Shown: piece by piece, positions 1 to 64,000 of the stretch
Position numbering within the stretch: the first letter of the stretch is position 1
How the letters are laid out: each line of letters opens with the position of its first letter
Origin: Halichondria panicea
Lineage: Eukaryota > Porifera > Demospongiae > Suberitida > Halichondriidae
Assembly (NCBI RefSeq): GCF_963675165.1
Contig: NC_087389.1
Coordinates: 5,430,120-5,494,119 of the forward strand
Direction: 5' to 3'
DNA length: 64,000 nt
Position numbers and translations under genes: made by a program
The notes under the pieces: generated by a model
What the model was told of the DNA's origin: nothing
The model's database searches: none
What the model saw: the letters and a program-made list of their open reading frames with translations, nothing else

Positions 1-313
1 CCAATTTGCAATAGAGCAAATAATTAAGTCTGCAGTTGACTTGTGTGTGTCTTGTGCATGTGTGTACATGTGTGTGCAGACTTGTTCTTGTTATCTGTGC
101 ATCTTCCCATGCTAATAATCTTGTCCTGTGCTGGTGTTTTGTGGGTGTAAAGCTGTTATCAGGTAAAGTACTGTAACACTGGTCCCAGGCAGACAGGTAT
201 GTGGTGGCCCCTTTCTTATCCAAGAGGCAGGTCATGAAACCCAGCCTAAATAAATGATGAAAAGTGTCTCTACATACTGATTGATGGTTGATGCACTGCT
301 ATTCTACCCACAG
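1..313 (+). other. Intron of a gene entering from the left edge
   Basis: No open coding segment is seen before the acceptor CAG at 311-313. The stretch is AT-rich with short GT-rich words and is read as intron of the gene whose exons begin at 314. Confidence 0.5.
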
Positions 314-3300
314 GAACCTCTGGTGTGTGCTGATCATCTACAGGAGCTCTTGACTACCACTGACCAAGTGTTTGCAGAGTTGGTACGTACACTGAAATCT
401 TTTTTGCCGTATTGATAAATTTCACAACAATTGACTTAATTAATGATGTTGATTTTATCACTCCTTTAGTATTTTTCACAAAACATGTAACACCCCACCC
501 TCACATACCACACACCTCACATACTCCCACACACACACACACACACCTCACACAGTGTGGGTGCCCAGTGAGACAGTACCTCTCCTCCACTGGACTCGCT
601 CCGCTAACTCCAAAACGTGGTCGCCCAATCAAAGGAGCAGCTCAGTAAGTCATCATAAGTAACCTCCACACACGACTAACATACCGTATTATAGCAGGTA
701 AATTTGGTGACGTAGTAATTTAGCGATTTGGTAAATCAAGGTGAAGGTCGGCACAATTAACGTGTTTTAGCTTGATACTCGTATAATGTCACGAGATCAA
801 TGATGTCATGATTGTCTAATTAAAAAATTGCCAATAGTAACTCATTTGCCAAAGTTAACCTGGTAACTAGTCCATTTATTAATTAGCCTGCTATCTATGT
901 AAGGGGTATGTATCTTTGGAGGGGGTACACATGCATTTGCCTAGTGTAAGATAAAAGCCTTCAGGGCTTGTAATCTCATAGTTGTTGGCCCTGGATATGA
1001 CAACAAGCTGTTGGTCTGAGAAAAATAAATGATCTCTTTCACACTCTGCAATAGATGGTTCTGAGTATAAATAGTTGAGGCCTTTGTTCTAGAGTGATGT
1101 GGGCTGGCCTGTAGTGTGCAGCCGGCTCTATTGTTGTGCCAACAGGCCCTGCATTGGGTGGCCTCTCAGCCAGCAGCTCTTAGATCACCCACACTGTGAA
1201 GGCCTGGCCAGACCTACTGTCTACTTTGTGTCATACTGTGTCATACTTCATCAGCCTCAAGTCCTGTGGAATGAGGTTAAATTACAAGTTTATGTCCTGT
1301 GATTTCCAGTTGGGGTAGTTTTATAAAACCACATCCTCTTGTGTCTTCCTCCCATATATGGTCACTTGGCTGAAGTTGACTCCCTGTGAGAGGTATATTG
1401 GTTACCGTAGGATATAGTCCATCCTTGATTAGTGGAAGCTTGGGCATCTATGGGATGGCATATAATTATTGTAGGGAATATTATAATTATATAGTTGTCT
1501 GTGGTTCCGAGTGAGATATGTGTTTAAAACCTAATGTGGGGAAAAGCCAATATCATTACACAACACGTTAACCAAGCATACAGTACAGTACAGTGCATGG
1601 TAGGATATCATAATTATTTATTTTTAAAAAAGATATAAATTGTACATTACTTGCTAACTGCTATAGGTACATATTTATTGTTTTTTAGCATCACTCCTAT
1701 ATAGCTTGCACAGCACTGTTCCTCTGTGTACTGTGCCAACCATAATCACACTCCACCATTAGCACTTGAGGCTTGTCTTAGTGTACCAAGACCTAATAAT
1801 TATTATTTCAAACAATACATAGCTGTATTGACAGTATATGAAAATGATTTTCTGGAGTGTCTCCAATTCCCACCCACCCACCCACTGTATAGTTCCAGCT
1901 CTATGCAGTCGTCACACGGGGCATACTTTGTGGTTTGGCAGTTTGGCCAAAGTTCAATGAACTTGTGTCCAATGTTGAGTGTGATCAGTTTCAACTTTAA
2001 AATCTTTATAGCAGCCGCTTGGAATGTGCACATTGAAGCATTTCTCTAGCTATAGGCTGGTGCCAATGTTGTGTGTGGAGTATGCATGTATTTATGTATG
2101 GTGACTTTGATACTGTGCAAACTAAGTCGTGGCCAAGACCAGAGTATGTAATTACTGTTAGTACGTGTATACTGTACATGTAGTGTTGATTATAGATGAC
2201 ATAAATTATGGTGTAATGAGGTTCTCAACTATCATTTATGATGATGTCAGATCCTCAGATAGTGCTTCGTCCATGAAACATACAGATCAAGTATTCTTCA
2301 TTCTAAGGCTTTTTAAAATACACGCATTGTTTTGAGTGTACACACACTGGCTCTATCCGGTCATCACAATACACACTCTGATACATTGTATTCTATAGTG
2401 TATCTACAGTACACAATCTCATACAGTGTTTACACTATCATCCTTATTAGTGACCTAATTCAACTCTCAAGCGAATAACTTCACTACTGCATTGTCAGTA
2501 CCCTAGGGACTAGCACTGTATGGGAGCGCACCCTCCCCCACACACACATCATTCTTAGCTGTCTACTAGACTCTAGTGCGCTGCTAGATTCATATCCGCG
2601 TAGTTATAGGCACGTATTAAATTTTCTATGGTAGTCAATGATTTTTACGGTTAGGTATATTCAAGCCTGAGGGATGTGTACGCAATGAATACTACATCGA
2701 TATATGTACATGTAGCTTGCACCCAGCTTGCTGAAGTGATGGTATATTTATAAGTAGTATTATTGATTCATAGTCAGGTATGACACAGTGGGTCCTCCTA
2801 CAAGCTTCACTGGGTATTCACTGGTTCTGGTTGTATGTAAATTAGACATTCCTTATGTATGAATGTAATGAGGGTATGAATAGGGATGTTTATGTCTAGG
2901 TCTGCCAAGAAGCCATGGATGATGCTCATTGGAAGCTTTACTGAGAATATTGAGGCAGTGATTTCACTGGTTTGTTGTTATAAGATGGTAGGGGTCCTCT
3001 ATGGCTTCCCAGGTACATTGGTAATCTGGTGCCCTTTTATCGCCAAATTGTTGTGGAATTGTTTTAAGAATTACTAAAGCTTCCACCTGGAGTCAGTGTG
3101 TGTGTGCATGTGTGTGTGGGGTGTGGGATGTGCATGCATGCATGCGTGTTTTACTTGTACATGTATGTTCACATCTCCTCCCAAACTTGAGATCATAAAT
3201 AATCTCTAGGAATCTGACGAGTTAATCACATGATATGTTTATTTATAATATTGTGTGTGGAATACATTTCAAAGAGCACCAACTGTAACAACTGACATTA

Positions 3301-3504
3301 TAATAGCAGTGTGTGTCATCTCACAGTAGCTTAGTAACTGGTAATCCATCTCTGGCCTATTCTCAAAATGTGTACATATTTAGTTCAGTTGTTCATTGAC
3401 TGGTTGGACCAAACGATATCAACATTGATAGTTAATATGTGAGTTTGTTGTGAGAGTCAGGTGTAAATTCACAGGTTCTAGTTCGTATCTCATTTTGGCA
3501 CGTA

Positions 3505-3563
<59 letters not shown>

Positions 3564-6500
3564 AAGCACACACACACACACACACCACACACACACACAC
3601 GCACGCACACACACACACCAAGCACACACACCCACGTGCACCATGCTTCTTGTTCTAGCTCTAGACATAATTCGCGCTTAATTGGTATTAAAATAATATC
3701 TTGTTTAATATTTGCATGCTTGATTGGGCAGGGCTTGTTCAGTACATGTAATCATTTGTTCAGTCTAGTTTTCTAACAGATAATATCAACAGTACAACAC
3801 CACACCAAAGACAAACACTTACTTCATTATGCTAACTGTTAAAACTCTAAAAAACAACCATTTTAGATTGCATTACATTTTCACTGTCCCTTTTGCAACA
3901 ATTCACCACCCCAACACTGACAAATTGTGACTCATGATTATAAGTACACAGAATCACTGGTATATTATTATAGTTTCATTGCATACCGTAAAACAACAAA
4001 GATCCTTATAAATAAATACAAAGTTTGTTCTAATCCAATCAGTACAGTACACAGAAACCCAGCCGTTGTGTGTTTGTTTCATGACTACAGTACAGCACGT
4101 ATACTTGACACCCATCCGGACTCAATCCTACGACCATCAATACACTGGTCGTATATTGTGTTGACATAACTTTGTAGGGCTTGGCCCTCGGTTATGAATT
4201 GTTGACATTACCAGCTCTGGCTAATTAAACCGTGTCGGCTCAACAGACATCATTTGATCACGTACCATTGGTTACTTACTATGTGTAGCGTGTACCAATA
4301 CTGTACGCTTGCTTGTGTGTGTGTGTGTGTTGCGTGTGCGTGTATTGTCCATATTATGTGCTAGCTTAAGTACTTATATGCTCTCTGTACAGTGTGTGAG
4401 CCTATAAGTATTGTCTAGCTTATATACATAGCTTATGTATACATAGGTACACCATGGACACTATGCTATCTGTACAGTGTGTGCAGCCCTTAAATCAGCC
4501 CTAGACACAATAAGCATTCCTATTGGTCGGCATATATAGGCCCAGCTACATGCAAACCTTGTGCACTGACATGGTGTACATTGTTTGCATATGTTAGCTC
4601 CATGCACTAATTATTGGCTGCTATATACACTGGAGTAGATGGCTGCATGTTGCCCCAGCAGAGTTGAGGCTGTGGCTCATTGCTCTATTCATGTGTGGTT
4701 TCCGTCCCATTGAGCAGCCTCTACCGTCCTAGACTTGTGGTTAGTGCCGCCTCTAATTTAAATTTAAGGCACCTGAATAGTGGCAGTCATAGCTGCTGGC
4801 TGAGCTCCCTGTACATGTATCCTATAGTATAGGGTAGTGTACTGTGTATATAATTATAGCTGTATTGTGTTGCTAATATTCAATTGAAGTGAGCTTAATT
4901 AAAACACAAAATACTGATTTATAGTGCAGTACATGTACTACTAGTGTAGTCCACTGTACTCTGTACTCTGTACTTGGATGTCTTTTGGCAGGCTTTGTGT
5001 ACTACAGTTTTAGTTTTGTTTTAGAGATAATAATAGCCTTTATATGGTTGTTGATCAGTTTGTGTTGTCCACCATCATTGGACTGTTGGGCAAGATAGGA
5101 GGTTGATAAAATAAGCCTTCTAACTTTCTCTGGCCTAATTTTAAATGCCAATGAGAGCCACAGACCCATTGCCTGGGCCCACAGTGCTTTATGGTGGACA
5201 ACAGCCTCACAACACCTTCTGGTGTGGTGTCACTAGTGCTTCTATTTACTATGTGACTGAACCTTGATCCTGATATTGCTGTGGTAGCTAAAATCAGAGG
5301 AGGTCAGGACACACATGAGACACCAATATCTCTTAGGCTGAAATTGAGTTATTAGTCACTTGTGTTCAATTGCTGTTGAATTTTGCACGTGACCAAAGCC
5401 TAATCGAGGTACTCATGTCGTACCTCCTCTGAGCTGTGATAAGGTTTCTCAAGTCTCTTTTTACGCTTGATAAATTGATAATGTAGTGTTAGAAATTACT
5501 CATTGCCATCCGGCATTGACCACACTTAATTAAAATGACCAATTAAAATGACCATGCATTCATTCCTGCATGTGTCCAGTCAGTATGACCAGGCACAAAT
5601 TAGACCATACAGTCAATAAAAATTATTTCTAACACTGTAATTATGTAACAGTTGAGCATTCAGAGTCATATTGTATTGTATATTGTCCTATAGCACAATT
5701 GAAGATGCTTGCGTGCCCTCAATCATAATTATAATGATACAATACTGCTGCCATAGTTTCGATGGCCTACTCTAGTCCACTGCCTACAGTGTAGGTACAA
5801 TCATTGTCATGTATCTATTCAGCATTTAATTGAGTATGCATTAGCAGGTCCAGTGTGGGGGTCTTGTAGGGGCATTGGTAGCCCCTAGGACCTGCCAAGC
5901 TTGTTGGCCCACAAGCATCTTGTTGCTAAGGTCACTAATTATTTCTAATGCAATTAAATGGGCAGTAATTAAATATTATGTTGTGGGCAGTGTTGTATTG
6001 TATAGCTCAAGCCTTATGCTAACTGGTTAAACCCCGTAACCTGATTAACCTGGGGCCTCCAGTCTCGATGGATCCCTATACATGCATTGCGCCCGAAAAT
6101 ATAGTTACTATAGGTACAGACAAGGAGTGCATGAATAATTTGTATGCATAATAATTATGAAATTTGCTTGATATAAATATGGTGATATACCGCCTACTTG
6201 ATTCTATTAGCACAATGTACCAGTTGTTAGACAGTAATTACAGCCTGTATGAGGGCTAATAGGTTTTTAGGGATCCACCGTCTTAATTGCCACTGGAGTG
6301 AAACAACGTGGCCATTCTATACCATACAAACTGGACTATTAGCACTTAATTTGTTACTCGATCATACGTGTATGTTTATTTTAAGCACATGCTCAACGTA
6401 CTGCAAGTTTTTTGTACTCGAATTGAAGCGTTTTTCATGATTCAGCTAATTTTGTATATCTATAGCTAGCTTGTACAATGCAGGATAGCTATATAGCTGA

Positions 6501-9500
6501 TGATATCCATCTGTAAGGACTCTCTGGGCATGCTGTTACCTTATGATAGATCTAGTTAAGGTTGCCTGCTTGCCTAGCTTGCTCACTTTTTAGCTAACTA
6601 ACTATCGAGTCAGCTCTCATCACAGCGACACACAGTTACTGAGTGAGGCTAGGCGCATTCTCGAATATAAGCATATAGAGCTCTGCATGCTATTGACCCC
6701 ATGAGCGCATGCGCTAATAATTCAGTTTCTAGGGTAGTCTAAGAGTCTATTGGCTCGGTGAGCTCCTAGGCTTAACCATATGGCAGTTACATTTCCAATC
6801 AATCCTTACAAGTACATCGAATACCAGATGTTTTATTATGATATTCCATGGGAAACAAAGTGTGTGCAGTGAAGCGAAGGGACCACCCAGTCCAGGATGA
6901 GCTAGTTGTAATGTTTACGTCTGGCTGTAGCTGATATCACACTAGCCTGCCACCCACCTAATCAGCTTATGAGTCTCCTTAACTCTCAAGGGTATACCAC
7001 CATCAATGGACCTTTTGTAAATCCACCTCTCGTAGACTAGTACTAACAATATTCAGTGCCCTGTAATAATATTCATAGCCAAAGCCTGCCCTCCCCTTTG
7101 GGATGTTAGTGTTGGTACAGCATGAGAACATATGTTTACTTCACTCGGTGTTTGTCAATCTCTGTGTTTTAGTCGGTTAAAACACACACCGTAGTGTTTA
7201 TATTTTATTCGTTCTGTGTCCTGTGCAAGCTAGTACTGCTGATGTGTCATATTTCATTATCCTGTGCTTATGTGTATATATATAACTCTGATGTCATAGG
7301 AACGGATGCTTTGTGTTCTTAAGCTTCACAACGTCCCTTGTTTGTGCATAAACACACACACACTGTATACACGCATGACCCACCTACAACATAGGTGCTG
7401 TATGTATGCTTGCGTTGGGAAATGTGCTTGCTTTCAGCCAGGAAATAAATATAATTAAAAGATACATATTACATGTATATATATATTGGGTAATTCACAA
7501 GTTTTATATCAACTATAAGTAAATGTTGTTGTTTTAGGAGTTGAGAATAAGCTTATGCGGATAGGAATTAAGGGTCTGATTAATACGTTCCATTATTTTA
7601 TAAGACTCTTTAGTTTTGACTACTTCCCAAGAGGCTATTAGATCCCATAATGGCTCCATTACAGTGTCACTATTCATTGCCTGAGGCCATAGCTGCCTTG
7701 ACATTGTGTACATGTACACAGTCGCTCTCTCTCCATTGGTTTATTCATTGGATCAGATTAATGCTTTTCATGGGCTGCTTATGCCCTAGACTCCACATAG
7801 CAACCAACCTGACCCTAATCTCTCACCACAACTGCATGTGCTGATCCCACCATTTGATAGGACACATGTGGCATGTGTTTTGTACATGTTTGCATACATG
7901 CTGATGTAGCACTCCTTGCATGTCTGTTGTTTGTAGTGCAGACTTTCAATACAGACTGAGAGATAATTACTATTACTCTTAGAGTAACTGGTTCTCTTAG
8001 ATCTGCCCACTCAAGTCACAATACTTATTTTTGAGGTTGTGGAAATGTTGTACTAGTACATGTGAAATGTGGGTTGGTGGTATAAATGGTACATGAGTTT
8101 CCATGGTAGCTAATTATATGATCCCCTAAGACCTAAACAACAGACTGATGATGACTGCCACTGTCAATAGTGTGGGGTCCAGGTACATGAGAGGCTGCTC
8201 TGGTGGTAGGATGTGGACTTGTTCAAAATGTACTAAAGCCACAACATTTAATTAAAGCCATACTTCACCAGGATTGTTCAATACTGACCTCTCTCTCTAT
8301 ATATCAAGTACTAATGTTTAGGTGGCCAGTCTCTAGTCTGTAGCTGGTTGAAACCTGAGAACCTGTATAGGGTTGTATAGGGTTGCATGATCAATTTACT
8401 GGACACATGGCTGCCTGATTGATTGGAATGTGCTGACTCCAGTATAGGCAGGCTTCCTTGGCTTGTACGCAGTGGACTGTCTGTGTGTGTGGGGGGTTAT
8501 CCTGTGTATGTGTGTGTGTGTGTGTGTGGCGTATGTGGTAGCTATGGTAGTGATGTCATCTCACAGCATGTTATTGAGTTCCTGGCAAGTATTCATATAT
8601 CATTATGATAATGCAGGGTTTAGAACATGGCGCCAGTCTGGCATAGCTAGTATATACGTTATATGGTAGCAATAATGTTGGTAGTGAGGTCATCTTCATA
8701 TCAGTGAGATATGTCATGCAGATTCTGTTCCACTGCTGCTTAAGTGTGCTTGGATTGTTTACATGTAGCTGTTCAAGCCTTGTTCTGGGAGGAACACTTA
8801 GTCAGTATAGTGATATTTGTATAATATAATTATCTGTACAGCGGAAATTTGCATTTGATTTGGCTCCAACTTGTTGTCACATCAATGCAGCCATTGTCCC
8901 CTCTCTTGGCCTGTGCCGCTGATTAACCACCATAGATTGCATTCTTGATTAAAAGCCTCATGCAGATAAGCAGCCATCCTTTTTAGTACCTCCATGGTTC
9001 CAATTTTTAGCAATTTAGGATCATTTTGCACTCAAGGTGGACCTGGTTTACACGTACCTTGTACCCTCCGTATAAATTGCATGCTTTTTGTTTTTATGTT
9101 AGCGCTAATTTAGCAGCTCTGTCTGCAAATACCAACTCATGTGGTGAGAAATTTCCCTGTCAACTTTCGAGTGACGGTTGATAAATTCATTTCAATTCGG
9201 TATCTTGGTTATGAAATCCACAGAACAAGTTGTACTACTTGTGTAATTACATATCCTTTGATCTCTTTTGTGCGTAGGAGCTAGATATTATGGATCGTTA
9301 GATATTCGTGCCAAAATTGAGTTTCCAATTCGAAATTGAATTCTGTAAAATGGGAATTAACCTGGGGAATGAATTTCTTATGCAGGTAGTGTCTACACTA
9401 TATTAAACATCCTTTCTCTTATAGACTTAGGAAGTTTTGACTTGTAATTTTACTGGAGGTTAAAATTCTCTTTTCATTGGGTTTGTTTGTTGTCATATCT

Positions 9501-11262
9501 TCTGCTGACAACTAGTCTAGTGTTGTCATGCAATTACTGGCTTCTATGTAGCCATCATAAGCTGTAAAGGGTTGGTCACCAAGATACTGCACTGTATATT
9601 CCTACACTCTACATAACTCTGTACATCATCACTACCGAGTTGCTTGCTTGCTTGTGTGTGGATTCTATGTATGTATACAAAAGCTTGTCTAAATTTTGAG
9701 TATGTGAATTGTGTGAAAACATTTTGAAGGGGAGGGTTGGTCAATTAGTCGTTGATTATCCCCTTAGGTGTTCCAGTTAATAAGCGTATTGTCAATATTT
9801 AGTCTTATGTGTGTGTGCTATGTATTTCATTTTTAGTGGACCTTTGTACCAAAGGACATAATAATAGTTCGAAGGATTACAAATCAACTCGTTGCTAAGT
9901 CAACTGGTGACATATGTTGTTGCAATTACTGTCTGTTTTGATTGTACGTAGCTGATAATGAATTCTGTTTTCTCTGTGTATATATACCCACGCTGTACAC
10001 ACACCGGACAGCAGCTATATACTTAGCAATGACCAAATTAAATTCTGAACGATATGCGTGCAACAAATATGTAACTAGAGCGTAGACTAAACTGTATTTT
10101 AGCTGAAATTGGCCGTGTGGTTCCCCCTAAGCTCAGCTATGCCGCCCCTGGCCAAGGTGTGGCTCACTGTACATGCACCTAATGACCAATGGCTTCTGAT
10201 AAGCTCTGCCAATGTTGACTGGGGGAGGGTGTGTTTATTTGTACGTAGACAATTGCACAGTGCATACCACGCATGCACGTACATACACTCCGTCAGTCAG
10301 TGTGTGTGTGTGTACAGCGGGGCCTCTGTTACTGTAATAGCAGCCACTAGCTCTGTCCTTCACAGCTGAGGCAATGCTTATAGGAGATTAAGAAATACTG
10401 AATGTTGAATGTTGCCTAAAATATTGTTAAGTTATAGAGAGCTACCTGTTTTCTCAATATCATAAAAGGCTTCACGCACTATAATTATAGCCTGGTATAA
10501 ACATAATATTATTTATGATCCCAGCTTCTTTCCTTTTGAAATATCTTGTGTACATGTGAGCTGGTCAACATGTGTGTATGGGTGTATCACAACTAGAGTG
10601 TCAATGCAGTGCTAATGTGGAAATGTACCTGCAAACCACTGCACATACCCAGTATTTGCTGGTACCTATGTCCAGTGCTTATAGGTGAAAACTTTACGGC
10701 TGATTGTGTTAATGTGTACCTTAATATCACATGTAGGTGTAATTCAATATCATGGTTTCTGATTGTTGGTATCCTGTTTTGGTTCATGTTACAGGGCTAA
10801 CCACAGTGAACAAGTGTGGGTAATCAAATTACAGTCTTTGGGTTACTAAAATATGTTTGTGTACTAACTATTATATAATACTGAGAGCAGCGTTAGCGTT
10901 TGGCCTATGCATGACATTTGGAGCTTGTTTCATTTGTTTTACGTGTGAAAAGTATGAGTTGTTCTTTAGGGAATTTGTTCAGTTTATAGCATATCAAAAC
11001 TTCTTAACTTGAGTAGATATGCATCTCAGGTATCATAATTATGTAATCGAACCTAATGTAATATGTGCATAGCTGGTAACTTGTCATATTGTGTCTTATT
11101 GTTGTTGTGGAGAGGGTATAGGTTAACTATTTGATAGATATTTGGTTTGGCATTGTACAAGGATGGTTTTCAATATCATAACTGACTTGGAATCACAACT
11201 TCAGCTTGTTTGTTGCCGTTTTGAGCGTATGCTGTGTATGTATTACAACCCTGTAGCACACG

Positions 11263-11310
<48 letters not shown>

Positions 11311-11850
11311 CACACTCACACGCTCACACACAGCGCACTCCGACCAACGAATCAGTACGAGCCAAACCCACACTACAAGTTCACTGGAGCAGTCACTCTC
11401 GACAGTATATTCAATCAAGAAATCAGAAACCCTGAACTATCACTCACCGAAATCACATCTCCCAGCGAGTACTGTGAAACAAGTCCCCCTGAGGCAATAG
11501 ACAAACTATCAAATGTTAATGACCTCAGCACTTCATTTGGTGACTGCTACACCGAGTCTTTGAACACTCCTGACGACCTTGTCAACGTGACGTTGTCGCC
11601 TGAATCCATACCATATGAGAACTCAGAAGACTCTAAACGGGAATCAGACGAAGTATTTGACAGCAATCTTGGCCTGGAAATGGAGGAGTTCCTGCGAGAA
11701 TTACGAGCAGCTAGTCACAAGAAAGATCCCCTCTTTGATAGAGGTGTACTGAACACTGTTACCGTACAAAGAGGAACCGAGTTTCTGGACGAACATTTAT
11801 TTTGGGAGTATGAAGAATGCGATGAACAATTTGATGTTCAAGCAATTTAG
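314..11850 (+). CDS. 3' part of an unrecognised gene with an AT-hook (three exons)
   Basis: I do not recognise the family. Exons 314-382, 556-644 and 11334-11850 join in phase (0, 2, stop TAG) into one frame of about 224 residues. The 5' end lies outside the window. Exon 2 encodes PKRGRPIKG, a match to the AT-hook core RGRP, preceded by a short Cys-containing segment (CGCPVRQYL). Exon 3 is acidic and Ser/Thr/Pro-rich with an acidic C-terminus ending ECDEQFDVQAI. Together these suggest, but do not prove, a nuclear DNA- or chromatin-associated protein. Intron 2 is about 10.7 kb. Acceptors of exons 2 and 3 are the ends of CA repeats. The CA-repeat reading frames upstream of 11334 are not coding. 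Confidence 0.6.
3508..3622. repeat. (CA)n microsatellite
   Basis: Nearly pure CA dinucleotide tract interrupted by AAG and GCACG variants, inside the 10.7 kb intron. It is not next to an exon that I can see. Confidence 0.95.
11263..11333 (+). repeat. CA/CTCACA microsatellite forming a 3' splice site
   Basis: CA repeat passing into CACTCACA-type repeats and ending in ACACAG at the start of the last exon of the AT-hook gene. Confidence 0.85.
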
Positions 11851-12071
11851 TCTCTCACTATTTATTATGCTCGTTGATTTATGAATTCAAACATCTGTTC
11901 CCTCTTTGTGTATAATATTTGTCTGCGGCTGTCTGCACAATACGTTATTATTATCACAACTGATCTTCCATTCGATTCATTGTGTCATGCTGGGAAGGTA
12001 TTGTCCACCTTAGAGTGTTGATACACCCCGCCTACCCGCATATGAATGACAGTGTAGAGGCAGCCATCAAC

Positions 12072-12077
12072 AATAAA
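12072..12077 (+). promoter_or_regulatory. Candidate poly(A) signal AATAAA
   Basis: AATAAA about 220 nt after the TAG stop at 11848-11850, a plausible end for the AT-hook gene. The rest of 11851-12584 is AT-rich spacer between two convergent genes, with two similar stretches mentioning TCTGGTACATATG near 12105 and 12273. Confidence 0.4.
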
Positions 12078-12584
12078 AAATTCGAGCTTTTTTTAATTAA
12101 TAGGTTCTGGTACATATGTGTACTATTACTATCACTTACATCTAGAACCCATTGTCCACCTTACTAATTAGTAGTGTTGACCCATGCATATATAATTATA
12201 GCATACATGCATGAATTGACAGCTAGTGCTATAGTACTGTAGATCGAGGCCAGTGCACAGCTATCTACAATATTCTGGTACATATGTATACTATTACTAT
12301 CTAGAACACATTGTCCAGCACCTACCTAAATAGCATACATGAATTGACTAGCTAGGCCACCATCAACAGATTCAAGCTAGCTTCATAGGTTATGGTACTA
12401 TTATAATAGTATTACTATCATTTTCATCTACCACTTCACTAGCCATTTGCAATTTCAAGATTTGTAAGTTTGAAAGATTTTCTTTTCAAATTGGTGGATT
12501 AGGATAAGTAGCACAGAACAAAAATCACATACAAACAAGCGAGTGGTTGCCAATAAAACATACAAACATGAAATTACAAATAAT

Positions 12585-13679
12585 TTAATTGGCTAAAACA
12601 AAAGACCTGCTAACATTAGGTAGCACAAGTGGTGAAGATGAAAGAAATATATGTCCGTTCATTGGGCTGCCATTAGCAGAGCCTCCGAAGCCAGAGTCGG
12701 CTGGGCTTGATCTGAGACTGCATTCGTATTCGAGAAGCTGACCCATGAAACCAAAGTTAGGGGAAATGTTCTGTTTTCTTTGCTTCACAAAGTCGTAGGC
12801 ACTGTCCAGAGTGTGATGGTAATTCTTCATGAGGTAGGCTAGAATCACTGTCACTGATCTCGACATGCCAGCGTGGCAGTGTACAAGTACTTTCTCGTTG
12901 TTCATTCGGGCGTCTTCGATAAAACAGAAGGCATCTGGCAAATACTTAAGCATATTTACATCGTGTGAATCTTCCACAGCAATCTGTTTGTACTCAAATC
13001 CCTGGCTTTCAAAGTTGTTGGGTTCTGAAGAAGTGACATTGAGAATTCGTGTAATTCTGCTGTCTTTGAGATGTTGCAAACTTGCTGCCACTTTTCTGCA
13101 GCCCAGGAAAAGATGAGGTAGTATCTCGTAAGGTGCATGTCCAGCTGCTTCTGATGGAGAAGACTCTTCGGAGTCTGAGCCATTGCTGGCTTGTTCAGTT
13201 ACACCCAGTGCTATGTTTGAGAGTTGCAGAACAAGGCTGCTTGGTCTTCTTTGGAGAAGGTCATTTCTTGTCATTTCCAAGTCACAAAGTTGAGGGTAGT
13301 GTTGCGCGAAGTACTCGAAACCTCCAGACAGAAAGGCAACGAATTTACAGTCTCTTGAAAGTCTTTTGAGGAGCAGAGCTGCAACCGAGTCAGATTGCAG
13401 ATCATCTAGAGATCTTGAGTGTCTATCACAGACAATTACTTGAACGCATTCTGCTTCTTTGGCTAGTTCAAGCTTGTCTTTGTCTTCTTGCAAGTTTAGA
13501 AGACACTCTACTTTAAGCGATCCATTCTTGAGTCTTCGCAGAATCATTCCTGTGCAACAGATGTTGACAGATCCAGGTATGAAGCCGGCATTGTATTCTG
13601 AGACTTCTCTAGTGTCGAGAAGTAGAATAGACTGAGGGTCTTGTTTGGCTACCCAGGTGGCATCGACACACTTCACCAT
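12585..13679 (-). CDS. MAP-kinase phosphatase (dual-specificity, single exon)
   Basis: Encodes 364 residues in one uninterrupted exon. Residues ~10-135 form a rhodanese/CDC25-like region (LLLDTREVSEYNAGFIPGS) with a basic patch ILRRLKNG resembling the kinase-interaction motif of MKPs. Residues ~183-325 form a dual-specificity phosphatase domain with general acid Asp237 (VEDSHD), catalytic Cys268 in HCHAGMSRS and the following AYLMK, the usual MKP signature. Members dephosphorylate pThr and pTyr in the activation loop of ERK, JNK or p38. The subfamily cannot be assigned from the sequence alone. The tail after 325 is Ser-rich. The ATG at 13677-13679 precedes the rhodanese core by the usual short distance. 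Absence of introns contrasts with its neighbours and could reflect a retrocopy or intron loss. Confidence 0.92.
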   Translation of the reverse strand: MVKCVDATWVAKQDPQSILLLDTREVSEYNAGFIPGSVNICCTGMILRRLKNGSLKVECLLNLQEDKDKLELAKEAECVQVIVCDRHSRSLDDLQSDSVAALLLKRLSRDCKFVAFLSGGFEYFAQHYPQLCDLEMTRNDLLQRRPSSLVLQLSNIALGVTEQASNGSDSEESSPSEAAGHAPYEILPHLFLGCRKVAASLQHLKDSRITRILNVTSSEPNNFESQGFEYKQIAVEDSHDVNMLKYLPDAFCFIEDARMNNEKVLVHCHAGMSRSVTVILAYLMKNYHHTLDSAYDFVKQRKQNISPNFGFMGQLLEYECSLRSSPADSGFGGSANGSPMNGHIFLSSSPLVLPNVSRSFVLAN

Positions 13680-14165
13680 AGTGATATATTATTGTAGACT
13701 TTGTAGAGAGAGAGAGAGAAACTTCAAATTGTGTTTATTGGAATTACTGCATGAGGCAAGTGCCTTTTATAAGCGGTGACAATTAATTGGCTATGAATAA
13801 AATTAACAGGTGTATTGGCGCTTGCACTAACGAGCCCCACCCCCTTTTGAAGCCATTTTATGAAATGGTGACGTAACCACAATTTACTACAACTGTCTGC
13901 TGCGGTTTTGTAACGGCGACAGGATAATGTAAACAGCTTCTTTTCTTTTCTTTGGTGCCTCATTAATCATCAATAAAAAAATAATTGATTGCTCACGTGA
14001 GTTCTTTCTCTCTACCTCCTAACCCACGTGTTGGTAAGTATCTCTTTGTATCTTAGTTTTATTCAATTGATCAATGATAGTTACTCTAACTGACTATGTC
14101 TGTGTGTGTTATAATGTTTCCTTTAATTGTTGTAGGTGAATCTGTGTTCAGAGCTATCTGTTGAA
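13680..14165. promoter_or_regulatory. Shared upstream region of the phosphatase and RPL29, with RPL29 5'UTR intron
   Basis: The two start codons are divergent and 486 bp apart. Two CACGTG E-boxes lie at 13994-13999 and 14025-14030, flanking a pyrimidine-rich TTCTTTCTCTCTACCTCC run typical of a ribosomal-protein TOP start. A donor GTAAGT at 14034 and acceptor TAG at 14133-14135 define a short intron in the RPL29 5'UTR. Exact start sites are inferred. Confidence 0.55.
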
Positions 14166-15532
14166 ATGGCCAAGTCGAAGAATCATACCAACCACAATCA
14201 AAGTGAGCAAACATCCACCATCCATGGTTATCACTGCTAAACTAATGTTGGGAGTGCTGTATTGATGCGTTCATTTTGATGGCATAATCTGTTGAGAATT
14301 AATCGACCGTTTTATGTTGCCAGAATTTATGGCAGTAAACGTCCGAGGACGAGGGTGAAGTTTACGTTTGTCATAAATTTGAATGTAGCGAGACAAAAGT
14401 TTTATGTACCCACTGGATTGAAAAATGGTTGCTACCTAATCTATATCTTACCTTGGATACAATTACCTAACAGTCTCAAAAACCATGAACAAAAAGCTTG
14501 TGCGTATAGCTTGTAGCCAGTGCTAAGCTTCTAGCTCCACGCACGAACTTGTCCATGTCTAAGCAGTGAGCCCCACCCTTTCTCCAGCCTTCCTGGTGTT
14601 TAGCGAGCCACCCATCTGTCCTGCCCTTGTCAACAAGTGTCTAGTTTCTCTTTTGGCTGTGTAGATCTAGTATAAAACAGTGCCCCCTCAAGGCAAGGGA
14701 GTTTATGAGGAATGCGGTGTTTATGGTAGTTAAACCCCATCCAGTTGCTATGATACAAACCCCAAGTGGGGTATATGATTATCGCTACATTAATTTTGTC
14801 ATAGTCTGTTCAACTTCACGAGGCCACCAACTCCTAACATTGCACCACCGTCCTATATAGTTATTCTGTGAATGAATGACTTGACTAATTGTGGGTTCGA
14901 GTCCTACGTTCCTTTTTAATCTTCTACTATTTTTATACTCCTCACAGGCAAAAAAGCTCACAGGAATGGTATCAAGAAGCCTCAAAGACGAAGATGCCCA
15001 TCTCTAAAAGGCGTGAGTTAATATTATAGTTACAGTAGATTGTATCAAAGATAATTATACTCCCAACGTTGGCCATTGGGAAAAATTATTCTGTAGTCGT
15101 TGCACAGAGTTTATTTCAGTGCGGGTTAGCGGGTTAATCCACCCGCTTTAATATTTGCACAATCACCCGCTTGTATTTGGAAACCAGTAATTATGGCTTG
15201 TAAACAACCTCAGCCTCGGGTGTAGCACATTGTCACCCACTTGTGTAAAATCCTGAAGAAACCCTGCTTGTGTTGGCTGATTTCCGTGCAGTGAATTGAC
15301 AATTTCCTAAATAATTATCACACAATTCTTCGTGCATTCATTGATGTCTGTAAATTATGTAATTATTCCATTACATGTACTTGAAGTGTCTACAAGAAGC
15401 CAACCATTTTAATTTAATCTTTCTTATTAGGTTGATCCAAAGTTTCTGCGCAATATGCGGTTTGCCAAGAAGCATAACAAGGAAGGACTCAGGAAAGCAC
15501 GTAAAACTGCTGCCCTCGCCATGGAAACGTAA
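14166..15532 (+). CDS. RPL29: 60S ribosomal protein L29 (eL29)
   Basis: Coding exons 14166-14202, 14948-15012 and 15431-15532 join in phase into 67 residues. The N-terminus [12 protein letters not shown], the central HRNGIKKP and SLKG, and [20 protein letters not shown] are diagnostic of eL29, a small basic protein of the large ribosomal subunit. The protein ends at AALAMET. It is far shorter than the vertebrate protein, which has a long Lys/Ala-rich tail, and close to the compact form of many invertebrates. A non-coding first exon is inferred at about 14010-14033. Confidence 0.96.
14785..14945 (+). mobile_element. Possible tRNA-derived SINE remnant in RPL29 intron
   Basis: GGGTTCGAGTCC (about 14892-14903) matches the pol III B-box and lies in a good T-arm fold (GTGGG/CCTAC around TTCGAGT). 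A T-run (TTTTT) follows. The opposite strand reads GLEPTI, a familiar artefact of tRNA-SINE sequence. No matching acceptor stem is seen upstream, so an intact tRNA gene is unlikely. Confidence 0.4.
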
Positions 15533-17403
15533 CTATCTAGTATAGTGTTGTTGGACTATTATTGTCATTAATTTGAAGTTTGTATCTTTTTTGATGCTTG
15601 TAACTTGATTTTGATCTCATTGCAAATTGCGGTATAAAATAGTGGTAAATTTAAAATTTGGAGGGCGATCTATACCGTATTACTAGAATATTTTGCTGGT
15701 GAAAAACCTTTGTGAATTGAGCCAAATCAGCAGAAAAATTGACCCTTTGCAATCTTAACTATTGCGTTCTGGAAAGGTATTTACTGTAGGTTTTGCCATT
15801 TTATTGTTGCGATTCGATCACTTAACCCTTGCAAAGTTTGCATAATTATGTTAGATGCTTGCAAAACATTCTAGTGATACGGTGTACCTTAAGGTACTTG
15901 GAAATGGTGGAAAGCTATTTAATTTTAGTCGCAGTGTTTGGAATGTGTATAATTATGAAGAATTAATTAATAGGCTGCAGTTGTGCAGAGTGTGTTTGTT
16001 CTATCCCACCTAGTGATCGTAATGGACGACACACCCTAACTATCTTTCATAAACAACAGTATTGTTATTTTTTATTTTTGTTAAATGCTCAGCCAAAAAT
16101 TTCCATTGTTGAAGCATTTACGTCAGTGAAAGGGTATCTGTCAATCTTCTGTAATTTTTAACTGTATGAGCAATATAATGGATTCCTTGTTTTGAGTAAA
16201 CAGTGTTTTAGAGTTGACCAACAACAAGGTTACAGTGACCTGCATGTGTTCAATCAACTGAGACACTATCCATAAAACGTCACAATGTTGATACTGCATG
16301 ATTAACCACATACAATTATGTGTCTGTGCGGGTGACTGCATGTTTCTGGTATTTTTGTATGTGTGTGAAAAAATGTCTTTCCCTCCCTTATTAAGAGCGA
16401 GTGTGATACCCTATCTAACATGTATGTGTGTGTGGGTTTAATCATGTGCGTTTCATTAAGATCACTTTCAACTAATGTGCGTATGGTAATAATTATGTGT
16501 TTGAGCTAAATTGTTTATTTGAAAACATTCGAAGATTTTTGTCCCACTCCCCCAAAGCTACTCAGTATCTAAAATAATAGTTGCGCATGTATATATGTAC
16601 GCTAGCTACATTGCAGTACATGTATTAAATACAGCCTTAGGTGACATTCAGCTTGTATCATTGAACTCTCCTAATCGGTGTAATTAAAGCCAAACATATA
16701 TCTAATAGCTTTTAGGACAACAATGGAGGTTATATGCATATCTGATATCAACACTTACGCACTGTTAACGAACGTCTTGTTTTTACTGTACATGCATATA
16801 ATCTGCGGTAGGTAAGAAACTCATCGTCTGTTGAATGATACTAACACGGATATCATTTTGTGGAGATCATTTTGTTGTGCTTTAATATCTGATATATACA
16901 ACGTTGTAGCTATTTCAGTGTTACTCTAGTGACCATGCAGTGTTGTCAAGGCCTTACCCTAGACCCTATCATTTTACAGGTGTTCACCAACTTATGGTTA
17001 ACACCAGAAATGACCTGTTAGCAGTTCTCAGGTGAACATAGCAACACTAGAGGCTGCTAATGTGCAAGGACTAGACACTTCCAGTGCTAATGTTGATTTC
17101 ATAATGCAACTTATTGTCTATTATTTAATACTATTATAGGAAGACTAGCTATAAGTCTATATTTGGAAATTGTTAGCTGCTTCATATTATACAGGCTGGT
17201 TGGTTTTAGTTGGTATTGTACTGCACTTGTGGAGATGAGTACATGTGTGCAGTATTATTATTAGCAAGTACTTTGCTGAGGTGTCACGCCCCCTAAATTT
17301 GCTGCCACGTGGGTGGGCTCTAGTTAGAAAAAGTTCAATTAACTGGAGCTGATTGCAGCTTCTTCACAGCAAGCTCTATAACCAGAAGTCAACCAGCACA
17401 AGC
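15533..17403. other. Intergenic spacer between RPL29 and the CCDC162-like gene
   Basis: AT-rich, with no coding segment recognised. The segment just before 17404 should hold the promoter of the downstream gene, but no TATA box or initiator is clear. Confidence 0.5.
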
Positions 17404-20400
17404 ATGGCGGGCAAGAAGCAAGGCAGAGCGAAGGTTCAAGAGGAGGGCTTGGCTGCACAATTAGCAGAAATGAATGGAGATCTAAGCGAGAAAGACTTGA
17501 AGGAAATATTGAGATCTGCAAGGTATGTACGAATAAAAACAAAAAACCAACAGAACCAACATGTTTGTTCGTGTGCAGGGCTTGTAGGTTTCTTAAGTAA
17601 TGTGCTTGTATTTGTTTTTGTTGTACAAAAGCCAATTTGTTGTCATGGAAACTGATGAATGTAGCTGTACACTATGGACTTGGCACTTGGTTGCTATGGC
17701 AACAATGAAGTTGTAGACAGTTTTGCTTGTAAATATGCACTGTTTGCACATTAACTAGCTGTGCTTTTTTATATAGTATTTATAAGAGTGTTAAATATCC
17801 CATTAGTAAAAATTAATGTTTTAGTGCTACAATAGTACCAGCCCCACCCCCTCACACACACACACACACACACACTCCCACCCCCACACACACAGCTCTA
17901 TAGGACGTGTCAAAAGTGCAGGGGAGTATGCCAAAGACAGGGAAGTTAGCATCAAGACTCTTTTGCAGGTATTGCTCTACAATAATAATTAATAATAATT
18001 ATCATCACTTGAAATACTTTTTATAATAATTATATCATTATTACACCCCTCCCACACCACACACTCCACACAGGTCCCTATGCTCCACCCACACTCATCA
18101 CAGGCACAGACAATATCGGACGATGTGTCCACCACAACCAAGCCCACACATACTCCTGAGAACATGCCTCTACTGTTGCACGAGTTTTACTGCCAGCGAC
18201 TACAAGAGCTGGTCCAATTAAAGCACACCCTGTTAGTGCGCTGGTCCAGGTTTGCAGTGGGTGCTCCTAAAGTCATTGAGGAGCTGCAGGAACAATTCAA
18301 ACTGAGAATGGAGTGAGAGCTTGTCTGTGCATGTTTAGAAAATATCAGTTTCTATTTTTAAAGTTTTAGAGGTACATGTAGATTGGAGTTGAGCTCCCAC
18401 TAAATATATAACGTATTGCTACCGTTGTTTTTGGTGAATATTAGCCAAAACTCAACTTTGTTATACAATTATGGTAAGGATCATGATATCTGACAAGTAC
18501 AATTTAGCTTATTTTTACAAAGCCATTAGCACTCACATTAATTTTGTTTGATGCTCGTAAAACATCATGGTATGGTATAGTATTTGCAATAATTCCCCTC
18601 TCATCGTGTAGAGCATTATAAGCATTATAACTGTTTCTAATACAATAACATGAGTTAAAAATTAATAGGAAATTTGATAACTCTAACTCAGTGTCTCTAC
18701 TGGTAATGCACACTGGATGACAACACTGTGTATGCATTACACCACCCAGGTACCTACTACATGAGTATAACCACACACTGGAGCGTTCTCGTATTCTCTC
18801 AACGTCTGTGGATGCTGTGTTAGCGGACAAGGCCACACCCACTGGTCATGTGACTGAGGAGGATGTACTGACGTACCTACGCTGGGTGGTGTATCGACAA
18901 CACGTCAATAAAGAAGTAGCAGGATTCATCAGAGTAAGTGCACGGTAATCACAGTGAAGCATAATGTCTATTGTGGTCACCACGTAAGCTAGCCTCTATA
19001 CACCTGTATTACTAGAATAATTATTTGCTAGTGATACCAATGAGCCAAATCAGCAGAAAATTTGACCCTTTGCGATCTAACTATAGCGTTCTGGCAAGGA
19101 TCGTGTTCATACTAGTACCAGTTTTGTTTGTGAAGTGATTAGCGCTCGCAAAATTCGCTTGTGTTTTGATGCTCACCAAACATTCTAGTAATACCGACCA
19201 AGGAATGGTAGACACCCAAGAATTGGACATGGCTGGTATAAACACAGGCAGTGTGTGTGTGTAGAGGTACATTGCATTCCCATGCAGTCTTCCAGTCTTA
19301 ACATCTTGTAAACTACATACTGACTAGAAACTTGTGTCTACAAGTATGATGCATATATTTCACATATCGTCACAGCAAGCCTGCGTTCTAATAGTGGTGT
19401 GTGCCAGCAAGTAAACAGTTAAGTTCCTGTTGTTGCTAGGGTTCAAGACCTTTGTTGACACCGTAACATACCCAGTGAAACTTGTCCACCCTGTAAGCTA
19501 CATGTAGCCACTCTCTATAATACAGCCAGGTAAATAATGGGCCCCAAAGTCTCTATAAGCATGTGTTTGGACCTGTGTTAGCAGACCACCTCTTTATTAC
19601 AGCACTGTTCAAGGGCCACCACTATAATAGGAAACCAGTAGCCTATCCCCCCCCACACACACCCACACACACACACACAGTCCCTGCAGTGGTACCCAAT
19701 GATCTATTATGACCAGTTCTCACACGCCCTCTCTGCCAGCAAACAAACTGAGCCTGTGACCAACAAAAAGGTGAGTGCAGATCTTACAATTCTTAGCTTA
19801 GTTACAAAGCATAAAATTACAGCTAGTTCAGTGGTACATGTAGACCTGCACAATGTGCTATCTCTGGATTAACTGCAAAGTCTACATAATTAATATAACC
19901 GTAATTACTATTATAAGTTATTATGTATATCTGAATGCATTATGGTGATGCAAGTAACTCCTTCCCACAGCTGGCTTTTCAAACGTCACGCATCAGGCCG
20001 ACATTTTCATCACTGCTGAGGCCACCGGGCTCCCTAGGGGGATCCCCCAAGCAAGGGGGTGTGACCAGCTATCAGAATGAGGGCGTGGCACTCCCGGTAC
20101 TGACGACTAGTGTGAGTGACCTACAGTCGCTGATACAAGAGCTGTCAGCACACTACACCATAGAGGGGGTAAGTGTGATATCACAGTAACAGCAGTCTTG
20201 TACCAGTTATGTACGTGATAGCATGTACTCCTGATAATGGGTTAGACAATATTTAGTATGCTCTAGAGCACCTCTTAGACCTAGTTTACATAATAATGTG
20301 TGTGTTTGAGTTGAGATTGAGGATTGAAAATAGCCACCACTTTGAAAACTCTGGGCACATCACTGGAACAAACTGCTCTTACATGTATATAAGTGAAGTG

Positions 20401-22103
20401 TTCTAGCTAGCTTACATAGCATTATATAGCACAGCAGGGTTATACATGTACTGCTAGTCCCTGAGGCTTCTAAATACCGTAGATGTCAACTAAACAGTGT
20501 CTACGTGTAACTGTCACAAGCTTAAACTGTGAACCCTGGTATACATAATAGTTAGATACTGTTTAGGAGGTATCTATGGGAATTATAAGCCCAAAGGCCT
20601 GCATGCTGTAGTATCCCGAGCGAAACGAGGGTACTACGAGTGCCTGCGGGCTTATAATGCCCATAGATACCGACTAAACAGTATCTAACGAGTTTAGTTG
20701 CTAGGTTCATTTCAAAAACTAACCGAAAGAATGGACGCGGACGAAGACCTAGGCCTATAGACAAGCTCTTTCTGAAGAAGTACTCAGCATAATAATGACC
20801 GAGCCCATAGACCCCGCCCTCTACGACATAAATGTGGAGGCGGAGCTGGCTACTCTTTACAGAACAAAGAAAGGAGGAGGAGCTGGACGAGCCAACAGAA
20901 CCTGCACAATCTTCTCTACCTAACTCAAAGCGAATGAAACAAAGTGTCTGCAGGCCTCTTATCACGGCAGGTGCAGTGTACAGTTTGGATAGTGATGTCT
21001 GCATAAGGTGAATAATTAGAATGGAAATCCCGGGATTGACCTGTTCAAGGATGCTTGTTTTGCTGACCTTCGAGTGTGCCTAGACTCCGAAATAAAGCGC
21101 TTGCAGAGAGCTGGACTAGGGTCACAAAAGAAGGGTGAAACCTCTAATACATACTCCGTGCAACTGCTGCTACTAGACTCTACAACGCTGGAGTGGACGA
21201 ACAAATGATAATGGAAACAACTGGACACCGAAGCTTGGAAGGAGTTCGCAGCTACAAGAGAACTTCTGAGTGTCAAAAGAAGTCAGTTTCAGACATCCTC
21301 AGCGTAAAGCCAATTAACATACTGGCACACACTGATCACTCACAGATGGCAGTGCAGCAGAACTCACAAACCAACTGCTGTCAATTTATGGCTTCAAACT
21401 TACCATTAATCTCTCTATGCCTACATCCAACAACCAACGTATTAACAGCGACTGAACATTATAATTTTATGTCATTATACCAAAAACAGTTATATACTTC
21501 TCATTGTATACAATATACAAAAAACATGTTTGAAAAACACAAAAATTAATAGTGAATGGTTGTTGTGAACATGAAAATTACAGGTTTATATGAGAATTTA
21601 CAGGTTAATATGGGAAATATAAACCCTGTACTGACCAATCAGATTGCTGGATTCTGGGCTACTAGTAACTAAATGTATGTATACAAGGTTCTCCGTGAGA
21701 ATAGAATGTTCCATGAACCCTGGGATACAGGTATGTATACAAGGTTCTCCGTGAGAATAGAATGTTCCACGAATATAGTTTCTCACGTAGACAACTAGGT
21801 TCATTGATACATTGTGGACAACCTTGTATGTACACAACCTAGGGTTCATACTGTAGTTTAGTGTCCTGTGTGTGCAAGCCTCGGGGATTGCTTTAGTGTG
21901 TCGAATGCACCTCCTAAACATTGTCTATACATTGTAAGCACATAAAATCAGGAGCAAATGAGTAGATCGTATGTACAATCGTGTAAAGCTGCGTACGTAC
22001 ATACACACACATCATGTACTGTGCATTCTTTTAGTACCTTCGGCCGTCTCTCCATTATAAGTACAACATCACCACCCCCCAACACACACACCACACACAC
22101 ACA

Positions 22104-22147
<44 letters not shown>

Positions 22148-25100
22148 CACACACACACAGGACTCCTCATTGCGTAGTCAGGCTGATGAGCTGCAACTCT
22201 ACCATCGTGCTAATCGGAGGTTTCGTGAAGTGTTCCTCTCACAGGAGACCTCCTACACTCTCCACACGTACGATCGGTTCCCTAGCACCGGCTTAAAGAG
22301 ACAACAAAAGTCAAAACTAACGTTTCGGAAGCCGTCCAATTGGTTGGAGTTTGTGAAAATAAGAGCACGTCCTGATCCAGTGCATATAGTGAGCTACTCT
22401 GCTATCAGACAATCAGTGTCAGCTGTAGATGAGGTGAGGACAAGTCTAGCACAATCAATGTACACGTTACTGCTTTGTAAATGAGTGTCCGAAGACATTT
22501 ATTTGTATTGTAACATAACATTTGTCTTTAGTAGGTTTTTTCTGTGTACGATGCATCATGATAATTGTTTGTCTGTGTTCAGACAATCGTGTATGGCCTT
22601 TTGTTAGCATTAGCCCCCTCCCCTCACACTCACACACACACCCTCACACACAGTTCCTCTCCCTGAGTTCACACTGCACACACCTCCACTCCCTCCCACA
22701 CACACACCCTCACACACAGTTCCTCTCCCTGAGCTCACACTGCACACACCTCCACTCCCTCCCACACCCACACCCACACACACAGTTCCTCTCCCTGAGC
22801 TCACACTGCACACACCTCCACTCCCTCCCACGTGTCCTCTACGCTCTCCGTCAGCACTACGTGTTTGTGAAAGCCACCTCCTCACACATCACACCCCTTA
22901 CACTGTCGGGCCCCACCACGTCACATGACACCTCCCTCCTCTGGAAGTGTATCTACTCCGGAGTGGATAGTAGAAAGTAAGCAGCGCTACTGTATTACTA
23001 CAATGTATTGCGAATGAGTGAAATCAGCAGAAACTTGACGCTAAGCAATTCTACCTTTTGTGATCTAAAAGCATCGTGATGTCCTACAAGTAGTACTGGT
23101 CTACATGTACATGTATATAGGGCAATCTTTTTTTGCGAAACCATTAATATTCGCAATGTTCGAATATATGATTGATGCTCAAACTCGAAGCATTGTTACA
23201 TTAGTAAAGGTTACATGAACATAGTTTGCTTGTAGAAAACTGTTAAAAGTCATTATTAAACATAGCATCATTGTTGCTCGTGCAGTTGTATGTATAATTA
23301 TAGTGTCTTGCAACAACACTGTTAGTACATGTATGTATATTGCTAGGTTACTGTTGATTGCATTGTGACGTTTGAACCGCTTAATTGTTACTGTATAGGT
23401 TTTGGCAAATAATTGTACGTATTATGTAGTGATTGTATAGCATAATTATGTGTACAAAGTCCTTCTCTATGCCACATACAGTCCTCTAAGCAGTGAAGAC
23501 ACGGCTGATAGCTCCACCTCGGATATGGGCGTAGCCGAAACTGACCACACCCACTCAACAGGGGGTGGTTTTGACGTCAACGCGGCCATGAAGCTCATCC
23601 ACAGCACTGGGAGCAGGGCAGTGAGTGCTAAAGCTCACCACGCACCAAACGATGCTCACTTTGCTTTCCTCATGCTGAGACATCTCAAAATAAGAGAAGA
23701 GAGACAAAAGGTAATCTTCAATCCTCATCAACACACACACATTTCCCTAGTCTAGAATTGGGTTAGTAATCATGATAAAAGGTTCCTGCATGACTACGTC
23801 TTTGGGTTTTTAGAAATTGGGCATTCAATCTAATCTGAAATTATAATCCCTCAAAGTTGATCGAGCTTTATCATACTCCACCTTCATTAGACAAATGTAA
23901 CCACCCCTAGACAAAAAATGACAACCTCCTTGGCCTAGCATAATAGTATTTAAGAAGATTGAAATTTATTAGAGCCACGTACCTGTTCAATAATTCTGAG
24001 CGCATCACTGCTTCTTTATCGTACATGCAGTGTCTCAATGTGCTCATCACTGCTTCTTTATCGTACATCAGGGTGTCATACAGGGGGGGGGGAAAGGGGG
24101 GATATCCCCCCCCTAGCTCCAATTTCCCCCCCCTTTCAATTATGACTGAGTGTCCATAGCTGGGTATTGAAATAACAGTTGACCTTTTTTTAGCAACATT
24201 TTCTGGTTACTTTTCTCATTTCTCCCCTCTACTTCAAAATCCTGTATGACACCCTGTACATGCAGTGTCTCAATGTGCTCATCACTGCTTCTTTATCGTA
24301 CATGCAGTGTCTCAATGTGCTCAACTATTTCCGATCTGTCGAGCGTACCTTGACTATTAACGAGGAGGGGATGACGGGAGATGGTTCCCATGGTGACCAG
24401 AAGTCGTCACGGACGACAGGTGGTTTAGATCATCGCCACCTCTTCAACACACCAGCAGACTACATGTGAGTCACACATTATACTAATTTTCCCGTACTTA
24501 AGATCCCTAGCAGAGCTGTAGTTCCCGGTAACTATAGATTGCTTCAGGAAACAATGATGTAATGTTGCTAGGTTCTAGTTAGCCAATGAGAAGTGGGATC
24601 TAAATCATGTGCATGCGGTATCTATGGTTCTGTAGTGTCCTTATATGCAAGTTAATTTAATACAGCAAGAAAGACTTTCTGTGATAATCTTGTCCTCACT
24701 GAACAATTGTACCCATGCAGTGTTGACCAGGCTGAGTTTATGACGTACATGGAAGTGGAAAACCATGACGATTTCTACTCATTTGAGGCATCCAATCAGA
24801 TTAGAGTGTGGGACCAACAGGGAGCGGGTGTGGTCTATGACTCGGCACTGGAGGATCTGTCCAACCTTGAGACAGAGTTACTGACAGTGGGTTCATACTA
24901 CCTCTCCAAGGGTCCTCCACGTAAAGAGTGAGTGTGTGTGTGTGTGGGGTGTGAGGGATGGGTGGGTGGTGTGTGTGTGTGATGAGGTAATTTGAAGTAT
25001 AGTTTGTGATTTTCTAATTTGATGACCTCACCTAGATTTGCCAAATTGCAAAGTACATGTATACCCGCTATACTGTACATTAGTTTTATTACCCGAGGTG

Positions 25101-28100
25101 CGCGTGGGCAGCCACGGGTATAGTAGTCGGTTGGTTTGTTTGTTTGTGTGTGACATGTGAGTCTACTCACCTGGATGCCATAGCACTGCGTTTACAGCAT
25201 GGATAGCCTCCACACAACAAGATATTAGTCTTAATTGTGGCAGATTTCGATGTTAAAGCCTCGTTGTCGAATAAAAGCGAGCAAAAGCTAACTTGCACGT
25301 TGGCAGCTAGCTAGCTAATTATACTACGTATTTACAGCTGAAGTGATCCCGTACCAGGAACAATGGAAAAGGGTCACTACAATAGAAAGCTAGAATTGTG
25401 ACTGGTTTGTTGTCTCTGTGGGATCCTACTCCAGGAGCCATACTTCTCTGAGACTTCAGGCTTCTTTGCTGTGATCCTAGTCCACAGTGCATATATCTAT
25501 GTACCACTAAACTCGTTTTCAAATGTTTCAGCATGCCTCCAGTCTGGTTTAGCTCCTGAGACAGCTCAGTCATCATCACTAGATCTACATGCACTGCATT
25601 ATATCACTCCTCCTCTGGTTTCTTTATAATCATGTCACCAGCCGAGGGTTTGCACTTTAGTACTCTAGTCTTTTACATTTTAGTAGCTGTATTTGCACAC
25701 CACTGCAGCTCCAATCCTCATCACCGTGACAACACGAACTTGGACGTGGGGAAATATGCTCAAGTGTCTGTGGACAGGTTCACTCTCCTCTGGGACTTGT
25801 GGGCATGGGAGGCACAGTTCCTACTAGCCAAGATGAAGGTACAATTATAATAATAATTATAGTACAACTAGGTACTGTAGGTTGGTTTTGCCTAACTATT
25901 CCTACACTGTGTATAGTCCAAGGGTGACGTTTGACTATAGTATACAGTGAGTTTCGTCCTCTAGACTTGATGTTCTCTTGACTTATAAAATGTCCACTAA
26001 TAACGACCAAGAAAGAGTATCAAGATCTACAACGTACTGTACATAATCTGTGTGTGATTTGACAGGGCGTACGTACATGTACATGTATTCCAACCCTCCC
26101 TCCTGCCCACTCTAACCCTATAGCTCTAACTCTAACCCTAAACCACACCCAGGTAATGAACTGCTACCTGGAGTGCTACCATCACACAATGGACAGACAG
26201 GAGAGGGGCAGACTGGCGGAGGTGATCACCACTCTACTCTGGTCAAGGCCTCGATACGACCACAACGCTAAGTACTTCATTGGTGAGGAATGTCCACTGA
26301 CATGTATACTGTCTCTGAGATTGCCATCTAGTGTATCCTTCAGGCACTATACTGTAATGACAAAAGTTTGAATTGTTTTCGAGGGTGATCGATAGCAAAT
26401 CCTTCTTCAAATTGTTGAGTGTCTGGTGTTTTTTGTATCAATACATGTATCTCCGGAGCTACAATGTAAAGCGTTTTTCTAGACATATTTTTGGTTTTTT
26501 CTTATCAGAAGTTACTACCAAGGGTGCTGTGATCGCCACTCCCCTTCCCTTCCCTAAGTAGAGTTGTGTAGTTGATTGTACGTACATGTAGGTGCCAGCC
26601 TGGTGTTTATTAAATCTCCTCCCTCCCTCCCACTTACAGAGAGCTATGAGGCTGAGGTCCAATGCTTGGGCCTGTACAGTGACCTGTTGTGTGAGATGGT
26701 GTGTGGACTATTGGACAAGGAGAGGGCCTACAATCAGACCGTCTGTGGGCGAGGTTAGTACACTAGTTATCTGTGCGGTTAAAGTCAGCAGTTATACATC
26801 TTGTTTTCAGAGCTATATACGTACTTGTAACTTTGATAATACGTAAATAGATTGATGATTTTTGTAGAAATCGGCATGTTTTTATAGCTAACTGTAAGTG
26901 CTCATGGCTTAAGTTAGGTTGTACTCTTCACGATTAAAAGTTGAATTTGTTAGCCCTTTGAAAGGCCTGTCGAATGATGTGTGTAGATCAGTGATTGCTT
27001 TCTGGTCAAATGTTCCAGTTTCAAAGAAAATTTTGCTATAATTTTGCTTGCTGTAACTAAAGTGTAGAAGTATTAGTGCTTGTACATGCGCTTACTTTGC
27101 AGAGAGTGGCTCTTCCCCCATGGATGGCAGTGGTAGTGCCACGCCCCCTCCCTACGGCATGCCACGCCCACTAATAGCCAAACAGCTGGTGTCACTGACG
27201 GGTGATCGTCACCTCCTAGTCCACTCATATCTACTGGAGACTGCCGTCTGTCTGGGGACTATGGGGGACCTCCATCAGACTATAGACTGGAGCCTGGCTG
27301 AGACTGTGAGTAAAAGTCCATGTGCACAAATGTTGGAAGTGATGGCTATTTTTCAATCTGCAATCCCATTTTTAACACAAATTTACCTCTTTTAAAGTCT
27401 ATACAGCTAGTTCGTGTGTATTGGTAAACTCGGCCTTCTTTTTAATCACAATCGCCACACACATTTGCCTCCTTTATAGCTTACATTTTTGTCCAGCCTA
27501 CATAATGATATGGTGATGGTTAGTACCAACCCCACCACCAGGCACATCACTGCTACAGTGTGTACATATACCCCCCCACACACACACTCCCTCACAGATC
27601 AAAATACACGGTGTGAGTTGTGTGAGGGACACCCTCACTCTTCACACACAGCTACTGGAGGCAATAATCAACGACTGGAGGGAGCGACCAGACATTGGCT
27701 CAGCCTACTCTCCTGAACTGCAGACACATGTACGCATTCATTTATATAAAATGTCCTCCTATAGTGTTTTTGAAGTGGTGGCTTTTTCATCCTAGCTATC
27801 ATTAAAAGTACAGATTGCCTCTTTTATAGCTAACTAGGCCTCTAGTGGTGGTTGGTACCAACTACCACCGACCAGTGTGAGCACATCCCCTACGCTTACA
27901 AGTTTATCTGTGTGCTAGCCAATCCAAATCCCTTTTTTCCAATGTTATGTATCTCCTCTTTTCTCTCTTCAGCTCTTCACTGACACTATTGTTGAAGACC
28001 CCAAAGTTATTGCCGACCTCTGTGTAACCCATAGCAACCGAGCAGCCAAGGAGGCGGAGCTAAAAGGAGCCCCACCCAGAGAGCAAATCATCACGAGGTT

Positions 28101-31100
28101 ACTAGGCTGGACCCAGGTAGCGCAGGTGAGACACACTAGGGACATGTGTTGTAATGTTCATAATAACTGAACTACACGACTGTAATGAATGCCTTGGATT
28201 GCTAATCGTAGTACGTACTGTACATACCTGTATATATTCTTGATCAGAGGCCACTCTCAAATAGTAACCTCAGTGAACTTTGAGGCCAGCATTTCTGCAC
28301 GTGGCAGCCACTAGCAGCTAGCTTCTAGTGCTTTCTCATGTACTGCATGAGCTTTTACTTTTGTGAGCATATTCCCCCACACTCTCTTCTTCCCCATTAT
28401 CCGCACTCTGTCCCCTTTCATAATTATGTGTACCTTGCGATTGCTAGTGGCTTCGTAAAAATAAACTCCCAGACACCTACTGTATATTATGTACCGGTAC
28501 TTGTATGACATCACGCATGAACCTTGCCAGGCAAATTATCAAAATTTCTGGCTCATTCGCAAAGTTTTTTTTTTCTCACAAAACATTGTACATGCATGTA
28601 CATGTATGCAGTAATTATAGGGTATTCATATTTCCCCTTCAGTTGGTGGTGACAAGATATTCACTCACTTTAATCTGCTCTGACTCACAAATTCTCACTC
28701 AACTCTACAAACAACAACTAGCCGCCCTCGATCAGGAACCCTACCACGCCCACCTCCGTTATGTGCCCTTTGACCTCTCGCTACGGCTACCCGCAGATAA
28801 AGATCTTGATTATTTCGTGACAAAAGTTCGTGAGAGTAGTGGAGGTGGTGAGAGGTGTGGAGTGGGGGCGTTGAAACTGGCTGTGAAAGAACTCGACGAG
28901 AAGCATGTCGGTGTGTTCAGCTTCAGGACTAGGGATGGAATCAATAAGGTGGGGCTAGCACTTTGAACATCAAGTCTGTTATTTAACAGGGAAGTGCCTA
29001 GAATTTTCTAAGTAGTGGCTATTTTCTCATTACACACACAATGTGGTGGCTATTTTCAACCCTCAATCTCACTGTGTCTCTTTAGTGTGTAAACTAGGAC
29101 TAAGTGTTGTTATTTTTGTCTAGAGGTGATTAGTACATTGTGCTAACTATCACTGACAAGTGTGGGCACATCCCCGTGTAATGTCTTGGAGGAATGTAGG
29201 TACTGTACGTACATAGATATAGTCTTGTACTTTTTCTCTAGATAGTTCAGCCATTTTTGTAGAGATCTATATTTCAATACTACACCCACACGCACCCTCA
29301 CCATGCACACACACCCACCATGCACACACCCACACCATGCACACAGGTCCTCTCCAGTGCTGGCAATCTAGACGCTATCACTGTGACAACTAGTTGCCAG
29401 CTAGCCCATCGCCACGCTCTTGTTGTAGCATGTCAGCACAATCACATCATTCTGAGTCATGTTGCACCAGGAGCGGGTGTGGCCACCAGCTCCAGGTGAG
29501 GGGGTACTGTGTGCTTGTCATTTATAATAATTATACAACAATAATGCGTCATGTATAATTATGATTATACATGTACAGTGACCTCCTATCTATGATATAA
29601 GCAGCTATATATATACATAGGTCACCCTGTGTATACTTGCATGAAAAATATACTTGCATGAAAACAGCTTTTTTTGAACAATTAACTATCATTGGTACCA
29701 CCCACCCACCCACACAAACACACACACACACAGTATCATTGGATCCGTAACGTCGTCCGCGGCTACGCTACCCTCTCCAGTCGACCAATCAGAACTAAGC
29801 AATGCTCTCGTCAGAAAATTGAAGAAAAACTTTGCCTCAATTCAATTAGAAAAGGTAATAGACTAAATGTGTATGTGATGTAATAATTGAATGCCCCCTC
29901 GGGCCACTGCACAGGGCCCAGTGAGAGACTACATGTTAGCACAGTTCACCAAGCAACCCTCGGCAGTGGTCCGAAGCCACACTGACCTCATCTCAACCAA
30001 AGCAGCACTCATCAATCAATTCTCCATGAATCTCACTCACACACTATCAGTCAAATCACTGCGAGTGCAACTAGTCCATCACTTCACCGACTTACATCAC
30101 CTTCTCAACCAATTCCCTGCTATAAAATCCTCTTTCTTTACTCTCGGCAAACCAAGGGAGGTTGGATCAGGCACTTATAGAACTGGCTCCGCCTCCTCTA
30201 GTCGTAAGATATCTCTACAGAGGATACAGGAAATGGGCGGAGTCTTAGACCCTCGGCAAATAAAAGCGAGACCTCCGTTATTATTGGATAAAGAAGGAGA
30301 GAAGCTAATGAATCTCTGGTACCTACCACATTTTACCGAGGTAAGGACTGTATGTACGTTGTAGGTTTTTAACCCAAAGCCGGACCGCGGCCAGCGGGTT
30401 ATAGTAGTCTGTTGGTTTGTCTATTTGTGAGGTCTAGTCTACTCACCTGGGTACCATAGCGCTGCATTCACAAAATGGATAGCCTCACAAAACACCTCAT
30501 CTGGCAATAGTCACCTTGCGCCAATTCCAAGCCTCAGGAAAAGTTATTACTTTCAGTGTTGGCAAATTTTGCCTCGTTATCGAATAAAAGCGTAAGAAGC
30601 TTGAACTTGCACGTTGGCTGCATAGTTAGCCAACTACACGCGGCCTTTATTCGAGGCACGTATTTACAGCTGAAATGATCCCGTACCAGGAACAATGGAA
30701 CAGGGTCACTAAAGTAGATATCTAGATAATTATGACTGTGGTTGTTGTTTCTTTGCTGATTTAAGTACACTAATGTGTCTAGTAGGTCGTTTAATACTTA
30801 ACACCGTAACTTATGCATACACTTCTTATAATTATGATTATATCAACCATGCATGCATGATGTCATCACTCGATGTACTGCAGCTGACACCCAGGTCATG
30901 GTTTTATGGTTTTAAGTACCTGACAGGGTCATAACGATATTATGCATGGCTTGCACAATGTTCTTATACAACTCTGACAAAAATAAAACGACATGTGTCT
31001 GGTCACTAGCTAGCCTCCTTCACCGGCCTTCAAGCGAAAAGAAGGCCTGCTACTGACTGCTTGCGCATGCGCGAAATTATTGGATATATTTTCCCGTAAA

Positions 31101-34100
31101 ATTCCCTATAATACTGAATAATACTGAATTTATCACGAAAATATCCTGACAAAGTATTGAAAGTCATACACAGAGCTATTATAACTAGCTAGCTAGAGAC
31201 AGAGCTGTAGGTTTGTTGTACAGCTATTTTCTTTCTGATAGAGTCAGTAGCAGTAGTATAGTAGACTTTTCACCAAGTTAGTATTTGATGGGCGTGGCCT
31301 GTCCATATAGGCTCTTGTCAGCTTTCACTCTGTTTAGACGATTGTCATCCACACTGTTGCTGGCTGTGAGTCTTTTGTTAACATAGTAGGCTAAGGGTAG
31401 CTATCAGAATACTATCAGATGGGCTAAAAACCTTCAATGGAACCTTCTATCTACTTCCTTTAATCCACTTCCGTTTGTTGTGACGTCACTGTTTTACTGA
31501 CCATAAACGTTGTTATCCGGATCCGCCAGATACCGCCGGAAGATTAGCGCATGCGCAAGCAGTCGATACCAGGCCCACTCTTCGAGGAAGTGCGGCCTGG
31601 GATCGAGGCTAGTCACTAGCCTGTATTATAATATTCATCTAACTATAGCTATCATGATATTTACATCTTGTTTTCTAGTCCTGCATGATTGTTATAATTA
31701 TATCAGTCACTATTTAATTAGGGAAGGGCCCTTCTTCACTTAGTGGACGAGTGTTTACCCCCACCGGCTGATGTGTGCACTAGCTGGTTCAGCACTACAG
31801 TTAGACCCCACACACACTGGTTGCTCCTTTCCCTTGAAACGAAAGCAAGTACATACACACCACTTCATCTGCATAGTAATTGTGTGTTTGCTTAATCATG
31901 ATCTCACAGTTTACAGTTATTGTTAACAATCATGCTAGCATCGTACCAAGGCCGAGTTTTCGCGGATAGTCGGCCTGGGAACAATGTTAACAAACATGCA
32001 TGCTCACCATTTTGGTCTATACACATTTCCTGACTGGGAGTTTCTTCTTCCTTTGCCTCTGCCATTTCCATGAGCAACTCTTGAATGCGATTTAGGTCTG
32101 CACTCCTCCGTATTGGTTGATCTATACAAGAATTGATTATGAGTGCACGCCTTGTTGCAACTAATTTTCAATCAATACTCATGGACATGCCACAAAAAAA
32201 AGAATAGTCAATATAATGTGAGTACATGATTTACTTCATTGACTAGATCTACTAACATAGTATTCATGCAACATAATTATTTACCTGGATTAGGTGCGGC
32301 TGTTGCCATCATTGCCATAGCAACCACGAGAACACTGGCGATGATGAGACTCTTCATTCTCCGAACAGATTTTAGATAAGATTCTACTCAGATGGTTGCT
32401 GATTGGTTATTCAACTTTAGTTTATGAATGTGTGTAGCACCTATAGCGTCATTTTATACACTGATTCAGAAATCAAAGTGGCTTCCCAAACTGATTGAGT
32501 AGTGTAGCTGCAAAACTAGCGTTCTGGAATGCACATTTCGCTATAAGCACTGAAGAATCACTCAGACTCGATTACACGGTTCCATCCCTATATATAGTAC
32601 ATATACATAGAGCCTAAGAAAACATCAAAGAGGAAGCAATGACCGCCAGTGACTGTATACACGAACTAGAGTATAGTGATATACGGTACTGTATAGCAGG
32701 TATATTTCGAGGGTATAAATGTTCATTTTGCTGATTAAGCATCTACCGCGAACATTTATACCCACAAATTTAGTATCGCATGCATGCTGCAGAAAGATGC
32801 TATTCCACGAAAATTAAATCCGTGAAAACCTTTCTAACGGTCATTCCGCCAAAGTTTATACCTTTTTTAATCTCCTCGAAATATACCCGCTGTACGGTAA
32901 TCTGATCACACATAGCAGTAGTGACTATACTCAGCAGAATGTTTGTGGGTTCTAATATTCGTAATTCAATGCCAGGAAATCACACCCACTAATAGCCTTT
33001 GCATGTGAAATACCGGTGCGTTATCCCAATTTTAATTTCCGCATCTTCTGTCTGCCCTCAAGAAACGCGAAAATTTCCCGCTGTACAGTACTTTATATCA
33101 GAGGCAGGATATACTATATAGAATCCAGTAGTGTGCAAAAATCAAGCATTCCGCCCACGTGGAATATCAAACAGTATGAAGTTTGCTGAGTCTGAGAATA
33201 GCATGAGTTGCTTGCCCTTTTCTCTTTCTAAGCCCTTGGCGATACGGAATGGTGCTTAGAATGCAGGTTGAAATAAGAAGAACATACACAGTAAATTGAG
33301 TTTGTTTCATCCATCATTCCAAACAGCACCATACATGTACACCTAATTATTGCCCTGTGAACGTGCAGTTATGTACTGTTAATTGATACCTGAGATCACT
33401 GTAACGGAGAAATTATCTTACTAACAGTCAATTATTGAGTCTGTTTCATCCTCATTCCAAACTCACCGTGCATGTATGCACCACATCCACTGCAGTGGAT
33501 TCTATTTATTTTGATAATAAAATAATTGAGCATAATTATAGTAATATATACCAAGGTCTATGGCTCTTTGTATATAGTCTCTTAATCTATATGATCATGC
33601 AGGGTTCTTGTTGTAACGTACCTGGCCTAGACTCTATAATATAGCTAGATCTAGCGTCGAATCCAGGCCGATTAAAATACGGCCTGGTATCTATTGCATG
33701 TGTAATTAATCATAGGCGTGGTCCATACACGCTCACGTACTATGTACATGAAGCTTTATAGCCTTGCTAGCTAGCTGTGGCCCTCTACGGTGTTGTCGAG
33801 AAGGCTTGCACACTAGTCTGAAACCAGAAGAGGCTCTCATCCACCTCTATGATGGTTGGATGGTCGTGATGTTTTGAACTTGGTTTCTGTACAAATGAGA
33901 GCTTCTTCTGGCTTCAGACTAGTGTGCAAACCTTCTCTACAACACCATAGAGTGCCACAGCTAGCCAGCAAGTCTTCTCGACAACGCAATAGAGAGCATA
34001 AGCCACAGCTTCACAGGAGACAAATATTTGTTAAAATTAATACGGAAAGAAACTAGTAAACAAACTAGTTTACGGTATAATTTTACAAAAGTTTACTAAA

Positions 34101-37100
34101 GTATAACGAGTTACCCAGATTCTGGGTAACTCAGTTCGCGCATGTGCACTATCACCCATGCAATAGAGACCAGGCCGTATTTTAATCAGCCTGGTCTCGA
34201 GGCTAAGCTAGACCATGCACTGTTTGTTAACTGTAACTTTATTGATGCCTAGTGACAGAGGTTTACTTAATAGCATCTGAATATGATAATGACAACTGAG
34301 CAATAATTATGCACAAACACTAGCTGACTTGACACAACAGAAACAAAACCTCTCAGTGTCTAACAACAGGACAAACAGGAACCATTCTGACATATATAAC
34401 AAAGCTTACGCATGAATATACTATACTATATATACTATAAGTCTTAAATAAGTGTTTAATCTGGGTAACCCCTCTAGATTCATAGCCATATATAGGTTGT
34501 GTTAACCCGAGGTCAGGCCGCGGCCAGCGGGTTATAGTAGTCTGTTGGTTTGTCTGAACATCTGAGTCTATTCACCATGCCATAGTGCTGCTCTTTACGG
34601 CATGGATAGCCTCCACACAACAAGTTATTGGTTTCTTAATACTGGCATATTTTGATGTTAAAGCTATACAAGCGAGCAAAAGTTGGTTTCACGTACACGT
34701 TGGCTGCATAGTTAACACACGGCCTTTATTTGAGGGTATGTATTTACAGCTGAAGTTATCCCTACCAGGAACATTGGAAAAGGGTCACTAAAGTAGAAAG
34801 CTGTAGGTGCTGATTTTTATATAATTACCGTATAGCGCGAAATTTTTGAGGGGCTTAATTTTCGCGGATTTCATGGGTTAGAATTCTACACGAAAATTAA
34901 ATCCACGAAAATTGTTCTTTAATTAGAATTACCTGCTATAACGTGCAAAGATTTAAAGGCGTGGCTTCCGGTAAGCAGTCATTCCACGAACATTGTGCAA
35001 CGAAATGGCTTTTAGAGGCCAATCTACGAAATATAAGTGCCTCGAAAATTTCGCGCTATACGGTATTATACTTAATACTTTTTTCATCAACCATGCATGC
35101 ATGATGTCATCACTCGATATAATTATTGTGGCAGACACCCAGGTCATGGTTTTATGGTTTTAAGTACCTGACAGGGTCATAACGATATTATGCACGGCTT
35201 GCACAATGCTCTACAACTGAAAAATAATACTGACAAAATGACATGCACTAAGTCTAGTCACTAGCATGCATCAGCCTGTATTCAATAACTATCATCATAA
35301 TTACATCTTGTTTTTTAGCACAAGTATTATATATCAGTCCTTATTTAGGCCATGTTGGATTTGGTGGATGACACGAGGGATTTCCGGGAGAGCAACGTTC
35401 TTGTATACCAGCTGGTTCAGCACTACAGTTAGACCCCACACACACTGGGTGCTTCTTGCCCTTGAAACGAATGCAAGTACACTCCACTTCATCTGCATAT
35501 AGTGTTTGCTTAATCATGATCACAGTTCACAGTTATTGTTAACAATCATGCTAGCATCGTACCCAGGCCAAGTTTCCGCAGATGAGCGAACAACTAGTCG
35601 GCCTGGGAACAATGTTAACAAACATGTATGCTCACCATTTTGGTCTATACACATTTCCTGACTGGGAGCTTCTTCTTCCTTTGCCTCTGCCATTTCCTTG
35701 AGCAACTCTTGAATGCGATTAAAGTCTGCACTCCTCCGTATTGGTCGATCTATACAAGGATTGTATAATTATTAGACTGTGCACGCCTTTTTGCGTCTAA
35801 TTTTCAACCAATAACTTAACCCTATATAATTATTATCGTGGGCATGCCTTGCACAAAAGTAATAGTCTAGGTGCTTGATTCACTTCCTTGACTAGATTTA
35901 CTAACATATACATATGCAAACTTTGCATTCATGCAACATAGTTATATAAATACCTGAATTAGGTACGGCTGTTGCCATCATTGCCACAGCAACCACGAGA
36001 ACACAGGCGATGATGAGACCCTTCATTCTCCAAACAGATTTAGATAAGACTCAGATGGTTGCTGATTGGTTGTTCAACTTCAGTTAGTTGGCGAGTGTGG
36101 TCATGGATGTGTGTAGCCACCTAGCATCATTTTATATACAGAAGATCAAAGTGGCTTCCCTTCATCCCTCTCATTCCAAACAGCACCACGCATGAACTCC
36201 ATTAGTATACCCTGTGAATGTGCACGCACAGTTACGTACAACCCATTTACTGTTAATGGATATAAAATCACTCACTGACTGAAAGATCACTCTACCGAGA
36301 AGTTATCCTATATTATATTAACAGTAAGTTGTTTCATCCCTCTCATTCCAAACAGCACCACGCATGAACTCCATTAGTGCCCTGTGAACGTGCATGCACA
36401 GTTACATGTACATACAACCCATTTACTGTTAATTGATACTCTGAGAGATCACTCCACCGAGAAATTATCCTATTAACAGTAAATTATCGAGTTGTTTCAT
36501 CCCTCATTCCAAACCCACCATGCATGCATGTACTTCACCTCACTGCAGTGGATTGATACTCTTCCGTAATGTGAGGCTGCATTGAATAAAAATGAATATG
36601 GCTTTGAGCATAATTATAATCTAAACCAAGCAAGGCCCTGGACTCTTTGTATATAGTAATCACAATAATGATGGTAATGCAGGGTTGCACTACATGCACT
36701 CTAGCTAGACTCACTGTTGATCTATACTGTACCTTGATGATTGATTGATTGATTGATTGATGATTGATTGATGCCTATATGGACAGGGGTTCACTTTATA
36801 CGTAGCATCTGATAATGACAATACCGTATATGCGGCAGGTACTTTTCGTGGGGTAAATAAAAAATATTCGTTATTTTCGTGGGCAAGCTGACCTCCACAA
36901 CATTTTAACATAGGCGCTAGGCGTGTGATCAATGAAGTGCAAGTAAGAGTTTCTATAGGCTTCTAGTCATGTTTTTAATTCGTGGATTTGCAAAATAATG
37001 CTTGGTTCTTGAGTTATGCCTAGTTTTGCTTATTTGGAATGCCATGCATTTCAAGCCTTTTCAGAAGAGTGCGTAGAAAAACTTGTCCATGGAGTGTTGC

Positions 37101-40100
37101 TACTCTACTTAGTAGATAGCTCTGCACTAGAACACTAGCTATTGGTAGCTTCAAGAGTGAGAAGAGAGCTGCAAGGCTCTGCTGATGCAGCAGCCATTAA
37201 TTTTAGACATGGATGTTTTGGCATCGATCCTTTTTAACAATAATCATTTCCCATGCACTCATTGAGTTTCCCAGTAATTCTGGATTCTGCTTGAATGCAG
37301 TTAGTACAAAATGTTCATCATGATATAATGCATGTGTGTATAAGCTATTGCTAAAACTAAATCTCAATTTAGGTTGCTAGGCAACCGAAACTGAATATTA
37401 AACCTTACCAAAATTAATATTGTCTTTATTTTGTCTAACTGACGGCAAAAGGGTTAAGTACCCTGGCAGGGTCATAAGGATATTATGCATGGCTTGCACA
37501 ATGGTCTATATACAACTGAAAAATAATACTGACCTTATACATGTGTCTGCATGGTCACTATACGTTGTATTATATTCATCTGCTATTTATAATAATTACA
37601 TCTTGTTTTTAGTCACGACTATATATCAGTCCTTATGTTTAATTATGGAGCACTCCGTCTTCAAATGGATTCCATCCTTGTTTATGGAGCACCCCTTCTT
37701 CAAATGGATTCCATCCTTGTGTACCAGCTGGTTCGGCATTACAGTTAGACCCCACACACACTGGTTTCTTGCCCTTGAAACGAATGCAAGTACATTCCAC
37801 TTCATCTGCACAGAAATCATGTGTTTGCTTAATCATGATCAGAGCTATAGTTAACAATCATGCTAGCATCGTGCCCAGGCCGAGTTTTTGCGGATGGTCG
37901 GCCTGGGAACAATGTTAACAAACATGTATGCTCACCATTTTGGTCTATACACATTTCCTGACTGGGAGCTTCTTCTTCCTTTGCCTCTGCCATTTCCTTA
38001 AGCAATTTTTGAATGAGATCACTCCTCCGTATTGATCAATCTATATACAAGGATTGTATAATTATCATGACTGTGCATGCCTTTTTGCATCAAGTTATAA
38101 TTATATAGCCTTGCACAAAAGAACAGATCTATAATACATGCATGTGTATAGTCTATCTATAGACAATAGATCTACTATCATATAGCAAACTTTGCATTCA
38201 TGCAACATAATTATTTACCTGGATTAGGTGCGGCTGCTGCCATCATTGCCATAGCAACCACGAGAACACTGGCGATGATGAGACTCTTCATTCTCCAAAC
38301 AGATTTTAGATAAGATTCTACTCAGATGGTTGCTGATTGGTTGTTCAACTTCAGTTAGTTGGCGAGTGTGACTAGCATCATTTTATAGGCTGATTCAGAA
38401 GTCGAAGTGGCTTCCCAAATTAAGCGTGTTTCATCCGCCATTCCAAACAGCACCACGCATGCATCCCCCATTATTGCTCGCATGCACATGCACTGTTAAA
38501 TTAGCCGATGATTATTATAAAAACAAAACTTAAGCTATGCATGTATTGTACTCTGAGATCACTGTAACTAAATAAACAATCCTATTAGCACATTCAGTTT
38601 GTTTCATCCCTCATTATGTCATTATGCCTCGGTGCGCATGCGCAAGCGAAAAGACACGCTATCTTCGTCGAAAAATTGTCAAGCCGGATAAATGCGGTTC
38701 CGGATAATCGAGGTTCTACTCTAGTGACTTGTGTTCGGAGTGATGTTTAACTTGAGCATGTACCACACACACACACTTCAGGTGCTGGAGATGTTCTCTG
38801 GGTTACCACTGGACAAGGCCAGACAATCTCTAGAGAGATCATTGGTGTGTCCAATACTGCCTGTAATTTGTCGTGCACTTTTCATACTCTATAATAGGCC
38901 AGGAAGTCAATAATGTACGGACATGTACATGTCTGTACTTAGTGTACAAGCCTTATAAGAGTTGAACTTGTAATATCTATCCTGCAGTGTCTTGTGTCAG
39001 CACTGCACATGCTACTCCAGTACACGTGTGCGTACGTCCGACTAGGCCATGCCCACCCCCAGGTAGTGGGTGGGGCTTGGGGTGGAGTAGAAAGCATTGG
39101 TGAGTTAACATATTATCATGCTGGGTACGAAGTGCATTAATTTATACTCAAACCAATGTGCATGATTATAGTAATTTTGTAGAAAAAACAAGTAAGTAAA
39201 TAATTCAAATTCTACGAGGCTCAAGATTTTATTGCTCAGTATTGTACGTGTGCTATATACGATTAGACACTAGTTGATAAGATCTACATGGGAAGTACAT
39301 GGGAAAAGTGCCTCAGAGCAGGTATACTACGGGACTTAGTATATATCTGCAAATTTACTTAGTATACCTAGTATTCTGTTGTCAAGTAATTGTATTGTAG
39401 TCAAGCGATTTGCACATGCGCACTAGTATCTAGACACTGTTTGTCGGTGTCCATGTGATTTAGAAGCCCTCAGCCACTTGTAGTACCCTCACTACGCTCG
39501 GGATACTAAATCAGTGCCTTTGGGCTCTAAATCCCATAGACACCTCCAAAACAGTGTCTAACTATTATTTAAACTATTACGTAGGTTGTAATTATCAGAT
39601 TGGCAAAGCTTTTTACCAATGAACATTCTGTCTTCGCAGGTTCTTATCTGCTCCAACTTCAATCTGAAATCAGCCAACTCAGCAATCCAACTAGTCCAGA
39701 TGAGGTATGTGCTCTCTACGCTAGCTCAAACATTCACTCCTTCCTTGCTACCCCCCACCAGGTCGGCCGGTATCTATGGTTACGGTGTAGAGTGGCCCAT
39801 TTGACCCATGACCTCACTGTCCGGCATCACCTACGCAAGTCACTACTCCACAAGGAACAACAGAAGGCAACACAAGTGAGCTACATGTACATGCAGGGTG
39901 TCATACAGGATTTTGAAGTAGAGGGGGGAAATGAGAAAAGTAACCAGAAAATGTTGCTAAACAAAGGTCAACTTTTATTTCAATACCCAGCTATGGACAC
40001 TCAGTCATAATAGAAAGGGGGGGGGAAATTGGAACTAAGGGGAAGGGGATATCCCCCCCCTGTATGACACCCTGACATGTATTGTACATGGTATAGTGCA

Positions 40101-43100
40101 AGCAACTTTGTTTAGGCAATACCGTATAGCGGGTAATTTTCGGGCGAGGCAAATATTCGTGGTTGAACAATATTTAGTCACTTCGTGGATAATATTTTTG
40201 TGGTTGCTTGCATTGCAGGTAAAGGTAGTCAAGGTAGCTTCATTCGTGAGTAATATAGTTCACCACGAAAACCACAAATATGTTACCCACCCCCCCCCCC
40301 GGAAATTACCAGCTACATGTACATGTATACGGAACATACATTGCTTCGAAGGCCAAACTTGTTGATGTACATGATCTTTTTGAATGGTCCATTTTGTGGT
40401 TGGTCTATAATTATAGTCATGATACTATACTAATTATATTGACTATTGGTGTATGTTTATGTTTTATTTCCCTTCTTTGTAGTTGCTGGACAGTGTTTCT
40501 GTGCCGTCCCTTCGTAGCCTCCACCCCCCACACTCCTCACACCTCCCACACCCCCTACACACCCTCCCCGCCTCACACACCTCCACACTCGTCCCTCGTG
40601 CCTACTTTGACTCGACACACCACCCCCTATCAATCACGTCTGACCACACCCACCGAATAGGCTCGTTTGTGTACGGATCTCTGGCAGTGTTTGAGAGGGA
40701 AGAGCTCAACTTGGCACATGGGGAACTACTGGGTAATTCAGTATTATTACATGTATAATACAATGTACACAATTGTGGGACTTTTTGCTAATTTTTGTTG
40801 TGCTCATAACTTAAAATGCTCGTACAAAAACCCAGAGAAGGAGTTAGACACTGTACAGCGACTGAAAGTATCTATAAAGTGGAAGAAGCATTATATAAGA
40901 CCATGAGAAGACAATGAATGATCCATATACAACAATTGTAGATCTAGATCTGTAGAGCTGCATACAAGAACAATTTTGTCTATGGCACTGATTTCTGTTT
41001 CCATTCAGTAACTCTGGAGAGAGGAGGTCTTGATTATTTCTGCCTGGAACAATGAAACCATAACTTTTAGGCTCCCTGTTTAGCATTTTGTATGATCATC
41101 AAATAATGTTTGTTTGACTTCTGTTTCCATTCAGTAACTCTGGAGAGAGGAGGTCTTGATTATTTCTGCCTGGAACAATGAAACCATAACTTTTAGGCTC
41201 CCTGTTTAGCATTTTGTATGATCATCAAATAATGTTTGTTTGACTTCAAAACTGGTGATTTCACCAAGGGCATGATAGTTGTGGAAACAGCAAAGATAAT
41301 ATAATTATAGCTACATGTATGCAGTGTATACCACAGGTAGTGTGCGTGCATCATTATGTCAATGCATGTCTTGCACTGAGTCTCATTCTTCACAGCTATG
41401 TCTCTTCATTTGGAGGATGTGCTCAAGACGAGTGACCTCCCCCCCTCACAGGGTCACACCTCACACACTCAGTCCACACGCCTCACAGTGGACGCATCTC
41501 ATCAACACGTACGTACTCTACTGTGTTGTGTGCCTGCTATTTTAGAAATGGGCTTGTTTTTGTGTAAAACAAACTACACATTGTGTACATGCACGTACAT
41601 ACATATATAGTGTAATAGTGACTAGTATCAGGCTACAAGGAAATAGGCCTGAAAGCCCCCACAAGCATCACCAGAGGCCGTCTGAAAATTTGGCAGGTAG
41701 CCAATGAAAAGTAAACCCTAGGTGGTACAAGGGGATAGGCCTGAGGAGTGCACTCCTGCTATAATAGTGTACAGCTGTATATTTTACTTTCAACCGCTTA
41801 ATACAGACCCACACACACACACACACCCTCCCACACACACACACACACCTTCCCACACACACACACACAGATGCCCTATCATCGTAGTCGCCACAGCACA
41901 ACTTCCACTATTTCTCCGACAAATTCCGCCTACTCACGTCGTCATTCATCCATCTCCCACCCACCGCCCACGCTCCCCTCCCTCACACTCCTCACACCCC
42001 CACTGGAAAGTGCCGAGCTTTTGGTGAAATTCCTCAAAGTGTCGTACCAGTTAGAAAGGTTAAAGGTCGAGTGGGGGTTAAAGGTACTCGGTTCGAAGGC
42101 AATAAAGAACAAGATAGAGTTGACGGTGGTGGAAGATGCGTACAGAAACAGAGTATATAACTGGGCACGAAAGTGGGTTGCTAAGCAACAGATAAAGGAA
42201 CTCAATCGGATGCAAATAGAGACAGTGAGTAATTGAATATTTCACGTGACGTTTTTCAAGAGTGACTATTTTCAATTCTTCAATTCAACCAAACAAATGT
42301 TCCTATTTATAGCTTACATACATATATACGTACATGTACACGATGTATGTGTACTGTAGGCCTATAAGAGGTGGGTTTCTGTGTGCGTTAGTACCGACCA
42401 CCACCACCACTGACTGGTGTGGGCACATCCCTGCAATGTTATAACTACACTAGTGATACATGTACTCCCTCCCACACACAGGACTCTATTGAAACCTCCT
42501 CCACTGTGACGTTCATGACTGAAACCACGGCAACAGACCACACCCCCTCTCAGCAACTGGAGGAGTCGAGCACACTCAGTGAGCTAGCACTGGAACAAGC
42601 ACAGGTACAATAGTAGCTTAGGGGCCACACCAAATTGATCTTACGTTTGACGGATTTTTAATCCCCAAAAACAGACCAGAGTGGCAGGCAAAAAAAAGAA
42701 AAAAATTCGATGAATATCATTATAAAACCACAAACAGAGTCACAACACACCACAAAAAGTCACTTTAGCAAAACATTACAACGTTTTGCTAGACACATGG
42801 CTATTCTGACCTCTGACCTGGGCCATTTATTGGTTTTTTTTTTTGCATTCTTCAAAACAGTGATCCGGAAAATCCGTGAAACATAATTGAAACAATTAAT
42901 TCTCAGCCTCACCCCAGTGCACTAATACAATGTTTTGCCAGCAAAAACCCTTTTTTTTTGAAATTTTGCCATTTTTGCAATCTATTCTTTTGCGATCTGG
43001 CAAGGATCGTGGTGTTATGCAAGTATCTGAGGTATTTGATGTAGGCTTCGAAGTTGGCATATTTTTGATGCTCGTAAATGAATACAGTGTCATCATGCAA

Positions 43101-46100
43101 CTCTGTCGAAATAATATGCTGTGATTGTATTCCTGAGCCTAATTTGATCTCTTGAAATGTTCAATATTATATTTCCCTGTGGCCTGTGTAGGTGCTGCAC
43201 TTGTGTGAGCTGCTGGACGGTGTTCTGATCCAGGACACACTGAAGCACTTGTCCAAGCAACACCACCTCCAACTGAGTGAGCGTGAGAGAGACCACACCT
43301 CCCTGCCCCTCGACCTCTGGAGGAATACGGTACATGGACATACAGGCTAGATTAAAGCTCATTTCCCAGCCTAAATTAGAATATTGTGCAGATGAAAAAC
43401 CTTTGTGATCTAGGTATAGCGTTCTGGCAAGGATTGTGTTCATACCAGTTTATGTTTTTGCGAAGTGATCAACACTCCCAAACTCTGCTCATGTTTGATG
43501 CTCACAAAACGTTCTAGTAATTGTACGATATAAGCTGTGATTTCCGTTCATATAGGCCCTGAACACTAAGGAGATCACTGGCCTCTCCCGCTCTCATGTA
43601 GTGGAGGACTTTGTGAGGTTACTAGAGAGTAAGATGACCGACACTGGAGGGGACACCGTGTCCCTGTGCAAGGTGGGCTATTACCTCTGTGTGTGCAAGT
43701 GGGTATAGCGTGCGTAGGTGTACGTGTGTGTGTGGGTCGTGCGTGGGCATGGGTGTATGTGTGCGGTCACACACACACAACTCATCATCTCACTCCCCTT
43801 CTCCCACACTATCCACCACTTTTCTCTCCCTTTCTCTCCCTTTTTTTTCTAAGTGGTTGTGTGTATTTCACTGTATGTACAGTGTGTGTAGGTGTGTACA
43901 GTGTGTGTAGGTGTGTGGAATTTTCTAATGCCAGTAATCTTGAAACTGTTCAACCCCTCCCCCTCCCACACACACACACAGAGTGATCTCAAGGAGTGTG
44001 TACAGCGACTGGCTAGTGGAGTAATGGCCAGAGAGAAGGATTGCTATCACCTGTACGCTAGTGTGCATGTATTGTACGTATTATAATTATAGTGTATGAA
44101 CTATTGTTATGGTAAGGATCGGATGCTATGCTGAGTATATGTACATAAACATCTTCATTCGGTAAAATCTCTCATTCATGTAACGATATTCTGAATGTTC
44201 CTTGTGTACAGGTATGGCTCCTACTATGAAGCCTTGCTGAGGAGTCAGTACAATCAGCTATACCTCAAGAACCAAGTACGCGCGTGTATGATACGTATAT
44301 TATACTTGTATAGCTACATGTATGCACATCCGTACCAAATGACCCCCCCCCCACACACACACACACACACACACCAGGAGATAGACCACTATCGCTGTGA
44401 GGCTGAGGGGAGTGCTAATCAGAGCCGGGAGGAGACACTGCATGTCATGGCAGACCACACCCACCAGCTCCTGCTAGGTACCTGCATGAACACCTACAAG
44501 TGCACACTGTGTGCGAGTGTAGTTGATCTTAGCCTCATTGTTTTTCCCCTTCCTGGAATTAAGGCTGCGTTGATCTCTGTCTGTGTCTAAGTAATGCATG
44601 AATGCACTATAGAGTCCCATCACACACACACACCCTCACACATACCCACACCCACACACACACACCCACACACACACACAGAGCTCACAGCCCTCCGCAG
44701 CAAAGTGACGGAACTCAGTCTTGAGTTAGCGGCAGCAACAAACCACACCCACTCACAAGCCCAACTAGAGTACAGTCAACTAGTTGACAATCTCTACTCT
44801 GCTACTATGGCAATTAAATCTCGTTACGAAGAATACAGAGGTCGTCTCCATGGAGATATGACTCGGAGCTTGTATGAAGTACGACAATCTGTTGCTGAAA
44901 GTGTGAAAAAGATGAAAGAAAAACTTGAGATTCACGGTGGCGATGTTACTATAGCAACTGATGGAGCAGTAGCAGATGACATTGCCATGGTTACCCGGCT
45001 GAAAGCTGAGGGAGTGAAAGATATACAACAAGAAAATGCCGAGCTCAGCAAATTAGTAAGTATAATATTTCAGTCAAGAACTCTGGAATTATTTTCGAGA
45101 CACTAAATTTTTGTGGATTGCCCAATTAAACTAAACATTTCGAGGATAGAGGTTCAAATGACCACACCCCTACAGTAGAGAGGTTTAAATACCGGATGTA
45201 AACCAATTTTCGAGGCATTTAGTGTTTGTGTTTCTGGGTCAATCCTAGAAAACCTCGAAAATTTCGTGCCTTAAAAATAACCTGCTTAACGGTATAATAT
45301 TTATGTACACATGCATGTACAATTCTGGTATGTATATAATGTTGCTGGTCATGTGACTTGTAGATGATCAAGATGCGAGCAGTGCATGCCTGGAACAGTT
45401 ACAAAGAGGGTGTGGCACATCAACACAAGGTACACTCATTATGAAATGCATTTATCTCAGATTTATGTATTTCGGCAATAATTAATTATCACGCAAAAGC
45501 TATTATTTATAAAGTTGTGGGTTTTATGCGCACTGCATGTACCATAGTTATGACAGGGGTTCACTTTTCAACTAAATTTGATTCCGTCCCTAGTCATGCA
45601 TGCATGGTCAGAGTTTTGAGTTAAGCATATTAGAATACTGTCGAAATATTAATGTTTATACCCCATCAATCTCGTCCCTCAAGTGTCTTCCAGCAGGACT
45701 AAAAGCACCGGCTATTCTTCATGTACATACCACCCTCCCTTGTCTCTGTAGGTGGCTAGTCTGGAGGGGCAGCTGAACACAGCTAGAGCCGGGGGTCTAG
45801 AGCTGAGGATGGCAACGGAACAAGAGATCACCTCCCTCAAGCAACAACTACTCGTGGCTCAGAAGGTGACACCACTACCTCATAATATACCATATAGCGG
45901 GTGATTTTCGTATGTTGGAAATTTTCGTGTTTTTACGAAAATAAATTGTTCTGGCACAATAGGTTCAACGTCGCTATCCTGAGCTGTACGATTATTTACA
46001 ATAAAATTAATGGAATACGAAAATTTACACCAACGAAAATTACCCGCTATACGGTAGTACATGGCAGTAAAGGAGCAGTGATAGAGTGTATGTATGCAGG

Positions 46101-47132
46101 CCTCTTAGTCTAGGTTACTCAATATAGACAGGAGCCCATAAATAAGAGAAGGAGCGACTGACAACGGGGATCACGTTTTGTAAGTGGTTATGACTGCATT
46201 TCCATATAATTATGTGCAGAGTCACCAAGTGGTTGAATCCCTACACGTGTTATACGCAATACAGGGCTGCGGTTGGCAAGCACTTAGTTGCTTCCATACA
46301 ATACATGCACGGACACGCCCACACCACACACACACAGAGTCTCGGTCGATTGGAGAAAGAGGGTGCCGCTATCAAGCATCACTTGGAGGAAGAGGTATGT
46401 ACCTAACAGCCATTGTGTGACCTCTGACCTCATGTGATCGTTGGTTGCAGAGACGTAAAAAACATCTGTCTGTCAAACAAACATCAAAGGCCCAAGAGTC
46501 ATCGTTTAGGGCCAGAGGTGAAAGGTCAAAGGTGGCCAAGCTAGAACACCTGGTATGTCAAGTACTTATCTACTTGTCATTATGTAATCATCCGTTGTTG
46601 TCATAGAAACAAGAACTGGAGGCTAAAGAGAAGCTGTTGAAGACAACAACAGACGAGAAAAAAGTTGCTATAAAACAAGTAACGGCAGTCAAAGTTCGGA
46701 GTTCAAAGGTCACCAGAGACTTGAAGCACCATCTACGCCACGAGAGACACTTAAAGAGTGATGCATTTCATCAGGTGGACGAACTGTTAGCACAGGTGAG
46801 TGGCTGTAGTACCTTGCTGTGTACCAACCTCATTCTGTGTACATTGTACGTGTACAGTACCGTATAGCGGGTAATTTTCGTGGTGTAAATATTCGTCGTG
46901 GGCAAGCTGACCTCCACAAAATTTTGCCCCACGAAAACCAATAAGCGTGGCTCACTGAAACACATGCAATGCAGGGCAGGTAATAAGTCAAACGAAATTT
47001 TTACACAGTTTTCCCCGCGAAAATTACCCGCTATACGGTATGAGAAAGGCTGCACTACTACAACTTTTAAAACCTACGTTATTAGGCAAATCAGTTACAG
47101 TTTTGGCAGACATGTAAACTATTGATCCCCCC

Positions 47133-47191
<59 letters not shown>

Positions 47192-47816
47192 ACACACACA
47201 CACACCCACACAAAGGTGGAAGAGTACACCCAACAGGAGAGCAAGATGGTTCGCTCTTCCCTCCAAGCATTTAGCCACACCCCTTTAGTGTCCTCCATGC
47301 CCGCCACCTCATCACCCAGGGTTACCAACGGCTCTAAAAGACGTCCAACCTCTGTCTCAGTGAGTATATAGCTGCTGACAGTGATAGTGAATCATCTCCA
47401 TAACGGACACTATGGTTTAGGCCATTTCTCAGAGGTGGCCTTTGTTGAGGGGTTGATTGTACACGAATTCTTCATACTGTAGCTGGCTTTAAGGGTGGCA
47501 GTCATCCAATGTACACTGTTTTCGTTGCGGGGACAACAATGATCAAAATGCTATTTCAATATTATGTTATCTTTCAAGTTAAATTTTCCTGTATTTTCCT
47601 GTATTTTGGCGATATCTCTTGTACAGTCATAATATAATAATAATTATTCATAGCTAGGTACGTGCATGGGTGGTATACACCACACACTTTAACTACAAAA
47701 TTATTATCATGTTACTGTCTGCTAGTGACTGCTTCCCTCCTCCCCTACAGGGTCAGTCTGCTGGAGTGGAGACCATCGACCTCAGTCAAGAGATACTAGC
47801 TCTGAGACTCATTTGA
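17404..47816 (+). CDS. CCDC162: Large coiled-coil protein, CCDC162-like (42 exons, ~2213 aa)
   Basis: Forty-two exons join in phase from ATG 17404 (MAGKKQGRAKVQ) to TGA 47814-47816. The N-terminal half is a mixed helical region with long conserved-looking blocks. Examples are LHEFYCQRLQELVQLKHTLL in exon 3, LRWVVYRQHVNKEVAGFIR in exon 4, LWDLWAWEAQFLLAKMK in exon 12 and KLMNLWYLPHFTE in exon 21. The last third (exons 34-41) is coiled coil rich in Lys/Glu/Gln, and the C-terminus is Ser/Thr-rich. Size, order and the N-terminal block recall CCDC162 (human copy annotated as a pseudogene; intact in other animals), a family without a firm function. Assignment is from memory of the family and needs a profile search. 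An RFX-like X-box in intron 1 would fit a cilium or sperm role. Intron 21 (30341-38781) hosts three genes on the other strand. Confidence 0.68.
17690..17703. promoter_or_regulatory. RFX-type X-box in intron 1
   Basis: GTTGCTATGGCAAC differs at one base from the canonical palindromic RFX site GTTGCCATGGCAAC. It lies 167 bp after exon 1 of the CCDC162-like gene. RFX sites near the start are a hallmark of ciliary genes, so this may be functional. Confidence 0.45.
20551..20689. repeat. Inverted-repeat element, GTTAGATACTGTTT ends
   Basis: The left end (GTTAGATACTGTTTAG, GGTATCTATGGG) is mirrored at the right end (CCCATAGATACC, CTAAACAGTATCTAAC), and the middle holds a nested hairpin around TAGTATCCCGAGCG. 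A diverged relative lies at 39430-39560. Confidence 0.7.
20700..21300 (+). mobile_element. Decayed Crypton/KIAA1958-like tyrosine recombinase fragment
   Basis: Two pieces of a KIAA1958-like (Crypton-type) protein can be read. The first is an N-terminal piece around 21035-21150 (FADLRVCLDSEIKRLQRAGL). The second is a C-terminal recombinase piece at 21193-21300 (GHRSLEGVRSYKRTSECQ), which carries the typical G-H-R-S...Y end of the tyrosine recombinase fold. The catalytic middle is missing and the two pieces nearly abut, so the copy is internally deleted and inactive. It sits inside intron 6 of the CCDC162-like gene. Outer borders are uncertain and may extend to the inverted repeat at 20551 and to about 21660. 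Confidence 0.6.
21675..21770. repeat. Two direct copies of a ~40-bp unit
   Basis: GTATGTATACAAGGTTCTCC and the following bases to ATAGAATGTTCCA occur twice, about 56 bp apart, within intron 6. Confidence 0.8.
22080..22160 (+). repeat. CA microsatellite at the acceptor of exon 7
   Basis: Long CA tract that ends in CACACAG exactly at exon 7 (22161) of the CCDC162-like gene. Confidence 0.9.
22630..22840 (+). repeat. 66-bp tandem triplication containing a 3' splice site
   Basis: The unit beginning TTCCTCTCCCTGAG starts at 22654, 22720 and 22786, with period 66. Each copy is preceded by CACACACAG and all three are open in the same frame. Any of the three acceptors therefore gives an exon 8 in frame, differing by 22 or 44 residues. 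Confidence 0.9.
24003..24307 (+). repeat. 42-bp tandem repeat containing a 3' splice site, split by a MITE
   Basis: CATCACTGCTTCTTTATCGT followed by ACATGCAG and TGTCTCAATGTGCT is repeated with period 42, before and after an inserted element (24069-24256). Each unit carries the acceptor ATGCAG and each is open in the frame of exon 10. Confidence 0.85.
24069..24256. mobile_element. MITE, CAGGGTGTCATACAGG family, copy 1
   Basis: Terminal inverted repeats CAGGGTGTCATACAGG and CCTGTATGACACCCTG bound a 188-bp element with G-run/C-run foldback (GGGGATATCCCCC). TACAT is duplicated at 24064-24068 and 24257-24261. It sits in a 42-bp tandem repeat at the intron 9/exon 10 border. Confidence 0.9.
25084..25390. 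repeat. ~300-bp dispersed repeat, copy 1
   Basis: Contains TATAGTAGTCGGTTGGTTTG, CATGGATAGCCTCCACACAA and, near its end, ATCCCGTACCAGGAACAATG. Related copies lie at 30372-30715 and 34505-34800. Confidence 0.8.
30372..30715. repeat. ~300-bp dispersed repeat, copy 2
   Basis: Same order of blocks as the copy at 25084: TATAGTAGTCTGTTGGTTTG, then ATGGATAGCCTCACAAAACA, then ATCCCGTACCAGGAACAATG. Here it begins the first segment of the duplicated secreted-protein region. Confidence 0.8.
31010..31612. mobile_element. 603-bp element with CTAGCCTC ends and 7-bp target duplication
   Basis: Begins CTAGCCTCC and ends GATCGAGGCTAG, flanked by TCACTAG at 31003-31009 and 31613-31619. The paralogous segment near 35250 (AGTCACTAGCATGC) lacks the element and looks like the empty site. 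A ~619-bp relative is at 51928-52546. No open frame is seen, so it is non-autonomous. Confidence 0.85.
31801..32357 (-). pseudogene. Secreted cysteine-rich protein, copy 1 (frameshifted)
   Basis: Exons 32285-32357, 32008-32121 and the start of exon 3 at 31868 align with the intact copy at 35341-36026. The signal peptide MKSLIIASVLVVAMAMMATA and the helical DLNRIQELLMEMAEAKEEE region are intact. In exon 3 a 4-nt excess relative to the other copies (GTGGTGTGTATGTACTTGC against GTGGAGTGTACTTGC) shifts the frame. The cysteine pattern is lost and TAA at 31801-31803 ends the frame early, for 84 residues. It could be a pseudogene or a truncated variant. The former coding end lies near 31740. Confidence 0.7.
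32687..32899. mobile_element. MITE, TACCGTATAGCGGG family (diverged)
   Basis: Left end TACTGTATAGCAGGTATATT and right end AAATATACCCGCTGTACGGTA are inverted repeats, with the TTTCG/CGAAA inner block of this family. Confidence 0.65.
33640..34215. mobile_element. Nested foldback element
   Basis: Outer inverted repeats of about 50 bp share GATTAAAATACGGCCTGGT (33670 region) and its reverse complement (34170 region). Inside them, 33770-33965 forms a second foldback whose arms contain TTGCACACTAGTCTGAAACC and its mirror ending CAGACTAGTGTGCAA. No protein is seen. Confidence 0.75.
34505..34800. repeat. ~300-bp dispersed repeat, copy 3
   Basis: Same blocks as copies at 25084 and 30372. It begins the second segment of the duplicated secreted-protein region. 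Confidence 0.8.
34826..35065. mobile_element. MITE, TACCGTATAGCG family
   Basis: Begins TACCGTATAGCGCGAAATTT and ends AAATTTCGCGCTATACGGTA, which are perfect 20-bp terminal inverted repeats. It is 240 bp long and has no coding capacity. Confidence 0.88.
35341..36026 (-). CDS. Small secreted cysteine-rich protein, copy 2 (intact), nested in an intron
   Basis: Family not recognised. Exons 35954-36026, 35636-35749 and 35341-35492 join in phase into 112 residues. Residues 1-21 form a signal peptide (MKGLIIACVLVV...MATA). A basic RRS follows, then an amphipathic acidic stretch (FNRIQELLKEMAEAKEEE). The C-terminal 55 residues hold seven cysteines in the pattern C-x8-C-x-C-x10-C-x4-C-x10-C-x6-C, ending in a Pro-rich tail (HPPNPTWPK). 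The layout of signal, acidic linker and Cys-rich domain suggests a processed secreted peptide or matrix/immune protein; function is unknown. It lies antisense in intron 21 of the CCDC162-like gene, between two broken paralogues. Intron 2 contains a hairpin (CCCAGGCCGA...TCGGCCTGGG) also present in both paralogues. Confidence 0.75.
37639..38291 (-). pseudogene. Secreted cysteine-rich protein, copy 3 (nonsense mutation)
   Basis: Exons 38219-38291, 37936-38040 and 37639-37805 match the intact copy in splice sites and phase. Directly after the exon 1/2 junction the codon that is CGA in copy 2 reads TGA (38036-38038), so the frame stops after 25 residues. This is a change expected from CpG decay. 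Exon 2 also lacks 9 nt in frame. Exon 3 still carries DEVECTCIRFKGKKPVCVGS, but its end is replaced by a duplicated GWNPFE.GVLH motif. If another acceptor skipped the stop it could still be expressed. Confidence 0.68.
39430..39560. repeat. Inverted-repeat element related to 20551-20689
   Basis: TAGACACTGTTT and GGTGTCCATG at the left are mirrored by CATAGACACC and AACAGTGTCTA at the right, with a nested hairpin around TACCCTCACTACGCTCGGGA. Confidence 0.65.
39894..40074. mobile_element. MITE, CAGGGTGTCATACAGG family, copy 2 (reverse orientation)
   Basis: Same 16-bp terminal inverted repeats as 24069-24256, inserted in the opposite orientation. ACATG is duplicated at 39889-39893 and 40075-40079. 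It lies in intron 25. Confidence 0.9.
40120..40333. mobile_element. MITE, TACCGTATAGCGGG family (3' end degraded)
   Basis: Left end TACCGTATAGCGGGTAATTT is intact. The right end is interrupted by a C-run and a TGTACATG expansion, so the exact border is unsure. Confidence 0.55.
40993..41244. repeat. 126-bp perfect tandem duplication
   Basis: 40993-41118 and 41119-41244 are the same sequence (beginning TTCTGTTTCCATTCAGTAAC). The lack of differences implies a very recent duplication. It lies in intron 26. Confidence 0.9.
45888..46056. mobile_element. MITE, TACCGTATAGCGGG family
   Basis: Begins TACCATATAGCGGGTGATTT and ends GAAAATTACCCGCTATACGG plus TA, in intron 37. Confidence 0.8.
46858..47040. 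mobile_element. MITE, TACCGTATAGCGGG family
   Basis: Begins TACCGTATAGCGGGTAATTT and ends AAATTACCCGCTATACGGTA, perfect 20-bp inverted repeats, 183 bp, in intron 40. Confidence 0.9.
47110..47210 (+). repeat. CA microsatellite before exon 41
   Basis: CA tract, nearly pure, ending in CCACACAAAG at the acceptor of exon 41 (47216). Confidence 0.9.
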
Positions 47817-48195
47817 TAGGACCTTTACTGCATACACATGCATATACATGACTAGACCTTCATTATAGACCTTCATTATAGACCAGATTAATGCAATTTC
47901 ATTCTTTTTGTCTGCCATTATAAGGCACTCCCATCCCCTATTGTATAAGATACTGAATATTAATACTGAAAATAACGACTGTATATACACATGCATGTAC
48001 AAAACTAGCCTCGATCCCAGCCCCTCTCACCGAGAGCGGCCTGGAATCGAGGCTAGTACAAAACATGATAATTATGATGAACAAGACGAACGATCAAAAT
48101 GTATGACACATGTACAATAATAATTGATTACAATGCATGTGTAACATGATCGATCGATGCATGCATGCATATGTCAAGAACATGATCATGAATTG
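47817..48195. other. Tail-to-tail spacer between the CCDC162-like gene and GPATCH2
   Basis: Holds the 52-bp hairpin element at 48005-48056 and AT-rich sequence. No canonical AATAAA is obvious for either gene. Confidence 0.5.
48005..48056. mobile_element. 52-bp CTAGCCTC hairpin element with 7-bp target duplication
   Basis: CTAGCCTCGATCCCAGCC at the left is mirrored by GGCCTGGAATCGAGGCTAG at the right. TACAAAA flanks both sides (47998-48004 and 48057-48063), so even this minimal form appears to have been inserted by a transposase. Confidence 0.8.
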
Positions 48196-50162
48196 CTATG
48201 AGTATCCTAAGCCACTTTTTTTAGGTCGTAGTTCTGCTCTCACTGGGTCTTGTATTCCGTTGCTACGGATACCAAGTCCTGTACCTGGTGTCCAGCCCAT
48301 GTTGCGTAACATCTGGTTGCCGAGGTTGGACTCGCTCAGAGGGGGAATTCCCTGACCCACCACTGAATGTGGGTGTGGCAGAATAGTAGCCATTGTCTCT
48401 ATAGTGTCCATCGGTGTACAATACGCTAGAGAATCCTTCAATAGCATAGTCGGACTTTCACGGCCGTGATTTCGTAAGATTGGTTCAACTTCTTGTCTCG
48501 AAGCAAGTCTTGTGAGCGGAGACTTCCTTAGTAATGGACTAGCCACTGGCAACCGCCTCTTCTGCTCAATATAACAGTTTAGATTATACACACTTGCAAG
48601 GCACGATATAGTTCGACACATAGCCCGACTGACAAGATTGAATTTCAGTTCAATTTGAGCAGAGTCTTGAATAAACCGGACAATCTGTTGATTCACATCC
48701 AACAGTGTAGGTGGTTGAGTGGGTTTGCATCTTTTCTTTCTTCTACCACCACCAGACAGCCGCACTCTTCCCGGGTGTTTAAACTCTGGTGGCAGCTCAG
48801 CATATAGTTGATTGTGGAACTGTTTCTGTCCCTCTTGGGTCATGAGTGGATATGCTCCGTGTAGGATTCGAGAGAATTGTTCATCTTCTGAGCTCGATTG
48901 CTCTCTTAGTGTGGGTGAGAGGTGACTGGCTCGCGAGAGAGGTCCCTCCACACTGCTCTCCTCGTCATCACCCTCACAGCCACTATGTGTGTGTGGAGTG
49001 GGTGCGTGGTGTGTGTGTGTGTGTGTGTGGAGTGGGTGGTGTGTGTGTGTGAGGTATATTTTAAGCATAACAGTTTCTAGTTGGTAATGCTATTCACTTG
49101 TTAGGCACTAAGTACATTACATCAGTCAGCAGTAAGTATATTCTAAGACATGTGATATGACGTGAGCACGGAACAATGCATCAAAGCATACCAATACGAT
49201 TGCTGTAATAGCCACTATCAACATCAGTGCACGCACGCACGCACACGCATGATCAAAGCATTATTGGAATACCAAAGTTGGCTCCAACAACTGAGGGATA
49301 TCATGATTGGACCAAAGCCCCACACACCACACACCTCAACTCACCTATCACTGGTGGTACTCTCACTAAGGTCACTATCATTCAGTGCCCCCTCCACACC
49401 CTCCACACCCCTCACACCGCCCACACACAGCTCCATCGGGGGCGTTAGATCAAAATCATCATCCATTCTCTCAGAGCCAAATTCATCAACGTCGCAAAAA
49501 ACAGAAGTATCGCTGAAACAACACAACAGTGGGTCATCTTCTTGTTGAGATTTCGAACGCCTCGGGCGACGAAACAACTTAGCTCTCGAGAATTGAGGAT
49601 CTTTATGAGTAGGTCTAACAAAACTAACGCAGAGTGGATTCGGCGACGCTCCGTGTTTAGGTAATGTCGTACCATCGCGACTGTTGTTCAATGAATGACG
49701 AGATTTCTTCATACGTTTGTTTGGCTTACGTCGTGACGGTCGTTTCCTTGATTGCTTCAGGCGACCAGATTCTCGATCGCTTAACGAAGGGAGCACATCG
49801 AAATTACCCCCCCCTAGGGAGTTCAGGTCAACATCAATGGCCATGGGGTCTGGTCGTATCTCGTTCAACAATATGCTGGATGGTTCACTGTTCACGGCTG
49901 GATCTAGACACGGTAGCATTGAGAAATTAAGACACGATAGTCGACGTGTGACCTCCATCTCGTCAGGGCTGGGTAGGTACTCTGCGCCCGAGGGGGTAGG
50001 AGGGAGGTGTATCTCATCTAGACTGTCCCAGGCCAGGCTCTCCCGGTCTTCTTCATTCGGTAGCGCTGATTTCTCGGGCTCTGAGTCGTGGGTCTTGGGC
50101 GGTATACGCTGTCCCCTCTGCCGCTTGGATAGCTTTCTCTTTGGCTGTTTTCTTCTACCCAT
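48196..50162 (-). CDS. GPATCH2: G-patch domain-containing protein 2
   Basis: Exons 49345-50162 and 48196-48982 join in phase into 534 residues, close to the 528 of human GPATCH2. The N-terminus (MGRRKQPKRKLSKRQRGQR) and mid-region are basic and nuclear-localisation-like, mixed with acidic Ser-rich stretches. Residues ~370-430 (LLDVNQQIVRFIQDSAQIEL onwards) resemble the R3H-type region found next to G-patches. The C-terminal ~45 residues are the G-patch (LGNQMLRNMGWTPGTGLG), an RNA-helicase activator motif of splicing and ribosome-assembly factors. The single intron has a CA-rich acceptor side ending CACATAG. It starts head to head with the gene at 50412. Confidence 0.88.
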
Positions 50163-50411
50163 TATTTAATACATGCGATATGCACATATGCACACACATG
50201 CACAATGAATGTGCTCTGTTGCATTGTTGGATGAGGAGGTCAAAGGTCAACTCTAAGTTTTTGTTTACTTCTAAAAGTACATGAAGGGATTTTCCCGTTT
50301 GTAAGCCTACATGTAGGGAATCCCCTCAAGGCCACCCCCCTTTTACATCCACGTGGCTTTATAGCAATTACCCAGATATCTCTGATATCTACCGGTACTT
50401 CATCCTTCAAA
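50163..50411. promoter_or_regulatory. Bidirectional promoter region between GPATCH2 and the 733-aa gene
   Basis: Only 249 bp separate the two divergent start codons, so both promoters must overlap. A short CA-rich run follows 50180. A C-run and CCACGTGG, which contains an E-box, occur near 50335-50355. Confidence 0.6.
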
Positions 50412-53000
50412 ATGGGAAAAGACATTATTATTATGAGGTTCAAGTACACCAGCAGCTTGCCATATGCTGAGCTACCCTTCAAGTTCAAGTAAGTCACGTT
50501 TCTAAGCATCTACACAACGTTTATAATCCAATACACAGGGGGTATTTCAATAACACATACCCTGGAACGTGTGAGGTGCTGTTCACCTTCCCTGACATCA
50601 TTGATGGGGACACACCCACAAACACACCCTGTGTATTCGTGGTCCAGTTCAGCCTCGCATCCACCGCTAACAGAGTGAAGCAAAAGTAAGTTGTATCCAA
50701 TACCCCACCCCACGCCACCCTAGCATCGCCCTCACGCCCACTTGTGCTTCGTACTAATTGCTGTATATATATAGTAGGCTACCTCAGTCTACACACATAC
50801 ACACCCCGCACCTCACCACCACACACACACATCTCACAACCCCACCCCCACCCACCCTCATACACACACCTCACCATCCACACACACACACACACAGGTA
50901 CCACTGTCGACAACTCTTCGAAGTCCGTCTACGAAACTGTTGGCTGGAACACTCTCAAATGTTTGAATTAGACATCAATGAAGATGACATTCGTTTGAGG
51001 AAACGCCACCCCATCACAAGCACACCCCCTCGGGATAATAGCCACGCTAATCATAGCAAACCCTGGAGACTCTCGCCCACTCCACCTCGCACACATAGCA
51101 CACCGTCTCCTGAAAGGGAGCGCGGGAGAAGACCAAGGAGGAAGCTACCGAGTGATCGGAGCAATGAGCGCATAGTAAGGGAGAGCAGTAACCATGACGA
51201 GCGAATACGGAAGCCCTCGGACTCTGGGGCAGAGTCAGGTCACTCAGCAAGAAGGTTGGTAGTTATGCAATGTCAAGAATACACTCTTGGTAACGTACGA
51301 ACAAGGCTGTTTCATACAATAACTGTTGGTAGTCTCTCCTAACTGAAGGTACAGTGGAATCCCTCTATAACGAACACCTCTAGAGAACAATGTTTTGATC
51401 TTTATACAGAGGTGGCCTTTGTTGAGAGGTTGTTTTGTACATAAACTGTTCATTTGGGACCTGGGTGTCTGGCCGTTATATAGCAACTGGCCTTTATTCG
51501 GAGGTGGTTGTTAACAGAGGTTCCACTGTATATGTATACAGTAGAACCTCGCTAATCTGAATAGAGCCGGACCAGACCCCATTTGAATACATGAAATTTC
51601 CGGATTACGGAATTGATTATGACAAAAACACTTTTGTTCTGTGGCCAGAAGGGAAGCTGCTAGCTAGAATAGTCTTTTATCTCAACTTTCTCTCAATACA
51701 GTGAGTCTTGTGAGCTCTCCCTTCGTTTTCTTTGCAGTAGCCATTGTATTGAGCAGTTTCTATAAAATTATTGCTGATTCAGCAAAGCAAGGTAGATTGC
51801 GCATGCGCAGTAGTCTATTCTACTGACAGCCCCTCCTCTTTTCAGTTTGCAATTTGTCCGGATTTGCGAGGTTTCGGACGAAAGGGGTTCGCATTAGCGA
51901 GGTTCTACTATGCCCTCAATCTGTGCACTAGCCTCCTTCACAAGGCCTCAAAAGGAGGCCTGCTACTGACTGTTCGCGCATGTGCAAAATTATTGGATAA
52001 TGTTCCCGTAATGTTTCCCATTAAACTGATTTTTACCCGAATTATATCCTGAATAATATAGCTCTGTGTCTGACTTTATGAAGAGTATTCTTTGTCTGTA
52101 TATGTGTCTGACAGACAAAGAATACTCTTCATAAAGTCAGACACAGAGCTATATAGCTAGCTAGCTAGAGACAGAGCTGTATTGGTTACAGCAGCAATTT
52201 CTTTCTGATAGAGTCGACTTTCACCAAGGTTAGTGTCAGATGGGCATGGCCTATCCATATAGGCTATTGTCAGCCTTCCCTCCGTTCAGAGGATTGTTAT
52301 CCACACTGTTGCAGGCTGTGAGTCCTTTGTTAACATAGTAGGCTAAGGGTAGCTATTAGAATGCTATCACACAGGCTAGAAACCTTCACAATCTCAATCC
52401 ACTTCCGTTCGTTATGACGTCATTGTTTTACTGAGCAAATACAATGGTATCCGAATTACCCACTTTCCGGGTAATAGGTGGCGCATGCGCAAACAGTCGA
52501 TATCAGGCCCTCTCTTCGAGGAAGAGCGCCCTGGGATCGAGGCTATCTGTGCTGCTAATCTGTTTTTGTTTTTAACAAATGGCATTTTTATCTAATACGG
52601 AGTACGTTCTTTTAGGCATGCCATCACCTGAGAGAATTGTTGTGAGCTAAATGTATTAACAATGTCTTTCAAAATATGGACCCTCAAAATAATTAGTTAA
52701 CAATATATACGTACCTATGCAAGTGTATCCCGGCTCTGTAAGCTAATTTATATATAATGCATCAACATTCTGTATGAGCGATGGATATAATTGTGAACTG
52801 ACCACACCCCCTCCAGGGTATCATACAGGGGAAAGGGGGGATATCCCCCCTTTGTTTGCATTCAGGTACTAGTGTCCGTCCATAGCTGGCAATTTTACAT
52901 ACTATAACAGGGTATTGAAATAACTTTTTTTTAGCAAAATGTTTTTATTTCCCCCTCTATATACTTCAAAATCCTGTATGACACCCTGCCCCCCCCCCCC

Positions 53001-53094
<94 letters not shown>

Positions 53095-55680
53095 GTAGGG
53101 ATGGTGGGAGAGATTCTAGGGATGGTGGGAGAGATTCTAGGGATGGTGGGAGAGATTCATCATTGAGTGGACGAGACTCCAAGTCCAGCCACAGAGAACC
53201 CATCAGCGGTGAGCTTGTACTAGTGAAGCCTGTCTATTGCGGTCACCCTATAAGCATCAGTGGTGTGCACTCGGTAGCTCACTAGGAAGTTGGGCAAAGA
53301 GTAAATCCTATATACTTGAGATAAGGTATTAGTGTTCGTATTACGTCAGAGTTAGAGTAGTGACATGGTCTACTTGTGTACATTGTTAGAGTAGTGACAT
53401 GGTCTACTTGTGTACATTTTTACTTTCAAATGGTATCATCGATTTTCATATTTGGGAGATAAAAGAATTACAAATTTCGGCCAAAATAATACCATGGTGA
53501 TGCTGCCATGGTGATGCTGCCATGGTGATGCTACCACGGTGATGCTACCACGGTGATGCTACCACGGTGATGCTATCATGGTGATGCTGCAGCCATATTT
53601 ATCAGGCCTGTACTGTAGATCATTCTGTAGTAGAAATAATAATGTATCCCAAGGCCGAAAAATGGCCCCAACAAATTGATTACACATCACCACACCCACT
53701 CCACCCACTCCACACACACCCACACACACAGGTGGTAGGAGTCACAGTCCCCTCTCACGATTAACAGACAGAGGGCCCACCAGTCGACCGAGAACTATAC
53801 AGATTAGATCTGATCCAAAACCGACGGAACACATTGAAATTAAACCTGAGAATAATATATCTGAGCTAACGGATAACACTCCGAGTCCGCTAACCACGCC
53901 CATACAGGAAGCAAGTCCTGATCCACAGCAGGGGCGGGTATATCGTGACGAAACCCCACCCCCTGAAATGATTGAGGTGTTACAATATTTGCAGAACAAT
54001 CCCGAAGCTTGGCGTTATTGGTATTATAACACATACCGTCAAGGTCAACAAGGTCAGCAAGGTCAATTGATGACAGAGGGTCAAAGTCACATGACAATGG
54101 AACAAGATCACATGATACGCCCTGATAATCACATGACCGTGCAGCAACCACCGACACCGAATGCTAGTGCATTTACTCAGATTCCTACAACGAACTATCC
54201 CTCACATCCCCACCCACCACACTGGCCTCACACCTCACACTTGCAACAACACCCACTCGTATCACAGACGCCTCAACCTCTGTTTTCTCTCCCCACACAA
54301 CCCACACACACATCACAACACTCACACCCCCTCATTGTACAACCACACCCACTCGTATCACAGACACCTCAACCTCTGTTTTCTCTCCCCACACAACCCA
54401 TGCACATATCACAATACTCACACCCCCTCATTGTACAACCAAACCCTCCCACTTCTCACCAATGGCCTTCACACAGCGGGGATATCCCCTCCTCCGCCCA
54501 CCTCCCCCAAACAGACAGTCAATTTACTCCAATACCATCATCACAAAGCGCTGTATTTGACAGCAATCAAATATTGCGAGAATCTCCTGTTAACAATAAT
54601 TTGGATCCTGTTGAAGAACTGAATGTCAGCTTTCAACTAAAGCACTGGCTTGCCGGACCAAGTGGTGCTGGTACTGCCAGGTCCCTTGAGGTGACATCCT
54701 TTGATGTTAGACCCCCCACGAATATACAGGGACCCCCAGCTGACAGGACACCACCTGCTGCGTTCATCAATGATGACGTTTTGGGCAATGCGGTTTCTAT
54801 CTCAGAAATGTTGAATTGTGCTCGTAAACGTAGCACCATACAATCCCCTTCCCTGGAACTACCCGCCATGTCTTCCCCCGCGTCACATGATCCTGAAACC
54901 ACGCCCACTGAGACCACACCCGTTAAAGAGACTACGAAATGTTCCTTTGCTGTGCAGACGGAATTGCCTGTGCAGCCAAAGAGGCCAAAGGTCACTCAAC
55001 CCCTGCGAGAAGTGGATCCGAAGCATCACGAGCTACGAAAGACAATACTTCAGGTATGTTGTGTGGGTGGGGTGTGCGTGTGTGTGTGGAGGTGGTGTGT
55101 GTGTGTGTGTGGGGGGGTGGTGTGTGTGTGTGGGGGTGGTGTGTGTGTGTGGGGGGGTGGTGTGTGTGTGTGGGGGGGTGGTGTGTGTGTGTGGGGGGGG
55201 GTGGTGTGTGTGAGTTATTTGTTGCAATTTTTATAATTACCCTTCAGGATTACAAAGAGCAGATGAACACTATTTCAATTGTTCACGAAGGAATGATAAA
55301 GTAAGTTAGAATGACTTTTGCAGTGTCTTATTTCTAGCATAGCATGGAGTAAAGTAGTTTAGCCTCTAAATATCTACAAACTTCCCCCATATATAATATA
55401 ATAATAACCCCACCTCCACACACGCAAGCTGTCACTATATAACTTATCCCCCACCTCCACACACGCAAACTGTCACTATATAACTTATCCCCCACACCCA
55501 CACACGCAAGCTGTCACTATATAACTTATCCCCCACACCCACAGGGCGGACCCCTCAATGAAGGCCCTAGTGCTGGACAGCCTGAGGAGAATGTTGAGTG
55601 ACGCTCGAGATAGAACTGTCTCCAAGTTTTGGGAACAAGTGGACAAGACGGAGGCTGCAAGTACCGTTGTGAAGGACTGA
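50412..55680 (+). CDS. Unrecognised 733-aa protein, beta-like N-terminal domain and helical C-terminus
   Basis: Seven exons (50412-50488, 50539-50685, 50898-51254, 53099-53208, 53732-55053, 55248-55300, 55545-55680) join in phase. Residues 1-~105 look like a folded domain (GYFNNTYPGTCEVLFTFPDI, FVVQFSLASTANRVKQKYHC, FEVRLRNCWLEHSQMFELDI). The long middle is disordered: Arg/Ser-rich, then Pro/His/Gln-rich with a duplicated ~33-residue block (HPLVSQTPQPLFSLPTQP). The last ~90 residues are helical (HHELRKTILQDYKEQMNTIS, LVLDSLRRMLSDARDRTVSK). The combination recalls centrosomal or microtubule-associated scaffolds, but I cannot name the family. The ATG at 50412 is the first in frame after the divergent promoter. 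Confidence 0.72.
51350..51530. mobile_element. MITE, TACAGTGGAACC family
   Basis: Ends TACAGTGGAATCCCTCTATA and AACAGAGGTTCCACTGTA are inverted repeats. The interior carries AGAGGTGGCCTTTGTTGAGA. TA at the tips suggests Tc1/mariner-like insertion. A reverse copy is at 60135-60320 and a fragment near 47400-47460. Confidence 0.75.
51928..52546. mobile_element. ~619-bp CTAGCCTC element, copy 2, carrying a 44-bp perfect hairpin
   Basis: Collinear with 31010-31612 over most of its length (for example GTTAACATAGTAGGCTAAGG in both). The flanks CTGTGCA and CTGTGCT fit a 7-bp target duplication with one change. It lies in intron 3 of the 733-aa gene. Confidence 0.8.
52056..52154. repeat. Perfect 44-bp stem hairpin
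   Basis: 52056-52099 and 52111-52154 are exact reverse complements (arms contain TCTGTGTCTGACTTTATGAA), separated by an 11-nt loop. The related element at 31010 has only part of one arm, so the palindrome arose within this copy. Confidence 0.92.
52814..52988. mobile_element. MITE, CAGGGTGTCATACAGG family, copy 3
   Basis: Ends CAGGGTATCATACAGG and CCTGTATGACACCCTG. It is 175 bp long and has the same orientation as copy 1. A long C-run and CA microsatellite follow it directly, hiding the target duplication. Confidence 0.88.
53003..53092 (+). repeat. (CA)n microsatellite upstream of exon 4
   Basis: About 45 CA units in intron 3 of the 733-aa gene, ending a few bases before the acceptor GGTAG at 53098. 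Confidence 0.95.
53098..53161 (+). repeat. 21-bp tandem triplication containing 3' splice sites
   Basis: GGATGGTGGGAGAGATTC plus TAG is repeated three times from 53099. Each unit starts after TAG, giving acceptors at 53098, 53119 and 53140. All are in frame, so use of a later one drops 7 or 14 residues (DGGRDSR repeats). Confidence 0.85.
53492..53585. repeat. 14-bp tandem repeat
   Basis: About six and a half units of CCATGGTGATGCTG/CCACGGTGATGCTA in intron 4 of the 733-aa gene. Confidence 0.9.
55060..55212 (+). repeat. G-rich (GT)n GGGGG tandem array just after a 5' splice site
   Basis: Units of GTGTGTGTG alternate with runs of five to nine G. The array begins 10 nt after the donor at 55054. 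G-quadruplex formation in the pre-mRNA is possible. Confidence 0.8.
55400..55544 (+). repeat. ~41-bp tandem repeat up to the last exon
   Basis: CTGTCACTATATAACTTATC plus a CCCCCAC..CCACACACGCAA tail repeats three times. Only the last copy ends in a usable acceptor (CCACAG at 55544). Confidence 0.8.
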
Positions 55681-55828
55681 GACAATGATTAATAATAACC
55701 GATGATCCATATTTTTTGTATATTTATACTGTTTCTTATCTGATCACAAAATTGTAAAACGTTTGTACACGTAGGTGAAAGTAAACCATTTTTTGCTTAT
55801 TAATTGCAACCAAAATATCTCGTAATCG

Positions 55829-56281
55829 CCTACAGGGATGGAAGACATTGCACCCAGCCTCCATTGCCACAGGGATGGAAGACGTTACACCCAGCCTCCA
55901 TTGCCACAGGGATGAAAGACGTTACACCCAGCCTCCATTGCCTACAGGGATGGAAGATGTTACACCCGGCCTCCATCGCCTACAGGGATGGAAGACATTA
56001 CACCCGGCCTCCATTGCCTACAGGGATGGAAGATGTTACACCCGGCCTCCATTGCCTACAGGGATGGAAGATGTTACACCCGGCCTCCATCGCCTACAGG
56101 GATGGAAGACATTACACCCGGCCTCCATTGCCTACAGGGATGGAAGATGTTACACCCGGCCTCCATCGCCTACAGGGATGGAAGACATTACACCCGGCCT
56201 CCATCGCCTACAGGGATGGAAGACATTACACCCGGCCTCCATCGCCTACAGGGATGGAAGACATTACACCCAGCCTCCATT
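55829..56281. repeat. 38-bp minisatellite, ~12 units
   Basis: Units CCTACAGGGATGGAAGA plus a variable TRTTACACCCGGCCTCCATYG. Two main variants alternate (GACATT and GATGTT). The array lies between two convergent genes and is open in several frames by chance; it is not called coding. Confidence 0.93.
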
Positions 56282-56407
56282 AGAAGTTTTCGTATACATA
56301 TAATCATTATATACACACTAACACAGAAAAATAATTAATGTGCACAAAAAATTAAATAGAAATGAACAGTGTATATAGGACAAAGAGAACTATAGCTAGT
56401 ACTAGAT

Positions 56408-56554
56408 TTATGATTGTTTTTCAGATAGTTTGCGAGAGTCCCTCCATTTTGAGCACAGCTTCTCCACCAGATCAGCTGGGTCCTCTGAGATCACTAACAG
56501 ACTGTCCACTGAGCCCTCGTGCGTTATAAACCCCTCCTCTATAGCACGAGACAG

Positions 56555-56593
<39 letters not shown>

Positions 56594-58716
56594 GGGGGGG
56601 GGGGTAAATAGTTGGAATGGGGAAGTGCATTTCAGCACACACAAAACATACATAGTGGTTCTAGCCTAATTAAATAGAAAAGCATGGACAACCAACTTCT
56701 TGGGATATTCAACAAAGTTCTATCACACATTATAACGAGTGTTGCAAGCTTTCGCTCAAAAGTATTAGTGTTATAGAAGAGGTAAATAATTTGCAATGTA
56801 CTTTGATTGTTTCACAGTTAATAGTGCATGGCCTGTAGCCAAACAGTGGGAGCAAAGCTTTGTCAAAGGCATAGTCAGTAGTCTGTGAGATAAGTATTAA
56901 AGACAGAATTCAATCACAGAAAGTGAGTATCTATAACAAGCAGTCTAAAAAGAGTTATCAGAAAAGGTTGGTTTGTGGCTTACCAGGACCTCAACAAAGA
57001 GATTCTGGGATTCAAACTGGATTCTCTTACACGTGGTGTTGAGCGCGGCATGCGCATTACATCCAGGAATAGGGGTGTGTCTGCAAGTTCAATGATGGCT
57101 ACTAAAATAGCTAGCTTCTTTAGCAGCTCTTTCTGACGCTCGTAGCTAACAAAAAGCTAGCGCTTTAGTGCAAGGCTAACTCATTTGTTGAATAGAAAGT
57201 TTGTGCGAACAGATGATGCTATGAAAGATTCTGAAGAGACTGCAACAGCCTTCAATGTGAGTCAAAGTAGTCATAACTTGAGAAAGAAGCTTTAGTTTCA
57301 AATCCACGAATCAAAATCCAAGAGAACGTGGCTATAGAAGCTATTAGTTTTCGTCGCATTTCAACCGTTGAGCAGTTACAGCTGGAACAGACACACAGAC
57401 AGACAGACACACACACAGTCAGCTTTACCGTATCCCTCGTGCGGCTACGCCTCAAGGCATAATTATGTATGTTTGAGAATCAATAAAAAGGGGGGTAGTG
57501 GGGAAGAGGGGCATACCAGTAGGAGAATGGGGGATATTCAGTAACTCTAACACAGTTCTATCACACATTATAATTATGCTTAAATGAGATTAATTAAGCC
57601 AGCGTATGACACCAGCTGTATTGATTATACTCCCCACCCACTCACCCAGCCAATGAAGTGATCGTAGTAGCTGTCCACATTGAGCAAGCCGATGGGTTTT
57701 TGATGAAGGTCCAGTTTGTACCAAGTGAGCATCTCAGTAAGCTCCTCCATGGTTCCCACGCCCCCAGGCAAGGCAATGAAAGCCTCCACCTGACATCAAA
57801 GCAACCACATCAAAGAGACATTTTTTAACAAGCCGAACAGTATAATAATTATACTAAGAAAAGTGTAAACCGAATAAAAAGCTATTACAGTGACTTACTG
57901 AGTCATACATTAATTTCTTGCGCGTGTGCATATCTGGAACAATGATTTCCTCCCCAGGAGCAGTGTAGCCGTCATAACCTGAGAGGAGGAGGGGGCAAAG
58001 AAAGTGATGAAGCAGTTAAAAATAATATCTATAGCCTTACATTATACGCATGAGGTGAGGCTGTTACTATACCTCAATTCCAGCATCAATGTGCTTAAAA
58101 TATACTTAGTAACCACACCCCACGCTCACGAGTGAAAAACTCGGGTATGATCCCAGTCAGTTGGCCCCCTCCCTCCAGTACAGCATCGGCTAGTGTCCCT
58201 AGGAGACCAAAGGCACTCCCTCCAAACACCACCTTGATACCGCGTCCTGCTAGACAACGACCAAGTCCTGAGTGTACATGTGAGAGAGGAAATATATACA
58301 ATCATCTGCAGTTGAGCTTAGCAACCGTGTGGAAAGGTAGTCGGCTATTTAGATTGTCAGTACAGACACATGTACCATGTACCATAGTCTCCCTTCAGTA
58401 TCTACGTAAATGTACGCACTATTGTTGAAATCAAAATAGGCTCATTTCACTATAAAAAGACAGTGATTTTTCTTCTTTAAGCACACCATTCAATAGAGCT
58501 ATGAAAGAGCTTCAAATTTCACCCTTTTACATGCATGTATGCATTATAATTATATTAAAATACACACACATTGTTGGTAGTCTTGGTTGACTGGATTTCT
58601 CACCTACCTGCAGCTTTCTCTGGGAAGATGCTCTTCTTGACAGTGCTGGCTCCACAGTACACGGCCACTGCAGAGGGAGCCTCCTTTCCTGAGCTGCATA
58701 CAGTGCTAGATGCCAT
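56408..58716 (-). CDS. LOG-family nucleoside monophosphate phosphoribohydrolase
   Basis: Six exons (58608-58716, 58130-58267, 57899-57978, 57646-57789, 56984-57016, 56408-56554) join in phase into 216 residues, the usual LOG length. Seen: N-terminal strand [29 protein letters not shown] with GIIPEFF; the family marks MHTRK (Arg102) and PGGVGTMEE (Glu125), whose Arg and Glu are catalytic in LOG enzymes; and the [14 protein letters not shown] motif. Plant and microbial LOG proteins release the base from cytokinin ribotides or cleave AMP-like nucleotides. In an animal a general nucleotide-salvage or -cleaning role is more likely than hormone synthesis. The last exon's acceptor ends a CA repeat. 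Start ATG 58714-58716 gives a short hydrophilic leader and no signal peptide, so cytosolic. Confidence 0.9.
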
Positions 58717-58941
58717 CAGTAACTTAACACAGACTTTGCCATGTGGGCGGCTTATCCTCGAGGTTAACTACTCTTGTGTTCAATCTTATAGCCGCACAGT
58801 GTTATCGAGGTTTATGTCTCGAATTTCAATCCGCCAGAAACAACCTAAAATCGAGGCTAATGTTTTTGACATGTACAACACCAACCCCCACAATAAATTA
58901 ATTCCTGAAACAAGAAATATGTAATTCAATAAATTAATGTT

Positions 58942-58947
58942 TTTATT
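58942..58947 (-). promoter_or_regulatory. Poly(A) signal of CRELD (distal)
   Basis: AATAAA on the minus strand, 72 nt after the TGA of the RDEL-ending exon. Confidence 0.55.
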
Positions 58948-59018
58948 ATAGATTGAAGCATTGTATAACACGGGTTCATAGTTCAATTGTCTCTCTAGAC
59001 ATCCACCCACGTACGTCG

Positions 59019-59473
59019 TCACAACTCGTCCCGTTCACTCGAGACAGGGGCATCCTCATTTCCATGGAGACGCTGAGAATCATGCTCGTTCCCAGTTGTC
59101 TGATTAGGTACGTTGGGAGCTGCTCCATTGTTGCCCGTAGCAACCTTTGTGTCACTTGGAGAAACGTCACGATGATGTTGAGAGGTTGGTTTGTCTGTAC
59201 TGGAGGTATCGTCCACAGGCTCCACTTGTGTGGGGCTAGGGTTGGGTTGATCATCATCTGTTCCAGGTTGTTCTGTCAATTGGGCTGGCTCAGACGAAAA
59301 TTGCTCATCAGGCTTTTCTTTATCAGGTTTAACTAGTTGCTCGGTAGGTTGTACTGGTTGTTCGATTGGAGATAATTCAGCTTGTCGGTCAGGTGAGTCC
59401 ATTGTTCGCTCATCTGTAGCCCCATCCTTTGAGTCCCCCTCCCCTCCAGTGACTGACACCTTGCTCTTCTTAC
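59019..59473 (-). other. CRELD: CRELD alternative last exon B: acidic tail ending RDEL
   Basis: Acceptor GTGCAG|GT also fits the phase of the 60522 donor. The exon encodes a 150-residue Pro/Glu/Gln/Asp-rich tail without membrane segments, ending SERDEL and TGA at 59019-59021. RDEL is a recognised variant of the KDEL ER-retrieval signal, matching the soluble ER-resident CRELD2 type. Confidence 0.8.
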
Positions 59474-61913
59474 CTGCACGGGGGAGGGGAGGGGGCTGAG
59501 TGGTTAGCTGTGATTGTCAGTGTGGATCTTACTCTATAGAACACATGCCCGTGCTTCCCAGCTCCTCGTACGTATAGAGAGGGTACACACACACACATGC
59601 TTCTAACCTCATGCATACAGTTTACAGTAGACATGGTGAATGTCAGAATCTGAAGAATGAATAAATAGCAAAACAAATTTCTTTTCAATTTCACCCCTAG
59701 CTCACAAAAGTCATAAAATTCAATAAGCAGTGTTCCAAGTGCTAAATATACATATCGTCCTGATTATAGAACCAGAAGCCACACGCTGCTACAAACAGAA
59801 TAGCTACAGAAGTCAGCATGTTAGGGTTGCAGCACTTGACCGTGAATATGAGCAAGGTCAGAGGACCCCCTAAGTGGTACCAGGAGTAGTGTATCCTCAC
59901 GATACTGTCTCCCTCGTCGCCATTCTCCTCCATAGAATCATCTGAGACCAGTGGGACACAACATTCATTAACTAAGGCCACCACTCGTATATTAGAGAGT
60001 CTTGCAATGGCCAACAGACAACCAAGACTTATACTGATAAAATTATACAAGTGTGTTTGTGTGTCTCAGAATTTTTAATTTTCTCAAATTTGCCTCTTTT
60101 ATTAACATTAACATAGAGCGCGACATTTTTGAGGTACAATGGAACCTCTGTTAACAACCACCTCCGAATAAAGGCCAGTTGCTGTGTAATGGCCAGGCAC
60201 CCAGGTCCCAAATGAACAGTTTGTGTACAAAACAACCTCTCAACAAAGGCCACCTCTGTATAAAGATCAAAACATTGTTCCCCATGCAAAGGTGTCCGTT
60301 ATAGAGGGGTTCCACTGCACTTAAATTTCGTGATATAGACTCTAAAAGCATTAGCCTCTAAAAGCATTTCGTTGAATAAATTTCGTAAGGACTGCTAAAC
60401 TTACAAAAAAGTGAAAATTAAGCCCCCCCAAAACTTAGCGCTATATGGTACGTTGTAAACAAGGCCTACATGTTAAGTGTAGGCACATCCCTGATGTGTG
60501 CGTGTACATGTATGTGATCACCTTTCTTGTTCTTTTTCTTCTTTTTCTTTGGTTTCTTGGGAGGTTGGACACAGTCTCCATCAGGTGATCTGACCAGCTC
60601 CTCGGCACACTTGCAGGAGAAGGTCCCCGCCAGATTAACACACACCTCGTTGTCAGGGTCACAGGGTCCGGGCGTGTTCGTGCACTCGTCAATATCTGTG
60701 TGTGGGTGTGATGTGTGCGTGAGAGGGTGTGTGTTCTATACCGAGCACTTATGAAACTCTACAAGCCTCCAACGAGATAGTTTAATTATCAAGTCTCACA
60801 CACACACCACACACATACACCCACCTTCACACACGCCCACTCACCCTTGCATATGCTCTCTTCCATCCTATAGCCAGTCTTACACTCATCACAGCCCTCG
60901 GGCCCCGCTCCAGAGCAGCTCAGCTGACAAGAGATATGGCACGCTACAAAATGCATGTGAAAATGCACAATCCTAACTCAAGTTATGAGCACAGTCAAAG
61001 TTAGTGGATCATGTGCCTACCTTTACAGTCATGTGACCCGGCAGTATTCTCACAGTAGGTACCACTAGAGCACAACGACTCCACCTCACACTCGTCCACA
61101 TCTGGGGAGAGGGGTCATGTGATTATCATGTGACTGTACTGTGATGAGACGCACCTTCACAGACTCCCTTTTCATTCCTACTGTATCCCGTAGAGCAGTC
61201 CCCACACTTTGATGGTCCCGGTCCATTGCACACGCTACAAGACTTGTCACAAGCTGTAATCGTGTAACAACACACAATAAACTATATTATATTTGCGAGC
61301 GTTTATCACTTTGCGACAATAAAATCTAAAGTGGCAGAAGCTAGGGGTCAATTTGTTTGGCTAATTTGGCTAATTTGTAAAGGTTTTTAACTTGCAAAAT
61401 ATTATAGTAAATAGTGTAATTATTCTTGAGGTTACTTGTGTTGAGTTACCATATAGCGAGTAATTTCCGTGGGGTAAATTTTGTGGGCAAGCTGACCTCC
61501 ACGAGAATTTTCCCCACGAAAACGTAGGCGTGGCTTACCGGAATGCGAATTCAAATGAAATTTGTATTCCCGAAAATCACCATTTTTGAATTGAACGATT
61601 TTTACCCTTGAGAATTACCCGCTATACGGTATTACTCACCTTGACAGCGATGTTTCCCCGGGGTGTTGAGACAGTAGGTACCATCAGAACAGATGGAGTC
61701 ATCTTCTTTACACTCATCAATATCTGGTGGGCCAGGGTGAGTCACACTGTGTACTAGTGCAAGCCAGTCTCCTCACCTGTACAAGATCCCTCCACCTCCT
61801 CATATCCCAGGGCACACTCCTTACAGCTGTCAGCCCCCGGACCACCACACTCTTTCAGGCATGCCTTATCACACACTGCATGGATGCATGTGTGTGTGTG
61901 TGGTGTGTGTGAG

Positions 61914-61987
<74 letters not shown>

Positions 61988-62270
61988 AGGATAGCGAAGG
62001 TACATGTCTAAATGTCACTGTGGGCCTCAATAGCAAGTAACGTTACAGAGTATATGTACATATTCACATAAATAATTATGTTAAAGAGCTTAGAAAGCCT
62101 GAGAAATAATTCATTCCAAAATGACTATTTTGTAATAGCTCACGTTTGCACACTTTACTCTCTGTGTCATTGTAGTAACTGGGATCACATGACTCGCAGG
62201 TGTCTCCAACATAACCTCCGTTACACAAACACTTTCCTTTCCCATCTTTTTCCTCAGAGCCCTATAATAG

Positions 62271-62311
<41 letters not shown>

Positions 62312-63717
62312 GGTGCGTGCGTGTGTGTGTGTAGCATCAGAGCTTTGGCTGGAAGCAAATACACAAAATATATTATTATTATTATGTAACAGAATACATG
62401 ACACTGTATATAACGTAATGACTGCTCAAAACATGGCTACCAAAATGAATCACAAAAATGCCAGCTCATAAATATTGTGTACCTGACATGACCCGTGGCC
62501 ACCACAAGGCTGCTCCCTCCCACCAGGACAGTCAGAACAGGTGGGGCCAAACGTGTTAGGTGGACAACAAACTGTGTGATGTGTGTGATAAGTGTGAGGG
62601 GGAGGATTATCTAAACTGTGTGATGTGTGTGAGGAGTGTGAGGGGGAGGAGTCTCTGAGCACCAGTACAGAGTGCATTGTACAACAGGCAGGAGATAAAT
62701 TTGGGCAAAGCTTCAAACAGAAAGGATCACCAGCTACAAAGGAAGTCAGCCCTTTCTAGTAACCACACTTCCTGTGTTAACTTACCATCGAGGTTAGTTG
62801 AGCACAACCACTGCTTTAGATCATCATAGCCCTCCTCCTTATGTCTCCTGTGTGCAGGGACACTACATTAGTCACACCAACTACAACCCCAGAGGAGGAG
62901 CGTCAGGGTCAAAAGGTATAGTCTTAATCATAAAACTGCTTCTGGGGGACTTTCTACTCAGCTATTGACCCTGAAAATCCTCCTCTGCTACAACCTCATG
63001 TGCAAATTCAACAGTCTCCTGTACACCACTAGGTTATAAGTCAACACCAGTTTAACAACTTCCTTTCTCAAATGCAAGCGTATTTTAACAACTTTTATAG
63101 CACACACAGTCAAAGTCACTCATTCAACACAACCGTTGTATAACTGGCTCTTGTAAATAATGTACTCACAGCTTGAACCACCATCTCTCAATCTCCTCCT
63201 CATAATTCTCCAGCAGTCGATGGCACTGCATTGAAACACACACAGCTTTATACATTGCAGGCACTCGTGTATGTATGTATGTCACTATATAACTCCCTAG
63301 CAATCAATGAGAGCATGGATACATAGTGACAGAGCTTACATCATAGTCTGAATGTTTACAAACATCGTCCAGCATCTCGATCAATCGAACCTCACTGCAA
63401 GAAAATAAAATCAACTTTTTGAGAGTGTGAGTGCAATTAGACGGAGGCTACCTGTTAGCGTAGGAGCCGAGTTTCTCCTCCTCCCAATTCGTGTCCCCAC
63501 CAGCAAAGTTTGACTTGGCCGTGTCGTCCATCCTCTGGGGGGAGGGGCAGCGTATGCATTACCCCATACACCTCACCACATTTTAATAGATGTTCACACT
63601 CACTTTGTTGAAGGCTTGGACAAAGTCTTTGCATACTTTACATGATGGTTTGACAGCCAGAGAGTAGCTTGCCAGGAGGAGGACAATGAGTACCAAGGAT
63701 ATGTCGAGTGTATTCAT
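59019..63717 (-). CDS. CRELD: CRELD: cysteine-rich with EGF-like domains protein
   Basis: Thirteen shared exons: 63604-63717, 63452-63534, 63340-63394, 63170-63225, 62786-62847, 62483-62571, 62159-62261, 61777-61875, 61640-61723, 61155-61253, 61021-61101, 60845-60943, 60522-60695. Either of two terminal exons follows. Signal peptide residues 1-21 (MNTLDISLVLIVLLLASYSL). A CxxC motif (CKVC) follows, then the WE domain (GGDTNWEEEKL), the laminin-EGF-like VCCPPNTFGPTCSDCPGG, and alternating furin-type Cys repeats (CDKACLKECGGPG, CDKSCSVCNGPG) with calcium-binding EGF starts (DIDEC, DVDEC, DIDEC). A Lys-rich linker (KKPKKKKKNKK) precedes the switch. The family acts in ER protein folding and maturation of receptors. 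Predicted products are 465 aa (membrane) and 550 aa (RDEL). Confidence 0.9.
59742..59941 (-). other. CRELD: CRELD alternative last exon A: membrane-spanning tail
   Basis: Acceptor CTCAG|AT fits the phase of the 60522 donor. The exon encodes an acidic stretch (DDSMEENGDEGD), then two hydrophobic segments (LGGPLTLLIFTVKCC and MLTSVAILFVAACGFWFY), and ends NQDDMYI, stop TAG 59742-59744. This corresponds to the two-helix end of vertebrate CRELD1. No AATAAA or ATTAAA is found in the ~240 bp that follow. Confidence 0.75.
60135..60320. mobile_element. MITE, TACAGTGGAACC family, reverse copy
   Basis: Begins TACAATGGAACCTCTGTTAA and ends AGAGGGGTTCCACTGCA; inverse orientation to 51350-51530. It lies in the intron upstream of CRELD exon A. 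Confidence 0.75.
61447..61631. mobile_element. MITE, TACCGTATAGCGGG family
   Basis: Begins TACCATATAGCGAGTAATTT and ends GAATTACCCGCTATACGGTA, 185 bp, in the CRELD intron between exons 61640 and 61253. Confidence 0.85.
61917..61985. repeat. (GT)n / (CA)n microsatellite in CRELD intron
   Basis: On the coding strand this is a CA tract about 40 nt upstream of the acceptor of the exon ending at 61875. Confidence 0.9.
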
Positions 63718-64000
63718 GGCGTAGCTAGCGCTAGCTGTGATAGTCACTCAACTCAGTTTAGAATGTGGAAGATGTGAAGATTGGTACGGGTCGATTCACC
63801 CACCTGAATATTTTATAGCCTCGATCCCAGGCCGCACTTCCTACACATGCATGGGGCCAGTGATGATGAAGGTACTCCAGATATGTGTTCAGTCTTTAAT
63901 TAAAATTGCTCTTGACATTGTAAGGCCAGGTCTTAGTGATTAATCGTGTGAGCGTTGCTATAGTGTTCATAATAATGATTGCGCATGCTCTTTCACATTC
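63718..64000. other. Upstream region of CRELD
   Basis: Should hold the CRELD promoter. The only recognisable item is a single end of the CTAGCCTC repeat family (TAGCCTCGATCCCAGGCCGC, from 63816); no coding sequence is seen. Confidence 0.45.

Follow-up and report, generated by a model that had tools for sequence, protein, structure and literature searches.

The window analysed here is a stretch of 64,000 nucleotides from the genome of the sponge Halichondria panicea (contig NC_087389.1, positions 5,430,120 to 5,494,119). At 63717-59019 on its minus strand lies a gene of the CRELD family, of which 13 shared exons, all on that strand, could be rebuilt with GT-AG borders. Exon 1 (63717-63604) carries the start codon, a hydrophobic leader and a CKVC (CXXC) motif; the N-terminus of the protein, MNTLDISLVLIVLLLASYSLA, is hydrophobic by inspection and is a candidate signal peptide. 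Exons 2-5 (63534-63452, 63394-63340, 63225-63170 and 62847-62786) encode the WE/DUF3456 domain. Its match to Pfam PF11938 starts at residue 26 and scores 48.4 bits against a cut-off of 21.1 and, together with the CKVC motif, places the gene in the CRELD family. Exons 6-12 (62571-62483, 62261-62144, 61875-61777, 61723-61640, 61253-61155, 61101-61021 and 60943-60845) encode a cysteine-rich part with EGF and calcium-binding EGF modules, and exon 13 (60695-60522), the last shared one, adds a calcium-binding EGF module followed by a lysine-rich linker. The EGF_CA family (PF07645) matches the protein in three stretches, reaching 37.1 bits (cut-off 27), with the best match at residues 347-379. Exons 7 to 13 all end in phase 1, a phase that is common between EGF modules.

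Several other features of the gene and its surroundings should be mentioned. A lysine run, PPKKPKKKKKKNKK, at 60523-60564, closes the shared part. Within intron 4 lies a repeat of about 75 bp (62888-62964) that is dispersed over many contigs, with matches in both orientations, and is perhaps a small transposon. A search of the PDB returned eight distinct sequences with E values of 0.01 or lower, all of them EGF-bearing or, by name, presumably EGF-like, and none named CRELD. The first 192 residues of the protein had no relatives in the prokaryote contigs or in the viral contigs, in one scan of each. The stress-response elements ERSE, ERSE-II and UPRE are absent from the 1.5 kb upstream of the gene, where only four lone 5-base cores occur. 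Elsewhere in the window, also on the minus strand, the frame at 12588-13688 combines rhodanese and dual-specificity phosphatase domains, and we take it to be MAP-kinase-phosphatase-like; the frame at 48199-49089 contains a G-patch domain.

The main interest of the gene lies in what follows exon 13. The donor at its end, AAG/GTGATC, has its GT at 60521-60520 and is in phase 1; on a splice-site matrix built from the gene's 12 other introns it scores 7.2, within the range of the donors of those introns (2.4 to 12.0). Two exons further along the minus strand can be joined to it in frame. The nearer one, tail A (59941-59742), adds 66 residues including the junction codon, with an acidic start and two hydrophobic segments before a TAG stop at 59744-59742. 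The farther one, tail B (59473-59019), adds 151 residues, again including the junction codon; these are acidic and rich in Pro, Ser and Thr, and end in SERDEL before a TGA stop. The product is 470 aa long with tail A and 555 aa long with tail B, without an internal stop in either, so the re-derived model bears out the initial annotation, which had proposed that a shared phase-1 donor can be joined to either exon in frame. One gene, one donor and two terminal exons in frame make up the same arrangement as that of crld-1, the CRELD gene of C. elegans. If the intron after exon 13 were retained, translation would run into a stop after 18 codons.

The acceptors of the two tails differ in rank. When the 98 AGs and 96 GTs of the region were ranked with the same matrix, the tail B acceptor came first among the AGs with a score of 8.7, and the tail A acceptor eighth with 3.7; the 12 known acceptors, each scored by leaving it out of the matrix, range from -5.6 to 13.3. 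The tail B acceptor (59500-59474) is pyrimidine-rich, CCCCTCCCCCGTGCAG/GTAAGA, and its last bases can also be read as a donor, CAG/GTAAGA. Within the tail A exon there is a donor-like site (last exon base 59901, score 5.0) that leaves phase 0. Joining it to 59473 would therefore shift the frame, which makes the in-frame products mutually exclusive and upholds the further proposal that the membrane exon cannot run on into the RDEL exon without meeting a stop.

The evidence on the RDEL tail comes from several directions. The exon sits in an open stretch of 165 codons; when 60521-58948 was shuffled 2000 times with its dinucleotides kept, 4 shuffles reached this length. No other among the 6568 stop-ended frames of the window ends in xDEL. 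Its GC content is 0.499, next to 0.5 in the shared coding sequence, 0.398 in the intron before the tails, 0.434 between the tails and 0.389 after the gene. Of the three frames the predicted one has the highest codon score, 0.18; the other two score -0.26 and -0.54. With the SERDEL C-terminus and a best 17-residue hydropathy window of -0.29, tail B has the character of the soluble forms, CRELD2 and CRLD-1B. Its 151 residues include 32 acidic, 14 basic and 17 order-promoting ones. Acidic tails are usual in luminal chaperones of the ER and, by analogy, tail B may also be a weak binder of calcium.

The membrane exon is the less secure half of the gene model. In a Kyte-Doolittle profile with 17-residue means, tail A has a modest first hydrophobic segment (1.15) and a strong second one (2.11). 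Of 350 open pieces of 66 aa taken arbitrarily from the window, 18 satisfy the same two-segment rule; for this reason hydropathy is no proof of a hairpin. An AlphaFold model of the 65-aa exon from the single sequence gave low-confidence strands and no helices, with a mean pLDDT of 67.3. The codon score of the exon is best in the predicted frame (0.0, against -0.48 and -0.68), and its GC content is 0.468 compared with 0.398 in the preceding intron. As no more than a lead, the second segment aligns locally with the C-terminus of human CRELD1, with a score of 31 that was equalled in 58 of 2000 shuffles. No Pfam family matches tail A above its cut-off; the best candidate, the PF23108 zinc finger, reaches 16.8 bits where the cut-off is 29 and was set aside as a chance match.

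How the choice between the tails could be made is suggested by the 3' end of the gene. A scan of 59760-58850 for eleven poly(A) hexamers found AATAAA only once, at 58947-58942 on the minus strand, downstream of both tails. From the membrane stop to the RDEL acceptor, the same eleven hexamers yield no canonical polyadenylation signal, and AAGAAA at 59683 stands alone. With the sole AATAAA lying beyond both tails, the “two last exons” may in fact be two acceptors within a single terminal region, and the mRNAs of the membrane form probably hold the RDEL exon as 3' UTR. There it would follow either without splicing or by way of a donor such as TTT/GTGAGC, a candidate found near 59705, less than 40 nt past the membrane stop. 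Nonsense decay usually follows a 50-nt rule, under which a donor at this distance from the stop is too near to trigger decay. We infer that the switch may be one of alternative acceptor use, not of alternative polyadenylation. The earlier description of two mutually exclusive last exons is thus to be kept for the in-frame products, which do exclude each other, and to be loosened for the exons themselves, which perhaps share one terminal region.

Taken together, we think it probable that the phase-1 donor of this CRELD gene is joined to either of the two in-frame acceptors, giving a 470-aa membrane form or a 555-aa RDEL luminal form. Use of the acceptor at 59941 would produce a protein of the CRELD1 type, with a C-terminal hydrophobic hairpin as its anchor in the ER membrane, and use of the acceptor at 59473 a CRELD2-type soluble protein of the ER lumen, retrieved by the KDEL receptor through its RDEL end. 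Since the leader, the WE domain with its disulphide isomerase-like CXXC motif, and the EGF modules are common to both predicted products, the splice choice would decide between an enzyme bound to the membrane and one free in the lumen. The gene may in this way offer a simple system for asking how cells choose between a membrane-bound and a free form of one ER folding enzyme.

The evidence can also be read as the use of one tail only. We regard it as unlikely that the RDEL tail alone is used, with the gene making only a CRELD2-type protein and the hydrophobic exon having decayed, or never having been used, inside the last intron. The first and eighth places of the two acceptors would be expected on this reading, and so would the lack of a canonical polyadenylation signal directly past the membrane exon, the weak first hydrophobic segment, the ease with which arbitrary pieces meet the same rule, and the AlphaFold model without helices. 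It leaves unexplained, however, why the membrane exon is in phase and open up to a stop placed just past a C-terminal hydrophobic pair, as in CRELD1, CRLD-1A and the fly protein, and why its GC content is raised above that of the intron before it. The converse, in which the membrane tail alone is used and the RDEL frame is 3' UTR or a chance frame, seems to us very improbable. It is true that a membrane-form mRNA ending at the sole AATAAA would hold the RDEL sequence in its 3' UTR, but this accounts neither for an in-phase frame that ends exactly in RDEL, unique among the 6568, behind the best acceptor of the region, nor for the coding-like GC content and codon score of that exon.

Two further readings concern the RDEL exon itself, and to both we give hardly any credence. 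In one, the two tails come from separate genes, with the RDEL exon forming the end of another transcript that starts downstream of the shared exons. The RDEL open stretch begins about 14 codons before the acceptor and shows no hydrophobic leader, judged by hydropathy in the tail and by eye in those 14 codons, so that on its own its product would not reach the ER, where RDEL acts; the exon, moreover, fits the phase of the CRELD donor. In the other, the RDEL acceptor doubles as a donor site: once 60522 is spliced to 59473, a new donor, AAAG/GTAAGA, arises that could splice on recursively, and competition at one nested site would then govern the choice. As a donor, CAG/GTAAGA scores 6.6 and ranks third of the 96 GTs, close to the 7.2 of the proposed donor. 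Against this, an unsystematic look noticed no further CRELD exon downstream, and GTAAGAAG simply codes for Gly-Lys-Lys, which extends the lysine-rich linker. The use of both tails from a single donor remains our preferred explanation.

That explanation assumes a single gene, and the assembly was searched for others. In the 131-Mb assembly, tail A and tail B were each matched once, in searches that score the best candidates only. With tail A and the last shared exon as query, and E values up to 10, there were 43 matches, one to the tail and the others to the EGF part. No second full-length CRELD gene was found among the best candidates scored in the assembly, a scope within which a diverged copy could be missed. 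A DUF3456 match on contig C11 was considered as a second CRELD gene and rejected: its 3.2-kb locus reads by eye as what we take to be a Canopy-like gene.

Parts of the gene do recur, in an array of partial CRELD copies on contig C13 at 5.49-6.40 Mb, upstream of window position 64000 and set among NACHT genes. Seven further loci carry about 1 kb of the upstream DNA together with exons 1-5. With their introns included, exons 2-5 find matches at seven other places, in pieces that are 91-96% identical, and the aligned parts of exons 1-5 in the copies are about 93-100% identical, save for exon 3, in which four copies have a 9-nt gap. Three copies have indels in exon 1 (of 1, 5 and 1 nt); the donor after exon 4 is intact in all seven, and in two the homology stops inside exon 5. 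Exons 8-12 gave 48 matches, 43 of them outside the gene and all on C13; 39 of these lie on the minus strand at 5.4997-6.0955 Mb. When 9.5 kb around each of the seven loci was searched (blastn, E 1e-3), matches to exon 8, 9 or 12 appeared in three, and neither tail was found, either there or among the best candidates of the genome searches. A piece resembling exons 8/9 is also seen about 6-8 kb upstream of all eight exon-1 places, the intact gene included. The proposal that one gene serves both CRELD forms is supported by the gene anatomy, with a single assembly match of each tail, and has to be qualified for the shared exons, of which many partial copies exist. These copies matter in practice when short RNA reads are mapped to the shared exons.

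The surroundings of the array hint at how it arose. A sampled interval of C13 (5.919-5.9285 Mb) contains an 876-codon NACHT-LRR frame, and the NACHT family has at least 102 matches genome-wide (102 of the 265 candidates scored), many of them clustered on contigs C7, C13 and C14. The family is also matched in 11 of 14 control genomes, with 3 over the cut-off. Its size in this assembly fits the NLR expansions described in sponges, although such a family is not diagnostic of them. An exact silicatein-type motif had 0 hits and a cathepsin-type motif 5; because an intron would mask the former, its absence says nothing for or against a sponge. The CRELD fragments may be passengers of an expanding NLR cluster.

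The closest known counterpart of the sponge gene is crld-1, the sole CRELD gene of C. elegans, which has alternative last exons, 9a with two transmembrane domains and 9b with KDEL (D'Alessandro et al. 2018, PMC6245729). Isoform-specific mutants were tested in that work: CRLD-1A and CRLD-1B are both located in the ER, and levamisole sensitivity needs A only (PMC6245729). The two genes have in common a WE domain with a CXXC motif and EGF modules. They differ in the lengths of their products, since the crld-1 proteins have 356 and 310 aa, with the KDEL form the shorter (PMC6245729), whereas the RDEL form is the longer one here; the acidic RDEL tail of 151 residues is a feature of the sponge gene. 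The worm isoforms were shown by experiment, whereas those of the sponge are predicted from the genome. The first 36 nt of the worm exons, as given by oligos in PMC6245729, are open only in the phase-1 frame for 9b, and for 9a in two frames, one of them phase 1. As 9a and 9b share a donor, both should be in phase 1, as here. This match in phase fits common descent weakly, phase 1 being common at EGF borders.

A single CRELD gene, with last exons that alternate, is present both in the worm and in the fly (PMC12448699). Drosophila Creld, with the exons PA/PB, is one gene whose alternatively spliced last exons come with and without transmembrane domains (PMC12448699); the likeness is one of description, and the passages on Creld in that paper mention no retrieval signal for the fly. 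By description too, the planarian Smed-CRELD resembles the sponge gene in its two predicted isoforms, one transmembrane and one secreted (PMC5055394). The initial annotation had seen here one gene that seems able to make both forms. The anatomy stands, but given the published cases of worm and fly and the isoforms predicted in the planarian, the sponge arrangement is not new in kind. It adds another example, perhaps an older one, of a design known in nematode and fly; in the open-licence literature we found no account of the CRELD arrangement in a sponge or a cnidarian. The two-tail arrangement matches that of crld-1 in C. elegans and that of Creld in Drosophila and probably goes back to a shared animal ancestor. 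The sponge gene would take an arrangement known from bilaterians to an early-branching lineage of animals.

A wider and more tentative suggestion, which we hold to be slightly less than evenly balanced, is that the choice between an anchored and a retrieved CRELD is among the oldest animal splice switches of protein fate. A single ancestral gene would have offered two terminal exons to its phase-1 donor, a state that sponge, worm, fly and flatworm would have retained; in vertebrates two genes would have taken its place, duplication having fixed one tail in each copy. The comparison would provide a direct test of duplication followed by a division of isoforms, with vertebrate CRELD1 and CRELD2 each representing one frozen splice form. 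Vertebrate CRELD1 and CRELD2 have the two fates and the domain set seen here, but in two separate genes (PMC6245729, PMC10018036). The end of vertebrate CRELD2 is given as (R/H)EDL in PMC10018036 and as RDEL in PMC6245729. Judged from its sequence, the RDEL of the sponge tail is nearer to KDEL than the (R/H)EDL of vertebrate CRELD2 is, which suggests a firmer retention of the luminal form in the sponge.
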